Below, in pieces: positions 1 to 64,000 of a DNA stretch of 64,000 bases (positions are counted from its first letter, which is position 1; the number at the start of each line of letters is the position of its first letter). The translations under genes and the position numbers were made by a program. Below the pieces are notes generated by a model. That model was not told the origin of the DNA. It saw nothing but the letters and a program-made list of their open reading frames with translations, and searched no databases. The stretch is from an uncultured Clostridia bacterium (GTDB taxonomy: Bacteria; Bacillota; Clostridia; Oscillospirales; Acutalibacteraceae). The stretch spans positions 1 to 64,000 of the forward strand of contig CALYBJ010000001.1 of assembly GCA_944412445.1 (NCBI GenBank). The letters are read 5' to 3'.

Positions 1-198
1 TATGCTGTTTGTCAAGGGCGGCGCATTTTTTTACACAATCTTCATTTTGGGGCTTGACATTTAATAGTTAGTCTCCTGAAAATGTTATAAAAACATTATA
101 TCACAGCGGTTAAAAAAAATAAAACAAAAAACACAAAAAATTGTAACAATTTTGTCTTAAAAACAGGGTTGTTTTTAGTGAAAAAGTTAAAAAAGTGA

Positions 199-227
199 TT
201 GAAATTTAAAAAACAATGTGATATAAT
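199..227 (+). promoter_or_regulatory. Sigma-A-type promoter of the EF-G-like gene
   Basis: TTGAAA at 199-204 and a perfect TATAAT at 222-227 are separated by 17 bp. Transcription would start near 234, about 80 nt before the chosen start codon. The rest of positions 1-311 is AT-rich and shows no gene. Confidence 0.7.
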
Positions 228-311
228 GTGTTCATTACGACAGCGTAATTAACAAAAATGTTGTGCATAAACTATAAATTTTATGTATTTGAAAATAAGG
301 AGGAATTTATT

Positions 312-2357
312 TTGAAAGTTTACAGCGCAGACAAAATCCGCAATATTGTTATTGCAGGCCGAGGGGGAAGAGGTAAGACAACACTTGCGGAAGCGATGCT
401 GTATCTTGCGGGAGCAACCGACAGACTGGGAAGAGTTCTTGACGGAAACACGGTTATGGACTATGACGCCGAAGCAAAAAAGAGAAAAACCTCCGTTCAG
501 GCGACGGTAGCGCCTCTTGAATGGCTTGATACCAAGATAAATTTAATTGACACTCCCGGACTTTTTGACTTTGCGGGAGGAGTAGCAGAGGGAATGAGAG
601 CCGCAGGAACAGCGCTTTTGGTGCTGGCGGCAGGGGGCGGCGTAGATGTAGGAGCCGAAAAGGCGTATAAGTCCGCTGTCAAAAAGGGAAAATCGGTAAT
701 GTTCGCAGTTACCAAGTGCGACGCTGAAAACGCCGATTTCTACAAGACCTTTGAGGCTATAAAGGAAGAATACGGCACACCTGTTTGTCCCGTTGTAATA
801 CCTTACATGGAAAACGGCGCTGTAAAATCTTACATAGATTTCGCAACAGGCAAGGCCTATGAATATAAAGACGGCAAGAAGACGGAAGTGCCCATGCCGG
901 AAAACGACATGATAAACGAGATGAAAACTGTTCTTCAGGAAGCTGTTGCCACAACCGACGACGAGCTTATGGAGAAATTCTTCAATGAGGAGCCTTTTAC
1001 TCAGGAGGAAATATACAACGGCCTTTCAACAGGCATAACCGACGGTTCCGTATATCCCGTATTTGCCTGCTCCGGCTATACGACGGACGCAGTTGACATA
1101 ATGCTTGATTCCATAGCGCATTTCGCTCCGTCTGCGGCGTCAAAAACAGGCGAATGTGATTTGAAATGCGATCCCGAAGGACACCTTGCGGCAATATGCT
1201 TTAAGACCATAGCCGACCCCTTTGTAGGAAAAATGTCATTCTTCAAGGTGGTATCCGGTAAAATTACTCCCGACAGAACCGCATATAATCCCAGAACCGA
1301 GGAAACCGTAAAGCTGGGCAAGATAGTGACCATAAGAGGCGGCAAGCAGGAGGAAGCAAGCTGCATTACAGCAGGGGATATCGGCGTTGTTACGAAGCTT
1401 TCCGGCGTTAAAACAGGAGATACTCTCTGCAGTGAAAAGAATAAAGTAGAGCTTGAGGGTGTAGATTTCCCGAAGCCCTGCCTTTCAATGGCGGTTAAGG
1501 TCCGCAAAAAGGGCGAGGAAGAAAAAGTCGCCCAGGGACTCCGTAAGCTTATGGGAGAGGATCCCACCATTACCTTCTATACAAACGAGGAAACAAAGGA
1601 GCTTATACTTTCCGGTATAGGAGAACAGCACCTTGACCTTATCGTATCTAAGCTTAAGACAAAATTCGGCGTAGAGGTTGATTTAAGCGTACCCAGGGTA
1701 GCTTACAGAGAAACAATAAAGAAAAAGGTTGAGGTTCAGGGCAGACATAAGAAGCAGTCCGGCGGACACGGTCAGTTCGGCGATGTATGGATAAGATTCG
1801 AGCCCTGCGACAGCGAAGATCTTGTATTTGCCGAGGAGGTATTCGGAGGCTCCGTTCCCAAGAACTTCTTCCCGGCGGTAGAAAAAGGACTTCGTGAAAG
1901 CGTAACGAAGGGACTTGTTGCCGGATATCCGGTAGTAAGAATAAAAGCAACTCTTTACGACGGTTCATATCATCCCGTTGACTCATCGGAAATGGCATTT
2001 AAGACGGCGGCGTCTCTTGCATTCAAGAAGCTGAATCCCGACGCCAATCCCGTAATACTTGAGCCAATAGGCACTCTTAACGCATATATGCCCGATGATA
2101 ATTTAGGCGATATCATGAGCGATATTACAAAGCGCAGAGGCAGAGTTTTAGGAATGGGACCTGCTGACGAGCCTAAAATGCAGAAGCTTGAGGCGGAAGT
2201 ACCCATGGCGGAAATGGGCGACTTTACAACAATACTCCGCTCTGTAACATCAGGCAGAGGATATTTTGACTTCCGGTTTGCCCGTTACGAGGAGGCTCCT
2301 GCGAGCATAGCTCAGAAGGTTATTGAAGACGCTAAGAAAAACGCTGAGGAAGAATAA
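312..2357 (+). CDS. EF-G-like translation factor GTPase (FusA paralogue)
   Basis: This is a 681-residue translational GTPase of the EF-G family. EF-G proteins drive ribosomal translocation or recycling; this clostridial paralogue group has no settled role. I chose the TTG at 312 because a strong AAGGAGG lies at 298-304; the upstream ATG at 258 has no ribosome binding site. The P-loop GRGGRGKTT is at residues 16-24, DTPG at 80-83, and TKCD at 134-137 replaces the usual NKxD. Domains II-V follow, including an EF-G domain IV-like stretch around GHGQFGDVW. The G1 loop differs from the AHVDHGKTT-like loop of canonical EF-G, so this is more likely the second, EF-G-like paralogue than the essential fusA, which normally sits with rpsL and tuf. 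It has its own promoter and terminator, so it is monocistronic. Confidence 0.88.
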   Translation: MKVYSADKIRNIVIAGRGGRGKTTLAEAMLYLAGATDRLGRVLDGNTVMDYDAEAKKRKTSVQATVAPLEWLDTKINLIDTPGLFDFAGGVAEGMRAAGTALLVLAAGGGVDVGAEKAYKSAVKKGKSVMFAVTKCDAENADFYKTFEAIKEEYGTPVCPVVIPYMENGAVKSYIDFATGKAYEYKDGKKTEVPMPENDMINEMKTVLQEAVATTDDELMEKFFNEEPFTQEEIYNGLSTGITDGSVYPVFACSGYTTDAVDIMLDSIAHFAPSAASKTGECDLKCDPEGHLAAICFKTIADPFVGKMSFFKVVSGKITPDRTAYNPRTEETVKLGKIVTIRGGKQEEASCITAGDIGVVTKLSGVKTGDTLCSEKNKVELEGVDFPKPCLSMAVKVRKKGEEEKVAQGLRKLMGEDPTITFYTNEETKELILSGIGEQHLDLIVSKLKTKFGVEVDLSVPRVAYRETIKKKVEVQGRHKKQSGGHGQFGDVWIRFEPCDSEDLVFAEEVFGGSVPKNFFPAVEKGLRESVTKGLVAGYPVVRIKATLYDGSYHPVDSSEMAFKTAASLAFKKLNPDANPVILEPIGTLNAYMPDDNLGDIMSDITKRRGRVLGMGPADEPKMQKLEAEVPMAEMGDFTTILRSVTSGRGYFDFRFARYEEAPASIAQKVIEDAKKNAEEE

Positions 2358-2405
2358 TTTTCCTCCGATTAATTTGACGATTCCCTATCAAACCAACAAA
2401 TATTT

Positions 2406-2448
2406 CACATCTGCCGTCGGAGCTTTTTCCGGCGGCGGATGTGCTTTT
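2406..2448 (+). terminator. Intrinsic terminator after the EF-G-like gene
   Basis: A long GC-rich inverted repeat (CACATCTGCCG... pairing with ...CGGCGGATGTG) is followed by a short T run at 2445-2448. Confidence 0.8.
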
Positions 2449-2492
2449 CGGCATATAAAGCAATAAAAAACCGTTAATTTAAAAAAATTATC

Positions 2493-2521
2493 TTGCAATT
2501 GCATTTGATGTAATATATAAT
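2493..2521 (+). promoter_or_regulatory. Promoter of the YfcC-type carrier gene
   Basis: TTGCAA (2493-2498) and TATAAT (2516-2521) are spaced 17 bp apart. Transcription would start about 30 nt before the coding region. Confidence 0.65.
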
Positions 2522-2557
2522 TATAATAAAATAAAAGGTCAAAAAATACAGCGGCAG

Positions 2558-4078
2558 TTGGTGAAAAGGGTGAAAGCTTCTGAAACGGCAGATGCCGGAC
2601 AATTACCTCAGCAGTCCGAGGGACTGAATATAAGCAAAAAAACAGTTTTAAGCATAGGCGCAGTTCTTCTGATAATTTTGGTGTTCGTGGGAATTTTGAC
2701 TCAGGTTGTGCCGAGAGGCGAATTTCAGACGGATATTAACGGCTCCGTTATTGAAGGAACATATACTCAGATTGACGGCTACCGGCTTCCCGTATGGAAA
2801 ATTATTTTGTCGCCTGTGCTTGCGTTTACAAGCTCAAACGCCGCAACCGGCGCCGCAATTCTGGCTATACTCATTCTTGTGGGCGGCACTTTTCTGATTC
2901 TTGACAGAATAGGCGTATTAAAATACATTATGGCTGTTATCGTCAATAAGTTCAGGGATAAGCGCTTCGCTCTCATTGCGGTTATGGTTTTCGCCGGAAT
3001 GTTTTTAAGCTCTGCTGCCGGTATTCTTGAGGAAAGCGTTACTCTTGTTCCTATTTGCGTGGCTGTCTCCCTTGCCATGGGCTGGGATTCTCTTGTGGGA
3101 CTGGGCATGAGCCTTGTTTCAATAGCCTTCGGATTTACAGCCGCTACCTTTAACCCCTTTAATGTCATTACCGTCCAGAAGCTTGCCGGGCTTGAAATTT
3201 TTTCCGGACTCTGGCTCCGCGTCCTGATTTTTATTGCCGTTTATGTTTCGCTTACGGCTTTCCTTATACTGTACGCTAAAAGTATTGAAAAAAATCCGAA
3301 AAAATCTCCTGCGTATTACTCCGACCGGGCTATCAAGGACAAATACTCCATGACTGAATGTGAAAAGGTTCTCGGAGAAGACAGGGTAAGAAAAGCCTCG
3401 GCGGCGTTTGTGTGGTGCCTTGTTCTTGTTCTTGCGGGAGTTGCGGCTTCCTTTATATTAAGTTTTCTGGGCAACGCTTCGGGCAGCGAAGCAATGGCTG
3501 CCGTAGGAAGCTGCGCTTCAATGGGAAGCATGGCTGTGTTTTTTCCTGCGGGAGGACTTCTTGCGGGCAGATTTTACGGCTTAAAGGGCAAAAAGCTCTG
3601 GGGCGCTTTCGGAAAAGGCGTTAAAACTACACTGCCTATTGTTCCTCTGATTGTTTTTATTCTGGCGATTACATATATCCTTGACGCCGGAAAAATCATG
3701 CACACTATTCTTTATTACATAGATTCAGCCATTAAGGACATTTCCCCTTACTGGGCAATTCTTCTTATGTTCGTTTTTATTGCCGTTCTTGAGTTTTTCG
3801 TGGGAAGCGGCACAGCAAAGGCGTTCCTTGTTGTTCCCTTGATGAGTATGCTCTGCGACCTTCTGGGAGTGACAAGACAGTCCATGGTTATTACCTTCTG
3901 CATGGCTGACGGCTTTACCAACCTTTTGTATCCAACAAGCGGCATTATGATTATCGCCATAGGCATGGTTAATGTGTCCTATAAAAACTGGCTTAAATGG
4001 TCATGGAAGCTGTTTGTAATGGAGGGAACAATCGCCGTGGCATTTATGCTTCTGGCTGTTGCGATAAATTATTCATAA
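2558..4078 (+). CDS. YfcC/DcuC-family membrane carrier
   Basis: This is a 506-residue polytopic membrane protein with about 12 hydrophobic segments, the first at residues ~30-50. It resembles the YfcC branch of the anaerobic C4-dicarboxylate/basic amino acid carriers (DcuC Pfam family). The conserved features are a TQVVPRGEF-like turn after TM1, AGILEESVTLVPICVA, and a late GSGTAKAFLVVPLMS segment typical of the family. The substrate cannot be told from sequence; members have been linked to dicarboxylates, arginine/ornithine or peptides. The start is uncertain: a TTG at 2558 and GTG codons at 2561 and 2570 are all in frame, and none has a well-placed ribosome binding site. It may be co-transcribed with the next gene, 13 bp downstream. 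Confidence 0.8.
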   Translation: MVKRVKASETADAGQLPQQSEGLNISKKTVLSIGAVLLIILVFVGILTQVVPRGEFQTDINGSVIEGTYTQIDGYRLPVWKIILSPVLAFTSSNAATGAAILAILILVGGTFLILDRIGVLKYIMAVIVNKFRDKRFALIAVMVFAGMFLSSAAGILEESVTLVPICVAVSLAMGWDSLVGLGMSLVSIAFGFTAATFNPFNVITVQKLAGLEIFSGLWLRVLIFIAVYVSLTAFLILYAKSIEKNPKKSPAYYSDRAIKDKYSMTECEKVLGEDRVRKASAAFVWCLVLVLAGVAASFILSFLGNASGSEAMAAVGSCASMGSMAVFFPAGGLLAGRFYGLKGKKLWGAFGKGVKTTLPIVPLIVFILAITYILDAGKIMHTILYYIDSAIKDISPYWAILLMFVFIAVLEFFVGSGTAKAFLVVPLMSMLCDLLGVTRQSMVITFCMADGFTNLLYPTSGIMIIAIGMVNVSYKNWLKWSWKLFVMEGTIAVAFMLLAVAINYS

Positions 4079-4091
4079 GGGAGGCTTTTTT

Positions 4092-4976
4092 ATGAGCTTG
4101 CTAAGTAAAATAATTGCGTTTATACTTTCTCTTTTCGGGGTAGCGTCGGTAATGCAGCCCCAGACTCAGAACCAAATCCCGGAAAACGCGGAAACCTACA
4201 GCGTTAAGGTTATGAGCTACAATATTTATGTGGCAGGTACGGGAGACCGTTCCCCGGAAAACAGAAATCCCGGAATCGTATCCTTAATCAGAGAACAGTC
4301 GCCTGATGTTTTCGGACTTCAGGAAGCGGTATATGACAGAATACAGCTTTTAAACGAAAGCCTTTCCGAATATTCATACGTAGGCAGAGGCAGGGAGAAA
4401 AACGAAAAAGACGGTGAATTTTCTCCTGTTTTTTATAAGACGGATAAATATAATCTTGTTGACAGCGGCACCTTCTGGTTCTCCAACACACCCCATAAGG
4501 CTTCAATAGCCTGGGGCACGGTGATTAAAAGAATATGCACATGGGCTGTTCTTGAGGATAAGGAGACGGGCTTCAGGTTCGGAGTTTTCAATTCCCACTG
4601 GGACCATATATCCTTTATTTCAAGAAATAACTCGGCGGAGCTTCTTTGTGAGAAAATTCAGGAGTATGCGGAAAATCTGCCTGTAATTATTATGGGCGAC
4701 TTTAACTGCGAGCCTGATACCACGGCGTATCAGTATCTTATTGAGCAGGGCTTCCTTGACTGTATGTATACAGCTCCGGGAGCGGTTGTTTCGGGAACAT
4801 ATCACGGATATACAAAATCCGATGTTTCAAATGACCTTCCCATCGACCATATCCTGTTTAAAGGAGATACCGGATATGCGGCTTCGTACAAAGCCGTAAC
4901 CGATAAAAAGGACGGCATTTACCCGTCGGACCATTTCCCCATTGTAAGCGATATTATACTTTATAAAGAGGCATAA
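4092..4976 (+). CDS. Secreted or membrane-anchored endonuclease/exonuclease/phosphatase-family protein
   Basis: This 294-residue protein starts with a hydrophobic segment (residues ~4-20) that could be a signal peptide or anchor. The EEP (DNase I-like) fold follows: SYNIYVAG near residue 41, a Glu in GLQEAV (Mg binding), FNSHWDH, the MGDFNCEP motif near residue 201, and the closing SDHFPI with its catalytic Asp-His pair. The family includes nucleases and sphingomyelinase or inositol-phosphate phosphatases; the export signal suggests an extracytoplasmic phosphodiester substrate, but specificity is not evident. A strong GGGAGG precedes the ATG. It lies 13 bp after the carrier gene and 20 bp before the zinc-ribbon gene, so an operon is likely. 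Confidence 0.82.
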   Translation: MSLLSKIIAFILSLFGVASVMQPQTQNQIPENAETYSVKVMSYNIYVAGTGDRSPENRNPGIVSLIREQSPDVFGLQEAVYDRIQLLNESLSEYSYVGRGREKNEKDGEFSPVFYKTDKYNLVDSGTFWFSNTPHKASIAWGTVIKRICTWAVLEDKETGFRFGVFNSHWDHISFISRNNSAELLCEKIQEYAENLPVIIMGDFNCEPDTTAYQYLIEQGFLDCMYTAPGAVVSGTYHGYTKSDVSNDLPIDHILFKGDTGYAASYKAVTDKKDGIYPSDHFPIVSDIILYKEA

Positions 4977-4996
4977 AAAAAAAGGAACTGATTATT

Positions 4997-5752
4997 ATGG
5001 CAAGATGTCCCCACTGTAATTATAAACTGCAGATGATTGATGTAAAAGCGGAATGTCCCGTCTGCGGAGTAAACATTCCCAACTATAACTGGGAGGAAAG
5101 GCTTGACGAGGACGCGGTAAACGCTGAAAAAGCCTTCGCAAAATTCAGAATTTCCACGGGAGCTTTTAAAAGCGCTCTTTTCGGAAGTAGATTCAGAATA
5201 GCGAGATTTGTTCTGACCTTCGCGCCTCTTTTGTTTTTGCTTTTTCCCATGGCTTCGGTAAACGCGAACCTGCCTTTTTCCGACGGATTTCAGGGCGTTT
5301 CCCTTCTTAATGTTATCCTTGCGGTGGTGAACGGCACCGTTGATATCGGCTCCATGATAAGCTTCACCTCCCTTTCTTTATCCGGCACCGCATTTACCGT
5401 TTTATACGCGGCTCTTGCTCTTGTTCTTCTCAGCGTTGTTGCCGGAGTGCTTAATTTCTTTGTTATTCTTCTTTCCGGCACAGGCTTCCATGCCAAGGGC
5501 AATGTAATATGCTGCTGGGCAAGCGTAATTTTTGTAGTCGGAGCCATAATATGCGTTCTTGTTTCATCTTCAATGTTCGCTTCCGCAGTTCCCGATGTTG
5601 TAACGGTAAAGCTTTCCTACGGTCTGTTCATAGCTCTTGCATTGTTTGCCGTAAACCTTGTTATGAACTCCGTGGCAAGAAAGCAGTTTGACAGCGAAAA
5701 AGCCGAGATGGCTCTTAAAAGAGAAGCCGCAGAGAAAGGCTCCGCTCAATGA
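4997..5752 (+). CDS. Zinc-ribbon integral membrane protein, function unknown
   Basis: This 251-residue protein begins with a short zinc ribbon of two CxxC knuckles (CPHC at residues 4-7 and CPVC near 19-22). A soluble linker follows, then about four transmembrane segments between residues ~70 and 225, and a charged Lys/Glu-rich C-terminal tail. I do not recognise a named family beyond zinc-ribbon membrane protein. An AAGGAA ribosome binding site sits before the ATG. The stop codon overlaps the start of the pseudouridine synthase gene (ATGA), which points to translational coupling. Confidence 0.7.
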   Translation: MARCPHCNYKLQMIDVKAECPVCGVNIPNYNWEERLDEDAVNAEKAFAKFRISTGAFKSALFGSRFRIARFVLTFAPLLFLLFPMASVNANLPFSDGFQGVSLLNVILAVVNGTVDIGSMISFTSLSLSGTAFTVLYAALALVLLSVVAGVLNFFVILLSGTGFHAKGNVICCWASVIFVVGAIICVLVSSSMFASAVPDVVTVKLSYGLFIALALFAVNLVMNSVARKQFDSEKAEMALKREAAEKGSAQ

Positions 5753-6714
5753 GGACCTTTACGGCAGGGAAAAACGATGCCGACAAGCGTCTTGATAAAT
5801 TTATACAAAAGGCTGCGCCGGCGCTTCCCAAAAACCTGATGTATAAATACATACGCCTTAAAAGAATTAAGGTAAACGGTAAAAAAAGCGACATCGCCTA
5901 CAGGATAGCTTCGGGCGATGTTGTTGATATGTATATAAACGACGAGTTTTTTGAGAAAACCCATGATAATTACGATTTTTTAAAGGCACCTAAGGCTCTT
6001 GACATAATTTACGAAGACGAAAACATAATGCTCCTTAACAAAAAAGCGGGAGTGCTTTCTCACCCGGACGAGGGAGAATATACCGACACACTTATAACGA
6101 GAGTGCAAAGGTATCTGTATGAAAAAGGAGAGTATCAGCCGGAAGCGGAAAACTCCTTTGTTCCTGCTCTTGCCAACAGAATCGACAGAAATACGGGAGG
6201 CATTGTAATTGCCGCAAAAAACGCAGCGGCTCTGCGTGTTTTGAACGAAAAGATAAAAAACAGGGAAATGGAAAAAAAATATCTTTGCGTAATCGTCGGC
6301 TCGCCCGAAAAGAAAAAAGCCCTGATGACTCAGTACATGATAAAGGACGAAAAATCCAATAAGGTAAGGGTATACGACAGACCCGTTGAAGGCGGCAAAA
6401 CAATGATAACTGAATATGAAATTCTGGGAACGAAAAACGGCCTGAGCCTTGCGGATGTAACTCTGCATACAGGCAGAACCCATCAGATAAGAGCGTCCTT
6501 TGCCCATATAGGCTGTCCCTTGCTGGGAGACGGCAAATACGGAAGAAACGAAATCAATAAAAAATACGGAGGCTACAAAAAACAGTTTCTGTATTCATAT
6601 AAGCTGAAGTTTGCCTTTAAAGCAACGGGAGATATACTTGATTATCTTGACGGCAGGGAATTTGAAGTTAAGGATGTATGGTTCCGGGAAGCTTTTTTTA
6701 ATAACGAGCTTTAA
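5749..6714 (+). CDS. RluA-family 23S rRNA pseudouridine synthase
   Basis: This 321-residue enzyme converts uridine to pseudouridine in RNA, most likely 23S rRNA. An S4-like RNA-binding domain occupies residues ~12-65 and the RluA catalytic domain ~85-300. The catalytic loop reads NRIDRNTGG, with the nucleophile at Asp146; the usual first residue of HRLDxxTSG is Asn here. The downstream GRTHQIRASFAHIGCPLLGD motif is intact. The ATG overlaps the preceding stop. The exact target uridine cannot be assigned. The last codons are part of a 70-bp tandem duplication that continues into the intergenic region, so its C-terminus was shaped by that repeat. Confidence 0.88.
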   Translation: MRTFTAGKNDADKRLDKFIQKAAPALPKNLMYKYIRLKRIKVNGKKSDIAYRIASGDVVDMYINDEFFEKTHDNYDFLKAPKALDIIYEDENIMLLNKKAGVLSHPDEGEYTDTLITRVQRYLYEKGEYQPEAENSFVPALANRIDRNTGGIVIAAKNAAALRVLNEKIKNREMEKKYLCVIVGSPEKKKALMTQYMIKDEKSNKVRVYDRPVEGGKTMITEYEILGTKNGLSLADVTLHTGRTHQIRASFAHIGCPLLGDGKYGRNEINKKYGGYKKQFLYSYKLKFAFKATGDILDYLDGREFEVKDVWFREAFFNNEL

Positions 6715-6856
6715 ATATTAACCGGCTCTGCATAATATACGCAAATATATATAAAAGAAAAAATTTTTTATAACGAGCTTTAAATATTAAACCGGCTCTG
6801 CATAATATACGCAAATATATACAAAAGAAAAAAAATTTTTTAATAACGGGTTTTAA
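6693..6856. repeat. 2.3-copy, ~70-bp tandem repeat covering the end of the pseudouridine synthase gene
   Basis: Unit 1 (~6693-6763) contains the last codons and stop of the upstream gene. Unit 2 (~6764-6835) is nearly identical, and a third, partial unit runs to ~6856. Each unit begins with a T run, then ATAACGAGCTTTAAATATTA, then CCGGCTCTGCATAATATACG. Units differ by only a few substitutions and single-base indels, so the duplication is recent. Confidence 0.85.
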
Positions 6857-6947
6857 TGAAAACACATAAATATCGCTCCTTGTTGAATATACACAAATTG
6901 ACATAACAGCAGGGAGATTTTTTTTAACGGCGGCTTTTCCTGATTTA

Positions 6948-6977
6948 TTGACTTTAACCGCCCTGAAATGCTATAAT
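6948..6977 (+). promoter_or_regulatory. Promoter of the purine operon
   Basis: TTGACT (6948-6953) and TATAAT (6972-6977) are 18 bp apart, just upstream of the ZTP riboswitch. Confidence 0.75.
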
Positions 6978-6990
6978 TTAATTACAGTTT

Positions 6991-7085
6991 TCTGTGACTG
7001 ACGGAATAGTGGAGCTTACCACGGGGAGCAGAAAAACTTTTAGCCGACCGTCTGGGCAGTCCTGAAAACGGGATTGCCCTTTTTT
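6991..7085 (+). promoter_or_regulatory. ZTP (pfl) riboswitch with overlapping terminator
   Basis: The leader carries the conserved pfl elements: TGTGACTG near 6993, a GTGG...CCAC hairpin followed by GGGGAGC at ~7009-7028, and the distal GCCGACCGTCTGGGC at ~7043-7057. The 3' end of the aptamer overlaps a terminator stem (GGGCAGTCC pairing with GGGATTGCCC, 7054-7079) followed by a T run. In known examples ZTP/ZMP binding prevents termination and so turns on purine and folate genes. This fits its place upstream of purE. Confidence 0.9.
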
Positions 7086-7128
7086 GTTTTTTAAGAAAAA
7101 TTATCCGTTTGAAAAGAGGTTATAAATT

Positions 7129-7623
7129 ATGAAAAAAGTTGCGGTTATAATGGGCAGCGACAGCGACCTGCCAGTTGTTGAGAAAGCAATAAATACATTA
7201 AAGGAATATGAGGTGCCCTTTGAGGTTCATGTATTTTCGGCTCACAGAACGCCTGCCGAAGCAAAGGCGTTTTCCGAAAACGCAAGAAAAAATAATTTCG
7301 GCGCAATAATTGCCGCTGCGGGAATGGCTGCGCATCTTGCGGGAGCAATAGCGGCGAATACGACTCTTCCGGTAATCGGAATACCTGTTGCGTCAAAAAA
7401 TCTTGAGGGCATGGACGCACTTCTTTCAACGGTAATGATGCCTTCGGGAATACCTGTTGCCACAGTTGCCATAAACGGAGCGGCAAACGCTGCGATACTT
7501 GCAATACAGATTCTTGCAGTAACCGACGACGCTTTAAGAGAAAAGCTTGAAAATGCGAGAGCGGAGGGCAGCAAAAAGGTTCTTGCCAAAAACGCTTCAA
7601 TAGAAGAACAGTACAACGCATAA
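7129..7623 (+). CDS. purE: 5-(carboxyamino)imidazole ribonucleotide mutase
   Basis: PurE (164 aa) moves the carboxyl group of N5-CAIR to give CAIR, in the cytoplasmic de novo purine pathway. The sequence shows the class I signature: GSDSDLPV near the N-terminus, FSAHRTP with the catalytic His at residue ~45, and the [11 protein letters not shown] substrate loop. Class I PurE needs PurK, which is not in this window. It is the first gene of the operon, 43 nt after the riboswitch terminator, with an AAGAGG ribosome binding site. Confidence 0.95.
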
Positions 7624-7658
7624 AACACTTTAATATATAAAATCAGGAGGAAAAACAA

Positions 7659-8366
7659 ATGGAAAAAAGAGAACAGATGTATGAGGGAAAAGCCAAAAAG
7701 GTTTTTGCCACTGATAATGAAAACTACTGCATCGTATCCTACAAGGATGACGCAACGGCATTCAACGGACTTAAAAAGGGAACAATTGCCGGCAAGGGCG
7801 TTGTAAACAACCGTATGTCCAACTATCTTATGCAGCTTCTTGAGAAGCAGGGAATACCCACGCATTTCGTAGAGGAGCTTAACGACCGTGAAACTGTTGT
7901 AAAAAAAGTAAAAATCGTTCCTCTTGAGGTAATTGTAAGAAACACCGCCGCCGGTTCTTTTTCAAAGAGATTCGGCGTAGCCGAGGGCACAAAGCTTCTT
8001 TGCCCCACTCTTGAGTTCTGCTATAAGGACGACGATTTAGGGGATCCCATGGTAAACGATTATCATATTATCGCCTGCGGCTGGGCAACCAAGGAAGACC
8101 TTGACACAATAACCGACTACACATTTAAAATAAATTCCTTCCTTGTTGATTTCTTTAAGAAAATCAATGTAGACCTTATCGACTTCAAGATTGAGTTCGG
8201 AAAGACATCTGACGGACAGATTATTCTTGCGGACGAGATTTCACCGGACACCTGCCGTTTCTGGGACGCAACCACACATGAAAAGCTTGACAAGGACCGT
8301 TTCCGCAGAGATATGGGTTCCGTAGAGGAAGCCTATCAGGAAATGATGAAGAGAATATTCGGCTGA
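7659..8366 (+). CDS. purC: SAICAR synthase
   Basis: PurC (235 aa, normal family length) joins CAIR and aspartate using ATP to form SAICAR. It starts with the [11 protein letters not shown] nucleotide-binding strand and contains [12 protein letters not shown] and the late [13 protein letters not shown] motif, all diagnostic. The ATG is preceded by AGGAGG. It lies 35 bp after purE. PurB, which would act next, is not in the window. Confidence 0.96.
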
Positions 8367-8373
8367 TAAAACG

Positions 8374-8398
8374 GGGCAAAGAATGTCTTTGCCCTTTT
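8374..8398 (+). terminator. Hairpin in the purC-purM gap (possible partial terminator)
   Basis: GGGCAAAGA (8374-8382) pairs perfectly with TCTTTGCCC (8386-8394) across a 3-nt loop, followed by TTTT. It lies inside the operon, so it probably acts as an attenuator or an mRNA stabiliser. Confidence 0.5.
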
Positions 8399-8444
8399 GC
8401 TCATATTTTAAAGAAAAAAATTTATTATTGGAGGAAAAGAAGCA

Positions 8445-9482
8445 GTGAAAAGTTTCAGTGAAAGTTATAAGGAAGCAGGCGTAGACATTACCGCAGGCTA
8501 CAAGGCTGTGGAGCTTATGAAACAGCATATCGCCAGAACACTTACAAAAAGCGCCATTTCCGATATAGGCGGATTCGGAGGTCTTTTTGAGCTTGATTTA
8601 AAGGGAATTAAAAAGCCCGTGCTTGTAAGCGGAACCGACGGAGTAGGCACAAAATTAAAGCTTGCTTTTATAATGGATAAGCACGACACGGTAGGTATTG
8701 ACTGCGTGGCAATGTGCGTAAACGACATTATATGCTGCGGCGCAAAGCCTCTTTTCTTCCTTGATTATATTGCCTGCGGAAAGAATGTTCCCGAAAAAAT
8801 AGCCGCAATAGTATCAGGCGTTGCCGAGGGCTGCGTACAGTCGGGAGCCTCTCTTATAGGCGGCGAAACAGCCGAGATGCCGGGATTTTATCCTGAAGAC
8901 GAGTACGATTTGGCAGGCTTTTCGGTAGGCGTTGTTGACAGAAGCAAAATCGTTGACAATTCCTCCATAAAAACAGGTGACGTAATTATAGCCCTGCCCT
9001 CAAGCGGAGTACATTCAAACGGCTTTTCCCTTGTAAGAAAGGTTTTCGACGTTGAGAACGCCGACATCAAAAAGCCCGTTGACGCATTAGGGGGAAAGTC
9101 AATCGGAGAAACACTTTTAACTCCCACGAAAATATATGTAAAGCCTATGCTCAAGCTTTTTGATACGGTAACCGTCAAGGGCGTTTCCCACATTACCGGC
9201 GGCGGCTTTTATGAGAACATCCCCAGAGCCATTCCCAAAGGTCTCGGAGCAAAAATCGAAAAGAAAGCCGTTAAGGTGCTTCCCATATTCGAGCTTATTG
9301 CAAAAACGGGAAAAATTCCGGAAAGAGATATGTTCAACACATACAACATGGGCGTTGGCATGAGCGTAATAGTTAAGAAAGAGGACGCGGACAAGGCAGT
9401 TGAAACACTTAAAATGTGCGGCGAAAACGCATATATTATAGGCGAGGTAATTAAATCCGACGAAGGTGTTGAGATATGCTGA
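8445..9482 (+). CDS. purM: Phosphoribosylformylglycinamidine cyclo-ligase (AIR synthetase)
   Basis: PurM (345 aa) closes the imidazole ring, turning FGAM and ATP into AIR. Diagnostic segments are the [13 protein letters not shown] phosphate-binding loop (residues ~64-76), [11 protein letters not shown], and the Gly-rich THITGGG-like segment ([12 protein letters not shown]). It starts at a GTG with a GGAGG ribosome binding site. Its last codons overlap the start of purN, so translation of the two is likely coupled. It belongs to the same ATP-binding superfamily as PurL, downstream in this operon. Confidence 0.96.
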
Positions 9483-10090
9483 AAACGAAGATTGCCGTAT
9501 TTGTTTCAGGCGGCGGAACAAATTTGCAGGCTCTTATTGACGCCCGGAAAAACGGCGTGATAAGCAGCGGAAAAATAACCCTTGTAATATCAAACAATCC
9601 TGACGCCTATGCGCTTAAAAGAGCTGAAAAGGCAGGGATAAAAACCATGGTAATATCGAAAAAGGACTGCGGAACCCAGAAGATTTTCGAGGATAACCTT
9701 TTGATGGCGCTTAAAAACAACGGAATAGAGATGATAATTCTCGCAGGCTTTATGTGCATACTCAGCGAAAATTTCACCTCTCAGTACCCTGAGAGAATAA
9801 TAAATGTTCATCCGTCCCTTATACCTTCATTCTGCGGAAAGGGCTTTTACGGCATAAAGGTGCATGAGGCTGCCCTGGCAAAAGGAGTAAAGGTCACGGG
9901 AGCAACGGTGCATTTTGTAAATGATATCCCCGACGGGGGAAGGATAATAAAGCAGAAGGCGGTTTATGTGGAAGAGGGAGATACTCCCGAAATTCTGCAA
10001 AAAAGAGTAATGGAGCAGGCGGAATGGCAGATACTGCCGGAAGCCGCCGAGGAAGTCGCGAAAAAAATAATGGAGGGCAAGGAGATTTAA
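9476..10090 (+). CDS. purN: Phosphoribosylglycinamide formyltransferase
   Basis: PurN (204 aa) transfers a formyl group from 10-formyl-THF to GAR. The N-terminus has the [14 protein letters not shown]-binding loop. The catalytic region shows AGFMCIL, then [11 protein letters not shown] with the catalytic Asn-His pair, and later the Asp-containing VNDIPDGG. The start codon lies inside the end of purM, overlapping by 7 bp. Dependence on folate links this operon to the ZTP switch, since ZMP/ZTP rises when formyl-THF is short. Confidence 0.95.
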
Positions 10091-10092
10091 AA

Positions 10093-10812
10093 ATGGGCAT
10101 ATACGATATAAACTGCATAAGCGAAAGCCTTAAAAATAATACATATCCCGGCAGAGGAATAGTAATAGGCAAAAGCCGTGACGGAAAAAAGGCAGTAACT
10201 GCGTATTTTATAATGGGCAGAAGCGAAAACAGCCGCAACAGAATATTTATAGAGAAAGAGGATGAAAGCGTAATAACCTATCCCTTTGACGAATCGAAGG
10301 TTGAGGACCCCTCTCTTATAATTTATTCCGCAATAAGAAAAACAGGGAAAAAGCTTATTGTGACAAACGGCGACCAGACGGATACCATATACGATTTCCT
10401 TGTTCAGGGACAGACCTTTGAGTCGGCGCTGGAAACCAGAAGGTTTGAGCCGGACGGTCCGAATTTTACTCCCAGAATAAGCGGACTTCTTGATTTCAGC
10501 GACGGCTTCACCTATAAAATGAGCATACTCAAAAGCGGCGACGCAGAGGGCAGCGTATGCAGCAGATATACTTTTAATTACACGCCGGTAAACGGACTGG
10601 GACATTTCATTCACACCTACAACTGCGACGGAAATCCCATTCCCACCTTTACGGGAGAGCCGGAAAGAGTGCAGATTCCCGACGATATCGACGAATTCTG
10701 CGATACTGTTTGGAGCAGTCTTAACGAAAGCAATAAAATATCTCTTTATGTAAGATATATCGACATAGAAACGGGCGAAACCGAAAACAGACTTGTAAAC
10801 AAGAATAAATAA
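10093..10812 (+). CDS. IMP cyclohydrolase, PurO-like
   Basis: This 239-residue protein resembles the archaeal-type IMP cyclohydrolase family (PurO, IMP_cyclohyd domain), which closes FAICAR to IMP, the last step of the pathway. The visible segments are YPGRGIVIGKS at the N-terminus, YFIMGRSENSRNR, and NGDQTD and LEPD-like stretches (RRFEPDGPNFTPRI) spaced as in that family. I chose the ATG at 10093, just after purN's stop, with an AAGGAG ribosome binding site; an in-frame ATG lies upstream inside purN but has no support. The next gene is a transformylase-only PurH, so this protein fills the missing cyclohydrolase function. The context makes the assignment strong, although catalytic residues were not verified by alignment. 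Confidence 0.88.
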   Translation: MGIYDINCISESLKNNTYPGRGIVIGKSRDGKKAVTAYFIMGRSENSRNRIFIEKEDESVITYPFDESKVEDPSLIIYSAIRKTGKKLIVTNGDQTDTIYDFLVQGQTFESALETRRFEPDGPNFTPRISGLLDFSDGFTYKMSILKSGDAEGSVCSRYTFNYTPVNGLGHFIHTYNCDGNPIPTFTGEPERVQIPDDIDEFCDTVWSSLNESNKISLYVRYIDIETGETENRLVNKNK

Positions 10813-10830
10813 GCTAAGGAGTTTTTTGAA

Positions 10831-12015
10831 ATGAAAGAATTTGAGCTTAAATACGGCTGCAATCCCAATCAGAAGCCGGCAAAAATATACATGAGCGACA
10901 ACAGCGAGCTTCCCATAGAAATTCTCTGCGGAAGACCGGGCTATATAAATTTTCTTGACGCCTTTAACAGCTGGCAGCTTGTAAAGGAGATAAAGGAAGC
11001 TACCGGAATGGTATGCGCCGCGTCCTTTAAGCATGTAAGCCCTACCTCTGCGGCAGTGGGAACTCCTCTTTCCGCAGCTCTTAAAAAGGCTTGCTTTGTT
11101 GACGATATAGAGGGACTTGACGAGTCACCCCTTGCCTGCGCCTATGCGAGAGCCAGAGGAACCGACAGAATGTCGTCCTTCGGAGACTGGATAGCGTTAA
11201 GCGATGTATGCGATGTTACAACGGCGAAGCTTATAAAGAGAGAAGTTTCCGACGGAATCATAGCTCCCGGATATGAGGACGAAGCCCTTGAAATTCTCAA
11301 GTCAAAGAGAAAGGGCAATTACAATATAGTAAAAATCGACCCTGACTATGTTCCCATGGAGCAGGAGACGAAGCAGGTTTTCGGAATAACCTTTGAGCAG
11401 GGCAGAAACAACTTTAAGATTAATAACGAGCTTCTTGAAAAAATCGTAACGGAAAATAAAGAAATGCCCGACAGCGCAAAAAGAGACCTTATAATAGCTC
11501 TTATAACTCTTAAATACACTCAGTCGAACTCCGTATGCTACGCTTATGACGGACAGGCAATAGGCGTAGGAGCCGGCCAGCAGTCAAGAATCCACTGCAC
11601 AAGGCTTGCGGGCAATAAAGCCGATATATGGCATCTTCGCCGGCATGAAAAGGTTCTGAATCTTCCCTTTAAGGACGAAATCGGAAGACCCGACAGAGAT
11701 AACTGTATAGATGTTTATTTAGGCGACACACCGGAAGACGTTATCGGGGACGGAATGTGGCAGCAGTTCTTTAAGGAACAGCCTCAGCCCTTTACAAAGG
11801 AAGAAAAGAGAGCTTATCTTGATTCGATAACGGGAGTAGCTTTAGGCTCAGACGCCTTTTTCCCCTTCGGCGACAATATAGAAAGAGCAAGAAGAAGCGG
11901 CGTAACATATATTGCCGAGCCGGGCGGCTCAATCAGGGATCAGCAGGTAATCGACACCTGCAACAAATACGGCATAGCAATGTGCTTTACGGGAATGCGT
12001 TTGTTCCACCACTAA
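10831..12015 (+). CDS. purH: AICAR transformylase, standalone (PurH without the cyclohydrolase domain)
   Basis: This 394-residue protein corresponds to the transformylase half of PurH, which uses 10-formyl-THF to convert AICAR to FAICAR. The usual bifunctional PurH is about 510 aa, with an N-terminal MGS-like IMP cyclohydrolase domain; that domain is absent. The catalytic Lys-His pair appears in FKHVSPTSAAVG (K67-H68). Other family motifs are GAGQQSRIHCTRLAG and the C-terminal EPGGSIRDQQVID. The ribosome binding site is AAGGAG. It lies 18 bp after the PurO-like gene. Confidence 0.93.
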   Translation: MKEFELKYGCNPNQKPAKIYMSDNSELPIEILCGRPGYINFLDAFNSWQLVKEIKEATGMVCAASFKHVSPTSAAVGTPLSAALKKACFVDDIEGLDESPLACAYARARGTDRMSSFGDWIALSDVCDVTTAKLIKREVSDGIIAPGYEDEALEILKSKRKGNYNIVKIDPDYVPMEQETKQVFGITFEQGRNNFKINNELLEKIVTENKEMPDSAKRDLIIALITLKYTQSNSVCYAYDGQAIGVGAGQQSRIHCTRLAGNKADIWHLRRHEKVLNLPFKDEIGRPDRDNCIDVYLGDTPEDVIGDGMWQQFFKEQPQPFTKEEKRAYLDSITGVALGSDAFFPFGDNIERARRSGVTYIAEPGGSIRDQQVIDTCNKYGIAMCFTGMRLFHH

Positions 12016-12039
12016 TAAACCTTAAAAAGGAGAAAAGCC

Positions 12040-13311
12040 ATGAAAGTAATGGTAGTAGGCGGCGGCGGAAGAGAGCATGCCATAATAAAAAAGCTTAAGG
12101 AAAACAAAACCATTGAAAAAATATACGCCCTGCCCGGCAACGGAGGAATCGCGGCTGACGCAGAGTGCGTAAATATCGGAGCCACTGATATAGAGGGCAT
12201 CGTAAAATTCGCTTCGGAAAACGAAATCGGCTTTGCCGTTGTGGCTCCCGACGATCCCCTTGTTCTGGGAGCGGTTGACGAGCTTAGCAAAATCGGAGTA
12301 AAATGCTTCGGTCCTGAGAAAAAAGCGGCGATAATTGAGGGAAGCAAGGTATTTTCAAAGAATCTGATGAAAAAATACGGTATTCCCACAGCCCGTTACG
12401 AGGTGTTCTCAGATATGGGCGCAGCCCTCGCTTACCTTGAAACGGCTCCTGTTCCCACAGTAATCAAGGCGGACGGACTGGCGCTGGGCAAGGGAGTTAT
12501 AATCGCCGAAACAAGAGAGCAGGCAAAGCAGGCCGTTAAGTCCATGATGGAGGACAAGGTTTTCGGCGAAAGCGGAAGCAATATAGTAATCGAGGAATTT
12601 TTAACGGGACCGGAGGTTTCCGTGCTGTCCTTTACAGACGGAAAAACAGTTGTTCCCATGGTTTCCTCAATGGACCACAAAAGAGCCATGGACAACGATA
12701 CGGGACTTAATACAGGCGGTATGGGAACGGTAGCTCCGAACCCCTGTTACACCGAGGAAGTTGCCAAAGAGTGCATGGAAAAAATATTCCTGCCTACAAT
12801 AGACGCAATGAACAAAGAAAACAGAACCTTTAAGGGCTGTCTTTACTTCGGACTTATGATAACTCCCGGCGGACCTAAGGTAATAGAGTATAACTGCCGT
12901 TTCGGAGATCCGGAAACACAGGTTGTTCTGCCTCTTTTAAAAACTGATTTGTTTACGGTAATGAACGCTGTGGCAGATGAAAAGCTTGATACGCTGAACA
13001 TTGAGTTTAAGGACGAAAAGGCGTGCTGCGTAGTAATGGCGTCGGAGGGATATCCGGTAAAATACGAAAAGGGCTATGAAATTACCTTTGACGATGATCT
13101 CACCGGGGAAGTTTTCGTTGCCGGAGCAGTATTAAAGGACAACAAGCTTCTTACAAGCGGCGGAAGAGTTCTGGGAGTTACCTGCACTGCGGAAACTCTT
13201 GAAAAGGCAGTTGAAAATTCATATAAGGAAGTAAAAAAGATACATTTCGGAAACGCCTATTACAGACACGATATAGGCATGAGAGCGCTGAAAGCAGGTG
13301 AACAAAAGTAA
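12040..13311 (+). CDS. purD: Phosphoribosylamine-glycine ligase (GAR synthetase)
   Basis: PurD (423 aa) joins phosphoribosylamine and glycine with ATP. It begins with the VVGGGGREHAI loop, has an ATP-grasp core with KADGLALGKGV (residues ~145-155), and the metal-binding EYNCRFGDPETQVVLP motif. The AAGGAG ribosome binding site is well placed. Its stop overlaps the start of purL by one base (TAATG), a sign of coupled translation. PurF, which makes its substrate, is not in this window. Confidence 0.96.
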   Translation: MKVMVVGGGGREHAIIKKLKENKTIEKIYALPGNGGIAADAECVNIGATDIEGIVKFASENEIGFAVVAPDDPLVLGAVDELSKIGVKCFGPEKKAAIIEGSKVFSKNLMKKYGIPTARYEVFSDMGAALAYLETAPVPTVIKADGLALGKGVIIAETREQAKQAVKSMMEDKVFGESGSNIVIEEFLTGPEVSVLSFTDGKTVVPMVSSMDHKRAMDNDTGLNTGGMGTVAPNPCYTEEVAKECMEKIFLPTIDAMNKENRTFKGCLYFGLMITPGGPKVIEYNCRFGDPETQVVLPLLKTDLFTVMNAVADEKLDTLNIEFKDEKACCVVMASEGYPVKYEKGYEITFDDDLTGEVFVAGAVLKDNKLLTSGGRVLGVTCTAETLEKAVENSYKEVKKIHFGNAYYRHDIGMRALKAGEQK

Positions 13312-16300
13312 TGGTATACAGAGTATTTGTAGAAAAAAAGGAAGAGCTTGCCAACGAAGCGAAAGCCCTTAAAAACGATATCAACACTCTTTTGCAGATA
13401 ACATCTTTAAAGGATTTGAGACTTCTTAACAGATACGACGTGGAAAACATAGACAGGGAATTGTTTGACTATGCCGTAAAGACGGTATTTTCCGAGCCTC
13501 AGCTGGACAAGGTGACAGCGGAGCTTGAAACCGACGAGGGCGACACGGTATTCGCCGCGGAGTATCTGCCGGGACAGTTTGACCAGAGAGCTGATTCGGC
13601 GGCTCAGTGTATACAGATAATATCCCAGGGAGAAAAGCCTCTTGTAAGAACAGCAAGAATCTATGTTATGAAGGGCGATTTAAGGGAAAGCGAAAAGGAA
13701 GCCATAAAGAAATATGTAATCAACCCGGTTGAGAGCAGAGAGGCGACGCTTGAAAAATTCGACACTCTTAAAGCGGAATACACGGTGCCGGAAACGGTGG
13801 ATGTGCTTACGGGCTTTAATGAGCTTGACGCAAAGGGGCTTGACGAATTTGTAAAGAAATACGCCCTTGCCATGGACGACGACGATATAAAATTCTGTCA
13901 GGATTACTTCAAGTCGGAAAATAAAACTCCCACAATAACCGAAATCAGAATGATCGATACCTACTGGTCGGATCACTGCCGCCATACCACATTTTTAACC
14001 ACAATCGACAGCGTAAAGTTTGAGGACGAGCTTCTCCAGAGCGCCTACGACGAATACATAGCCGTAAGGCAGGAGCTGGGCAGAACAAAGCCGGTAAATC
14101 TTATGGATGTCGCAACGGTGGGAGCAAGATACCTTAAAGCAAAGGGAAAGCTTCAGAAGCTTGACGAGTCCGAGGAGATAAACGCCTGCACGGTAAAAAT
14201 CAAGGTAAACGTTGAGGGAGAGGAGCAGGACTGGCTTCTTCTGTTTAAAAACGAAACGCACAATCATCCTACTGAAATCGAGCCTTTCGGCGGCGCCGCA
14301 ACGTGTATAGGCGGAGCGATAAGAGACCCTCTTTCAGGCCGTTCCTATGTATACGCGGCAATGAGAGTTACGGGAGCCGGCGACCCGCTGGTGCCTGTAA
14401 AGGATACAATAAAGGGAAAGCTTCCCCAGAGAAAAATAGTAACCACAGCCGCCGCGGGCTATTCCTCCTACGGAAACCAGATAGGACTTGCCACGGGACA
14501 GGTTGATGAAATCTATCATAAGGGCTATGTAGCCAAGAGAATGGAGATAGGCGCCGTAATAGCCGCCGCTCCCGCAGAAAATGTAAGAAGAGAATGTCCC
14601 GTGCCCGGCGACCTTGTAATACTTTTGGGCGGCAGAACGGGAAGAGACGGCTGCGGAGGAGCAACAGGCTCTTCAAAGTCCCACACTCTTGAATCCCTTG
14701 AAAGCTGCGGAGCGGAGGTTCAGAAGGGCAACGCTCCCGAGGAGAGAAAGCTTCAGAGGCTTTTCAGAAACAAAGAGGCATCAAGGCTTATAAAGCGCTG
14801 CAACGACTTCGGAGCCGGCGGCGTATCGGTAGCGATAGGAGAGCTTGCGGACGGACTTGACATCGACCTGAACGCAGTTCCCAAAAAATACGAGGGACTT
14901 GACGGAACGGAGCTTGCAATAAGCGAATCTCAGGAGAGAATGGCTGTAGTAGTAGCGAAAGAGGACGCACAGAGGTTCATAGAAATCGCCGACAGCGAAA
15001 ACCTTGAAGCTACGGTTGTGGCAAAGGTCAAGGAAGAAAAAAGACTTACAATGACATGGAACGGCAATGTTATAGTTGACCTTTCCAGAGAATTTTTAAA
15101 TTCCAACGGCGCTCAGAAGCATATTGACATAATGCCTGAAAAGCCGAAGTATTTCGAGAAAGAACAGGTATCCGACTTTAAGACGGCGTATAAGGCGCTG
15201 GCAGGAGATCTTAATGTGTGTTCCAAGAGAGGACTTTCCGAAAGGTTCGACTCAACAATAGGAGCCGGTACGGTGCTTATGCCCTTCGGCGGCAAAAACC
15301 AGCTTACTCCCGTTCAGGCAATGGTAAACAAGATTTCCGTTGAAAAACAGCATACGGACACCTGCTCATATATGGCATGGGGCTACAATCCCTTTATTAC
15401 GGAAAAAAGCCCTTATCACGGAGCATATCTTGCTGTTGTTGAGTCAATATGCAAGCTTGTTGCCGCGGGAGCTAAATTTGAAGACGTATATTTAACTTTC
15501 CAGGAATATTTTGAAAAGCCCGAAAAAAATCCTAAGCGCTGGGGCAAGCCTCTTGCTGCGCTTCTGGGAGCGTTTAAGGCTCAGATGGATTATGAGTCGG
15601 CGGCAATCGGCGGCAAGGACTCCATGAGCGGCTCCTTTGAGGATATCGACGTGCCTCCCACTCTTGTATCCTTTGCGGTAACAACGGGAAATGTAAAAGA
15701 GGTAATTTCACCCGAATTCAAGTCCGCAGGCCATAAGGTAGTAATTATTAAGCCCGAATACGACAAAAACGGACTTCCCGTGCCCGAATCTCAGAAGGCT
15801 GTTTTCAGGGAAGTTACGGAATATATGAGAAAAGGCATAGTTGAAGCCTGTTGTACACCTGCATACGGGGGAATTGCGGAAGCAGTAATGAAAATGTGCT
15901 TCGGCAACACGGTAGGCTTTGAGTTTGACGAGTCAGCGGAGCTTCAGGATATATTCGGCTACAGCTACGGAGCTTTTATTCTTGAGCTTAATACCGAAGA
16001 CGAAATCGGCGAAAGACTGGGACACACGTGCCTTGAGGAAACGGTAAAATTCGGCGATGAGGAAATAGAGCTTAAAGAGCTTCTTGAAATTTATGAAAAC
16101 AAGCTTGAGCCTATTTATTCCTGCAATATAAAGCAGGAGGAAAGAGAAATTCCGGCGTTTAATTATCAGGCTGAAGAATATCCCTCTCCTGTAATAAAAA
16201 CAGCGAAGCCGAAGGTTTTGATACCCGTATTCCCGGGAACCAACTGCGAATACGATACGGCTAAGGCTTTAATGACGGCAGGAGCGGAGCCCGAAATATT

Positions 16301-17003
16301 CGTTATTAACAACCTTTCACCTGCTTCAATAAGCAGCTCGGTTAAGAGCTTTGCCCAAAAGGTAAAGGAAGCCCAGATAATCTTTGTGCCGGGAGGCTTT
16401 TCCGGAGGCGACGAGCCTGACGGTTCGGGAAAATTCATAACGGCATTCTTCAGAAACGGAGAAATCAGGGAGCAGGTCAACGAGCTTCTTAAAAACAGAG
16501 ACGGACTTATGTGCGGAATCTGCAACGGCTTCCAGGCTCTTATAAAGCTGGGACTTGTGCCTTACGGCGAGATTATCGACACTGACGAAAGCTGTCCCAC
16601 TCTTACTTACAACACAATAAGCAGACATCAGTCAAGACTTGTAAGAACGAGAATTGCTTCAAATAAATCTCCGTGGCTTATGGAAACGAAGCCGGGTGAG
16701 GTTTATACGGTGCCCATTTCCCACGGGGAGGGCAGATTTATCGCCTCGGAGGAGCTTATTAAGAAGCTTGCGGAAAAGGGACAAATCGCAACTCAGTATG
16801 TAGACCTTGAGGGCAAGCCATCATTTGATGTTCACTTTAATCCCAACAATTCAGCCTATGCGGTTGAGGGCATAACCTCGCCCGACGGCAGAGTTTTAGG
16901 AAAAATGGGACATTCCGAGAGAATCGGCAGCGGACTTTATAAGAATGTTGAGGGCAGATACGACATGGGACTGTTCGCCTCTGCGGTTAAATATTTCAAA
17001 TAA
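13311..17003 (+). CDS. purL: Phosphoribosylformylglycinamidine synthase, large single-chain type
   Basis: This 1230-residue enzyme converts FGAR and glutamine to FGAM. It is the long, single-chain form, in which the PurS-like N-terminal domain, two AIR-synthetase-like halves and a C-terminal glutaminase are fused, instead of the separate PurS, PurL and PurQ of Bacillus. Visible parts are the SDHCRHTTF substrate motif (residues ~222-230), NETHNHPTEIEPFGGA, AIGGKDSMSGSF in the second half, and the class I glutaminase with the PGGFSGGDEPDG segment, nucleophile Cys in CGICNGFQALI, and HGEGRF supplying the catalytic His. It is the last gene of the operon and is followed by a strong terminator. Confidence 0.96.
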   Translation: MVYRVFVEKKEELANEAKALKNDINTLLQITSLKDLRLLNRYDVENIDRELFDYAVKTVFSEPQLDKVTAELETDEGDTVFAAEYLPGQFDQRADSAAQCIQIISQGEKPLVRTARIYVMKGDLRESEKEAIKKYVINPVESREATLEKFDTLKAEYTVPETVDVLTGFNELDAKGLDEFVKKYALAMDDDDIKFCQDYFKSENKTPTITEIRMIDTYWSDHCRHTTFLTTIDSVKFEDELLQSAYDEYIAVRQELGRTKPVNLMDVATVGARYLKAKGKLQKLDESEEINACTVKIKVNVEGEEQDWLLLFKNETHNHPTEIEPFGGAATCIGGAIRDPLSGRSYVYAAMRVTGAGDPLVPVKDTIKGKLPQRKIVTTAAAGYSSYGNQIGLATGQVDEIYHKGYVAKRMEIGAVIAAAPAENVRRECPVPGDLVILLGGRTGRDGCGGATGSSKSHTLESLESCGAEVQKGNAPEERKLQRLFRNKEASRLIKRCNDFGAGGVSVAIGELADGLDIDLNAVPKKYEGLDGTELAISESQERMAVVVAKEDAQRFIEIADSENLEATVVAKVKEEKRLTMTWNGNVIVDLSREFLNSNGAQKHIDIMPEKPKYFEKEQVSDFKTAYKALAGDLNVCSKRGLSERFDSTIGAGTVLMPFGGKNQLTPVQAMVNKISVEKQHTDTCSYMAWGYNPFITEKSPYHGAYLAVVESICKLVAAGAKFEDVYLTFQEYFEKPEKNPKRWGKPLAALLGAFKAQMDYESAAIGGKDSMSGSFEDIDVPPTLVSFAVTTGNVKEVISPEFKSAGHKVVIIKPEYDKNGLPVPESQKAVFREVTEYMRKGIVEACCTPAYGGIAEAVMKMCFGNTVGFEFDESAELQDIFGYSYGAFILELNTEDEIGERLGHTCLEETVKFGDEEIELKELLEIYENKLEPIYSCNIKQEEREIPAFNYQAEEYPSPVIKTAKPKVLIPVFPGTNCEYDTAKALMTAGAEPEIFVINNLSPASISSSVKSFAQKVKEAQIIFVPGGFSGGDEPDGSGKFITAFFRNGEIREQVNELLKNRDGLMCGICNGFQALIKLGLVPYGEIIDTDESCPTLTYNTISRHQSRLVRTRIASNKSPWLMETKPGEVYTVPISHGEGRFIASEELIKKLAEKGQIATQYVDLEGKPSFDVHFNPNNSAYAVEGITSPDGRVLGKMGHSERIGSGLYKNVEGRYDMGLFASAVKYFK

Positions 17004-17023
17004 AATCAAATATGCAAAAGTGA

Positions 17024-17054
17024 AACGGAGCGGTTTTTGCCGCTCCGTTTTTTT
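17024..17054 (+). terminator. Terminator of the purine operon
   Basis: AACGGAGCGG (17024-17033) pairs with CCGCTCCGTT (from 17040), followed by an eight-base T run. Confidence 0.92.
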
Positions 17055-17072
17055 TGCCGTTATGCTTTTATG

Positions 17073-18020
17073 TTATTTGTAATACGCTATTTTATAAAAG
17101 TAAGGATATTTTGACATGGTTTCCGAAAGTGTTTTTCTTGTGCTTGTGCCCGGGTCGTTAACATAGTAGGTTGAACCGCTTACCCCTGTTACAACTACCC
17201 AGTGAGTAGAGTAGGAGCTTGTTCTCAGCCCCACAATAACCGGCTTGCCCTGCTTTAAAACGCTGTTTATTGCAGAGTAGCTTACGGAGGTTGAAACATA
17301 GTAATTTGACGGCCAGTAAAGATTACCCGAGGAGGAATAGCTAAGCTTCTTTGACATGGCGCCGGGATAAATCGTCGTTCCCGTTCTGAAGCTTTCCGTC
17401 ATGGCAAGACAGGTTGTGGTGCAGCCTATCTGTCCTATGGTTTTTCCCGAAGAGCCTAAGTATATGTTTGACCATCTTGAGTCAGTCTGTTTAAAGTCGG
17501 GAACTTTAAGAGAAACAGATGATGACTGTGAGGAAGATGAACTTTTTTTAAGATACTGGGAAGAAACATATCCCGTCTGAGTTCCGTTGTAAAGGATTTT
17601 TGACCATGTTCCGGAATTGCTTAAAACAACTACCGTTGTTCCCTTTGAAAGAGTTGTTTTAACCGAATATGCTGTTCCGGCTCCTGAACGGACATTTAAT
17701 ACTCCCGAAGTGATGTTTACATCGGCGGCATAGCTTGAAAGGGTGTTAATATAGGATGAACTGCAATAGCCGTATGCGTTTTTTCCGTATTCAACCTTCC
17801 ACCACGTGCCGCTTTTGCTGATAAGCGTAACATAGGAGCCTTTTTTCAGTGTGGTCAGCACAGCTGCTGAAGCTGAAGGAGAGCTTCGGACATTTAACGA
17901 TGTACTATCGGTTGCGACTATGCCGGCGACGGAGTTGTATTCCGCAGCCGAAGCCTTGAATGATGTAATAAACACATTAAGCATAACAAAACAAAGAATA
18001 ATTGATATAATTTTTTTCAA
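17073..18020 (-). CDS. Secreted SH3-domain protein with C39-like peptidase domain
   Basis: This 315-residue exported protein has a signal peptide (residues 1-25, hydrophobic and ending near KASA). Two bacterial SH3 domains follow at ~30-95 and ~97-160, each with a LNVRSG/S motif, then a Ser-rich linker and a C39-like papain-fold domain at ~170-315. The putative catalytic Cys is in IGQIGCTTTCLAM, the His in THWVVVTGV and the Asp in YVNDPG. Such proteins bind peptidoglycan through SH3 and may cleave peptides; whether this one is active is unknown. It starts at a TTG with an excellent AGAGGTGAC ribosome binding site. It converges on the purine operon and is divergent from mraZ. Confidence 0.85.
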   Translation of the reverse strand: MKKIISIILCFVMLNVFITSFKASAAEYNSVAGIVATDSTSLNVRSSPSASAAVLTTLKKGSYVTLISKSGTWWKVEYGKNAYGYCSSSYINTLSSYAADVNITSGVLNVRSGAGTAYSVKTTLSKGTTVVVLSNSGTWSKILYNGTQTGYVSSQYLKKSSSSSQSSSVSLKVPDFKQTDSRWSNIYLGSSGKTIGQIGCTTTCLAMTESFRTGTTIYPGAMSKKLSYSSSGNLYWPSNYYVSTSVSYSAINSVLKQGKPVIVGLRTSSYSTHWVVVTGVSGSTYYVNDPGTSTRKTLSETMSKYPYFYKIAYYK

Positions 18021-18202
18021 AATGTCACCTCTTTTCGTGATACCACTATATCATGTGTACCGGTCTTGAAACAATACCTTAATTTGTGGAAATACAGTTA
18101 AATAGACTGAAAATCGTATAAAAAAAGGTTATAATTTTCTTTAAGGGAAAAATATTATATAAAAATTTAATGAAATTTCTCAAATTAATTGATTAAAAAG
18201 TC

Positions 18203-18231
18203 TTGCAATTTTAGTGAGGAGGCTTTATAAT
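18203..18231 (+). promoter_or_regulatory. Promoter of the division and wall cluster
   Basis: TTGCAA (18203-18208) and TATAAT (18226-18231) have an ideal 17-bp spacer. The start site would be near 18238, giving a ~65-nt leader before mraZ. Confidence 0.8.
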
Positions 18232-18273
18232 AAAAGCACCGTGGTGCGTTATTTCATAGATTTTTCATGAAAA

Positions 18274-18288
18274 TGGAGCAAAGTGGAG
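18274..18288 (+). promoter_or_regulatory. Putative MraZ-binding direct repeats
   Basis: TGGAG occurs at 18274-18278 and again at 18284-18288, exactly 10 bp apart, between the promoter and mraZ. MraZ proteins are known to bind short TGG-containing direct repeats with this period upstream of their own gene. A GTGGTG at 18241 could extend the array. Confidence 0.5.
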
Positions 18289-18304
18289 AGAAGGAGGCAG
18301 AGCG

Positions 18305-18721
18305 ATGAGTTTCAGCGGTGTGTTTTATCACAGTCTTGACCCTAAAAACAGGGTCTTTATACCCGCAAACTTTCGCGAAGCGTTAGGAGAGAATTTTTAT
18401 ATCTTCAAATCCACGGAAAAATGTCTGTATTTATACGATGCGGAAAGATGGCAGGAATTAATCGGAAATCTTGAAAACGATTCCGACAATCCCCTTTCCA
18501 GAAAAAAACAGAGGCTTCTTTTCAAGAGGGTCGCAAATCTGAGTATGGATAAGCAGGGAAGAATAACAATCGGAAGCGATTTTATTGAGCACGCCGGACT
18601 TAAAAAAGATGTTGTAGTTTTCGGAGTAGGCAGCAGAATTGAAATCTGGGATCTTGACGAGTGGAACAAGCTTGACAGTGAAGATGATGAAGATATGCTG
18701 AGTTCCGGTATAGTTTTCTGA
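18305..18721 (+). CDS. mraZ: Transcriptional regulator MraZ
   Basis: MraZ (138 aa) is a DNA-binding protein that usually represses the dcw cluster it heads. Two AbrB-like swapped-hairpin halves are visible: LDPKNRVFIPANFRE (residues ~11-25) and MDKQGRITIGSDFIEHAGL (~80-98). Both are variants of the family DxKGRxxIP/IG motif. A GGAGGC ribosome binding site lies just before the ATG. The TGGAG direct repeats upstream suggest autoregulation. It leads straight into rsmH, 16 bp away. Confidence 0.94.
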   Translation: MSFSGVFYHSLDPKNRVFIPANFREALGENFYIFKSTEKCLYLYDAERWQELIGNLENDSDNPLSRKKQRLLFKRVANLSMDKQGRITIGSDFIEHAGLKKDVVVFGVGSRIEIWDLDEWNKLDSEDDEDMLSSGIVF

Positions 18722-18737
18722 TGATAGGCGGTGCGAA

Positions 18738-19661
18738 ATGGAATTTGTCCATAAAAGTGTATTGCTGAATGAAGCAGTAGAAGCGCTGACCGTTAAAAAA
18801 GATGGGATATATGTCGATGTGACTGCAGGCGGCGGGGGACATTCCTCCAATATATTAAAAAAACTCGGCGGCACAGGCAGGCTTGTGGCTGTAGACCGGG
18901 ACCCCGACGCCGCAGCAGTCCTGACAAAGCGTTTTGAAAGTGAAAAAAACGCAACTGTTGTAAACGACGTATTTGACAATATAAAGAATATATTAAGCAG
19001 GAATAATATTGAGGGTGTCGACGGAATACTTGCTGATTTAGGGGTAAGCTCCTATCAGCTTGACAGCGCCGAAAGAGGCTTTTCCTTTCATAAGGACGCG
19101 CCTCTTGATATGAGAATGAGCAAATCGGGCTATTCTGCGGCAGACGCCGTAAACAATTTAAGCGAAGAACAGTTAAGAGAGATAATAAGGTCTTACGGTG
19201 AAGAAAAATATGCGGGAAGCATAGCGAGAAACATCGTAAAAGAAAGAGAAAAAAAGAAGATTGAAACCACCTTTGAGCTGTGCGATATAATATCGGCGTC
19301 CATGCCGGCAAAGGCAAAAAGGGACGGGCATCCCGCAAGAAGAACCTTTCAGGCATTGAGGATTTATGTAAACAGAGAGCTTGAAATGCTTCCGGGAGCA
19401 TTAAGGGATATGTTTGACTGTCTTAACAGCGGAGGGGTTCTCGCGGTAATAACCTTCCATTCTCTTGAGGACAGAATAGTTAAAAACACCTTTGCGGAGT
19501 TTTGCAGGGGATGTATATGCCCGCCGGAATTTCCGGTATGCGTATGCGGAAAAAAGCCGAAGGGCGAAATAACGGTAAGGTCGAAGCAGCCTTCCGAAGA
19601 AGAGATACAGGAAAACCCCAGGAGCCGAAGCGCAAGGCTCAGGGCGGTAAGGAAGCTATAA
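18738..19661 (+). CDS. rsmH: 16S rRNA (cytosine-1402-N4)-methyltransferase
   Basis: RsmH (MraW, 307 aa) methylates C1402 in the ribosomal P site using SAM. The SAM loop VDVTAGGGGHS is at residues ~26-36; the family motif DLGVSSYQLD is near 96-105, and FHSLEDRIVK near 235-244. A CxC...CxC patch (GCICPPEFPVCVCG) is seen at ~258-271, as in homologues. It is the second gene of the cluster; the start is supported by AGGCGGTG. Confidence 0.96.
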   Translation: MEFVHKSVLLNEAVEALTVKKDGIYVDVTAGGGGHSSNILKKLGGTGRLVAVDRDPDAAAVLTKRFESEKNATVVNDVFDNIKNILSRNNIEGVDGILADLGVSSYQLDSAERGFSFHKDAPLDMRMSKSGYSAADAVNNLSEEQLREIIRSYGEEKYAGSIARNIVKEREKKKIETTFELCDIISASMPAKAKRDGHPARRTFQALRIYVNRELEMLPGALRDMFDCLNSGGVLAVITFHSLEDRIVKNTFAEFCRGCICPPEFPVCVCGKKPKGEITVRSKQPSEEEIQENPRSRSARLRAVRKL

Positions 19662-19682
19662 AAAGCAGGGAGATGTGTAAAG

Positions 19683-20225
19683 ATGGCTCAAAGCAGCGAG
19701 GCGTACGATTTTTCTTTATTTGAACCTTATGAATACGGAACGGCGGCGCCTGAGTATGAGCCGGATTACGAAAGAGAAGAGAGATACGAAAGACCTGCGG
19801 AAAAGAAGCAGAGGCAGCAAAGCGCAGTATCTCAGAAGGAAAGAAGAGCAACTGCCCGGTCCCGTGCTAATGCGGTAAAGCTTTTGGCGGCGGCAGCGGT
19901 AATATTTATGTTCATCGGCTCCGGACTTTATTTAAACGGAAGACTTGACGAAACCGCAAGAAATATCAGCCGGATTGAGTCACAGATTGAAATCGCGAAA
20001 AGCGAAAATATAAGGCTTAACTCAAAGCTTGAGGGCATGGTATCCGTTGATAAGATAGAAAACTATGCGGAAAATGTGCTGGGAATGGTAAAGCTTGAGG
20101 ATTACAAGGTAAAATATTTCAATAATGACGCGGGGAACAGGGTTATAGTATCAGGAGGAAAAACATATTCCGATTCACAGGGAATATGGGGCAAAATCCA
20201 GAGCTTTTTTGAAAACATATTTTAA
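19683..20225 (+). CDS. ftsL: FtsL/DivIC-like septum protein
   Basis: This 180-residue bitopic membrane protein has a charged cytoplasmic N-terminus (residues 1-62, with EPEYEPDYEREER-like acidic repeats then basic residues), one transmembrane helix at ~63-82 and an extracytoplasmic coiled coil at ~85-125. This is the FtsL/DivIC layout. FtsL proteins form a trimer with DivIC and DivIB and activate the septal synthase FtsW-PBP. Sequence identity in this family is very low, so the call rests on topology and position between rsmH and the PBP gene. Confidence 0.82.
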   Translation: MAQSSEAYDFSLFEPYEYGTAAPEYEPDYEREERYERPAEKKQRQQSAVSQKERRATARSRANAVKLLAAAAVIFMFIGSGLYLNGRLDETARNISRIESQIEIAKSENIRLNSKLEGMVSVDKIENYAENVLGMVKLEDYKVKYFNNDAGNRVIVSGGKTYSDSQGIWGKIQSFFENIF

Positions 20226-20359
20226 ATAAGAAATTTGATTGATTTTAAATTCTGATAAAAACAATCGGGAATATATTATAAAAAAAATAAATACATATAT
20301 GTAGGGACAGAAAAAAACATAAATAAGAATGTCGAAAAGGTAAGAAGCACATAAAAAAA

Positions 20360-20382
20360 GGGCGAAAATATTTCGCCCTTTT
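20360..20382 (+). terminator. Terminator-like hairpin between ftsL and the PBP gene
   Basis: GGGCGAAA (20360-20367) pairs with TTTCGCCC (20371-20378), with flanking A and T runs that extend the stem. It would partly end transcripts from the mraZ promoter, or serve as an mRNA processing stem. Confidence 0.65.
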
Positions 20383-20447
20383 TCTGGCAAAGACGGGAAA
20401 ATACCGAAATACATAAAAATGTCAAATACGGAAAGGAGCGGCGGCAA

Positions 20448-22727
20448 ATGAGCAAACCGGATAATAAAAAAAGAAGAGGCGTAACTGCCCTCAGAATAAT
20501 GGCGTTGCTGTCAGCTGTTCTGATAGTAAGACTGGGCTATCTTCAGATAATAAAGGGCGACGAATACGCCGCGAAAGCAGAGAACCAGCAGTTAAGCGAC
20601 AAGGAAACAACCCCGGGCAGAGGCTCTATTTATGACGCCAACATGAATGTGCTGGCGCAGAGCGCTTCCGTATGGCTTGTATATATAAACCCTTACGAGA
20701 TAAATAAAATCAGCGATGAAACGGAAAGGGAAAAGGTAAGGGAAATAGTAGTAAGCGGACTTTCCGTAATACTTGACATGGACGCCGATACCATAAGGGA
20801 ATACACTCAGAGGGATTCTTCATACCAGAAGGTAAAGGGTGAAATCGAAAACGACCAAAGAGAAGAAATTTTAAATCTTATAGATAAATACGAAAATGAA
20901 AAGGACCCGGTGGATCTGGGTACGATTATAGGAATAAACCCCGATGTTAAGAGATATTACCCGTATTCATCCCTTGCGTCAACGGTAATCGGCTTTACGG
21001 GTACGGACGGAGTAGGACTTGCGGGTCTTGAATATTACTACGATGAATTATTAACAGGCGAATCAGGCAGAACGATAACCGCCATTGACGGAAATATGTC
21101 CCAGATGCCTAACCAGTACGAGACAATATATGCGGCGAAGGAAGGCTCAAGCCTTGTTCTGACTCTTGACATTTACATACAGTATATTCTTGAAGATGTG
21201 CTTTCCGAGGCTATGGAAACAACGAAAGCGGAAAACATATACGGAATTGTAATGGATGTTGACACGGGAGCCATACTGGGAATGGTATCACTTCCGGATT
21301 ACGATTTGAATAACCCCTATGTAATAAAAAGCGAGACGCTTCAGAAGGAATACGAGGAACAGCTTACTGCGAATTATGAGGATGCCACGGGAGACGAGCC
21401 CACGGAGCCTAAGTCAAAATCATATTATCAGAATTTGCAGTGGAGAAACAGAGCCGTATCAAACACCTACGAGCCGGGCTCGGTATTTAAAATAATAACG
21501 GCGTCGGCGGCACTTGAAGAGGGCACGGCGAATCTTAATACAAGCTATTACTGCAGCGGCTCAATAGACTACGCAACGAGAACAATACACTGCTGGAAGC
21601 TTGAGGGCCACGGAAGCGAAACCTTTGTGGATTTGCTAAAAAACTCCTGCAATCCCTTTGCGGTAACACTTGCCGGCGAGCTCGGAACGGACAGATATTA
21701 CGATTATTTTGAGGCCTTCGGCTTTACGGAGAAAACGGGACTTGACCTTCCGGGAGAAACAACCCCCAGAGAAGGCGTGCTTTATATGTCAAGGGACAAT
21801 TTCTCACAGTCGGATCTTGCCTCCTATTCATTCGGCCAGAGCTTCCAGGTATCGCCCATACAGATGATAACAGCGGTGGCGGCAGTGGCAAACGGCGGAA
21901 AGCTTATGACGCCGTACATAGTTGACAAGGTAATAGACGCCGACGGAAAGACGGTAAGCGAAACTGAGCCTACAGTTAAAAGGCAGGTAATATCCGAGAA
22001 GACAGCCAGCATTGTAAGAGACGCAATGGAGCAGGTTGTTTCCACGGGAACAGGTAAAAACGCCTATGTTGCAGGCTATCATGTAGCCGGAAAGACAGGC
22101 ACATCGGAAAAGCTTACCGAAGAGGAAGAGGATGTATATATCGCTTCATTCTGCGGCTTTGCTCCGGCATACGATCCTGAAATCGCGGTAATAATCATAG
22201 TAGACGAACCCGAGGGCGAGCACGGCGGCGGCGCTGTGGCGGCGCCTCTTGCGGGAGAGGTTTTCGAGCAGGCGCTCGAATATCTGGGAGTAGAACATTC
22301 CTATACTGACAGCGAGCTTGAGCTTCTTGTGGAAACGGCTCCTGCGCTTACCGGCAAAACGGTATCCGAGGCAAGGAGCGAGGTCAGCTCCAAGTCGATA
22401 AATGTAAAAGTGGTAGGAGACGGAGACACGGTAATATCCCAGTATCCCGAGGCAGGAAGAGAAATACCCTCCGACGGAATAATCGTTCTTTATACAGATG
22501 AGGAAAACACTTCAAAGGAGGTAACCGTTCCGGACTTTACCGGCTATACCGTAAGCGAAGCCAACAGGATAGCCACGGAATACGGCCTGAATATAAAAAT
22601 ATCGGGAAGCTCCCTGAACAGCGGAACGGTATACGCCTATAAGCAGAGTATAGACCAGGGCGAAACCGTAAGCATGGGAGAAATAATAACCGTTTACTTT
22701 AAAACCACTGTTGATGTGTCTGATTAA
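20448..22727 (+). CDS. PASTA-containing class B penicillin-binding protein (SpoVD/FtsI type)
   Basis: This 759-residue transpeptidase cross-links septal or spore-cortex peptidoglycan. It has a short basic N-terminus, one membrane anchor (~15-35), a PBP dimerisation domain (~55-220), the transpeptidase domain (~240-610) and two PASTA domains (~622-690 and ~692-755). The active-site Ser is S345 in SVFK, SCN is near residue 400, and KTGTS is at ~549-553. Bacillus has two such paralogues, PBP2B for division and SpoVD for the spore cortex. With a single copy here next to ftsL, either or both roles are possible. The AAAGGAG ribosome binding site fixes the start. Confidence 0.93.
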   Translation: MSKPDNKKRRGVTALRIMALLSAVLIVRLGYLQIIKGDEYAAKAENQQLSDKETTPGRGSIYDANMNVLAQSASVWLVYINPYEINKISDETEREKVREIVVSGLSVILDMDADTIREYTQRDSSYQKVKGEIENDQREEILNLIDKYENEKDPVDLGTIIGINPDVKRYYPYSSLASTVIGFTGTDGVGLAGLEYYYDELLTGESGRTITAIDGNMSQMPNQYETIYAAKEGSSLVLTLDIYIQYILEDVLSEAMETTKAENIYGIVMDVDTGAILGMVSLPDYDLNNPYVIKSETLQKEYEEQLTANYEDATGDEPTEPKSKSYYQNLQWRNRAVSNTYEPGSVFKIITASAALEEGTANLNTSYYCSGSIDYATRTIHCWKLEGHGSETFVDLLKNSCNPFAVTLAGELGTDRYYDYFEAFGFTEKTGLDLPGETTPREGVLYMSRDNFSQSDLASYSFGQSFQVSPIQMITAVAAVANGGKLMTPYIVDKVIDADGKTVSETEPTVKRQVISEKTASIVRDAMEQVVSTGTGKNAYVAGYHVAGKTGTSEKLTEEEEDVYIASFCGFAPAYDPEIAVIIIVDEPEGEHGGGAVAAPLAGEVFEQALEYLGVEHSYTDSELELLVETAPALTGKTVSEARSEVSSKSINVKVVGDGDTVISQYPEAGREIPSDGIIVLYTDEENTSKEVTVPDFTGYTVSEANRIATEYGLNIKISGSSLNSGTVYAYKQSIDQGETVSMGEIITVYFKTTVDVSD

Positions 22728-22741
22728 CGGAGGTGACACAA

Positions 22742-24187
22742 ATGAAGCTGTCTGAAATATTAAAGGGAATAAAGTCGTACGACATTTATGAGGATAAGGA
22801 TATATCCTATATAACATCGGATTCAAGAGATATAAGGGAAAACAGCGTGTTTGTCTGCATTAAGGGAAAGAATTTCGACGGACATGACGCTGCCGGAGAA
22901 GCTCTCGGAAAAGGAGCGCTGTATGCCGTAACCGAAAGGGATTTGGGAATAAAAAATCAAATCGTTGTTGAAAACACAAGGGAAGCGCTGTCCCTGATGT
23001 GCGGAAACTTTTTCGGAAACCCGGCGAAAAAGCTCAAGCTTATAGGCATTACCGGCACAAACGGAAAAACAACAACATCTTTCCTTATAAAAAATATGCT
23101 GGAAAAAATGGGACACAAAACGGGACTTTTGGGAACCGTAAAAAATATGGCAGGGGAAAAGGAATTTCCCTCAAGCCTTACTACTCCCGAAAGCTTTCAG
23201 CTTCATGAGCTTTTTTCCGAAATGGTGAAAGAGGGCTGCGAGTACTGCGTAATGGAGGTATCCTCTCAGGCGCTTGCCCAGGAGAGAGTTGCCGGACTTG
23301 ATTTTGACGCCGCAGTGTTTACGAACCTTACTCAGGATCACCTTGACTACCACGGAACCTTTGAAAATTACGCCGAGGCGAAGTCAAAGCTTTTTTCACA
23401 GGCAAAGCTGTGCATACTTAACCTTGACGATGAATACGCAATGTCAATGATGAGAAATTCCGGAGGAAGAATGGTAACCTATTCGGTAAACCATGACGAG
23501 TCCGACTATACGGCGAAATATATACGCTACAAAAACGACGGAATAGAATACGAGCTTGTAACCATGGGTTATATTGAGAGAGTAAAGGTTAAAATACCGG
23601 GCGAGTTTACAGTGTATAACTCAATGGCGGCGGCAGTAACTCTTATAGAGCTTGGTTTTGATTTCAGCCAGGTGCTTTACGCTCTTTCACTGTCAGAGGG
23701 AGTAAAGGGCAGAATAGAGGTTGTGCCTGCGGACACCGACTACACGGTAATAATAGATTACGCTCATTCTCCCGACGGACTTGAAAATATAATTTCCTCA
23801 CTGAGAAAAATAGCAAAAAGAAGAATAATAACCGTGTTCGGCTGCGGCGGCGACAGGGACAGAACAAAAAGACCCATTATGGGAGCCATAGCGGCAAAGC
23901 TGTCCGATGTAATAGTAGTTACCTCGGATAACCCCAGAAGCGAAGACCCGAACGCCATAATTGATGATATTTTAGAGGGCATAAAAGGCTCAAAGACAAA
24001 GAAGATTGTGGAGCCGGACAGAACGAAAGCCATAGCGGCGGCTTTAAAGGAAGCCAAAACGGACGATATTGTACTGCTTGCAGGCAAGGGACACGAAACA
24101 TATCAGATACTCAGCACGGGAAAAATACACTACGACGAGAGAGAAATCGTCAAAGGACTTCTTGAGGGAACAATAAAGGCTGATTGA
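22742..24187 (+). CDS. murE: UDP-MurNAc-L-Ala-D-Glu:meso-diaminopimelate ligase
   Basis: MurE (481 aa) adds the third residue of the wall peptide. The P-loop GITGTNGKTTTSF lies near residues 102-114. The C-terminal domain has the DNPRSEDP motif, whose DNPR core marks meso-DAP rather than lysine specificity. I chose the ATG at 22742, eight bases after GGAGGTG, rather than the upstream GTG at 22733. It lies directly after the PBP gene, as in Bacillus and many Clostridia. Confidence 0.95.
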   Translation: MKLSEILKGIKSYDIYEDKDISYITSDSRDIRENSVFVCIKGKNFDGHDAAGEALGKGALYAVTERDLGIKNQIVVENTREALSLMCGNFFGNPAKKLKLIGITGTNGKTTTSFLIKNMLEKMGHKTGLLGTVKNMAGEKEFPSSLTTPESFQLHELFSEMVKEGCEYCVMEVSSQALAQERVAGLDFDAAVFTNLTQDHLDYHGTFENYAEAKSKLFSQAKLCILNLDDEYAMSMMRNSGGRMVTYSVNHDESDYTAKYIRYKNDGIEYELVTMGYIERVKVKIPGEFTVYNSMAAAVTLIELGFDFSQVLYALSLSEGVKGRIEVVPADTDYTVIIDYAHSPDGLENIISSLRKIAKRRIITVFGCGGDRDRTKRPIMGAIAAKLSDVIVVTSDNPRSEDPNAIIDDILEGIKGSKTKKIVEPDRTKAIAAALKEAKTDDIVLLAGKGHETYQILSTGKIHYDEREIVKGLLEGTIKAD

Positions 24188-24259
24188 TTTGAAAAAATTA
24201 AATGTACGCAGGAGAAATTGTCACAGGTTTTTCTTATAGTATTATAAGGGTTGATTGAT

Positions 24260-25618
24260 TTGAAAGAACTGAAAATTTCAGAGGCGGCAAAGGCCGCAGG
24301 GGGCAGATATACTTCCGAGGGAGTGTTTACGGGAGTTTATACCGATTCCAGAAAGCCTCTTAAAGGAGGACTTTTTATAGCTCTTGAGGGAGAAAAGTTT
24401 GACGGCCACGATTTTATTGAGAATGCGGAAAAGGACGGAGCGGCGGCGGTAATGTGCCGAAAGGAAGTAAAATGCTCCATACCCGTAATATATGTAAAAG
24501 ACACGAAAACGGCGCTTTTGAAGCTTGCGGCATATTACAGAAGCCTGTTCAGTATTCCTGTAATAGGACTTACGGGAAGCGTAGGCAAGACCACAACAAA
24601 GGAAATGACCGCTCTCGCAGCTTCAAGCGTATACAGAACGGTAAAAACTCAGGGCAACCTTAACAATGAAATCGGAATGCCCATGACAATTTTCAATATT
24701 GACGATACAACGCAGGCGGCAGTAATAGAAATGGGAATGAACCATTTCGGAGAAATTTCAAGGCTTACGGCTGTTTCAAAGCCTGACGCGGCGATAATTA
24801 CAAATATCGGTGTTTCCCACATTGAGAACTTAGGCTCAAGGGAAAATATATTAAAGGCGAAGCTTGAAATTTTAGAGGGAATGAAGGAAGGCTCGCCCCT
24901 GATTTTAAACGGCGACAACGACCTGCTTAAAACCGTAAAAAACGAAAAATACAATATTATCTTTTTCGGCATAGAAAATGATAACGCCGATATTACCGCC
25001 TCGGATATAGAGGAAAATTCAGAGGGAATCTCCTTTTGTATAAATTACAAAGGAAAAAAATATAATACCTATGTGCCCTCTCCGGGAATACATAACGTAT
25101 ATAACGCATTGGCGGCGTTCGGAGCGGGAGTTGCGATAGGCGTACCTGAGGAAAAAGCCGCGGATGCTCTTAAAAATTATGTGCCCTCGGGAATGAGACA
25201 GAAAATAACTTCAAAAGGCGGCATAACCTTTATAGAGGACTGCTACAACGCCAGCCCCGATTCCGTAAAAGCCGGAATAAACACCTTAAAGGGGATAAAA
25301 GCTTCACGGCATATTGCTGTTCTCGGGGATATGCTGGAGCTGGGAGATTTTTCATCTTCACTTCATTCCCGGTGCGGAAAATACGCCGCAGAAAAGGGCG
25401 TGGATTTGCTTTTCACTTACGGAGAAGCTTCCGGGAACACAGCGGAAGAAGCCGAAAAGAACGGGATTAAAGCATATCGCTTCCGTGATGAAAATGAGCT
25501 TGTAAAGGCTCTTGTTAAAGAATTAAAAGCGGGAGACGCCGTTTTGTTTAAGGCAAGCAGAGGAATGAAGCTTGAAAATGTTATAAATGGCGTATACGAA
25601 GTAATTGACAACAATTAA
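24260..25618 (+). CDS. murF: UDP-MurNAc-tripeptide:D-Ala-D-Ala ligase
   Basis: MurF (452 aa) adds D-Ala-D-Ala to the UDP-MurNAc tripeptide with ATP. The P-loop GLTGSVGKTTTKEM is near residues 102-115, and the mid-domain shows EMGMNHFGEI and ITNIGVSHIENLGS. The DCYNASPDS motif is in the C-terminal half. TTG at 24260 is preferred because AAGGG at 24246-24250 is correctly spaced; the TTG at 24251 abuts it. The 72 bp before it contain a partial repeat of the murE/murF junction sequence. Confidence 0.94.
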   Translation: MKELKISEAAKAAGGRYTSEGVFTGVYTDSRKPLKGGLFIALEGEKFDGHDFIENAEKDGAAAVMCRKEVKCSIPVIYVKDTKTALLKLAAYYRSLFSIPVIGLTGSVGKTTTKEMTALAASSVYRTVKTQGNLNNEIGMPMTIFNIDDTTQAAVIEMGMNHFGEISRLTAVSKPDAAIITNIGVSHIENLGSRENILKAKLEILEGMKEGSPLILNGDNDLLKTVKNEKYNIIFFGIENDNADITASDIEENSEGISFCINYKGKKYNTYVPSPGIHNVYNALAAFGAGVAIGVPEEKAADALKNYVPSGMRQKITSKGGITFIEDCYNASPDSVKAGINTLKGIKASRHIAVLGDMLELGDFSSSLHSRCGKYAAEKGVDLLFTYGEASGNTAEEAEKNGIKAYRFRDENELVKALVKELKAGDAVLFKASRGMKLENVINGVYEVIDNN

Positions 25619-25664
25619 ATAATAAAAATATAACGGAAAACCAATAAGAAAGGCGGTCAGAAAA

Positions 25665-26693
25665 ATGAATAAATGGGCAGCGTTTGCCGCGGCGGCGGTA
25701 ATAGGCTTTTTCGTATCGTTTTTACTGGGCTATATTGTAATACCGTGGCTTCACAAGCTTAAATTCGGACAGACAATACTTGATATCGGACCCTCCTGGC
25801 ACAAGAAAAAGCAGGGAACCCCTACAATGGGCGGTATACTGTTTATGGCAGGAATAGGGGCGGCTTTGGCTGTTGTTCTTATAACCGACAAAATAATGGG
25901 CGGCGATATAATAGGCGAAGGAAGCCTTGTGCCCGGAAACGTTAAAACCAAGTTTTACAGCGGACTTATAATGGCTTTCGCCTTTGCCCTTATAGGCTTT
26001 GCGGACGACTATATAAAGGTAGTTAAAAAGAGAAACCTTGGTCTTACTATTTTGCAGAAAACAATAGCCCAGGTAATAGTAATGGCAGGCTATCTTATTT
26101 CTCTTCAGATGGCGGGAGCTACCTACATAATGTTCCCCTTTATCGGAGCGGTTGACCTTAAATGGCTGTTCTGGTTTGTAGGGGTAGCCGTTATGTACTG
26201 CACCGTAAACGCCGTAAACTTTACCGACGGCATCGACGGTCTTTGCGCCTCGGTAACGGCAACCTTTGCGGCGGCAGGAATAGTTGTGGCTCTTTTAAGG
26301 GGAGTTTTCGGAGTAAGTCTTCTCTGCGCCGCGATTTTCGGAAGCCTCGCGGGCTATCTTATCTGGAACTGGAACCCGGCTAAGGTTATGATGGGCGATA
26401 CAGGCTCCATGTTCCTGGGAGGACTTGTAGTGGCAGTGTCCTACTGCCTTGATATGCCCTGGCTTATACTTCTTATGGGTATAGTATATGTAATGGAGTT
26501 CGGCTCGGATATTATTCAGATAGGCTACTTTAAAATAACTCACGGAAAGCGTATTTTCAAAATGGCTCCTATTCACCACCATTTTGAGAAATGCGGCTGG
26601 AAAGAAAAAAAGATTGTATATGTTTTTTCAATTATCAATATAATAGGCTGTGTTCTGGCAATACTTCTTGTATACTTCGGAATGCCGAAATAA
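25665..26693 (+). CDS. mraY: Phospho-MurNAc-pentapeptide transferase
   Basis: MraY (342 aa) transfers phospho-MurNAc-pentapeptide to undecaprenyl phosphate, making lipid I in the inner leaflet. About ten transmembrane helices are visible. Conserved loops are KKQGTPTMGG (~45-54), FADDYIKV (~107-114), NAVNFTDGIDGL (~184-195), MMGDTGSMFLGG and the cytoplasmic PIHHHFE. The ATG follows a GGCGGT ribosome binding site. The gene murD, which normally follows in Clostridia, is absent; ftsW comes next, 35 bp away. Confidence 0.96.
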   Translation: MNKWAAFAAAAVIGFFVSFLLGYIVIPWLHKLKFGQTILDIGPSWHKKKQGTPTMGGILFMAGIGAALAVVLITDKIMGGDIIGEGSLVPGNVKTKFYSGLIMAFAFALIGFADDYIKVVKKRNLGLTILQKTIAQVIVMAGYLISLQMAGATYIMFPFIGAVDLKWLFWFVGVAVMYCTVNAVNFTDGIDGLCASVTATFAAAGIVVALLRGVFGVSLLCAAIFGSLAGYLIWNWNPAKVMMGDTGSMFLGGLVVAVSYCLDMPWLILLMGIVYVMEFGSDIIQIGYFKITHGKRIFKMAPIHHHFEKCGWKEKKIVYVFSIINIIGCVLAILLVYFGMPK

Positions 26694-26728
26694 GCCTGTA
26701 AAAGCAAAATCTGACGGAGGTAAGGCAA

Positions 26729-27991
26729 ATGGAGAATAAAAGCTTATCAGAAAGCTCATTTGCGAAAAGAGTTGTCCGAAAGCATTTATGCTACGGCAGC
26801 TTTGATATATGGTTTTTAATAATATTGCTGGCTCTTGTGTGCTTCGGACTTGTTATGATGTTTTCGGCAAGCTATCCTTACGCTCTCAATATGTATAACG
26901 ACTCCACACATTTTATAAGCAGACAGGCGCCTTTCGCGGCGTTGGGAATAGTTATGATGCTTATAATATCAAGAATAAACCCCTATGTCTGGAAGCATTA
27001 CGCAGCGCCTATTCTGATAATAGCCGTACTTCTTTTGCTTGTAGTATTCGTTCTGCCTCAGTACAAGGCAGGCTTTTACCGCTGGATCGATTTAAAGTTT
27101 ACAACTATTCAGCCTTCTGAGGTAGCGAAATTCGCCGTAATAATCGCAGGAGCGGTAATTTACGATAAATATAAAAATCATATGAGCTCTTCCAGAGTTG
27201 CCACTACTCCCATAGCTCAAAAGGTAAATAAAAAGCTCGGAGCCGGTATAGTCAGAGAATCCTGGGTTCCCACTTGGCTGTTCTGCGGATATTTTATTCT
27301 TTGCTCTTTGCTTGTATTCCTTGAAAAGCATCTTTCCGGCTGTATCCTTCTTTTCGCAATAGGCGTGGTTATGATGTATTTAGGAGGAGTAAGACAGCGG
27401 TGGTTTGTTATCGCCGTTGCCTCCGTTGCAGTGCTGGGAACTCTTGTTTGCGTGTATATAATGGCTACAAAGGACTCCGACTCAACAAATATTCTTCAGG
27501 GCTATATGAAAGAGAGAATTGTGGGCTGGCTGGATAAGGATTACGACCCCACAGGCACAAGATGGCAGACAAATCAGGCGCTTTACGCCATAGGCTCCGG
27601 AGGCTTTTTCGGTAAGGGGCTGGGAAATTCCACACAGAAATATATGTATGTTTCAGAGCCTCAGAACGATATGATTTTTTCAATCGTCTGCGAGGAGCTG
27701 GGCTTTGTGGGAGCGGCCTTTGTAATAATTCTTTTCGTGCTTCTCGTTTACAGGGGAATAGTTATAGGCCTTCACGCCAAGACACGCTTTGAATCTCTTC
27801 TTGCCATGGGTATAGTTTTTCAGGTGGGGCTTCAGGTGCTTTTGAATATCGCCGTCGCCACCGATTCAATTCCCAATACAGGAATAAGCCTGCCTTTCTT
27901 CAGCTACGGAGGAACATCTCTTATAATGCTGCTGTGCGAAATGGGAGTAGTTCTTGCGATATCAAGAGAGAGCAGTTTAAATAAAAAGTAG
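26729..27991 (+). CDS. ftsW: FtsW/SpoVE-type peptidoglycan glycosyltransferase
   Basis: This 420-residue SEDS protein polymerises glycan strands from lipid II, working with a class B PBP. About ten membrane helices are present. Signature segments are MMFSASYPYAL at the end of the first helix, WIDLKFTTIQPSEVAKF (~110-126), the large extracellular loop with GSGGFFGKGLGNS (~290-302) and the C-terminal SLPFFSYGGTSLI. It sits between mraY and murG, where Bacillus has spoVE. It could serve division, sporulation or both. The GGAGGT ribosome binding site is strong. Confidence 0.93.
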   Translation: MENKSLSESSFAKRVVRKHLCYGSFDIWFLIILLALVCFGLVMMFSASYPYALNMYNDSTHFISRQAPFAALGIVMMLIISRINPYVWKHYAAPILIIAVLLLLVVFVLPQYKAGFYRWIDLKFTTIQPSEVAKFAVIIAGAVIYDKYKNHMSSSRVATTPIAQKVNKKLGAGIVRESWVPTWLFCGYFILCSLLVFLEKHLSGCILLFAIGVVMMYLGGVRQRWFVIAVASVAVLGTLVCVYIMATKDSDSTNILQGYMKERIVGWLDKDYDPTGTRWQTNQALYAIGSGGFFGKGLGNSTQKYMYVSEPQNDMIFSIVCEELGFVGAAFVIILFVLLVYRGIVIGLHAKTRFESLLAMGIVFQVGLQVLLNIAVATDSIPNTGISLPFFSYGGTSLIMLLCEMGVVLAISRESSLNKK

Positions 27992-28001
27992 GTAGAAATT
28001 T

Positions 28002-29117
28002 ATGAAAATAGTATTTGCTGCCGGAGGCACCGGCGGACACATTAATCCGGCTATTGCAGCGGCAGGAGAAATCAGGGAAAATTATCCCGACGCTGAAATT
28101 CTTTTTATAGGCACAAAGGAAAAAATGGAGTCAAGGCTTGTTCCGAAAGCAGGCTTTGATTTCAAAACCATTTCCATAAGCGGATTTCAGAGGAAGCTTT
28201 CCGTTAAAAATATAGGAAGAAATATTGCGACGCTTTGGCGTCTTGCGGGAGCGGGCCGTGCGGTAAGAAAAATATTAAAGGAATTTGAGCCGGACGCGGT
28301 AGTGGGCTTCGGAGGCTATGTAAGCGGCCCCGTTGTGAGAACTGCGGCGAAAATGGGCATAAAGACCGCCATACACGAGCAGAACGCTTTCCCCGGAGTT
28401 ACAAACAAAGTCCTTGCGAAAAAAGCCGACGCGGTAATGCTTACCGTAAAGGAAGCGGAAAAATATCTTCAGTGCAAGAATCCGCCGGTTGTAACGGGAC
28501 TTCCCGTAAGAGGTGAGATTTTAAAAGCCGACAGGGATTTCGCAAGAGCGGAAATGGGGCTTGACAATAAGCCGGTAATATTTTCATTCGGAGGAAGCCT
28601 GGGGGCAAGGACGATAAATCAGGCTATGGTAAATCTTATAGCTTCTCTTCACGATAAAAACAAGTGCAGCTTTATCCACGGCTACGGACAGTACGGAAAA
28701 TGGGTTCCGGAAGCCTTAAAGGAAAAGGGCGTGGATTTGGAAAATGAAAAAAGCATAGATGTAAGGGAATATATATACGACATGGACAAATGCCTTGCGG
28801 CGGCGGATATAATAATTTGCAGAGCCGGCGCAAGTACCTTGTCCGAGATAGAGGCGGTAGGCAGGGCTTCAATACTTATACCGTCTCCCAATGTTGCGGA
28901 AAATCATCAGTATCATAACGCAATGGCGCTGGTAAACAGAAACGCCGCGAAAATAATTGAAGAAAAGGATTTAACGGATGAAAAGCTGTTACAGGCGGTA
29001 ACGGAGCTTCTGGACAGTGAGAGCCTGAGGGAAGAAATGGGCAGAAACGCTTCAAAGGCATGGATTCCCGACGCCCAGAAAAAAATCAGTGAAATAATAG
29101 TATCTCTGGCAACATAG
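28002..29117 (+). CDS. murG: UDP-GlcNAc:lipid I N-acetylglucosaminyltransferase
   Basis: MurG (371 aa) adds GlcNAc to lipid I, forming lipid II at the cytoplasmic face. It opens with AAGGTGGHINPAIA, the first Gly loop of the family. The acceptor loop GFGGYVSGP is near residues 104-112, HEQNAFPG near 126-133, and the UDP-GlcNAc site includes SFGGSLGARTIN and CRAGASTLSEI with its conserved Glu. It begins 11 bp after ftsW, so it is in the same operon. Confidence 0.95.
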   Translation: MKIVFAAGGTGGHINPAIAAAGEIRENYPDAEILFIGTKEKMESRLVPKAGFDFKTISISGFQRKLSVKNIGRNIATLWRLAGAGRAVRKILKEFEPDAVVGFGGYVSGPVVRTAAKMGIKTAIHEQNAFPGVTNKVLAKKADAVMLTVKEAEKYLQCKNPPVVTGLPVRGEILKADRDFARAEMGLDNKPVIFSFGGSLGARTINQAMVNLIASLHDKNKCSFIHGYGQYGKWVPEALKEKGVDLENEKSIDVREYIYDMDKCLAAADIIICRAGASTLSEIEAVGRASILIPSPNVAENHQYHNAMALVNRNAAKIIEEKDLTDEKLLQAVTELLDSESLREEMGRNASKAWIPDAQKKISEIIVSLAT

Positions 29118-29209
29118 AAGTGAAAAGCCGGGAAAATTTCATGGAGGTTCGGTTCTTAACACGGACATATTCCACCGCATAATATGACAGTATGAAAGGT
29201 GGGAAAGCC

Positions 29210-30502
29210 ATGAGCAAGCTGATAATAAACGGAGGAAACAGGCTTATAGGAGAAGCCGGTATACAGGGGTCGAAAAACAGCGTTTTGCCGATACTGGCTG
29301 CAACGGTTCTTGTGAAGGGCGAATCCGTAATAGAGAACTGTCCTTTGATAACAGATGTAGAGGCAACCGTAAAAATATTAAGATATTTAGGCTGTAAGGT
29401 AAAAAGGGAGGGACACACCGTAACGGTAGACAGCACCGACGCCGACAAATACGATATTCCCGACGATTTAATGAGGGAAATGAGATCTTCCGTAGTGTTC
29501 TTAGGGGCTATTATAGGAAGAATGGGAAAAGCGTCACTGTCAACGCCGGGAGGCTGTGAAATAGGACTGCGGCCTATTGACCTGCACCTTGACAGCATAC
29601 AGAGATTCGGAGTAAACATAAAAGAGGAATACGCCAAAATCGAATTTGAGACGGTAAAGCCTCTTGAGGGAACAAATATAACACTGTCGTTCCCAAGCGT
29701 AGGAGCAACGGAAAACATAATACTTACCGCCTGCATGGCAAAGGGAACAACGGTAATAAGGAATGCGGCAAGGGAGCCGGAGATAAGCGACCTTGCGGAC
29801 TTTTTAAACAGATGCGGAGCAAAAATATCGGGAACGGGAGAAGGAACCGTAGTAATTGAAGGAGTGGAAAGGCTTTATCCCTCGAAGCACAGAGTAATTC
29901 CCGACAGAATAGTAGCGGGAACATATATGGCTGCGGCGGCGATGACCCACGGTAAAATTCATATATCGTCTGTAATACCGGCGCATATAGCTCCCGTAAT
30001 ACCTGTTTTTGAGGAAGCGGGCTGCGACATAAGCATAAGGGGAAACGATATAACCCTGACGGCGCCTCCCAGACTTAAAAGCATAAAAACCGTAAGAACA
30101 ATGCCCTATCCGGGATTTCCCACGGATATGCAGGCTCAGATAATGGCAATGACCACGGTATGTCACGGCACCAGCGTAATAATAGAGACAATATTTGAAA
30201 GCAGATACAAGCACGTAAGCGAGCTTTTAAGGTTCGGAGCGAAAATAAGGGTAGACGGCAGAATGGCGGTAACCGAGGGTATAGATAAGCTTACGGGAGC
30301 CTCGGTAATATCGTCGGATTTAAGAGGAGGAGCGTCTTTGGTGCTTGCAGGGCTTGCGGCACAGGGAAAAACGGCTGTGGACGGAGTAAAGTTTATAGAC
30401 AGAGGATATGAAAATATAGAAGGCGTGCTGGCGTCCCTGGGAGGAAGCGTCACAAGGTCTGAAAGGAACGAAGCTGATGGAGCAGGAGAGGAACAGGTCT
30501 GA
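29210..30502 (+). CDS. murA: UDP-GlcNAc 1-carboxyvinyltransferase
   Basis: MurA (430 aa) transfers enolpyruvate from PEP to UDP-GlcNAc, the committed step of wall synthesis. The start at 29210 has AAAGGTGGG upstream; another ATG at 29192 lies before the ribosome binding site. The catalytic lysine is in GSKNSVLPIL (residues ~20-29). The reactive Cys116 in PGGCEIGLRP is present, so fosfomycin sensitivity is expected. Its end overlaps the start of divIB by 26 bp. Confidence 0.95.
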   Translation: MSKLIINGGNRLIGEAGIQGSKNSVLPILAATVLVKGESVIENCPLITDVEATVKILRYLGCKVKREGHTVTVDSTDADKYDIPDDLMREMRSSVVFLGAIIGRMGKASLSTPGGCEIGLRPIDLHLDSIQRFGVNIKEEYAKIEFETVKPLEGTNITLSFPSVGATENIILTACMAKGTTVIRNAAREPEISDLADFLNRCGAKISGTGEGTVVIEGVERLYPSKHRVIPDRIVAGTYMAAAAMTHGKIHISSVIPAHIAPVIPVFEEAGCDISIRGNDITLTAPPRLKSIKTVRTMPYPGFPTDMQAQIMAMTTVCHGTSVIIETIFESRYKHVSELLRFGAKIRVDGRMAVTEGIDKLTGASVISSDLRGGASLVLAGLAAQGKTAVDGVKFIDRGYENIEGVLASLGGSVTRSERNEADGAGEEQV

Positions 30503-31379
30503 AAGAGATGCGGCTCAGCGAAGAGCCGAAAGAATCGCTCAGAAAGAAAAAAAACGGCGCAGAAGAATGATAATAAACAGGATAAAGGTGGGAACGGTGT
30601 TTGTTCTTGTTCTGGGAGTTGTGCTTTATCTTCTTTCTGCCTTTGTGCTGTTTAAAACAGCCGGTTTTGAGGTAAAGGGCATTGTTGATGAAAACGGTAA
30701 ACAGCTTGAGGGCAGCAGTTATTATTCTTCGGAGCAGATAACCGAGGCATCGGGAATTGAAATAGGAGGCAGTCTTGTACGGATATCCCCAAGGGAAGCG
30801 GAAAAAAGAATAGAAAGGCTTCTTCCCTATATCGGGAAAGCTCAGGTAAAAAGAAAATATCCCGATACTGTTGTTATAACGGTTGAGGACACAAGCCCCT
30901 TTTATTTTGTAAAAACGGAAAAGGGATACACTCTTCTTAACAGTGAGTATAAGGTTCTGGAAACCTTAGATAAAAAGCCCGAGGGCTGCGGCGAAATCAA
31001 GGGAGTGGCCTTCAGCGGACTGAATGAGGGAGAGACGGCAGTATTCAGCGACGGAGCATTTGGTGACAGAATAAAAAATTTAACGGCGTCCTGTGAGGAA
31101 GCGGGATTTGATTTAAGCAAAATGACCTCCTATGACTTAACAAGCATAGCGGCGGTTAAAATAGTATATGAAAAGAGATTTACGCTGATACTGGGAACAC
31201 TCAGCGACCTTGAGGGCAAGCTTTCCATGGGAATGCAGACCATAAAGGCTGAAGCTGAGGAAAACAGCGAGGCGAGAATTATAATAGATGTAACAAACCC
31301 TGACAGATCCTATGTAAGGGATAATTACGAAGAGCCGGAGGAGGAGACATCAGAGGAGGAAATTATAGCGGTAGGATAA
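30477..31379 (+). CDS. ftsQ: DivIB/FtsQ-type cell division protein
   Basis: This 300-residue bitopic protein has a highly basic cytoplasmic tail (residues 1-35), one membrane helix (~37-58) and an extracellular POTRA-like domain (~60-145), where the EASGIEIGGSLVRI and VKRKYPDTVVITVEDTSPF segments match the FtsQ/DivIB pattern. A beta domain follows, then an acidic C-terminal tail rich in Glu. It works with FtsL and DivIC in the divisome. It starts inside the end of murA with an AAAGGA ribosome binding site, so the two are translationally linked. Confidence 0.9.
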   Translation: MEQERNRSERDAAQRRAERIAQKEKKRRRRMIINRIKVGTVFVLVLGVVLYLLSAFVLFKTAGFEVKGIVDENGKQLEGSSYYSSEQITEASGIEIGGSLVRISPREAEKRIERLLPYIGKAQVKRKYPDTVVITVEDTSPFYFVKTEKGYTLLNSEYKVLETLDKKPEGCGEIKGVAFSGLNEGETAVFSDGAFGDRIKNLTASCEEAGFDLSKMTSYDLTSIAAVKIVYEKRFTLILGTLSDLEGKLSMGMQTIKAEAEENSEARIIIDVTNPDRSYVRDNYEEPEEETSEEEIIAVG

Positions 31380-31617
31380 AAAACGAAAAATTACAACTAA
31401 TTGTAAAAAAATTTCAGGAAAAAATATCAATATTTATGATAGTTTAAGTATTGAAATTAAAAAAGCAACATGATAATATATAAGAGTATAGTTTTAACTA
31501 AAAATCCAATTAAAAAGGCTTAATATAAAAATCGGCGGCAAGGATTTAACAAAAAGACAGGAAATCCGTAAAATCCGTTTGAAACAGAGCCTATTTAAAA
31601 TACACGGAGGAAGTAAA

Positions 31618-32721
31618 ATGGCTTTTGAAATAGCAAACGAGAACGATGAAGTAACAAAGATAAAAGTTATCGGCGTCGGAGGCGGCGGCGGAAACGCAAT
31701 AAACAGAATGGTTGAGGCGGGAGTACAGGGCGTTGAGTTTATCTCAATCAACACCGACAAGCAGGTGCTTATGTACTCAAAGGCAACAAATAAAATCCAG
31801 ATCGGCGAAAAGGTAACAGACGGCAAGGGCGCCGGAGCCAGACCCGATGTAGGAAAGAAAGCCGCCGAGGAGAGCATGGATGTCATAAACGAATCCCTTA
31901 ACGGAGCGGATATGGTATTTATTACAGCCGGCATGGGCGGCGGAACAGGAACGGGAGCTGCTCCCGTTATAGCACAGATGGCAAAGGACAAGGGAATCCT
32001 TACGGTAGGTATCGTAACAAAGCCCTTTAACTTTGAGGGCAAGCGCAGAATGACTCAGGCTGAGGAGGGCATTGCGGAGCTTTCACAGCACGTTGACAGC
32101 CTTATAATAATCCCCAACGAAAGATTAAAGCTTGTTTCCGATGAAAAGATAACCTTTGCAAACGCCTTTGAAATAGCTGACGATGTATTAAGACAGGGCG
32201 TTCGCAGCATTGCCGAGCTTATTACCGTTCCGGGACTTATCAACCTTGACTTTGCGGATGTAACATCCGTAATGAAGGACGCGGGACACGCTCACATGGG
32301 CGTAGGCAGAGCCTCCGGAAAGGACAAGGCGGAGGAAGCCGCGAAAATGGCTATTACAAGTCCCCTGCTTGAAACATCTATTCAGGGCTCAAAGGGAATT
32401 ATCATAAACATTTCCGCATCTCCCGACATTACTCTTGACGCGGTTGACGCCGCAAGCTCGATTATATCCGAAACTGCTGATCCCGACGCAAACATTATAT
32501 TCGGCGTAGCCCTTGACTCTTCCCTTGATGATGAAATGATAGTTACCGTTGTAGCAACAGGCTTCGGCGGCGACGGAGCAAAGAAAGAGGTTAAGGAAGC
32601 CGCAAAGGCAGAAGCCGAGACTGCATCTCAGGAAGCGGTAAAAGAGGAGCCTGTACCTCAGTTCGGCACCGATGACGATGATGTAAGCGATATTTTCGAC
32701 CTGTTCAAGAGCAGAAAATAA
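31618..32721 (+). CDS. ftsZ: Cell division protein FtsZ
   Basis: FtsZ (367 aa) is the tubulin-like GTPase that forms the division ring. The GTP-binding [10 protein letters not shown] is at residues 107-116, the N-terminal [16 protein letters not shown] at 16-31 and the T7 synergy loop NLDFADV near 208-214. The C-terminal conserved peptide is [12 protein letters not shown]-like and acidic upstream. The ATG at 31618 follows CGGAGG; upstream in-frame codons lack a ribosome binding site. It is 238 bp after ftsQ, and ftsA is absent. A weak promoter-like sequence (TTGAAA at 31451) hints at separate transcription. Confidence 0.97.
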
Positions 32722-32746
32722 ACTATAAAATTCAACTGAAACGCAA

Positions 32747-32792
32747 TACCCTGCAAAAGGCTTTTTTCAGTAGCCGTGCAGGGTAATTTTTA
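32747..32792 (+). terminator. Terminator after ftsZ
   Basis: TACCCTGCA (32747-32755) pairs with TGCAGGGTA (32777-32785), with an inner GGCT/AGCC stem, then ATTTTTAT. Confidence 0.8.
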
Positions 32793-32843
32793 TAAGAAGA
32801 AAAAAAGGGCTTTATTAAAGACGCAAAAAGTTTTATAAAACTA

Positions 32844-32872
32844 TTGACAAAGAGGTTAAAAATAAATAATAT
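32844..32872 (+). promoter_or_regulatory. Promoter of acpP
   Basis: TTGACA (32844-32849) and TAATAT (32867-32872) with a 17-bp spacer. Confidence 0.65.
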
Positions 32873-32956
32873 TTTAATATAAATGTAATGCACGGAGTTT
32901 TTTGTGATATAAATATAATATTAAATTTATTTATTTTCAGAAGGAGAGTTTATAAA

Positions 32957-33178
32957 ATGGTATTTGATAAGGTAAGAGAGATTATCTGCGAGCAGTTGGA
33001 GGTTAACGAGGAAGATGTTACCATGGACTCCACAATGGATGATTTGGAGGCTGACAGCCTTGACCTTGTTGATATTATAATGTCCCTTGAGGATGAATTT
33101 CAGATTGAGATTTCCGACGAAGCCCTTGAGAGCTTTACATCGGTAGGGGACATTGTAAACTTTATTGAAGAAGCTTAA
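32957..33178 (+). CDS. acpP: Acyl carrier protein
   Basis: This 73-residue acidic protein carries growing acyl chains on a 4'-phosphopantetheine arm. The attachment Ser34 is in the conserved DSLDLVD motif, and helix III shows SVGDIVNFIEE. The ATG at 32957 has an AAGGAG ribosome binding site; an upstream in-frame ATG at 32888 would add a non-conserved extension. It has its own promoter and is not beside fab genes, so it may serve fatty acid synthesis or another acyl pathway. Confidence 0.92.
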   Translation: MVFDKVREIICEQLEVNEEDVTMDSTMDDLEADSLDLVDIIMSLEDEFQIEISDEALESFTSVGDIVNFIEEA

Positions 33179-33186
33179 TAAAAGTT

Positions 33187-33215
33187 GGGCGGAGAGCAAA
33201 TTTCCGCCCGTTCAA
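33187..33215 (+). terminator. Hairpin after acpP (weak terminator or attenuator)
   Basis: GGGCGGA (33187-33193) pairs with TCCGCCC (33203-33209), followed only by a broken T run. Some read-through into the HAD gene is likely. Confidence 0.45.
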
Positions 33216-33234
33216 TTTAATAAAGGACGGGAAA

Positions 33235-33861
33235 ATGTATAAAAATATAGTTTTTGATATGGGCAATGTGCTTATAATGTTTTACCCGGAAAAGACTCTT
33301 AAAAAATATCTTGACGATGAAGAGGATATCAGTCTTATAATAAAAGAGTTTTACGGAAGCAGGGGCTACCGTGAGGTTGACAGAGGCACTCTTACATATA
33401 AAGAGCTGCTGGAAAGCTTAAAGGGAGTTCTTCCCGAAAGGCTTACCGAGCTTCTTGACTGGCTGTATGTAAAAAACTGCTTCGGAAAAACTGAAATGCC
33501 TGTTTTTCCGGAGATGTATGATGTTGTGTCGTCTCTTCGGGAAAAGGGCTGTAAAACCTATCTTTTAAGCAACGCCGGAAAGGACTTTTACGACTATTCA
33601 AAATACATACCGGCAATAGGAATAATGGACGGAGCCGTTGTTTCAAGCGATTACGGGCTGTTAAAGCCGGAAAAGGAAATTTACGAAACACTTTTTAAAA
33701 AATATGATTTAACTCCGGAGGAGTGTCTTTTTATAGACGACACGGAGGAAAATATAAAAGGCGCCGAAAAATGCGGCATGGAGGGAATTGTTTTTTCTCC
33801 GTCCTTTCAGAGCGTGTCTGTTTTAAAGGATAAGCTCCGGGAAAAAGGCGTGGACATATAA
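33235..33861 (+). CDS. HAD-superfamily hydrolase (subfamily IA-like)
   Basis: This 208-residue protein has the Rossmann-like HAD core: motif I FDMGNVLIMF (residues ~6-15), in which the second Asp of the usual DxD is Asn or absent, an alpha-helical cap, motif II LLSNAG (~116-121), the Lys in LLKPEKEIY (~140-148) and motif IV FIDDTEENI. The DxG start (Asp-Met-Gly) is common in the IA members related to haloacid dehalogenases and YihX-like glucose-1-phosphatases. The substrate is unknown. It lies between acpP and proS. Confidence 0.82.
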   Translation: MYKNIVFDMGNVLIMFYPEKTLKKYLDDEEDISLIIKEFYGSRGYREVDRGTLTYKELLESLKGVLPERLTELLDWLYVKNCFGKTEMPVFPEMYDVVSSLREKGCKTYLLSNAGKDFYDYSKYIPAIGIMDGAVVSSDYGLLKPEKEIYETLFKKYDLTPEECLFIDDTEENIKGAEKCGMEGIVFSPSFQSVSVLKDKLREKGVDI

Positions 33862-33902
33862 TAAACAGTATAAAATTTACGGAAATATAAGAGGTAAAAG
33901 AA

Positions 33903-35639
33903 ATGAAACTTGACAGACTTGTAGGAGAGCGTTTTAAGGAAAAGCCCTCGGACTGCGTTGTGGACAGCCATGCGCTTATGGTAAGAGGCGGATATATGAA
34001 GTTCGTTGCCAACGGCATATATTCATCTTTTATGCCCCTTAAAAGAATAACCAAGAAAATCGAGAATATAATAAGGGACGAAATGGATAAAATCGACGGT
34101 CAGGAGGTACAGTTCCCCGTTGTAATGCCTGCTTCTCTCTGGGAGGAGTCGGGAAGATACTCTTCCATTGACAATTCCCTGTGCAGATTTAAGGACAGAA
34201 ACGGCTCCCCCATGGTTCTGGGAATGACCCATGAGGAAGCGGCTGTTCAGCTTGTAAGAGAGTACGGAAACTCATATAACCGCTATCCATTTATGATATA
34301 TCAGATCCAGACTAAATTCCGTGACGAAGCAAGACCCAGAGCGGGACTTATAAGAGTAAGGGAATTTACAATGAAGGACGCCTATTCCTTCCATACCTCA
34401 CAGGAGGATCTGGAGGAATATTACGATAAATGCTACAAGGCGTACGAGAGAATTTTCGCGAGAGCCGGCATCCCTGAAACAATCGTTGTAAAATCAGATT
34501 CGGGCATGATGGGGGGCAGCATATCCCATGAATATATGCTTTTAACTCCCATAGGCGAGGATTCAATAGCAATTTGCCCCGACTGCGGCTACAGAGCCAA
34601 TATGGAAGCCGCTGAAAGCATTATAAAGAACACAAGGGACGAGGCTTCGGAAGAGCTTAAAATGGTTCATACTCCCGATATGCACACAATCGAGGATGTA
34701 TGCAAATATCTTGACGCTCCCTCTGAAAAGAGCCTTAAAGCCGTTGTATATCAGAAAAACGCTACCGATGAGTATGTAATAGTTTTCATAAGAGGCGACC
34801 TTGATGTAAACGAAACAAAGCTTACTAATTTCCTGGGGGAGAATATTCACCCGGCTGTAATTGACGATGAATGCGGAATAGTAGCGGGCTTTATAGGACC
34901 GGTAAACATGGACGCAGAATGTAAGCCCCTTATACTTTTCGATAGCTCCGTAAAGGACACCAACAACATGGTATGCGGAGCAAATAAGGCGGATTATCAC
35001 TATACGGGACTTGATATGCAGAGAGATCTGCCCGATGCCGAATATCACGATTTCGCCAAAATCAGGGACGGAGGAATTTGTCCTAACTGCGGAAAGGAAA
35101 CAATTGTTGTTTCAAGAGGCATTGAGGTAGGCAACATATTCCAGCTGGGCACAAAATATACAAAGTCAATGAACATGACCTATCTTGACGAAAAAGGCGA
35201 AAGCCATTACCCAATAATGGGCTGTTACGGAATAGGCGTAGGCAGGCTTGCGGCTTCCGTATGCGAAGCACACCACGACGAGTACGGCCCTGTATGGCCC
35301 ATGTCGATAGCTCCCTGGCAGGTACATTTATGCTGTATGAGAGCGGCTGACGAAGCAACCCACGAAGCGGCAGATAAAATGTACGAGGAGCTTCAAAACG
35401 CCGGACTTGAGGTTATTTACGACGACAGAAAAGTAAGCGCAGGGGTAATGTTCTCTGACGCAGACCTTTTGGGCGTGCCCGTAAGAGTAATTGTAAGCCC
35501 CAGAAACTTAAAGGAAAACGTATGCGAGGTTGTAACAAGAGATAAAACGGTGCAGGAGAAGGTTCCTGTTGAAAACACCGTTGAAGCCGTTAAAAAGTTA
35601 GTAAACGAGCTTATGGAAAAATGCAGACCCGCAGAATAA
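33903..35639 (+). CDS. proS: Prolyl-tRNA synthetase, bacterial type
   Basis: ProS (578 aa) charges tRNA-Pro. The class II core is visible: motif 2 region TKFRDEARPRAGLIRVREFTM written in parts as FRDEARPRAGL and VREFTMKDAYSF (~140-165), and motif 3 in IGVGRLAASVCEAHHDE (~442-458). Between them lies the editing (INS) domain, ~225-385, which hydrolyses Ala-tRNA-Pro and marks the bacterial form. A C-terminal anticodon-binding domain ends the protein. The ribosome binding site is AGAGG and a terminator follows. Confidence 0.96.
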   Translation: MKLDRLVGERFKEKPSDCVVDSHALMVRGGYMKFVANGIYSSFMPLKRITKKIENIIRDEMDKIDGQEVQFPVVMPASLWEESGRYSSIDNSLCRFKDRNGSPMVLGMTHEEAAVQLVREYGNSYNRYPFMIYQIQTKFRDEARPRAGLIRVREFTMKDAYSFHTSQEDLEEYYDKCYKAYERIFARAGIPETIVVKSDSGMMGGSISHEYMLLTPIGEDSIAICPDCGYRANMEAAESIIKNTRDEASEELKMVHTPDMHTIEDVCKYLDAPSEKSLKAVVYQKNATDEYVIVFIRGDLDVNETKLTNFLGENIHPAVIDDECGIVAGFIGPVNMDAECKPLILFDSSVKDTNNMVCGANKADYHYTGLDMQRDLPDAEYHDFAKIRDGGICPNCGKETIVVSRGIEVGNIFQLGTKYTKSMNMTYLDEKGESHYPIMGCYGIGVGRLAASVCEAHHDEYGPVWPMSIAPWQVHLCCMRAADEATHEAADKMYEELQNAGLEVIYDDRKVSAGVMFSDADLLGVPVRVIVSPRNLKENVCEVVTRDKTVQEKVPVENTVEAVKKLVNELMEKCRPAE

Positions 35640-35669
35640 TAGGCAGAATTAACTGTAAATAAAATATAA

Positions 35670-35705
35670 CTCCCCTTAGAAATATTCCTGAGGGGAGATT
35701 TTTTA
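35670..35705 (+). terminator. Terminator after proS
   Basis: CTCCCCTTAG (35670-35679) pairs with CTGAGGGGAG (35688-35697), then ATTTTTTATT. Confidence 0.88.
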
Positions 35706-35780
35706 TTGAACAGAATAATTGACTTTTACGGCATAATATGTCATAATATAGAAAAAAGAGCAAAAAAAGGAGGAGAAATT

Positions 35781-36227
35781 ATGAAAACAAAAGCTATCGG
35801 AATAATACTTATTATGATTTTTTTGCTGTCCTCCTGTTCTTATGAAAAACAAATTACAGTTCCCGATGATGTCAGTCAAATATCCGTTTCACCCTATGAA
35901 AGTCCCTATATGACTTTTGTATATACCGAAGATGAAAAAATAAAGGCTGTTACAGACTTTTTAAAAAGTTTGGAGGCAAAAGAAACAAATGATACGCCTA
36001 TGAATTATGCCGGAGCGGTGCCTTATGTTATTACCCTTGAAACACCAAAGGGCAGTACGGAATATACCATCGCCGGATCTACATTTTTTAAAGTCCGGGA
36101 CGGGGACTGGATGACTGTACCTTATGAAAAAGGTGAGGAATTTATAGAAATTTTAAGAAATAACGAGCCTGATATTAAGGCGGAAAAACCGCTGTTTACA
36201 GAAAGCAGTTCTGAAGAAGCAGATTAA
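35781..36227 (+). CDS. Small lipoprotein, function unknown
   Basis: This 148-residue protein has a lipoprotein signal (MKTKAIGIILIMIFLLSSC) with the lipobox Cys at residue 19, so it should be tethered to the outer face of the membrane. The start at 35781 follows a perfect AAGGAGG. The mature part carries a segment similar in style to phosphate- or peptide-binding YycH-type folds but is not recognisable; no catalytic motif is seen. It stands alone, with terminators on both sides. Confidence 0.75.
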   Translation: MKTKAIGIILIMIFLLSSCSYEKQITVPDDVSQISVSPYESPYMTFVYTEDEKIKAVTDFLKSLEAKETNDTPMNYAGAVPYVITLETPKGSTEYTIAGSTFFKVRDGDWMTVPYEKGEEFIEILRNNEPDIKAEKPLFTESSSEEAD

Positions 36228-36239
36228 ATTTAAACTCAA

Positions 36240-36268
36240 AAACCGCACTCTTTTTCAGGGTGCGGTTT
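36240..36268. terminator. Bidirectional terminator
   Basis: AAACCGCACTC (from 36240) pairs with GGGTGCGGTTT (to 36268). On the minus strand the stem is followed by TTTTTGAGTTT, so it best serves the HAD gene to its right and also closes the lipoprotein gene. Confidence 0.75.
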
Positions 36269-36294
36269 GCGTATCAAAATAAAAAATATTTTCT

Positions 36295-37119
36295 TTATTT
36301 AAAAGTCTTTATTAAAAATTCAGCGACGCCGTTTTCCGTGTTTCTGCCGATTACACAGTCGGCGGCTTCTTTTATGTCGTCTTTTGCGTTCATAACGGCG
36401 TATTTTTCGTCGGAAACCTGAAACATGGGCAAATCGTTTAAATTGTCACCGAATGAAATAATTTTATCAAAGGCGTATTTTTCCTTTAATAATAAAACGG
36501 CGTTTTTCTTCGATGCGCCCGGGGCGCTTATCTCAAGGTACCAGAGATCCGTATTGTAAATATCCCTGTAAAACTCGCAGTGAAGCTCATCGCAAAGGGA
36601 CAGCTCATTATAAGCGCCGGTAAGCTTTTCTTTTGTGTCGGCGATTGAGTAGTAAACAAGGCCTTCCTTTTCGCAGTCTCTTATGGAGCTGAGCCTTGTA
36701 AACTTTTTGCCGTACTTTTCCTCTCTTTCTCGGATAAAGGCTTCGGCGTCAGGCGACCGGGTGTTTTCATAATAGGTCGAAAGTATATTGTCCTTAACTG
36801 CGTAAACAAATCCCGAATGAAGATATTTTTCTATAACGGAAAATAAAGCTTCCTTGCCCTTTTGTGAAATATAGCAGGTGTTAATATATTTCCGCTCTTT
36901 TAAGTCGAAGGCGGTGACGCCGTTCATAAAAATTCCCGGAACGGAAAGGTCAAGTCCCTCAAGCATTTTAACCGCCGTTGCCGGTGTCCTTGCCGTTGCC
37001 ACCGTAAAGAAAAGCCCTTTTTTAACAAGGCTGTTAATTGTGTTTTTCGTAAATTCGGTAATTTCGGCTTTTTCGTTTAAAAGCGTTCCGTCAAGGTCGG
37101 ATATATACAGTGTTTTCAT
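36295..37119 (-). CDS. Cof-type HAD phosphatase
   Basis: This 274-residue member of HAD subfamily IIB has motif I ISDLDGTLL (residues ~6-14) with both catalytic Asp residues, motif II TVATARTPA (~39-47), a C2 cap domain in the middle, and motif IV FGDNLNDLPMF (~222-232). Cof proteins act on phosphosugars, flavin mononucleotide or other small phosphate esters in the cytoplasm; the substrate is not evident. An AGGAGAG ribosome binding site supports the ATG. It is preceded by the small secreted protein gene. Confidence 0.9.
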   Translation of the reverse strand: MKTLYISDLDGTLLNEKAEITEFTKNTINSLVKKGLFFTVATARTPATAVKMLEGLDLSVPGIFMNGVTAFDLKERKYINTCYISQKGKEALFSVIEKYLHSGFVYAVKDNILSTYYENTRSPDAEAFIREREEKYGKKFTRLSSIRDCEKEGLVYYSIADTKEKLTGAYNELSLCDELHCEFYRDIYNTDLWYLEISAPGASKKNAVLLLKEKYAFDKIISFGDNLNDLPMFQVSDEKYAVMNAKDDIKEAADCVIGRNTENGVAEFLIKTFK

Positions 37120-37133
37120 ATTCTCTCCTAAAT

Positions 37134-37159
37134 AAAAGCACGGCGTGAACCGTGCTTTT
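37134..37159 (-). terminator. Terminator of the small secreted protein gene
   Basis: AAAAGCACGG (37134-37143) pairs with CCGTGCTTTT (37150-37159). On the minus strand it is followed by a T-rich tail. Confidence 0.75.
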
Positions 37160-37166
37160 CTGTATT

Positions 37167-37448
37167 TTATTTAAGCTTTTCAATAGCGTCGTTGCCTGTT
37201 CCCGCGAAGAAGTTAATAAGAAATTCAAATACTATTCTTAAAAGGTCGCCAATTCTCACGAAGAAATCAACGATAATTCCGAACGGGTTATCGGAATCAG
37301 TCTCTGTGCCGTCCGGTTCCTCCTGAACAGCCGGCTCAGTTTCCTGAACCTCCTGTCCGTCTTCAGCCGCAAGGGAGAAAACAGGCAAAACGGAAAGAAG
37401 CATTAAAACAGATAACAGCAAAGCTATGGTTTTTTTGATTTTTTTCAT
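37167..37448 (-). CDS. Small secreted protein with amphipathic C-terminal helix
   Basis: This 93-residue protein has a signal peptide (residues 1-27, ending VFSLAA), a very acidic Glu/Thr/Pro-rich middle (~28-53) and a C-terminal hydrophobic, Phe-rich stretch (NPFGIIVDFFVRIGDLLRIV and onward) that should form an amphipathic helix. The same kind of tail ends two proteins of the B12 operon. It could be a membrane- or wall-associating tail. I do not recognise the family. The ribosome binding site is AGGAGGT. Confidence 0.72.
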   Translation of the reverse strand: MKKIKKTIALLLSVLMLLSVLPVFSLAAEDGQEVQETEPAVQEEPDGTETDSDNPFGIIVDFFVRIGDLLRIVFEFLINFFAGTGNDAIEKLK

Positions 37449-37641
37449 AAGAAAACCTCCTGTAGGAAAATTTATACATAAACATTATACAACAAGATTA
37501 TATATTTGTAAAGATTTTCTTATAAAATATATTTAATAAACGGTCTTTATAAAATCTTAATTATTGAAAACTTGACGGCGGCATTATAAAATGTTAAGCT
37601 ATATTATGTAAAAAGAATAAATATAAGTAAGGGGTGAGCTT

Positions 37642-39117
37642 GTGACAGAAGAAAAACATGAGTTAAAAACAGAAACCGAAGGCGTTGACAGTAATTGGAG
37701 ATTTAAAGTTTTCAGGCTCAGAATGCCCATAAAGGCGATAATTGTTATTGTACTTTTGATTGCGGTAATTTCGGCGGCGGGATTTAAAGTCAGCAGAAGC
37801 AGGACACATGAGCTTGCGCTTTTTTATTTTCCCGGGGAGAACAGGTGCGAGGCGGTATGCGACGGAAAATTAAGCGAAAGCGTTATGGAAGGCGGAGGAG
37901 TATCGGCTGTCCGCTGGGGAAAGGAAAAGGGCTCCTGCGCAGTGCTTATGTCAAACGGCGGCAAATATACCTTATACTTTTCCGGAAACGGAGGAAGCTC
38001 GGTTAAAGTCAGCGAAAATGCAGGAAGCAGATTTGCGGTATCATATAACGGAAGAGCAGTGGTGTATTCGGGGGGCAACGGAGTGCTTTACAGATACGAC
38101 ACAAAGAAAAAATCAGGAGAGGAAATATCTCAGGAGGCAGACAGCTTCGCCGTATCACCTGACGGAGAAACGGTAATTTACAGCAAAGCCCGGGAGAGCG
38201 CCCGGAGCCTTTATATATACTCTCAGGGCAAGTCCCGGTATATAGCTGACAATTTTACGCCGGTGGGCGTATCCGACGACGGAGAATACATATATGCCGT
38301 AAGCGGAAGCGATATGTCCCTGTGTCTTTTGAATTTGGACGGTACTATGAAGTCAAAGCTGTGTACAGGTGTCAATACAAGCGGTATATGCTTTTCCGAG
38401 GATATGACGGTAGCGGTGTTTAACGACGGAGAATATACATATATATCTCAGGAGGGCAAAAGCAAGGTAAGGATAATACCCGATGAAGCGAAGCTTTTTT
38501 CGGAGAATGACGGCGTGCTGACGGATTCTTCGGGAACGGGTGCGGTATATCCGGAGGAAAGCCTGACAGAGCAGTTTTATTACTCGGAAAACAAAGACGG
38601 CACAAAGGTAATATTTTATATAGACGATAGCTTTAACAGGACAGATATAACGGAAGGGGCGAAAACGGCTCAGAAGGTGAAGGAAGGGCTTGTGTATCTT
38701 ACACCGGGAGGAGAAGTAAAGCTTTTTAAAAACGGTGAAAGCGTAACGGCGGAAAGCTCAGCCGTTTCTGCGGCAGGAGACAGCAGCGGAAAATACATAT
38801 ACTATATAACCGGAGAGGGAGAGCTTAGGGTCTGGAAGAACGGAGAAACCCAAACAATTGCATCCGGAACGGAAAAAATTTATATAACCGAAAAAAATGT
38901 GCTTCTGTATGTGCTGGGAAGCGGAGAAATGTATGCCGTAAAGAAACAGGGGCAGGGAGAAAAAATCGACGATAATGTGTACGGCTGCATTATACAGGGA
39001 AAATACGCCTATTATATGAAGAACTACAACAGCTCAAAGGGAGTATTCGAGCTTTACGGCTCAGAGGGAGACAGTGATTTTACCTTTATTGCAAAGGATG
39101 TAACATGTATAATATAA
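37642..39117 (+). CDS. Membrane-anchored beta-propeller-like protein
   Basis: This 491-residue protein has a cytoplasmic tail of ~28 residues, one membrane helix (~29-49) and a large extracytoplasmic domain made of repeated beta strands. Pairs such as GKYTLYFSGNGGSS, DGETVIYSKA and DGEYIYAVSG recall the TolB/WD40-like propeller repeat. The start is a GTG with AAGGGGTGAG upstream. No catalytic motif is seen. It could be a sensor or scaffold. It may be co-transcribed with the lipoprotein that follows at 68 bp. Confidence 0.7.
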   Translation: MTEEKHELKTETEGVDSNWRFKVFRLRMPIKAIIVIVLLIAVISAAGFKVSRSRTHELALFYFPGENRCEAVCDGKLSESVMEGGGVSAVRWGKEKGSCAVLMSNGGKYTLYFSGNGGSSVKVSENAGSRFAVSYNGRAVVYSGGNGVLYRYDTKKKSGEEISQEADSFAVSPDGETVIYSKARESARSLYIYSQGKSRYIADNFTPVGVSDDGEYIYAVSGSDMSLCLLNLDGTMKSKLCTGVNTSGICFSEDMTVAVFNDGEYTYISQEGKSKVRIIPDEAKLFSENDGVLTDSSGTGAVYPEESLTEQFYYSENKDGTKVIFYIDDSFNRTDITEGAKTAQKVKEGLVYLTPGGEVKLFKNGESVTAESSAVSAAGDSSGKYIYYITGEGELRVWKNGETQTIASGTEKIYITEKNVLLYVLGSGEMYAVKKQGQGEKIDDNVYGCIIQGKYAYYMKNYNSSKGVFELYGSEGDSDFTFIAKDVTCII

Positions 39118-39184
39118 GCTAAATTAAAAAAGAGTTAATATTGAGTTAAAAAAAATATGTTAATACTTTATACAGGTGATAAAA

Positions 39185-40021
39185 ATGAATAAAAGCGTAA
39201 TAAAAAAATTAATAAGCATTTTAGCGGCGGCGCTGATGGTTTTTGCCTTTACTTCATGCTCAAAGGACGGAGAAGAAGAAACCACTGAAGACAGAGGAGC
39301 GGTAAACGCACAGGTTCAGCAGGAGACTGAAACGGAATCCGAAACGGAAACCACAACCCAGCCGGAAACCACAACACAGCCGGAAACTACCACGGTTAAG
39401 GGAATGGAGATACAGGGAATAATCGATGTTCTTGAAACAAAGGTTTTTTATCTTGCGGGCAAAATGAACTTAACCGGCGGACAGACCATGGACGCAAAAA
39501 TTACCTGTAACAATGAGGATTCAAGGCTTGAGATGAGCTCAAATCAGATGAAAATTTCAATAATATATATGGGCGGAGTGCCTTATCTGGTTAACAATTC
39601 AAACAACAAATACGCCGTAATAGACGAAACGGCAGTGGACAGCATGGATCAGCTTATGAGCAGCTTTTCCTCAATGGGCTTTACAATGAACAGCGCCGAC
39701 ATGACCGATATGAAAAACATGATGTCAAACTTTGATATGAATATGGATTTCTCCCAGTACATTGAGGACGGAGAGTATATCGAGTATGACGCCAATATAA
39801 ACGGAACTAAATACATTTGCTCATCCTATGAAACGGATTACGGAATGATAAAAATATACACAACAGAGGGAGAGCTTAAAATTATAGATGTGTTTGATGC
39901 AGACGGCGTAAGGCAGATGAACTTTGAAGTTTCGGCGTTTATACCTGCGGTGCTGACCCCTATATCCTTAAACGGACTTACTCAGACAACGTCAATATTA
40001 AACGTATTTACAGCGTCATAA
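39185..40021 (+). CDS. Lipoprotein with Thr/Glu-rich linker
   Basis: This 278-residue lipoprotein has a signal peptide and lipobox (AFTSC, Cys at ~26), then an acidic Thr-rich linker containing TTTQPE repeats (~55-72), typical of surface-exposed clostridial proteins. The mature domain (~80-278) is rich in Met (many NM and DM pairs at ~150-195) and resembles the LppX/LolA-type or DUF6612-like all-beta fold that binds lipids, but I can only suggest this by style. The start at 39185 follows AGGTGA. Confidence 0.7.
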   Translation: MNKSVIKKLISILAAALMVFAFTSCSKDGEEETTEDRGAVNAQVQQETETESETETTTQPETTTQPETTTVKGMEIQGIIDVLETKVFYLAGKMNLTGGQTMDAKITCNNEDSRLEMSSNQMKISIIYMGGVPYLVNNSNNKYAVIDETAVDSMDQLMSSFSSMGFTMNSADMTDMKNMMSNFDMNMDFSQYIEDGEYIEYDANINGTKYICSSYETDYGMIKIYTTEGELKIIDVFDADGVRQMNFEVSAFIPAVLTPISLNGLTQTTSILNVFTAS

Positions 40022-40037
40022 TAAAACAAAAAAACAG

Positions 40038-40072
40038 GAGAACCGAGCTTTGCTGTTCGGTTCTCTTTTTTT
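40038..40072. terminator. Bidirectional terminator
   Basis: GAGAACCGA (40038-40046) pairs with TCGGTTCTC (40057-40065), followed by TTTTTTT. The minus strand also ends in a T-rich tail, so it can serve spoVT. Confidence 0.88.
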
Positions 40073-40116
40073 ACGGAGGTTATTACAGAAAATCAATGTT
40101 TACCCAATGTTTATAA

Positions 40117-40656
40117 TTATTCTTCGGTCTGCTTGCCTAAAAAGGATGCCGCTACCTGAGCCAATTTTATTTCCGCCTGAGTGGGAGCGGCGCCGCTTTC
40201 GCCGAAAAGAAGAATAACCGCTCCCGAAACATCGCCGCTGCCTACAATGGGATAAGCAATGGCTGCGTTTCTGTCAAGGCCTTCCACAGGCATAAGAGTT
40301 TTTTTGTCTGCTGAAGCTACGAAGCTTGAACGGTTTTCCATGATATCCTCAAGCTCCTTTGTAATATGCCTGTCGATAGTGTCTTTTTTTGAAAGACCGG
40401 TGCAGGATATAACATGGTCGCGGTCGGTAATAATAACGGGCATATTTGTTGCCCTGTAAAGGACTTCGGCGTACTGAGAGGTAAATTCGGACATTTCGCC
40501 CATGGGGGAATATTTTTTAAAAATCACTTCTCCGTCAGCGTCGGTATATATTTCAAGGGGATCGCCCTCTCTTATTCTCATGGTGCGGCGTATCTCCTTG
40601 GGGATAACAACTCTGCCTAAATCATCAATTCTTCTGACAATTCCTGTTGCTTTCAT
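40117..40656 (-). CDS. spoVT: Stage V sporulation protein T, AbrB-family regulator
   Basis: SpoVT (179 aa) is a late sporulation transcription factor that adjusts sigma-G-dependent genes in the forespore of Bacillus. The N-terminal swapped-hairpin AbrB domain reads GIVRRIDDLGRVVIPKEIRR (residues ~4-23), and a GAF-like domain fills ~60-178. The ATG at 40656 is preceded by GGAGTG; an upstream GTG at 40665 would add three residues. Its presence indicates that the lineage sporulates or recently did. Confidence 0.94.
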   Translation of the reverse strand: MKATGIVRRIDDLGRVVIPKEIRRTMRIREGDPLEIYTDADGEVIFKKYSPMGEMSEFTSQYAEVLYRATNMPVIITDRDHVISCTGLSKKDTIDRHITKELEDIMENRSSFVASADKKTLMPVEGLDRNAAIAYPIVGSGDVSGAVILLFGESGAAPTQAEIKLAQVAASFLGKQTEE

Positions 40657-40665
40657 AAATTTCAC

Positions 40666-41099
40666 TCCAAAAAAATCTTATTCACTTTGCATTTGCAAGG
40701 GTAGTTTGTGCAAAAAAAGTCTTAATATGCAGTGTTTGCAAGGATTGCAAAAAATGGAACGCTGAAAACAAATTTAAAATTATGGCTAAATTTACTAAAA
40801 ACTGCAAAATTATGTTGACTTTTATGTGTATTTACGGTAAAATTTTTACGGGATAAAAAATTTTTTACTGTGGCGGAGTATATTCTGAAATATTACGGCA
40901 GTCAGGGTTTAAATGATCGAGTGTCCTGAGAAGAAATGCTTTGCGGCGGGGTTGTCTTTTCTTGACAAACTTTGCTTTGTGCTTTTATGCATATGATTTT
41001 TTATTTTATAGTAAGCTTTGATAATTTTAAGATATAATAAAATCATTTTTATCCTACACAGCCGTAAACGGTATAATTAAAAACTAAAAAAGAGGTATT
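40666..41099. other. 434-bp intergenic region between spoVT and the accessory island
   Basis: No open reading frame with a ribosome binding site is seen. A plus-strand promoter-like pair, TTGACT (40815-40820) and TAAAAT (40838-40843) with a 17-bp spacer, would start transcription near 40850. Two palindromes follow: CGGTAAAATTTTTACGG near 40834-40850 and a TTGTC/GACAA hairpin near 40952-40978. A TCAGG...CCTGA pairing at ~40899-40930 is also possible. This could be a long leader or an untranslated RNA, but no known family is recognised. Confidence 0.35.
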
Positions 41100-41636
41100 A
41101 TGAATAAGATTAAAAGCAAAGATATAAAAAGACATAATTACAAAAGCAGTGAAAAGGAAGTCGCCGTTTACAATGAGCTTGATTTTGACGGAGGCTTGAT
41201 TGAAGAAATGAGCCTGTCGGAAAAAAGTGATTTTTTTCGTCTTGCAAGCGAATTAAATGAAATTCTGCTTAAAATCTTTAACTGTTTTTCGGAAAAGGAA
41301 ATTATTACAGGACCTTTTGAAAATTATATAAATTATTGCCGCTGGAAGAATTTAAACAGCTTTACTATTGTAAAACAGCTTAAAGAAGTAATTAAAAATA
41401 AAGAATACATAAAAATAGATACCGAAAAAGATTTTGCGGTTATTGAAAAAATTACAGAGGGAAATATGCGGTATTTATCACAGATTTCCTTTTATCTTCC
41501 TGTAAACAGGATTCGTATACAGGTTATGCACCATACGGGGTTTGTTTTATATTCCGAAAAAGCAGAAAATATTTATCCTCTGATAAAAGAAATAATTAAG
41601 GATTATAAGGGGTGGCTCTCGGAGTTAAGATGCTGA
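41100..41636 (+). CDS. Hypothetical cytosolic protein
   Basis: This 178-residue protein has no signal peptide or membrane segment. It has a basic N-terminus (residues 1-20) and a mixed alpha/beta body, with a central strand-rich part around ISFYLPVNRIRIQVMHHTGF and a final helix (LIKEIIKDYKGWLSEL). No known motif is recognised. Its size, charge pattern and lipoprotein neighbours resemble orphan immunity-type proteins, but there is no toxin gene to support that. AGAGGT supports the start. Confidence 0.6.
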   Translation: MNKIKSKDIKRHNYKSSEKEVAVYNELDFDGGLIEEMSLSEKSDFFRLASELNEILLKIFNCFSEKEIITGPFENYINYCRWKNLNSFTIVKQLKEVIKNKEYIKIDTEKDFAVIEKITEGNMRYLSQISFYLPVNRIRIQVMHHTGFVLYSEKAENIYPLIKEIIKDYKGWLSELRC

Positions 41637-41703
41637 TTACCGTATTACATCAGAAATATTTGCTGCCCCAATAATATGCGGTAATGGTGAAAGGAGTTAT
41701 ATT

Positions 41704-42624
41704 ATGAAAAATATTAACAGACTGATTTCTTTGTTATCGGCGTTTGTTTTAATTTTCTTCTGCTCCTCCTGCGGACAGGATGAAAATACCAAAAAGCAAA
41801 CCATAGAGTTTGACGACGGCTCCTTTATAGTTCAGCAAAACGGTCCTGTTTATTATCACCGCTTGTTTGACGATTATGTTTTGCGCAGCGGAGACGGCTT
41901 CTTTTATCAGGAGCTTATTAAAAAGGACAAAGACGTGCCTTTTACGGAAACATCGCTGGGTGTTCCTCAGGGATATTATGTGAAATACTTTTTTGACCCG
42001 GAAGGATATATAGCATATTACAGAATTATTCAGGCTCAGGATACAGAAGCTGACGGGGGTTATTCAAAAAATATAGGAGGAGAAAAAAGAACTGTTCTCT
42101 CCGAAAACGCAGTGCTGTTTGACTGCGAAAAAAATACCGAAACGCTGTTCGCCGCAATGAACGAGCTTTATGATTACTGCGAAAGCAGTAATATAAACAT
42201 AGGCGCTGAGTATTACGCCGCCGGAAGCGGAAGCGTTCCTGCCTCTTGGGCGGCGGAATCAAACGGGTGGAAAATCGAGAAAACTCCCTGGGACTACTGC
42301 ACCGTAAAAAACGGCAGATACGATGTTTTTTCAGGTGAAATAGATTTCTGCGGAGTAAAGGAAAATTATTTGTTTTTCCGTTTGCAGATAACCGATGACG
42401 TGGATTTAATAAAAGGAGTTAACGAGGGAATAGAGTATGATTTTGACAGCCCCGTAGATACTAAAAGAAAAAGTCTTACAGACGAATGTAATGTTTATGC
42501 CGATAAGTATATTTTGATAAATACTGCGTCCGATGAAATCAGCATTTTTAATTCCGAAGAAGAATTTAAGGCCGGACTTCCGTTTTCTGAGGAAGATTTA
42601 AAAAATTATGAAATAAAAATTTAA
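41704..42624 (+). CDS. Lipoprotein, function unknown
   Basis: This 306-residue protein has a signal peptide with a lipobox (FFCSSC, Cys at ~23). The mature part is acidic and rich in aromatic residues, with segments such as GPVYYHRLFDDYVLRSGDG and WDYCTVKNGRYDVFSGE that suggest a beta-rich fold. It has no recognised domain. AAAGGAG supports the start. It is 68 bp after the previous hypothetical gene and belongs to the series of lipoproteins in this island. Confidence 0.68.
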   Translation: MKNINRLISLLSAFVLIFFCSSCGQDENTKKQTIEFDDGSFIVQQNGPVYYHRLFDDYVLRSGDGFFYQELIKKDKDVPFTETSLGVPQGYYVKYFFDPEGYIAYYRIIQAQDTEADGGYSKNIGGEKRTVLSENAVLFDCEKNTETLFAAMNELYDYCESSNINIGAEYYAAGSGSVPASWAAESNGWKIEKTPWDYCTVKNGRYDVFSGEIDFCGVKENYLFFRLQITDDVDLIKGVNEGIEYDFDSPVDTKRKSLTDECNVYADKYILINTASDEISIFNSEEEFKAGLPFSEEDLKNYEIKI

Positions 42625-42725
42625 AAGAGTAAAGACATACTTCGTATTGGGATATATAAAAGGCGTTTATTTATAAAAGACAAGTCATTATTTTATTTTT
42701 GGAATTGAAGGTGTTAAGTAAAGCA

Positions 42726-43022
42726 ATGTGTCTGTTATTTCAGTTGCTGAAAAAAGTTCAAAAAAATCCTTATATATATATGGGCGATAAAAATCTAAGC
42801 AAATTAAAATTCTTTATTGACGGTTATTTGACTTGCGCGCAGGAACATAATGATTTTGATTCTGTTCGGGATTTTGAGGATTTTAAACTATTTATTGAAA
42901 AATCATTTTCTCCTATCATAACCGAAAACAGTTATTATAGCTATATCGAAAAAGCCTGCAAGTCTGAAACGGAAGCTTTTGAAAAATTTTTTGCATTATT
43001 CGGTGAATTTATTGCAGAATAG
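42726..43022 (+). CDS. Small hypothetical protein
   Basis: This is an about 98-residue, mostly helical cytosolic protein. It has a helical pair around KLKFFIDGYLTCAQEH and DFEDFKLFIEKSF, and a third helix near the end. I prefer the ATG at 42726, with AAGGTG upstream at long spacing; a TTG at 42699 or GTG at 42711 would lengthen it by 9 or 5 residues. No family is recognised. The helical build and its position between lipoprotein genes resemble small immunity proteins, but this is weak. Confidence 0.5.
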   Translation: MCLLFQLLKKVQKNPYIYMGDKNLSKLKFFIDGYLTCAQEHNDFDSVRDFEDFKLFIEKSFSPIITENSYYSYIEKACKSETEAFEKFFALFGEFIAE

Positions 43023-43079
43023 GGCGCAAATCAAAAAGTATAAAAGTATGAATTGAAATTATATGAAAGGAGTTTTTTT

Positions 43080-43478
43080 ATGAAAAAACAAGTCAGTATT
43101 TTATTTACGGTTATTGTGCTGGTGCTGTTTTCCTCATGCGACAGCAAAACAGCGGATAACGAGCAAACCACTGATGAAATTCAGAGAGAAACATATGTCG
43201 CGGAAATAACAGATACATACGACAGCGATTTGCAGCTGCTTTATGACAGTGAAGATATTTCATGGGCATATCTGCCTAAATACGGCGGTGTCGGCGGACA
43301 TTTTATAAGTCTTGTTGACGAAAATGAGTATAATGAGTGGTTCAACTCTTTTGACTGCGTAAATCCACAGGGAACCAGAGACGGCGATGAGTATAATATT
43401 TATACTTTTATAAAGGAATTTAATATATCGAAAGAGGATTTTATTAAGGCTAATGAATCTTTCGTATATACTGAATGA
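43080..43478 (+). CDS. Lipoprotein, N-terminal part of a split gene
   Basis: This 132-residue frame starts at an ATG after AAAGGAG and has a lipoprotein signal (VLVLFSSC). The mature part includes the SWAYLPKYGGVGGHF and NEYNEWFNSFDC segments, and stops abruptly after NESFVYTE. The next frame (43453-43743) overlaps it by 26 bp in the +1 frame and reads on with EEIDLLFNSDEEY, as if the two were one protein. A decayed copy at 45251-45482 keeps pieces of both parts in order. I infer one gene broken by a frameshift. Confidence 0.65.
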   Translation: MKKQVSILFTVIVLVLFSSCDSKTADNEQTTDEIQRETYVAEITDTYDSDLQLLYDSEDISWAYLPKYGGVGGHFISLVDENEYNEWFNSFDCVNPQGTRDGDEYNIYTFIKEFNISKEDFIKANESFVYTE

Positions 43479-43743
43479 GGAAATTGACCTGCTGTTTAAT
43501 TCCGACGAGGAATATGTGCTTGACCGTATAGTAAATCCCTATGCCGTAAGGATAGGGCATAAAATATATACTCCCTTTTGGCTTGCAACGCATACCGCGG
43601 ACGATTACAGGGCAGAGGGAATTACGCCTGAAATGTTAAGTGAAAAAGCCGATAAGATAAGATCTTTATTTTCTGAATATTATGCCGACTATGTGCAGAC
43701 GTTTGATGAAAGCTATTCCGAATTAGCGGAAAACGCGTCATAA
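43453..43743 (+). CDS. C-terminal part of the split lipoprotein gene
   Basis: This 96-residue frame has no signal peptide of its own and only a weak AAGG before its ATG. Its content (DLLFNSDEEYVLDRIVNPYA, then EGITPEMLSEKADKIRS and FDESYSELAEN) continues the lipoprotein frame upstream. Removing one base near 43475 joins the two. It may be untranslated, produced by ribosomal slippage, or started at its own ATG by coupling. The matching C-terminal segment survives in the duplicate at 45.3 kb. Confidence 0.55.
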   Translation: MNLSYILNEEIDLLFNSDEEYVLDRIVNPYAVRIGHKIYTPFWLATHTADDYRAEGITPEMLSEKADKIRSLFSEYYADYVQTFDESYSELAENAS

Positions 43744-43916
43744 AATCAGCCAATGTCATAAATTCATTATATATAACCGCTTCCGTTTGCAGGCAGAAGC
43801 GATAAACTGATTTTGATTATGAATATTCTTATCAAACAAAACAATATCCGCATTTTTCAGACGCAATGCGAATTAATGAAATATATTTTTTTTATACTAA
43901 ATAAAGCGGTGATATT

Positions 43917-44576
43917 TTGAAAAATGCTTTCTTTAAAATTCTTCTTATACTTCTTGCAATAGCTGTTGGAATGTATGCAGTCTCAGGCAATACAATCCGC
44001 TATAAAACGCATACAGATAAAACAACTCTGAATGCGGTATTGACAGGCATTCCTTCGGATAAGACGTCGATAAACAAAAACACGAGCGGGCGTAATTATT
44101 ATGACGCTCTGAATTCGTATGAATACGAGAATCTCTCTTTTTGGCAGGCGCTTGCCTTTTTCGCTGAATCCACGGATGCAATATCGTACATATTTACTTC
44201 ATCAACGGCAACAAGCGGGGAAGAGTACGACTCGGTCTTTCTGATTGGATATGCTGTTATATCAGACGATGAGCAGCTCTATCTATATATTTCCTACGGC
44301 GGCGATAACCCGGGAAATACTGTCTATCGGGCAAAAGGCGAGGTCGATCTGTCCGCTTTTGACAAAAATGATTTTGAGAAGTCGGAAATCGTTCCGGACT
44401 TGCTGCACGATGCAGGTATGCGGCTTGCCTTGTTTTGCCGAAATTATGCGTTTCTGATTATTGCCCTGGCTGCTGTTGCTCTGTTCTGTTTGTTCTTTTT
44501 TGTAAGACTTCATAAAAGAAGAAAAACGGAAAATGACCTTGCATACGGAAAGGGAACTGACGACAAACCTGTATAA
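43917..44576 (+). CDS. Bitopic membrane protein with extracytoplasmic domain
   Basis: This 219-residue protein has an N-terminal hydrophobic segment (residues ~5-23), an extracellular middle domain (~30-175) and a C-terminal transmembrane helix (~180-200) ending in a basic cytoplasmic tail (LHKRRKTEND). The start is a TTG with GGTGA upstream, so it is only moderately supported. No recognised motif. Its base composition is slightly higher in GC than the neighbouring hypothetical genes. Confidence 0.65.
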   Translation: MKNAFFKILLILLAIAVGMYAVSGNTIRYKTHTDKTTLNAVLTGIPSDKTSINKNTSGRNYYDALNSYEYENLSFWQALAFFAESTDAISYIFTSSTATSGEEYDSVFLIGYAVISDDEQLYLYISYGGDNPGNTVYRAKGEVDLSAFDKNDFEKSEIVPDLLHDAGMRLALFCRNYAFLIIALAAVALFCLFFFVRLHKRRKTENDLAYGKGTDDKPV

Positions 44577-44799
44577 AAAGATTCATGAATACATGGAAGC
44601 CCATGACCTGTAATTATAAAGAGTAAAGTATATACTCACTATCAGGCAAATAAAAGCGATTGCTGTTTTTTTTTGCTGCAATGATCTTCCTCAGAGGAAG
44701 CTCACGGAATCAGTAAGTACGGTACTATCATAATTTTTTATTATACTTTTCATATATGGAATTGAGGCGTTTTAAATTATTAATATAAAAGGAAAAAAC

Positions 44800-45216
44800 A
44801 TGAAAAACAGGGTAAAATTAAGCGATATTATGGGCTGCTGCCATTGTTCTGTTGTTACTTTCTATTTTAATATAAGAAGTTATAAAATAGAGCAAATCTG
44901 CGATATCTTAGAAAAATGTAAATTGCAGAAAGAATATTTTGAAAATTATTATTATGAATTTGATTATATTCCTCTTCCCATTTCAAATGAAGCGGAGATT
45001 ATCAGAGAATTTATTGCACAGCAGAATAACAGGAAGTACATAAAATATTTTTCCGGTATTTCGGATGAAAACTTATGGATGGAATTTGACAATATTTTTC
45101 ATTATGGTGACGAACGTGATCATTGGGATATTTATTATCATAATCGAATAAAAAAGATTGCCGAAGCATGGTGCAGGGATAATCATATATTATTTGCTGA
45201 CGATACCGAATGGTAA
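44800..45216 (+). CDS. UPF0158-like protein
   Basis: This 138-residue cytosolic protein matches the layout of the UPF0158 family: an early ISNEAEIIREFIAQ, a Phe-containing centre, and the late WDIYYHNRIKKIAEAWCRDN, close to the family's W-x-aromatic...AxEWCxxN ending. Family function is unknown. The family call is from motif resemblance and not from an alignment. AAAGGA supports the ATG. It precedes the decayed lipoprotein copy. Confidence 0.62.
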   Translation: MKNRVKLSDIMGCCHCSVVTFYFNIRSYKIEQICDILEKCKLQKEYFENYYYEFDYIPLPISNEAEIIREFIAQQNNRKYIKYFSGISDENLWMEFDNIFHYGDERDHWDIYYHNRIKKIAEAWCRDNHILFADDTEW

Positions 45217-45250
45217 TAATATTTTACGGGAATATTAATATTTATGATGA

Positions 45251-45482
45251 TTTCCTAATGTGACAGAAAAACAGAGGATAACGAGCAAACCGCCGATGAA
45301 ATTCAGATGAAGCATATCCTGCGGACGGTAACAGGGCAGAGGGAATTACGCCTGAAATGTTAAGTGAAAAAGCCGATAAAATAAGGTCTTTTTTTGCGGG
45401 CTATTATGACGACTATTTGCGGACGTTTGACGAAAGCTGCTCCGAATTAGTGGAAAATCCGCAGTTGAAAATAATAAGTTAA
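45251..45482 (+). pseudogene. Decayed, internally deleted copy of the split lipoprotein gene
   Basis: About 230 bp match two separate parts of the gene at 43.1-43.7 kb: ACAGAGGATAACGAGCAAAC... matches ~43131-43200, and ACAGGGCAGAGGGAATTACG... matches ~43600-43743. Roughly 400 bp in between are missing, and the junction lies at similar short sequences (CATATGTCGCGGA and CATACCGCGGACG). The start codon and signal peptide are gone. The remaining C-terminal frame reads EMLSEKADKIRSFFAGYYDD. Confidence 0.8.
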
Positions 45483-45522
45483 AAAGAATTGATAATTTTA
45501 TAAATTACGGGAGATTAAACTT

Positions 45523-46518
45523 ATGAAAAAAATACTTACGGTAATTTTAATCACAGCGGTTTTTTTGATTTTGCCGTCATGCGGCGGTGAAAAGGAAAAT
45601 TATTTTTCCGCTGAGCTTACGGCTTCTCAGGTTTTTTCTGACAATGCAGGCGCTCTGAATTCAGATGCTGCCGTGTGCGTTTACGGCGAATATTATATTG
45701 CGAAAAAACATAATTATGAAGATAACAGCAACAGCATTGTAACGGTTGACAGAAAAACAAAAGAAAGCAGTGTAATATACAAAAGGACAGGTGAGATATT
45801 ATCATTAAAGCCTGTAAGCAATACGGAAATCTGTCTGCTTGACGCCGACGACAGACTGTCATATATAAATCTTAATCTTGAAACGGGAAAAACTACGAAA
45901 ATCACTCCGGAAATTTCTTCTCAAGGGGAGATTTTAAGCATTACCCCGTATTTTACCGAAAGCACCGTATATATTGACGCTTTGACAGGCGCGGCAAATG
46001 AGGGCGAGCCTTACCATTCTCTGTATACTTTCAACGGCGGCACTTATGCGCCCTTTATTGAAAACTGCTCTCAGTTTCAGATTTCAGAGGGCGGCGTACT
46101 GTATTCATACGGAGGCAGTATAATGTTTAAGGACAGTGACGGCAAAGAACAGGAGCTGCTTTCTTTTGATTTCGACAATGTTTTTAATGTTTTTGCCGGT
46201 AAATATTTGGTTTCATGCGCTAAGGGATATTATGAAATCATAGATCCTTTTACAAATGAAACAATATGCTCTGAAGCCGATATTTCAAAAAGCGGAAACG
46301 GCGGATTTGAAGGCGGCGTTGCAGTTTACGGAGAAAATATGTATTTTTCAACATACAGCGGAATCGAACAGCTTAACTTAACAAGCGGAAAAACCGAAAA
46401 GCTTGTCAGCGTATACCCTGATTACTTTTTTGTTTTTGAAGATAAGCTGTTTTTTGAAACAGGGGACAGCGTGTTTGTATACAATATAAATAATTCCGCC
46501 ATAGAAACGCTGTTTTAA
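45523..46518 (+). CDS. Lipoprotein with propeller-like repeats
   Basis: This 331-residue lipoprotein has the signal MKKILTVILITAVFLILPSC, with Cys20 as the lipid site. The mature part shows repeated beta-strand blocks (for example DRKTKESSVIYKRTGEILSL, GSIMFKDSDGKEQELLSFD and ENMYFSTYSGIEQLNL) resembling the DUF5050 or propeller-type sensors found next to signalling genes in Clostridia. No catalytic motif. GGGAGA supports the start and a terminator follows. Confidence 0.68.
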   Translation: MKKILTVILITAVFLILPSCGGEKENYFSAELTASQVFSDNAGALNSDAAVCVYGEYYIAKKHNYEDNSNSIVTVDRKTKESSVIYKRTGEILSLKPVSNTEICLLDADDRLSYINLNLETGKTTKITPEISSQGEILSITPYFTESTVYIDALTGAANEGEPYHSLYTFNGGTYAPFIENCSQFQISEGGVLYSYGGSIMFKDSDGKEQELLSFDFDNVFNVFAGKYLVSCAKGYYEIIDPFTNETICSEADISKSGNGGFEGGVAVYGENMYFSTYSGIEQLNLTSGKTEKLVSVYPDYFFVFEDKLFFETGDSVFVYNINNSAIETLF

Positions 46519-46578
46519 AAAATTTACAGCTAAAGGGAATTTTACAGAGGGAAAAGATACTGAGAGTATGCAAAAGGA

Positions 46579-46606
46579 AAAACAGCCTCTTATAGGGGCT
46601 GTTTTT
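46579..46606. terminator. Bidirectional terminator
   Basis: The stem AACAGCCTC / GGGGCTGTT with a 5-nt loop and flanking A and T runs separates two convergent genes. Confidence 0.82.
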
Positions 46607-46618
46607 ATGTGTCAAAAA

Positions 46619-47683
46619 TTATATAAGCTTAATTTCTTTATCCTCCGTGAGCTTTTCCCAGAAAATCATTTTCCATTCAACACTCCGGGGAGGCTCAAAA
46701 TGCAGTGCGGATACCGCGCGGCGTGTATTTTCGTTTTTATTTTCCGAAATAAAAATTTCCGTAGGTCCGTCCGCTCCTCCGATTATTCCCATGCTTTCAT
46801 ATTCTTCCTTTTGTTTTGAATCGTCCCGGGGCTGTTTGTGTCTCGGCTTGTCGCTTACGGCGCAGTCTTTTATATAAAAATTTTCAGGGGATAAATAAGG
46901 CTCAGCCGTATAGGTGATTTCAAAGGCTTCACAGGGGAATTCATATTCGCTGTCACATGAAAAATCAAAGGTTCGGGGGCTGTTTTCCTCAACAGTAAGC
47001 TTATGCTGTTTTCCCGATACAGGGTGCGCAAAGGTTATAACTTCCCCTGCTTTCGGGTCTTTAAAATGAATACCGCCGAACTCCGTCGGGGAGGGTTTGA
47101 GCTGAACTGACAGGGATTTGATTTTTTCTTTTTTCTGCCATGGATAAGAACAGCGGTGCAACGACCAGCCCTTGTTTTTATCCAAACGGTAATAGCTTAA
47201 AATTTTTTCGGCTTCGGGAGAGTTTTCTTCTCCCTCCGGGAGACAGCTTTCGGGAATCCACGCCGTGCAGGAGCCGTAGTCCATATTAAGCTTCTTTCCG
47301 TTTAAAACAAGACTGCTGTTAAAATCAATATTAAGAGGATTTTCATTCAGCAGCCGTTCTTCATCTTCCCCGCTGAGGTCTTTGCCGGATGCCGACAGCC
47401 ACTCGTATTTATCGGTAAAAGTTTTAAGCTTTTGTGTGTTTACCTCAATGCAGATATCGGCAGTTAAGCCTCGGGAGCAATAATAAACAGAGGGAATATG
47501 CCATATTTCGTCCTTTTGAGCAAAGCTCTTGTTTATATGTATTTCCTTTCCCTTTTTGTTTTTTTCGGAATGATTCCAAAATCCGCTTCCGTAAAAAACT
47601 TTCCGTTTTGTATTTTTGACGGCAGAAAAAATCCTGCCCGCCGCCTGCTTCAGTCTTTTGAAAAGCTTAAAAGTATTCGTCAT
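46619..47683 (-). CDS. Hypothetical protein with a GIIGGADGPT signature
   Basis: This 354-residue soluble protein has an early basic region (residues ~1-40), no signal peptide and no membrane helix. Near the C-terminus it has MGIIGGADGPTEIFIS, encoded at ~46750-46793. This is the signature of region IIIa of sodium-pumping decarboxylase beta subunits (OadB family), where it lies in a membrane helix and its Asp is important for Na+ transport. The rest of the protein is unlike OadB. The start at 47683 has CAGGAG upstream; the longer frame to 47749 adds 22 residues without a ribosome binding site. Confidence 0.65.
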   Translation of the reverse strand: MTNTFKLFKRLKQAAGRIFSAVKNTKRKVFYGSGFWNHSEKNKKGKEIHINKSFAQKDEIWHIPSVYYCSRGLTADICIEVNTQKLKTFTDKYEWLSASGKDLSGEDEERLLNENPLNIDFNSSLVLNGKKLNMDYGSCTAWIPESCLPEGEENSPEAEKILSYYRLDKNKGWSLHRCSYPWQKKEKIKSLSVQLKPSPTEFGGIHFKDPKAGEVITFAHPVSGKQHKLTVEENSPRTFDFSCDSEYEFPCEAFEITYTAEPYLSPENFYIKDCAVSDKPRHKQPRDDSKQKEEYESMGIIGGADGPTEIFISENKNENTRRAVSALHFEPPRSVEWKMIFWEKLTEDKEIKLI

Positions 47684-47884
47684 TATAAATTGCTCCTGAG
47701 CCGTAACATGTTTATGCTTCAGTATATCAAAAGAGTGAAGCTTTTTCAATGTTTTAGGTGCTGTATTTCAGAAAAACTTTCTTCGTTTTTAACAGTTTAT
47801 ATTTGATTTCCCGCTGTTAATTTTTGTTTACAAAATTTTTTCGATATGATATACTTAAAAATAAATTGTTTGTAGGTGAGAGGA

Positions 47885-48250
47885 TTGCAGACAATTGACG
47901 AAGCCTTAAAAAAACTGCAAAAATCAAAATTCAGAAGCGGTTTTCATTTAAGCGAAAAAGAAAGATTATATGTACGGGAAAAGGGCATGGAGGTTATCAG
48001 GGAGCACTGCCGTGAAATAATAAAAAAGAGGCTGGCTCCGGCAAATTCTTTAAACGACGGAAAACAAACTCCCATGAAAGGCCATCCCGTGTTCAGGGCT
48101 CAGCATGCCTGCGCCTGCTGCTGCCGGGGCTGCTTAAATAAGTGGTATAATGTGCCTCTTAACAGAGAGCTTACAAATGCTCAAATTGAAAAAATCGTCA
48201 ATCTGTTAACGGCTTGGATAGAAAATGAAATGAAAAATAACGGAAAATAA
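47885..48250 (+). CDS. DUF4186 family protein
   Basis: This 121-residue protein is recognisable as DUF4186 by KSKFRSGFHLSEKERLYV, then RLAPAN...DGKQTPMKGHPVF, AQHACACCCRGCLNKWYNV and a final helix. The Cys-rich CACCCRGC patch suggests a metal site, but the family's function is not known. TTG at 47885, just after AGGTGAGAGG, is the best start; a GTG at 47876 lies within that ribosome binding site. It precedes the ABC exporter genes by 18 bp and may be in the same operon. Confidence 0.85.
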   Translation: MQTIDEALKKLQKSKFRSGFHLSEKERLYVREKGMEVIREHCREIIKKRLAPANSLNDGKQTPMKGHPVFRAQHACACCCRGCLNKWYNVPLNRELTNAQIEKIVNLLTAWIENEMKNNGK

Positions 48251-48268
48251 AAGGAAAAGGAAAATTTT

Positions 48269-50002
48269 ATGAAAAAGCTGTTGATTTATTTAAAGCCTTA
48301 TGTAAAGGAATGTATTTTGGGACCACTTTTCAAGCTTCTTGAGGCGTCCCTTGATTTAATTGTACCCCTTGTTATCGCTGAAATTATCGACACCGGCATA
48401 GGCAATTCCGACAGCGCCTATATAGTAAAAATGTGCGTACTCCTTGTGGCTCTGGGCTTTATAGGTCTTGGCTTTTCTGCCACGGCGCAGTTTTTTGCGG
48501 CAAAGGCATCGGCAGGCTTTATAGCGAAAATAAGGCAGGTGCTTTTTAAGCATATACAAAGCCTTTCCTATACGGAAATAGACGAGATCGGAACATCAAC
48601 CATGATTACGAGAATCACAAGCGATGCGAATCAGGTGCATAACGGAGTAAACATAACATTAAGGCTTTTGCTGAGATCGCCTTTTATAGTTTTCGGAGCC
48701 ATGATAATGGCGTTTACAATAGATGTGAAAACCGCATTGATTTTCGTTGGAGCCATAATATGTCTGTCAATAGTAATATTCGGAATAATGCTTATCAGCA
48801 TACCGCTTTACAGAAAGGTGCAGAACAGGCTTGACAGAGTAACGGTAATAACAAGGGAAAATCTGACGGGCGTAAGGGTAATAAGGGCGTTCTGCAAGGA
48901 AGATGAAGAGATTAAGAAGTTTGACGACAGCAACGAAGCTTTAATGAAAATGCAGCAGTTCGCGGGAAAAATATCGGCTCTTATGAATCCCGTAACATAT
49001 GTAATAATAAATATTGCCATAATACTTCTTATTTATATCGGTGCAATAAGAGTTGAGGCAGGGCTTTTGACCCAGGGAGCTATAGTAGCTCTTTACAACT
49101 ATCTTTCCCAGATTTTAATTGAGCTTATAAAGCTTGCAAATCTTATTATAACAATAACCAAATCGGTAGCCTGCGGAAACAGAATACAGAGCGTCCTTGA
49201 AATAGAGTCAGGCGAAAAGGAAAACAGAGAGAATGTAAAGCTTTCCGGAAAAACCGACAGCGTATATGCGGTGGAGTTTGAAAATGCTGACTTAAAATAC
49301 AAAAGCGCAGCAGACAGTTCTTTATCTCATATTGACTTTAAAGTTAAAAAGGGAGAAACCGTGGGTATAATAGGAGGCACAGGCTCAGGAAAATCAAGTC
49401 TTGTGAATATGATACCGGGCTTTTATACTGCCTCAAAGGGAAAGGTTTTGGTAGACGGAACCGATATTAAGGATTATGATTTAAAGGCTTTAAGGGAGAA
49501 AATCGGAGTAGTTCCCCAGAAGGCGGTGCTGTTCAGCGGAACCGTAAGAGAAAACATAAAATGGGGTAAAGGCGACGCCGGAGACGATGAAATAAACGAA
49601 GCGCTTGAAACCGCCCAGGCGAAGGAGATTGTGGATAACAAAAAAGAAGGGCTTGACTATTATATAGAGCAGGGCGGCAGGAATCTTTCCGGAGGTCAGA
49701 AGCAAAGGCTTACCATTGCCAGAGCCGTAGTTAAAAAGCCGGAAATCCTTATTCTTGACGACAGCGCGTCGGCTCTTGATTTTGCCACGGATGCGGCGCT
49801 CAGAAAAGCCATAAAGAACATGAGGGGAAACACAACGGTGTTTATTGTATCCCAGAGAGCTTCAACCGTAAGATATGCCGATAAAATAGTAGTTCTCGAC
49901 GACGGCAGAATCGCCGGAATAGGAACGCATGACGAGTTAATGGACGGCTGTCAGGTGTACCGGGAGATATTCGAATCGCAGTACAAAAAGGAGGAAGCGT
50001 AA
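48269..50002 (+). CDS. ABC exporter half-transporter, degenerate-site subunit
   Basis: This 577-residue protein fuses six transmembrane helices (~15-305) to a nucleotide-binding domain (~335-575). Walker A is GGTGSGKSS (~369-377) and the signature is LSGGQKQR. Walker B is ILILDDSASALD, with Asp where the catalytic Glu is usual, and the switch residue is Gln (VSQRAST) instead of His. This pattern marks the degenerate half of a heterodimeric exporter. The partner follows two bases later. Substrates may be drugs, lipids or peptides and cannot be set from sequence. Confidence 0.9.
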   Translation: MKKLLIYLKPYVKECILGPLFKLLEASLDLIVPLVIAEIIDTGIGNSDSAYIVKMCVLLVALGFIGLGFSATAQFFAAKASAGFIAKIRQVLFKHIQSLSYTEIDEIGTSTMITRITSDANQVHNGVNITLRLLLRSPFIVFGAMIMAFTIDVKTALIFVGAIICLSIVIFGIMLISIPLYRKVQNRLDRVTVITRENLTGVRVIRAFCKEDEEIKKFDDSNEALMKMQQFAGKISALMNPVTYVIINIAIILLIYIGAIRVEAGLLTQGAIVALYNYLSQILIELIKLANLIITITKSVACGNRIQSVLEIESGEKENRENVKLSGKTDSVYAVEFENADLKYKSAADSSLSHIDFKVKKGETVGIIGGTGSGKSSLVNMIPGFYTASKGKVLVDGTDIKDYDLKALREKIGVVPQKAVLFSGTVRENIKWGKGDAGDDEINEALETAQAKEIVDNKKEGLDYYIEQGGRNLSGGQKQRLTIARAVVKKPEILILDDSASALDFATDAALRKAIKNMRGNTTVFIVSQRASTVRYADKIVVLDDGRIAGIGTHDELMDGCQVYREIFESQYKKEEA

Positions 50003-50003
50003 G

Positions 50004-51779
50004 ATGGCAAAGGGTAAGAAAGCGCCTCAGGGAACTTTGAATAAGGTTCTTTTGCATATAAAAAAATACAGTCCGTTTCTTGTACTGTCCGTGATTTTTG
50101 CGGCGGCATCATCAATCGCCATGCTTTACATTCCGATACTTGTAGGAGACGCCGTTGACCTTATTGTATCCAAGGGAAATGTGGATTTTAAGGGCGTTCT
50201 TAAAATAGCGGGAGAAATCGGGGCAATAGCCGCCGCAAGCGCCTTTATTCAATGGCTTATGAATGTAATCAACAACAGGATAACATATCATGTTGTAAGG
50301 GATTTAAGAGAGGAAGCCTTCAGAAAGATTGAAATTCTTCCTCTTAAATATCATGACTCCCATTTGCACGGAGAAACGGTAAGCAGGATAATTGCCGACG
50401 CGGATCAGTTCGCCGAGGGACTTTTAATGGGCTTTACCCAGTTTTTCACGGGAGTTGTAACAATTCTGGGCACGCTTGTGTTTATGCTTGCAATCAACTG
50501 GAAAATAGCTCTTGTGGTAGTTGTTTTAACGCCTCTTTCACTGTTCGCAGCCAGATATATTTCAAGAAAAACATATAAAATGTTTAAGCTTCAGTCGGAA
50601 ACAAGAGGCGAGCAGACTGCCTTTACCGATGAAATGATAGAGAATCAGAAGGTGGTAAGAGCCTTCTGTCATGAGGAGGAAAACCTTAAAAAGTTTGACG
50701 AAATCAATAAAAGACTTGAAAAAAGCACTTTGAGGGCGTCATTCTTTTCGAGCCTTGCCAACCCAACAACAAGATTTGTAAACAATGTGGTATACGCTTT
50801 TGTAGCGTTAGCGGGAGCCTTGGCGGTGCTTGACATAGGATTTACCGCCGGAGCCGTATTTACCGTGGGAAGTCTCAGCGTATTTTTAAGCTACGCCAAT
50901 CAGTATACTAAGCCCTTTAATGAAATATCGGGAGTTGTTACGGAGCTTCAGAACGCTCTTGCCTGCGCCGCAAGACTTTTCGAGCTTATTGACGAGGAGT
51001 CTCAGACTCCCGACAGCAGAGATGCGGTTATTCTGGGAGAAATCAGCGGAAAGGTTGAGCTTGAGGATGTAAGCTTTTCGTATACCGAAGACAAAAAGCT
51101 TATTGAGCATTTCAATTTAAGGGTAAAGCCGGGTCAGAGAGTTGCCATAGTAGGTCCTACCGGCTGCGGAAAAACAACGCTTATAAATCTTCTTATGAGG
51201 TTCTACGATGTAAACGGCGGAAGCATAAAGGTAGAGGACAAGGATATACGGAATATAACAAGGCGAAGTCTTAGGGCAGGCTACGGAATGGTTCTTCAGG
51301 ACACATGGTTAAAGTCGGGAACAATTCGAGATAATATAGTAATGGGAATGCCGGCGGCGACGGAGGAAGAGGTAACAGCGGCGGCAAAGGCGGCTCACTC
51401 CCACAGCTTTATAAAAAGGCTTCCCAAGGGCTACGATACGGTAATCGGAGAGGACGGAGGAAGACTTTCCCAGGGACAAAAGCAGCTTCTTTGCATAACG
51501 AGAATAATGCTTTGTCAGCCGCCTATGCTTATCCTTGACGAGGCCACATCTTCAATAGATACAAGAACGGAAATAAGAATACAAAAGGCGTTTTTAAAGC
51601 TTATGGAGGGAAGAACCACCTTTATAGTAGCCCACAGACTTTCCACAATAAGGGAAGCGGATATAATTCTTGTAATGAAGGACGGAAAAATCATAGAGCA
51701 GGGAAATCACCGGGAGCTGTTAAAGAAAAACGGCTTTTACACGAAGCTTTACAACAGCCAGTTTGAGCAGACAGGATAA
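50004..51779 (+). CDS. ABC exporter half-transporter, catalytic subunit
   Basis: This 591-residue partner has the same TM-NBD layout. Walker A is GPTGCGKTT (~386-394), the signature is LSQGQKQL, Walker B is MLILDEATSSID with the catalytic Glu, and the H-switch is AHRLST. Together with the preceding degenerate subunit it should form one active and one inactive ATP site, as in BmrCD/TM287-288-type exporters. AAGGAGG supports the ATG. No regulator gene lies next to the pair. Confidence 0.92.
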   Translation: MAKGKKAPQGTLNKVLLHIKKYSPFLVLSVIFAAASSIAMLYIPILVGDAVDLIVSKGNVDFKGVLKIAGEIGAIAAASAFIQWLMNVINNRITYHVVRDLREEAFRKIEILPLKYHDSHLHGETVSRIIADADQFAEGLLMGFTQFFTGVVTILGTLVFMLAINWKIALVVVVLTPLSLFAARYISRKTYKMFKLQSETRGEQTAFTDEMIENQKVVRAFCHEEENLKKFDEINKRLEKSTLRASFFSSLANPTTRFVNNVVYAFVALAGALAVLDIGFTAGAVFTVGSLSVFLSYANQYTKPFNEISGVVTELQNALACAARLFELIDEESQTPDSRDAVILGEISGKVELEDVSFSYTEDKKLIEHFNLRVKPGQRVAIVGPTGCGKTTLINLLMRFYDVNGGSIKVEDKDIRNITRRSLRAGYGMVLQDTWLKSGTIRDNIVMGMPAATEEEVTAAAKAAHSHSFIKRLPKGYDTVIGEDGGRLSQGQKQLLCITRIMLCQPPMLILDEATSSIDTRTEIRIQKAFLKLMEGRTTFIVAHRLSTIREADIILVMKDGKIIEQGNHRELLKKNGFYTKLYNSQFEQTG

Positions 51780-51817
51780 AATAAAACCGGAAAATCCGAA
51801 TAATATTTTCTTATATG

Positions 51818-51846
51818 TTGACAATATTATAAAAATCTGCTATGAT
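51818..51846 (+). promoter_or_regulatory. Promoter of the pyk leader
   Basis: TTGACA (51818-51823) and TATGAT (51841-51846) with a 17-bp spacer. The transcript would start at about 51851-51853. Confidence 0.75.
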
Positions 51847-51850
51847 TTAT

Positions 51851-51975
51851 AGCGAACCGAGTAGTAAGTGGTGGAGTCTGTCATAGTCCTTCGGGGCTAT
51901 TTATAAAAGGTTTTTCGGCAATAACATATTGCGGCATAAAAAATCAGGCTCACTGTAAAACAGTGAGCTTTTTTT
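51851..51975 (+). promoter_or_regulatory. Structured pyk leader RNA ending in an intrinsic terminator
   Basis: The ~125-nt leader starts with CGAACC (51853-51858), which can pair with GGTTTTTCG (51909-51917). Inside is a UUCG hairpin (ATAGTCC/GGGCTAT, 51883-51900). A GCAATA/TATTGC hairpin (51918-51932) follows, then the terminator GCTCACTG/CAGTGAGC (51948-51968) with T7. The layout is that of an attenuator or riboswitch, but I do not recognise the class. It lies just before pyk and should decide read-through. Confidence 0.65.
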
Positions 51976-51999
51976 ATCAGGGAAAAGGAGAAAACACTT

Positions 52000-53424
52000 A
52001 TGATGAAAAGGACAAAAATTATATGCACCCTGGGTCCTGCGTCTTCCGATGAAAAGACAATAGCAAAGATGCTTAAAAACGGAATGAATGTTGCCAGATT
52101 TAATTTTTCCCACGGAGATCATGAATATCATAAAAAAATGATGGATACCTTCAGAAAGGTAAGGGACGAGCTGGAGATACCGGCGGCGGTAATGCTTGAC
52201 ACAAAGGGACCCGAAATCAGAATAGGGGAGCTTAAGGAAAAGAAAGCGGAGCTTAAAGAAGGCGAAGAATTTATTTTAACAACGGAAGAGATAAAAGGCG
52301 ACAGCAAAAAGGTAAGCGTATCCTATAAGGATTTACCCTCTCAGCTTAATATCGGCGACAAGGTTTTAATAGACGACGGCAAAATAGTTCTTGAGGTTAC
52401 CGATACAAGCGATACGGAGATAAAGTGCGTTGTTGCGGCAGGGGGCGTCATATCCGACAGAAAGGGAGTAAATATACCCTGCAAGCACCTTGATTTTCCG
52501 TATATAAGCAAGCAGGACGAAAAGGATTTAATATTCGGTGTAGAGCAGAATGTGGATTTCGTGGCGGCGTCCTTTGTCCGTTCAAAGGAGGATGTAATCG
52601 CCATAAGGAATCTTCTTGACTATTACGGGGGACAGGATATAAAGATAATCTCCAAAATAGAAAATATAGAGGGCGTTGAAAATTTCGACGAGATATTAAG
52701 GTATTCCGACGGCATAATGGTAGCCAGAGGAGATATGGGCGTTGAAATAGAATATGAGAAGCTTCCGGGACTTCAGAAATCCTTTATAAAGAAGTGCTAT
52801 CAGGCGGGAAAGATGGTAATAACGGCGACCCAGATGCTGGAATCAATGATACACAGCAGTACTCCTACGAGAGCGGAGATAACGGATGTTGCCAACGCTG
52901 TATTTGACGGCACCTCGGCAGTGATGCTTTCCGGTGAAACAGCCATGGGAGATCATCCGGATCTGGCGGTAAAGGTAATGGCGAAAATAGCAATGCAGGC
53001 GGAAAACGACGCCTTTTCAATGAATATTTACACCGATATTAAATACGAAAACGATGTGAACGACACTGCCAACGCAATATGCGACGCGGCGTGCACAACG
53101 GCAAAGGATGTTAACGCTACGGCCATTATAGCCGTTACGAAGTCGGGACTTACCGCAAGAAGAGTTTCAAAGTTCAGACCTCATGAAATAATAGTTGCGG
53201 CAACGCCGGAGGAAAAAACATTTCATCAGCTTGCCCTGTCCTGGGGCGTGTTCCCGGTAATGGCGATTTACCAGACCGACGCCAACGTGCTTTTTAACCA
53301 TGCCATAGCCTGCGCGAAAAAATACGGCTATGTAGAGGAAAACGACAGAGTTGTAATAACGGCAGGCAGCGGAGGTACCACCAACGTTTTAAAGGTTGAA
53401 GTGGTAACAGGCTGCGGAAAATAA
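52000..53424 (+). CDS. pyk: Pyruvate kinase
   Basis: Pyruvate kinase (474 aa) converts PEP and ADP to pyruvate and ATP. It has the TIM-barrel signature ICTLGPASSD, ARFNFSHGDHE, MLDTKGPEIR and the substrate Lys region IISKIENIEGVEN, then MVARGDMGVEI and ITATQMLESMI. The C-terminal allosteric domain ends at residue ~474 and lacks the extra PEP-utilising domain of the long Bacillus form. The ribosome binding site is AAGGAG; MM is a double start (52000 or 52003). It is the only gene after the leader and is followed by a terminator. Confidence 0.96.
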   Translation: MMKRTKIICTLGPASSDEKTIAKMLKNGMNVARFNFSHGDHEYHKKMMDTFRKVRDELEIPAAVMLDTKGPEIRIGELKEKKAELKEGEEFILTTEEIKGDSKKVSVSYKDLPSQLNIGDKVLIDDGKIVLEVTDTSDTEIKCVVAAGGVISDRKGVNIPCKHLDFPYISKQDEKDLIFGVEQNVDFVAASFVRSKEDVIAIRNLLDYYGGQDIKIISKIENIEGVENFDEILRYSDGIMVARGDMGVEIEYEKLPGLQKSFIKKCYQAGKMVITATQMLESMIHSSTPTRAEITDVANAVFDGTSAVMLSGETAMGDHPDLAVKVMAKIAMQAENDAFSMNIYTDIKYENDVNDTANAICDAACTTAKDVNATAIIAVTKSGLTARRVSKFRPHEIIVAATPEEKTFHQLALSWGVFPVMAIYQTDANVLFNHAIACAKKYGYVEENDRVVITAGSGGTTNVLKVEVVTGCGK

Positions 53425-53427
53425 AAA

Positions 53428-53460
53428 AACGGCGGGAATTATCCTGCCGTTTATATTTTT
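53428..53460. terminator. Bidirectional terminator between pyk and the B12 operon
   Basis: The stem AACGGCGGG/CCTGCCGTT (one G:T pair) is followed by TTATATTTTT on the plus strand and TTTTTTTAT on the minus strand. Confidence 0.75.
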
Positions 53461-53468
53461 GCAATAAT

Positions 53469-54242
53469 TTATGCTCCTACGTCAGCGCCCATATCGCAGG
53501 TAAAAACAAACTCAATAACATCGCCTGCCTTGACCTTGTAAGAGGAGGAGCCTTCCGAGGGAAAAACTCCGTTGACCTTGTAAAGCCAGCCGGATTTGGA
53601 GCCGCAGTCCTTTTCGTAAATCTGATTTATGCCCTCGATGTAGTATGTTCCGAAGCCGGCGGAATAGGAATATTCAAACTGAACGCCGCTGTTTTCGCAT
53701 ACCCTTTTAAGCATGTCAAAGGCGGTATCGCCGCTTTGGACTTTTACTCCTGTTTTTCCTATTATAACGCCGTTAGCCGGCACAAAATATTCCTTGCCGT
53801 CTTTCAGCTTATCCATATTGCCGAGAATCGTTCCGCAACTTACGGAAATATATGCTTCCTCCTGCTTTTTTGTGGTTGTTTCCGCAGGAGCTTTTTTTGT
53901 TGTGGTTTCCGTATTTGCCGCCGTTTCGTTTTTTAATGTTGTTGACACGGAATTGTTTTTTGTTGTTGCTTCGGTTTTCTGCGTATTTTTTTCGGTGCTT
54001 TTTTCAGTGATTTTTTCCGTATTCTTTTCCGTTGCCGTTGCCTGCGGCTCTTGAATATCCTGATTTTCCGCCTTGTCGCATACTCCGATTGTAACGTCTT
54101 CCGTGCCTCCTGTAAAATTTTCCTGCGCCGCACAGTCGGTAGTTTCTGTTCCTACGGTTAAATTTTCCCTGCCGCAGGAACAAAGACTGACTGCTGAGGC
54201 TATAATTAATAAAACGGAAATAATTTTTTTAATATTTTTCAT
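53469..54242 (-). CDS. DUF4430-domain lipoprotein
   Basis: This 257-residue lipoprotein has signal MKNIKKIISVLLIIASAVSL and lipobox CSC, then a long Thr/Glu/Lys-rich low-complexity linker (~50-120) and a DUF4430 domain (~125-257), with the telltale CGSKSGWLYKVNGVFPSEG and the closing KAGDVIEFVF. DUF4430 resembles the C-terminal half of transcobalamin-type B12 carriers. As the last gene of an ECF operon behind a B12 riboswitch, it is most likely a tethered cobalamin- or corrinoid-binding protein. The start is supported by CAGGTG. It overlaps the S-component gene by 14 bp. Confidence 0.82.
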   Translation of the reverse strand: MKNIKKIISVLLIIASAVSLCSCGRENLTVGTETTDCAAQENFTGGTEDVTIGVCDKAENQDIQEPQATATEKNTEKITEKSTEKNTQKTEATTKNNSVSTTLKNETAANTETTTKKAPAETTTKKQEEAYISVSCGTILGNMDKLKDGKEYFVPANGVIIGKTGVKVQSGDTAFDMLKRVCENSGVQFEYSYSAGFGTYYIEGINQIYEKDCGSKSGWLYKVNGVFPSEGSSSYKVKAGDVIEFVFTCDMGADVGA

Positions 54243-54945
54243 TATATTCACCTGCCAATTTAAAAATGCCGTATTTATTTTTAATTCTCCGGAGCTTTTC
54301 AATAAAAGTTTTTCCGAAGAGGATAAGAAGAACTGCCGTTGCCGCGGCGAATATGGCGTTATACAAAATTCCTGCTGAATAAACGCTTAAAACAGCAGCC
54401 CATGAAAAATCGGGGATTAAAAACAGAACGGAGCTTGAGTCCGCAATAAAGCCGTAAACAATAAATGTTACGATGCCCCCTGTAATGCCTAAAACGAATC
54501 TGTTGTATTTAAGGGCGCTGCGGCGAAAAATAAGTCCGCATATAAGCCCCGTAAGACCCAGCCCAAGCATCTGAAAAGGCGTCCAGATTCCGAAGCCGAA
54601 AAAAATGTCAGATAAAAACATGGAAAGAGCGCCTGTTAAAAATCCCGTTTCATAGCCGAAGCACACGGCGGCGACTATTACAACAGCGGCAACGGGCTTA
54701 ATTTGTGGAAGGGAGTAAAAAGCTGCCCGTCCGATTACAGCAACAGCCGTAATTGAAGCCAGGACGGCAATTTCCTTTGAGGGTGATTTTTTTCTTTCAA
54801 AGGAAATGAAAAACGGAAGGATAGAGGCGGCGATAATTACAGCCGAAAGGATATAATACTGTCTGCTTCCGAAAAAGAAAAAGCCTGAAATTACAGCGGC
54901 AGGCACTGCGGCGCATAAAAGAACAAGGTTTATTATAAATTTCAC
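54229..54945 (-). CDS. ECF transporter S component (cobalamin type inferred)
   Basis: This 238-residue protein has six or so hydrophobic helices and the S-component pattern of IGRAAFYSLPQIKPVAA, then CFGYETGFLTGALSMFLSD and WTPFQMLGLGLTGLICG. Such S components bind one vitamin and plug into the EcfT-EcfA module. The riboswitch and DUF4430 neighbours point to cobalamin. I prefer the GTG at 54945, whose GTGA overlaps the upstream stop; a TTG at 54963 adds six residues. Confidence 0.82.
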   Translation of the reverse strand: MKFIINLVLLCAAVPAAVISGFFFFGSRQYYILSAVIIAASILPFFISFERKKSPSKEIAVLASITAVAVIGRAAFYSLPQIKPVAAVVIVAAVCFGYETGFLTGALSMFLSDIFFGFGIWTPFQMLGLGLTGLICGLIFRRSALKYNRFVLGITGGIVTFIVYGFIADSSSVLFLIPDFSWAAVLSVYSAGILYNAIFAAATAVLLILFGKTFIEKLRRIKNKYGIFKLAGEYNEKY

Positions 54946-56537
54946 TTTAGATTTTTTTTGCAAAGCTTATATACCTCCCTGTCCGTAACGGCGTTTTTAA
55001 AAATATTTCTCGACATTCTGTGAGCGGCGGTGGTGTAAAACATATTGCCGGCGAAAAATTCCTTAGCTTCCTTTGACGAAACGATTTTACCGTCAAAAAG
55101 CATCATGCACACATGACAGTGACAGGCGCAGAACTCAATGTCATGGGAAACCGTTATAACGGTTTTGCCCTGCTGAGCAAGCTTTTTGAGAACCGAGGCG
55201 AAAGCCTCCTTAAATTCGGCGTCCATACCCTTTGTAGGCTCGTCCAGAAGAAGCACGTCCGGGTCAGTCATAAGCACCTTGCACAGCGCCGCCCTCTGTC
55301 TTTCCCCTCCGCTTATGTCATAGGGGTGGCAGTCAAGAATACGGGTGATTTCCGTAATTTCTGCCGCTTCCTTATAGTCTTTTCCTATTCTCAGCAGGTC
55401 TTCCTTAACGGTCTTTTCCGTAAACAGGCTCTGAACCTGCTGGGGAAGCAGGGAAATTTTTATGTTTTTCTTTTTTACCTTTCCGAATAAAGGCTTGTAA
55501 ATTCCTCCGATAATATTTAAAAGCGTGGATTTTCCTGCTCCGTTGCCGCCTAAAACGGCAGTGATTTTCCCTTCCTCAAAAACAGCGCTGACGCCCTTTA
55601 AAATGTTTTCCTCTTTTTTTTCGTATCTGAAATATATATCCCGAAGCTCTATTGCCTTTTCGTTTTTCTTTTGCTTTTCACGTATGATCTCGGTTTCCGT
55701 TGGATTGTTAATAAGCGATGAAAGCCATTGCCTGCCGTCTCTTACGGTAACGGGACAGGGAAGAGTATTGTCTCCTGTTATGGAGTAAATACGCATAGGT
55801 GACGGGAAAGCCCTGAACATAAACGAAAGCTCCCCTGAAAGCCTGCTTCCGGCGTCCGACGGCGTTCCCGAGTATTTTATTTCCCCCTTGTCCATTACAA
55901 TGATTTTATCCGCCGCAGGGAAAATCTCCTCAAGCCGGTGCTCCGTTATAATAACGGTAACTCCCAGCTCCTTGTTGATTTTGTTGACAGTTCCCAGAAA
56001 GTCCGACGCCGCAACCGGGTCAAGCTGTGAAACAGGCTCGTCGAGAATTAAAATATCCGGGTGCATCGCCATAACCGAGGCAAGGTTTAAAAGCTGTTTC
56101 TGTCCTCCCGACAGCTTTGCCGTATCTTTTTCGAACAGAGAGGAAATACCGAAATATTCTGCCATTTCGGCTGCTCTGAGCCTTATTGAGCTGCTGTCAA
56201 GACCTAAATTCTCAAGTCCGAAGGCTATTTCATGAAAAACTTTGTCGGTGACTGTCTGATTGTCGGGATCCTGCATAACATATCCGATTTTTTCCGTTTG
56301 CTCCCTTAGGGGAACAGTGAAAATATCTTTGCTGCCGAAAAGAATCTCACCTTTTCTTTCACCGTGGGGAGCCAAAACAGGCTTTAAATGCTTTAAAAGA
56401 GTTGTTTTTCCGCAGCCGCTTTTGCCGCATATTACCACGTATTCTCCGGGATTTACCGATAAATTTATATTTTTAAGAGCTTTTTCATTTTTTAAGGGGT
56501 ATGAAAATGAAAAATTTTTTATTTTAATGCTTTCCAT
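54942..56537 (-). CDS. Fused double ECF ATPase (EcfA-EcfA')
   Basis: This 531-residue protein contains two complete ABC ATPase domains. The first (~4-230) has Walker A GKSGCGKTT (~38-46), signature LSGGQKQ and Walker B ILILDEPVSQLD. The second (~295-515) has GGNGAGKST, ISGGERQRA and VLLLDEPTKGMD. ECF transporters normally use two separate ATPases; here they are fused on one chain. The start at 56537 is supported by GGGAGAGG, and it overlaps the end of EcfT by 19 bp. Both sites look catalytically intact. Confidence 0.92.
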   Translation of the reverse strand: MESIKIKNFSFSYPLKNEKALKNINLSVNPGEYVVICGKSGCGKTTLLKHLKPVLAPHGERKGEILFGSKDIFTVPLREQTEKIGYVMQDPDNQTVTDKVFHEIAFGLENLGLDSSSIRLRAAEMAEYFGISSLFEKDTAKLSGGQKQLLNLASVMAMHPDILILDEPVSQLDPVAASDFLGTVNKINKELGVTVIITEHRLEEIFPAADKIIVMDKGEIKYSGTPSDAGSRLSGELSFMFRAFPSPMRIYSITGDNTLPCPVTVRDGRQWLSSLINNPTETEIIREKQKKNEKAIELRDIYFRYEKKEENILKGVSAVFEEGKITAVLGGNGAGKSTLLNIIGGIYKPLFGKVKKKNIKISLLPQQVQSLFTEKTVKEDLLRIGKDYKEAAEITEITRILDCHPYDISGGERQRAALCKVLMTDPDVLLLDEPTKGMDAEFKEAFASVLKKLAQQGKTVITVSHDIEFCACHCHVCMMLFDGKIVSSKEAKEFFAGNMFYTTAAHRMSRNIFKNAVTDREVYKLCKKNLK

Positions 56538-57397
56538 TTTAAATCCTCTCCCAAATCCGTAATAAGGGGTATAAGACACAGCGCCCCGTAAAATATGAAA
56601 ACAGCCCCGGAAAAAGCGGTTACCTGATTTACTTTAAAAAAAGGATTGTATAAAACATAGGTTACGCCCTTTGCCGCTCCTGCGATTACAAAAGCGTCGC
56701 ACAGCAATGTAAGTGAAATAATAACAGCGTCATAGGAAGTAAAAACATAATTGCTGTAATTTGTTTTAGGCTTTAAGCCGTAGCCTCTCGCTTTCATTGA
56801 ATCGGAGGTTTCTATTCCGTTTTCAAGCGCCCGGGAAATAAGAACCGAAATAATTTTGCCGCCGTTTTTGATTTTCCCGATTATGCTGCCGTCGGTAACC
56901 CCTGTACCCAGTCCCTTCTGCGCCTGCTGTATTTCCTTTGCCTTCTGAAGGTAAAGGGGAGCAAATCTTAAAGCCATTGTTATAATAAGAGCTGTTTTGG
57001 GCATTTTGCCCGCCGTCAAGTAAAGAATTTTGTCTGATGTAAGGGTTTCGTTAAGGCATGAAAACCAGGTTATGACAGCCGACGCCGTAAGCCCTGTTAC
57101 AACGCCGTATACAATGCTTTCAAGAGTAAGGCTGTTGCCGTCGGGAAGAGAAGCCAGAACGGTAATTCCGTAGTGAGACGTAAGACCGTTTACAATTCCC
57201 GTAAAAAGAGTAAGGGGCACAGCAAGGAAAAACAGCATTTTAAGTCCTTTTGCGCCTTTAAGCTTAATGTTGTAGGCGGTGGAGGTCAAAAAGGAAATAC
57301 AGAGAAACACGGGATGAAGAAAAATCATCCCGAAAATTACCGCGCTCATATAAAAAATAAAATTAGTTGCCGGATGGCAGGTGGAAAAGCTTCTCAT
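56519..57397 (-). CDS. ecfT: ECF transporter membrane coupling protein EcfT
   Basis: This 292-residue membrane protein has about five to six helices and the EcfT coupling helices with the Ala-Arg-Gly motif (SMKARGYG, ~200-207) that touches the ATPases. It opens with SFSTCHPATNF, as in family members. It connects the S component to the double ATPase. AAAGGA supports the ATG. The gene lies 22 bp after the beta-propeller gene in the same operon. Confidence 0.9.
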   Translation of the reverse strand: MRSFSTCHPATNFIFYMSAVIFGMIFLHPVFLCISFLTSTAYNIKLKGAKGLKMLFFLAVPLTLFTGIVNGLTSHYGITVLASLPDGNSLTLESIVYGVVTGLTASAVITWFSCLNETLTSDKILYLTAGKMPKTALIITMALRFAPLYLQKAKEIQQAQKGLGTGVTDGSIIGKIKNGGKIISVLISRALENGIETSDSMKARGYGLKPKTNYSNYVFTSYDAVIISLTLLCDAFVIAGAAKGVTYVLYNPFFKVNQVTAFSGAVFIFYGALCLIPLITDLGEDLKWKALK

Positions 57398-57419
57398 AAT
57401 ATATTTCCTTTTTTATGCT

Positions 57420-58736
57420 TTAGTTTTTTGGAAAAATATATTCCATAAAGGAAACAATTTTTTCAATTAAGCCGTAAAGCTCCGAAAGGAGATTTTTAAA
57501 GCTTAGATAATTTTCATTTACATTTTCGATTGCGAAAATATATCCCGAATCGTTTTTATAGTATATATCTCCGTTGGTGTCAGATACAAGACTGCTTATT
57601 CCGTAGCCTGACATATCTCCCTCGGGAGTAAAAAGCTCTTGGGCTGCTGCGGAGGTTTGGTTTTCGCTGTCGGTAAAATACATAATGCCCCCGGGGTAAG
57701 AGTTGTAGGAGGTGTAAATATAAACCTTGTCTCCGTAAGCCTTTGACACCAGAACGCTGTTCTGAGGGTAGCCTTTAATGCTTACTGAATAAATAATCTT
57801 TAAATCCACCCCGTCGATAACGGAAATAACGCCTTGAGAAAATCCGCTTTTCTGAACGCCCACATAAATGCGTCCGTTGCACACCGCGGGAGCCGAGGTG
57901 GATTCGCCACCCAAATAAACTTCCTGCCTGTCGGTAAATTTTCCGTTCTCAACTTTAAAGGAGTAAAGGAATCCGCCCTTTGTAACAAAATATATGCGGT
58001 TTTCGTTTTCGTCAAAAGTGACGGTGCATCTCTGGTCCCCTGTTATATCCGCCGAAGAAACCATTTCTCCCGTTTTTTTGTTAAGGGAAAAAATCTTCGA
58101 GGGCTTGTCGGCATAAACCGTTCCGTCGTCGCCGCCGAAAATAACGTAATCTCCTACAACGGCGCAGCCTGCCCAGTAAAAGCCGCCTTTATGAGTGTAT
58201 TCCCAGACAAGAGAGCCTGTTTCGCTGTCAATGCACACATAATTGCCGTCTTCTTCCTCGCCGTTCCAAAAGCCCGTATAAATATATCCGTCGTCGTAAA
58301 GTATTGGAGTCAGTGACTGACCGCCTATGGAGTCGTGAAAGGTCCAGAGCTTTTCAAGAGTTTCAAAGTCAAAGGCTTCAACGGTTCCGTTGTCAAGGGG
58401 ACAGTATATAACTCCGTCATGATAATAGGGTGCGACATATCCAAGACCGGGAGAGTCCGACATCTGACAGCTTCCCGTAATGCTTCCGTCAGTTTTGCTG
58501 AGCTTGTAAAGAGTGTCTGCGCTCATAATGATTAAAGAGTCTTCTGCGATTTCCGGAATTCCGGGAGCGTTTCTGTAAGAGGTTCCAAGCTTTAAAGCCC
58601 ATTTAAGAGATGCGTCCTCAGATGAAGACGGAGTCAGCGCCTCCGTTATATTGTTTTTTGCGGAAACTGAAATAAGTCCCGAAAAAACCGTTATAAGAGA
58701 TAAAATAAGGCATAAAAGCTTTTTTAAGTTTTTCAT
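57420..58736 (-). CDS. Secreted PQQ-type beta-propeller protein
   Basis: This 438-residue protein has a signal peptide (~1-26, ending SVSA), a seven- or eight-bladed PQQ-like propeller (~40-400) with blade pieces such as GTVEAFDFETLEKLWTFHD, GNYVCIDSETGSLVWEY and GGFLYSFKVENGKF, and a C-terminal amphipathic helix (~412-438, LSELYGLIEKIVSFMEYIF). It may bind a ligand or partner at the surface and anchor by its tail. It sits between the DUF4430 protein and EcfT genes under the B12 riboswitch. AAGGGTGA supports the start. Confidence 0.82.
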   Translation of the reverse strand: MKNLKKLLCLILSLITVFSGLISVSAKNNITEALTPSSSEDASLKWALKLGTSYRNAPGIPEIAEDSLIIMSADTLYKLSKTDGSITGSCQMSDSPGLGYVAPYYHDGVIYCPLDNGTVEAFDFETLEKLWTFHDSIGGQSLTPILYDDGYIYTGFWNGEEEDGNYVCIDSETGSLVWEYTHKGGFYWAGCAVVGDYVIFGGDDGTVYADKPSKIFSLNKKTGEMVSSADITGDQRCTVTFDENENRIYFVTKGGFLYSFKVENGKFTDRQEVYLGGESTSAPAVCNGRIYVGVQKSGFSQGVISVIDGVDLKIIYSVSIKGYPQNSVLVSKAYGDKVYIYTSYNSYPGGIMYFTDSENQTSAAAQELFTPEGDMSGYGISSLVSDTNGDIYYKNDSGYIFAIENVNENYLSFKNLLSELYGLIEKIVSFMEYIFPKN

Positions 58737-58782
58737 AAAATCACCCTTCGGGAATCGGTTTTCCCTTGTATGTAAATACCTT

Positions 58783-58806
58783 ACGGACGCCTGAAACAGC
58801 GTCCGT
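58783..58806 (-). other. Hairpin between the DUF4430-like and propeller genes
   Basis: ACGGACGC (58783-58790) pairs perfectly with GCGTCCGT (58799-58806). No T run follows on either strand, so it is probably an mRNA processing or stability stem. Confidence 0.45.
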
Positions 58807-58812
58807 TAAAGC

Positions 58813-59751
58813 TTACTTATTAAAGCTGAAAAGATTTTTGATAAACTCAATTATTCTTGCGAAGAAGTCAAGAATCCGGTTCCAGAAAGCCTGAAGCTTT
58901 GTGTTGACGCTGACGGTACACCAGGATGCGGAAACGGGCGATGTAATGCCGTAGGCGTCCTCTGTTTCACCGTAAGCGCATACTCTGTAATCGCCGGCTT
59001 TGTCAAAAGTAATTGTTATACTGCCGTTTTCGTCGGTTTTTCCTGCTGATGTATATCCCTCATCGGATAAAACATAAACGTCTGCTCCCGCAAGAGGCGT
59101 AATATTTTCCTCTAAGTCCGCGCTGCAGCCGTACCACATAAAGCTGTAACCCTCAAGGGTGAGCGTTATGCTGTCAGCCTGAGTAACCGCAACGGTATTA
59201 ACGGCTTCTCCGTCCATAGTGAACCAGCCTACATAGTCGGAATAAAAGCTTTTGTCCTGATAGAAAAAGTATGACATTGTATCGCCGTTCTCAAGGCTTG
59301 TTTCGTCAACGGCGTAGCCTGTGTATGTTCCCCAGGAGCCTATAACGCCGTCGTTGGGGCATTTGTTGTTGACGGTAAAGCCTGATGATGCGGCGCTTTT
59401 TCCGAATGCCTTTAAAACCATTCCGTCTGATACGATAAGATGATTTTTCGCGTTTTCCGCTGAAAACTCGCTGCCGTAGTAATAGGCGTGAGCGGCAACA
59501 AGAGCGTCAAGAGCCGTAATGCCGTTTATGGCTTCCCCGTTGAAGTCTGTTTCCGAAACATCGTAGCCGTAAGCCTCGGCAGTGCCTTCCGAAACGGAAA
59601 TACCCTGAGCCGGCATAATAACTTCGCCGTCATAGGCGCTGAATCTTATAACTATAGTGCCGCTTGCCGCAAGGGAGCTTAAAGGAAGACAGCAGCAGAG
59701 CATAACTGCCGCAGTTAATACGGATAAAAATTTTTTAAATCCTGTTTTCAT
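58813..59751 (-). CDS. Secreted DUF4430-like protein with amphipathic tail
   Basis: This 312-residue protein has a signal peptide (~1-29, ending SSLAA), a region at ~30-200 with the DUF4430-type elements (ITALDALVAAHAYYYG and SGFTVNNKCPNDGVIGSWGTY, then an extended aromatic strand segment), a beta-sandwich-like part at ~205-285 (ADVYVLSDEGYTSAGKTDEN), and a C-terminal amphipathic helix (AFWNRILDFFARIIEFIKN) to the end. It is probably a secreted ligand-binding partner of the ECF system. AAGAGGT supports the start. Confidence 0.76.
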   Translation of the reverse strand: MKTGFKKFLSVLTAAVMLCCCLPLSSLAASGTIVIRFSAYDGEVIMPAQGISVSEGTAEAYGYDVSETDFNGEAINGITALDALVAAHAYYYGSEFSAENAKNHLIVSDGMVLKAFGKSAASSGFTVNNKCPNDGVIGSWGTYTGYAVDETSLENGDTMSYFFYQDKSFYSDYVGWFTMDGEAVNTVAVTQADSITLTLEGYSFMWYGCSADLEENITPLAGADVYVLSDEGYTSAGKTDENGSITITFDKAGDYRVCAYGETEDAYGITSPVSASWCTVSVNTKLQAFWNRILDFFARIIEFIKNLFSFNK

Positions 59752-59809
59752 AAAAATACCTCTTTTATATAATTTAACGCCGCGCGCGAAGCGTTAGTTC
59801 CGAAAAAAA

Positions 59810-59983
59810 TTATTTTGATTTTTTCTCTTTAAGACCGGCCGCCTCAAGAGCATGAGGCCACGGACCGAAAAATCCCTTGATTCTGTTAACGTCCTCAGGG
59901 GAGAAATCGGATTTTTTAGGAAGTCGATGTTCCTTTTCAAAGCATTTTATTAAAAGATTAATATAATATTCTCTGCTGTTCAT
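59810..59983 (-). CDS. 57-aa HNH-repeat-like small protein
   Basis: This short frame, 57 residues, reads MNSREYYINLLIKCFEKEHR and then LPKKSDFSPEDVNRIKGFFG, PWPHALEAAGLKEKKSK. The part from LPKKSDF to FGPWPHALEAAGL matches the homing-endonuclease associated HNH-repeat motif (P-x-KxDF...FGxWxxALxxAGL). It is basic and probably binds nucleic acid. No good ribosome binding site is adjacent: an AAAGAGG lies 16-18 nt upstream, within the terminator stem of the riboswitch. So translation is uncertain. Confidence 0.55.
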   Translation of the reverse strand: MNSREYYINLLIKCFEKEHRLPKKSDFSPEDVNRIKGFFGPWPHALEAAGLKEKKSK

Positions 59984-59984
59984 A

Positions 59985-60200
59985 AAAATAAAAAAGCCGC
60001 CTCTTTAAAAAGGAAAGAGTGCGACAGCAAAAACCCGCAGTAACCCCGGGTATATTGTAAGCCGCACCTTTCATGTCCAAAAGTGTATGCAAAAATATGA
60101 ATGAGGATAAAGCATTCCGACTTACTGAAAAACAGATTACGGTAATGACAGTTGCGACGGATTTGCACCGAACTTTCCTTTAAACTCATGAAATTTTGAT
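59985..60200 (-). promoter_or_regulatory. Cobalamin riboswitch with intrinsic terminator
   Basis: On the minus strand, the leader from ~60200 shows the AGTTCGGTGCAAATCCGTCGC core (60142-60175 region), the ...GTCGGAATGC B12-box-like element and a long helical arm, as in AdoCbl or MeCbl-type aptamers. Downstream lies a terminator: GTCGC-A-CTCTTT pairs with AAAGAG-GCGGC, followed by TTTTTTA (~59985-60030). The RNA should terminate when B12 is abundant. It controls the whole minus-strand operon to 53.5 kb. Confidence 0.88.
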
Positions 60201-60206
60201 AAAAAC

Positions 60207-60235
60207 ATTATATCAGCAATCATAAATTTTGTCAA
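60207..60235 (-). promoter_or_regulatory. Promoter of the B12 operon
   Basis: On the minus strand, TTGACA (60230-60235) and TATAAT (60207-60212) have an exact 17-bp spacer, just upstream of the riboswitch. Confidence 0.82.
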
Positions 60236-60258
60236 CAGAGGAAAAGAGAAAAATGTGA

Positions 60259-60287
60259 TTGACAATTTGTAGCTAATATAGTAAACT
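60259..60287 (+). promoter_or_regulatory. Promoter of the metallophosphoesterase gene
   Basis: TTGACA (60259-60264) and TAAACT (60282-60287) with a 17-bp spacer, divergent from the B12 promoter. Confidence 0.55.
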
Positions 60288-60341
60288 TGCCTTGAAAATA
60301 CAAATAAATTATATAATTTTAATAAAAACGGGGAATGAAAA

Positions 60342-61748
60342 ATGAAAAAGCCGCTTAAATTTTTTCTTATAACTGATACTCATGTATATGCCCGCAGTCT
60401 GGGAACGGACGGTGAAGCCTTTGAGAAAAAGGACGCCTACGGAAGCACCTGCTACAAAGCGTCGGAAAGCCTTTTTGACGCCGCGGCCGATCTGATGCTG
60501 AAAAGCGATGATATAAATATCGTGCTTATAGCCGGCGACCTAACAAGCAACGGCGAATATGAAAGCAATATAAATATGTCAAAAAAGCTTCAGGAGCTTA
60601 ATAAGAAGGGCAAACAGGTTATAGTTATAACAGCCACCCATGATTATACAAGCGACGCAAGGTTCCCGAACCGTGTTATAAAGTCGTATAAGTGTCAGGG
60701 CGGCAGAGAAGTTGAGACGCCGGGAACGGAAAGACGGGAGCTTGACTCCTTTTACGGTGAATTCGGCAGGGCGCAGGCAATGTCGGTTCATGAGAACAGC
60801 GGCTCGTACTGCATAAAGCTTCAGGAGGGCTTCAGGCTGCTGTGTCTTAACGACGACGGAAACGGGGTAAACTGCGGCTATGACGAGGAGTGCATGAGCT
60901 GGATATTGAACTGCATTAAGGAGAGCAGGGACGCGGGGGATTTTATATTCGCCATGACGCATCATCCCCTTGTGCCTCCCATGAAAGTATATCCCATGAT
61001 AAGCAGAAGAGATATGCTTGTGGATTTTGAAAAGACGGCAGAAATTTTTGCGGACGCAGGTCTTTCCTTAATCTTTACCGGACATTCTCACATACAGAGC
61101 ATAAGAAGTCACACCTCAAAAAAGGGAAATACTATATACGATGTGGGAACGGCGGCTCTTGTAAGCTATCCGGTGCCGGTAAGGCAGGTTACCGTAACCG
61201 GAGAAACAGCGGAAATAAAAACCTTAAGACCGAAAAGTTTTGTAATGGACGGACAGGAATACAGCGTAACTGGATATACAAAAACGCGGTTTGACTCTAC
61301 CATATACGGAGCCATAGAGGGAGCCAAAAACGATTATGAACGGCTTGCGGCAATTCTGGGAGGAATCAGCATAAAGAGAGAGGTTGTTGATAATCATAAA
61401 ATACTTATGAGGACTCTGGGCAATATTGCCGACAGGCTCACGGTAAAGGGAGCGGCGAAGCTTCTTATGGTTAAAGCCGATATAAGAGGCATTGAAAAGG
61501 TAAAGATAAAAGACCTTTTTGCCGGTATATTCAGAGGGCTTTACGCCGGAGAAAAAGTAATTGATAAAAATTCAAGGGAATACGGATTTATAAGAGCCGT
61601 TATGGAAAGGATTTTGATTATAGGGGCAAAAGCGGGAGTAAAAAGTCTTGACGGCAAGGAGAACAGAGAGAAAATTTTTGAAATTGCCGATGATATAATT
61701 CTTCCGGGAAAATACGACCCCAACAATATAACGATACCGTTAAAATAA
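60342..61748 (+). CDS. Calcineurin-like metallophosphoesterase
   Basis: This 468-residue cytosolic protein has the five metal-binding blocks of the family: ITDTHVY (residues ~8-14), IAGDLTSNGE (~64-73), a TATHDYTSD (~96-104, replacing the usual GNHD), THHPLVPP and the late TGHSHIQS. Substrates in the family range from cyclic nucleotides to phosphodiesters and nucleotides and cannot be fixed. The C-terminal 150 residues are an extra helical region. It stands alone between the B12 promoter and a terminator. Confidence 0.85.
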   Translation: MKKPLKFFLITDTHVYARSLGTDGEAFEKKDAYGSTCYKASESLFDAAADLMLKSDDINIVLIAGDLTSNGEYESNINMSKKLQELNKKGKQVIVITATHDYTSDARFPNRVIKSYKCQGGREVETPGTERRELDSFYGEFGRAQAMSVHENSGSYCIKLQEGFRLLCLNDDGNGVNCGYDEECMSWILNCIKESRDAGDFIFAMTHHPLVPPMKVYPMISRRDMLVDFEKTAEIFADAGLSLIFTGHSHIQSIRSHTSKKGNTIYDVGTAALVSYPVPVRQVTVTGETAEIKTLRPKSFVMDGQEYSVTGYTKTRFDSTIYGAIEGAKNDYERLAAILGGISIKREVVDNHKILMRTLGNIADRLTVKGAAKLLMVKADIRGIEKVKIKDLFAGIFRGLYAGEKVIDKNSREYGFIRAVMERILIIGAKAGVKSLDGKENREKIFEIADDIILPGKYDPNNITIPLK

Positions 61749-61758
61749 TGATAAAGAG

Positions 61759-61790
61759 AGACGCCGTTTTTTTGACGGCGTCTTAATTTT
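61759..61790. terminator. Bidirectional terminator
   Basis: AGACGCCGT (61759-61767) pairs with ACGGCGTCT (61775-61783), with T-rich tails on both strands, between convergent genes. Confidence 0.85.
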
Positions 61791-61800
61791 GTTATAATCG

Positions 61801-63183
61801 TTATTCCACTTCTATCTGGGCTGCTTTTTGCCTGCGTTCTTTTATTTCTTCCGATATTTTTGAAACAAGCTCAGGCTTCAGCTTAAATTTCCTTAAGTAA
61901 ATAAGAAGAGCACAGATAAGTATAACAGGAGGAAGAACAAACATAATAATTTCAATACATTGAACGGCTTCGGGAGTTGCGGTAGTTGCGTTTTCTCCGC
62001 CGAATTTAACAATGGAGAAGCCGGCCATTGTAATAAGGGAGCTTAAAGCTGCGGCGATTTTGCTCAGGAAAGTAAGCATTGAGAAAATAACGCCCTCGTT
62101 GCGCTGACCGTTTTTCCATTCTCCGTAGTCAACGGCGTCCGCAAGCATAACATTCTGCATAACGCCCATAGAACCGAAGCCGGCGCTCATAATGAAAGCG
62201 GAAATGATAAAGAGGGGGAAATTGCCGCCGAACAGTAGATTTACAAGCATCATAAGACCGTATCCGATACAGGGAATTATAAAGGAGCCTATATAAACTC
62301 TGTTTCTGCCGAAGCGCTTTGAAAACAGAGGGAACCCTAAAAGACCTATGGCTTGGGAAGCTCCTAATATAATTGTGAACATACTGTACATATTCTTATT
62401 TTCCAGCACGAAAGAAAAGTAAAAGGGTGACGCCGCATTTGTAAGATTATTTGCAAGGTTAAAGAGAATCATAATAGCCACAATAATAAGAGCCTGATCG
62501 TTGCCCAGCAGAATTTTTGCGGATTTAATAAGAGAAAATTTTTCTTTAACCTCGGCAACAGGCTCAACATTTTCCTTAGCCGTAACAACGCAGATTGCGG
62601 CGGTAAAAATATAAACGGCGGAGGTTATCATGGCGTATTTAAGATAGCCGCCGTTAATAACGGGACCGCCCAGCTTATCAACGATCTGCATTGTAAACGC
62701 ACCTACTATTCCTGCTGCGCCGCCTATAATTCTGGGAAGCATTGAAACCTGATCTCTTTCTTTTGAATCAAGGGTGAGGGCGGGAATCATGGACCAGTAG
62801 CTGACGTCAATCATTGTATAGGAAGCGTCCCACAGCAAATACATGACGGTAGCGAAAATATAAAGGGAAGCGCCTTTAAGGCCGGGCTGCCAGAAAAGAC
62901 CTACGGTAATCAAAGCGTTTGTAACGGCGCCTATTAATATCCAAGGCCTGAATTTGCCGAAACGTGATTTTGTGTTGTCTATAATGGTGCCCATAAGTAG
63001 ATCGTTTACGCCGTCCCAAATTCTCGCGATAAAAAACATAACTGCTAAAAATTCTGAGCTGAGGCCTAAAACCGAGAGGAAATACATTGATATAAAACCG
63101 TTTGAAAGACCGTAGCTAAGGCTTTTTCCGAATGTACCGAAGCCGTAACCGGCTTTTGTTTTAAGGGACAATTTCTTTTCCAT
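61801..63183 (-). CDS. GPH-family sugar symporter
   Basis: This 460-residue protein has twelve transmembrane helices and resembles the glycoside-pentoside-hexuronide (MelB/XylP-like) cation symporter family within the MFS. The early KTKAGYGFGTFGKSLSYGLS and DGVNDLLMGTIIDNTKSRFG motif (GPH A-motif) are visible, and the mid-loop YWSMIPALTLD is typical. It probably imports a glycoside or uronide, the sugar unknown. Start 63183 follows AAAGGCGG; a longer frame to 63252 lacks one. Confidence 0.88.
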   Translation of the reverse strand: MEKKLSLKTKAGYGFGTFGKSLSYGLSNGFISMYFLSVLGLSSEFLAVMFFIARIWDGVNDLLMGTIIDNTKSRFGKFRPWILIGAVTNALITVGLFWQPGLKGASLYIFATVMYLLWDASYTMIDVSYWSMIPALTLDSKERDQVSMLPRIIGGAAGIVGAFTMQIVDKLGGPVINGGYLKYAMITSAVYIFTAAICVVTAKENVEPVAEVKEKFSLIKSAKILLGNDQALIIVAIMILFNLANNLTNAASPFYFSFVLENKNMYSMFTIILGASQAIGLLGFPLFSKRFGRNRVYIGSFIIPCIGYGLMMLVNLLFGGNFPLFIISAFIMSAGFGSMGVMQNVMLADAVDYGEWKNGQRNEGVIFSMLTFLSKIAAALSSLITMAGFSIVKFGGENATTATPEAVQCIEIIMFVLPPVILICALLIYLRKFKLKPELVSKISEEIKERRQKAAQIEVE

Positions 63184-63216
63184 AAAATATCCGCCTTTCA
63201 AATTATCCATACAAAA

Positions 63217-63245
63217 AGTATACGGTATGGAAAATGCCTTGTCAA
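63217..63245 (-). promoter_or_regulatory. Promoter of the GPH symporter with overlapping inverted repeat
   Basis: TTGACA (63240-63245) and TATACT (63217-63222) on the minus strand have a 17-bp spacer. An inverted repeat CCATAC...GTATGG (63207-63230) lies across the -10 element and could be a repressor operator. Confidence 0.7.
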
Positions 63246-63332
63246 TAAACAATTATGCAAGTTTTAATAAATTTTTTGTAAATAATTTTAATAATAAGTG
63301 CAATATGCTTAAAAATTCAAAGTTGATTTATA

Positions 63333-63361
63333 TTGACAACAGTTAAAGGGTTTAATATAAT
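63333..63361 (+). promoter_or_regulatory. Promoter of the aldo/keto reductase gene
   Basis: TTGACA (63333-63338) and TATAAT (63356-63361) with a 17-bp spacer, 34 bp before the start codon. Confidence 0.75.
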
Positions 63362-63394
63362 TGTATTGAAAAATTATAACGCAGGTGAAAGTAA

Positions 63395-64000
63395 ATGGAT
63401 TATTTGGGCAGGGATATAAAAAAGCTGGGCTTCGGACTTATGAGGCTTCCTCAGAAGGACGGAAAAATTGATATTGAGCAGACAAAGCAGATGGCTGATA
63501 TGTTCATATCAAAGGGCTTTACATATTTTGACACGGCTTATGTTTACGGCGAAAACGGCGAAAGCGAAAAGGCTATGAGGGAAGCCGTTGTGGAAAGATA
63601 TCCCAGAGAGATGCTTCAGCTTGCGTCAAAGCTGCCTGTATGGTGCTGTAAGACAAAAGAGGATATGAAAAAGGTATTTGAAACATCTCTCAACAGAACG
63701 GGAGCAGAGTATTTTGATTTTTATTTACAGCATTCCCTTGACAGAGAGAAATTAAAAAAGCTTGACGAGCTGGGAGCATGGGAATTTGTTTCGGAGCTAA
63801 AAAAACAGGGATATGTAAAGCACATGGGCTTTTCATTTCATGATACTGCGGATGTCCTTGACGAAATTCTTACAAAGCATCCGGAGCAGGAGTTTGTTCA
63901 GCTTCAGATAAATTACAACGACTGGGAAAGCGATACCGTTCAGTCGAGAAAATGTTATGAAACAGCAAGAAAGCACGGCAAGCCCGTTATAATAATGGAG
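63395..64000 (+). CDS. Aldo/keto reductase, cut by the window end
   Basis: About 202 codons of an aldo/keto reductase run off the right edge. The catalytic tetrad is visible: Asp46 and Tyr51 in FDTAYVYGENG, Lys79 in ASKLP and His113 in LQHSLD. The N-terminal KKLGFGLMRLP is typical of the branch found with clostridial ferredoxin-containing AKRs, but the C-terminus, where 4Fe-4S cysteines would lie, is missing. AGGTG supports the ATG at 63395. Confidence 0.9.
   Translation, partial: MDYLGRDIKKLGFGLMRLPQKDGKIDIEQTKQMADMFISKGFTYFDTAYVYGENGESEKAMREAVVERYPREMLQLASKLPVWCCKTKEDMKKVFETSLNRTGAEYFDFYLQHSLDREKLKKLDELGAWEFVSELKKQGYVKHMGFSFHDTADVLDEILTKHPEQEFVQLQINYNDWESDTVQSRKCYETARKHGKPVIIME

Follow-up and report, generated by a model that had tools for sequence, protein, structure and literature searches.

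Why does a soluble protein carry the peptide that holds the sodium-binding aspartate of a membrane pump? The question is raised by one gene in a 64,000-nucleotide stretch of DNA from an uncultured Clostridia bacterium (the window). The initial annotation had found in its product the motif GIIGGADGPT, known from OadB-type sodium-pump beta subunits, and suggested a separate, mobile element of protein design with another function. The gene and its features, all on the minus strand, are as follows.

46619..47683, minus strand: gene of the 354-amino-acid soluble carrier protein (open reading frame and translation, ATG start)
46859..47551, minus strand: conserved beta-rich domain, residues about 45-275 (AlphaFold2, pLDDT mostly 80-96)
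46736..46822, minus strand: predicted disordered loop around the motif, residues 288-316 (AlphaFold2, pLDDT below 50)
46748..46792, minus strand: motif MGIIGGADGPTEIFI, residues 298-312 (translation, pattern, alignment, and partial OAD_beta match)
46628..46723, minus strand: C-terminal strands past the motif loop, residues 321-352 (model and alignment)

The open reading frame had been delimited correctly, while the motif had been placed at 46750-46793, off by one or two bases. An AGGAG sequence (47693-47697) lies 9 nt upstream of the ATG. The core, IGGADGPT, corresponds to residues 301-308, and the motif columns of the family alignment are at least 90% conserved. The AlphaFold2 model, built with a 15-sequence alignment, is soluble and beta-rich without a transmembrane segment and is what predicts that the motif sits within a disordered loop; the 46 residues after the core contain beta strands and no transmembrane segment. 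We note that putative lipoprotein genes on the plus strand, at 41704, 43080, and 45523 (41704-46518 of the window), adjoin the carrier gene and that the last of them (45523-46518) ends tail to tail with it.

The window protein does not belong to the OadB pump subunits. Asp203, a Na+-binding residue of OadB, sits at the tip of helical hairpin H1, and the D203A substitution is reported to have abolished Na+ binding (PMC7274780). When a 24-amino-acid segment containing the motif was compared with solved structures, it matched OadB chains only, at residues 196-218 of 6IVA/6IWW with Asp203 included. About 17 residues of the H1 tip and the window motif are nearly identical, but the window protein has no other OadB sequence and no multi-helix transporter fold, and the stretch that forms a buried helical hairpin in OadB is predicted to be a disordered soluble loop here. 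The Pfam model OAD_beta (PF03977) aligned to residues 293-320 only, at 19.6 bits against a cutoff of 31.6, and Pfam and NCBIfam detected nothing but the motif stretch as a subthreshold OAD_beta piece. Likewise, a profile search of the protein against solved structures returned OadB only, through the motif. The beta-rich domain had no family in a Pfam search and no fold match in the PDB by Foldseek (none with E below 0.001). The second OadB hairpin motif, MGPNVAGVIG, is absent from the window protein, its sole occurrence in the same genome being in the genuine OadB on contig C10, and no genes for alpha or gamma decarboxylase subunits were recognized when the reading frames of 41100-53816 were inspected. 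Because OAD_beta matches the motif alone, below its cutoff, and because the model is of a soluble beta domain, we conclude that the protein is no pump subunit; that the rest of it is soluble and unrelated to OadB held by Pfam, model, Foldseek, and structure profile search alike. A phage or defense gene identity was also rejected, as there was no PHROGs match to the window protein and no PADLOC model matched any of five carriers tested, the window protein included.

Whether the motif is merely a chance match was decided by its conservation. A DNA pattern for GGxxDGPT occurred once in the window and never in 100 shuffles. To find homologues without selecting for the motif, we built a profile from the domain only and ran it against 200 family genomes, which gave 11 other matches. 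The exact core is present in 8 of the 11 (L282, L283, L284, L285, L287, L290, L291, and L292), reads IGSADGPT in L289, and has been lost from L286 (G214:C8), which has a shorter stretch, GTILTLCVGAVASC, at that position; L288 was not read in the correct frame. Over the window protein and the eight exact-core homologues, identity is 100% in the core, 32% in the domain, 22% in the linker preceding the motif, and 25% in the stretch past it, and the alignment shows the core Asp to be kept. Since the core is identical while domain and linker diverge, the peptide is under purifying selection inside an otherwise free linker, and given this conservation and the absence of the pattern from shuffles, a chance origin in the window is rejected. 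The initial annotation would have fallen had the match been local chance without conservation in orthologues, and it did not. We note, however, that pattern-based sets fix the core by construction, such that core invariance rests on the motif-free search of this one family. The domain also has relatives in fusion proteins, joined to a BNR sialidase-like domain in L030 and to an additional N-terminal region in L011, and no conserved neighbors, which the initial annotation had proposed to look for, were seen around family members.

The same peptide is found on many unrelated proteins. The consensus spans about 17 residues, [SA]-[IV]-[GAS]-[IV]-I-G-G-A-D-G-P-T-[AS]-[IV]-[FYIL]-[VLI]-x-x. A pattern scan was run on 40 related genomes first and then, with one base set so that canonical OadB would not match, on larger sets. 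Carriers other than OadB were found in 19 of 200 genomes of the family, 29 of 245 across the class (two OadB matches removed), and 8 of 289 from other classes of the phylum; records of named species yielded carriers in Geosporobacter subterraneus, Defluviitalea phaphyphila, [Clostridium] polysaccharolyticum, and Clostridium porci, among others. These counts are lower bounds, as filters drop some carriers and the pattern demands the exact core; many of the genomes sampled are metagenome-assembled, and one order-wide search was poorly filtered and returned mostly OadB. Altogether there were at least 111 distinct carriers, which fell into about 57 unrelated families when the motif was masked before clustering, though very short proteins may be over-split. 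Thus, the proposal that the motif is a separate, reusable module held.

Carriers are diverse and include lipoproteins, small membrane proteins, HTH-TM regulators, PlsY, Lgt, and an ABC permease. Host domains recognized by Pfam were G3P_acyltransf (PlsY), LGT, DUF6449 (ABC permease), PGA_cap, Cu_amine_oxidN1, HTH_3 (regulators with two transmembrane helices), HAAS, and DUF4825, and reading the sequences added rhodanese-like lipoproteins, SLH-type proteins, and a substrate-binding-type lipoprotein. A HAAS-type carrier is also present in a named Subdoligranulum variabile record. In one PlsY acyltransferase (L060:1115-1924(-), G136:C124), the motif is inserted between two transmembrane segments. 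Elsewhere, Lgt is fused to the motif and a domain of approximately 200 amino acids (L091:6264-7718(+)), and that domain also forms a family by itself, with the motif at the N terminus (L046, L054, L097, L154, and L177). A secreted protein of 98 amino acids (L353:2190-2486(-), genome G703) has three tandem copies with the unit IGGADGPTQIYTE..K..DKDKGI; its gene lies downstream of what reads as a trpS-like gene for tryptophanyl-tRNA synthetase, and a second small carrier (L342) ends in the same motif. Finally, in two genomes (L180:780-1013(+) and L263:1354-1647(-)), the OadG-related subunit whose gene immediately follows OadB has the motif in an N-terminal extension, and L263 has a degenerate second copy, GVIGSADTVTYIET. 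This small subunit (NF040909) is only one of many carriers, and the window protein is unrelated to it.

What spreads appears to be a peptide rather than a DNA element. Synonymous positions differ freely among motif copies within one genome, including between carrier and OadB, and copying of a DNA element was rejected on that ground. Codon identity at shared residues was 0.47 between a carrier and the OadB of its own genome and 0.38 with those of other genomes, an excess that could reflect shared codon usage. Because codon choice varies freely, the unit under selection is the peptide, and the term "mobile" holds for the peptide in evolution but is not shown for a DNA element. The motif is short, predicted to be disordered, conserved in divergent linkers, and reused across unrelated hosts, all features of short linear motifs, and we have little doubt that it is a portable, selected one.

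A hydrophobic anchor lies within 60 residues of the motif in 45 of the 57 families, at a median distance of 6 residues, and by the positive-inside rule the motif is outside the membrane in 42 of the 45. Topology was inferred from hydropathy and charge only. Some lipoproteins have the motif directly behind the lipidated Cys, several small carriers have the motif followed by a transmembrane segment and a basic tail, and some regulators are arranged HTH-TM-motif-TM. An anchor is lacking from the window family, from a 220-amino-acid family whose motif is N-terminal, and from a coiled-coil family; these are apparently cytoplasmic. Overall, the motif may be N-terminal, internal, or C-terminal, on either membrane side, with no fixed distance to either end of the protein.

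Carriers are statistically linked to OadB. A full OadB was present in 29 of 29 carrier genomes in the random class sample and in 181 of all 245 genomes, the other 64 being without one (hypergeometric P = 8e-5). Two incomplete metagenome-assembled genomes (G573 and G716) had a partial match only and no full OadB, and P is 0.004 if both are counted as carriers without OadB. Moreover, carriers follow the OadB variant of their own lineage. Across 62 genomes, 69 carriers agreed with the OadB of the same genome at 4.43 of 8 variable positions, versus 3.31 +- 0.13 in 10,000 shuffles (P < 1e-4), and in the class sample alone the values were 4.28 and 3.93 (P = 0.002). The test was not significant in a Lachnospiraceae-type set of ten genomes in which OadB reads GPTS, because OadB hardly varies there. 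None of the P values for similarity or co-occurrence is corrected for phylogeny. MGPNVAGVIG, the other hairpin-tip motif of OadB, never had more than one copy in a genome and was confined to OadB, and dispersal is therefore peculiar to the H1 tip as far as tested. A second OadB type (copies L382, L391, and L180) has IGAADGPT rather than IGGADGPT, and no carrier with IGAADGPT was seen. We conclude that the motif has spread as a module, is mostly extracytoplasmic and juxtamembrane, resembles the OadB of its own genome, and co-occurs with OadB.

How the peptide works in carriers is inferred. We suggest that the H1 tip of OadB, the stretch with Asp203, was exapted and that, in Clostridia and relatives, disordered linkers and membrane-proximal tethers of unrelated proteins have received it time and again, the direction being itself an inference. 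There it would act as a docking peptide for a partner that recognizes the H1-tip sequence in both OadB and carriers, perhaps the pump itself or a factor for its assembly, insertion, or quality control, and the carrier would thereby be brought to that partner. The window protein would expose the tag to the cytoplasm by way of its loop, the task of its beta domain being unknown. Both the sequence tracking and the co-occurrence would be explained if carriers dock to OadB or to an OadB-reading factor. No partner has been identified, and the explanation as a whole could as readily prove wrong as right. Whether the motif is functionally tied to OadB or to an OadB-reading partner at all is similarly in the balance, and OadB itself is no more than one possible partner. 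A bolder reading, in which one such receptor draws in dozens of unrelated proteins of envelope and cytosol by means of a general-purpose tag, with tag and pump sequence changing together, is one we lean slightly against. That the motif has a function other than that in OadB is likely but not demonstrated.

Several observations speak against docking. The few cytoplasmic-looking families are awkward for a single partner when most carriers are external, the H1 tip is buried in OadB, and the window-family member L286 lacks the motif. Perhaps, too, the resident OadB gene was simply captured more than once, which could yield the similarity without any ongoing contact. The motif appears to be an undescribed portable binding tag, binding being inferred and a partner not shown; neither GIIGGADGPT nor GGADGPT was printed, and no description of the motif was found, in the open-access PubMed Central literature searched. 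A selected 17-residue peptide common to about 57 families and a primary sodium pump hints that common anaerobes, many of which live in the gut, have an interaction network yet to be discovered, and it offers a clue to the function of many uncharacterized small membrane proteins and lipoproteins. A single peptide such as SIGIIGGADGPTAIFVTS might be used to fish for the partner.

Alternatively, though with less support, the motif may promote homotypic self-association, a strand-turn-strand unit stacking with identical copies in a beta-arch or amyloid-like manner to join carriers. This possibility would explain the tandem copies and the strand-turn-strand look (a hydrophobic strand, a Gly/Asp/Pro turn, and a hydrophobic strand, in disordered linkers), and it would require matching sequences within a cell. 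The three copies of L353 were indeed modeled as repeated strand-turn-strand, but the model is poor (single sequence, mean pLDDT 49.7), most genomes have only one or two carriers, and OadB identity and co-occurrence are left unexplained. Bacterial amyloid signaling motifs (BASS, RHIM-like) are short promiscuous motifs on unrelated proteins. Ours resembles them in that a polar turn lies between two hydrophobic strands and the hosts are unrelated, but it differs in being common to a transporter, mostly outside the membrane, and without NLR/effector pairing. No adjacent NLR or effector gene was seen to share the motif, of which the window has a single copy, and the surroundings of window-family members showed no conserved pairing.

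Less likely still, the motif is a recognition tag, the substrate site of an enzyme (a protease or a modifying one) for which OadB is a target as well. Such a tag would explain the membrane-proximal position (the 6-residue median distance and the placement behind the lipidated Cys), and the core is highly conserved with a reactive Asp-Gly. C-terminal sorting signals (LPXTG, GlyGly-CTERM, and PEP-CTERM) consist of a short conserved motif beside a transmembrane helix and a basic tail, a layout shared by a subset of carriers. Motif position is unfixed, however, many carriers are lipoproteins, multi-TM, or soluble, the layout is absent from the window protein, and no conserved neighbor enzyme was seen around the window family. 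We doubt more strongly that the peptide retains a Na+-related function by which carriers, such as HTH-TM regulators, respond to Na+. In favor, the same sequence supplies the Asp203 needed for Na+ binding in OadB, HTH-TM-motif-TM regulators exist, and the window family retains the core Asp; but the OadB site draws on other parts of the fold too, requiring Ser382 with a contribution from Asn412, and has a Kd of only 3.7 mM (PMC7274780), and the loop is predicted to be disordered in the window protein. That the matches are functionless, by chance or as fossil OadB fragments, is all but excluded: some viral-contig matches are indeed chance frames without hydrophobic flanks (L041, L044, L045, and L051), but the control patterns IGSADGPT and IGAADGPT gave only such frames in viral contigs, MGPNVAGVIG never disperses, and the invariant core refutes the idea for the window family.

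The docking reading aside, the motif accounts for a class of wrong annotations as "sodium ion-translocating decarboxylase subunit beta," as the initial annotation had warned. A 230-amino-acid lipoprotein of Bacteroides fragilis (UVQ90410.1; CP103159.1 plasmid, L410:2908-3600(+)) bears that name, and only a variant motif, IGSADGPT, resembles the family; SIGIIGSADGPTAIYI lies in its tether, with IGSADGPT just behind the lipobox. No relatives of this lipoprotein were found in viral contigs. In a distant relative from Treponema saccharophilum, the place of the motif is taken by an ordinary charged linker, an arrangement suggesting that the motif was gained or lost as a unit.
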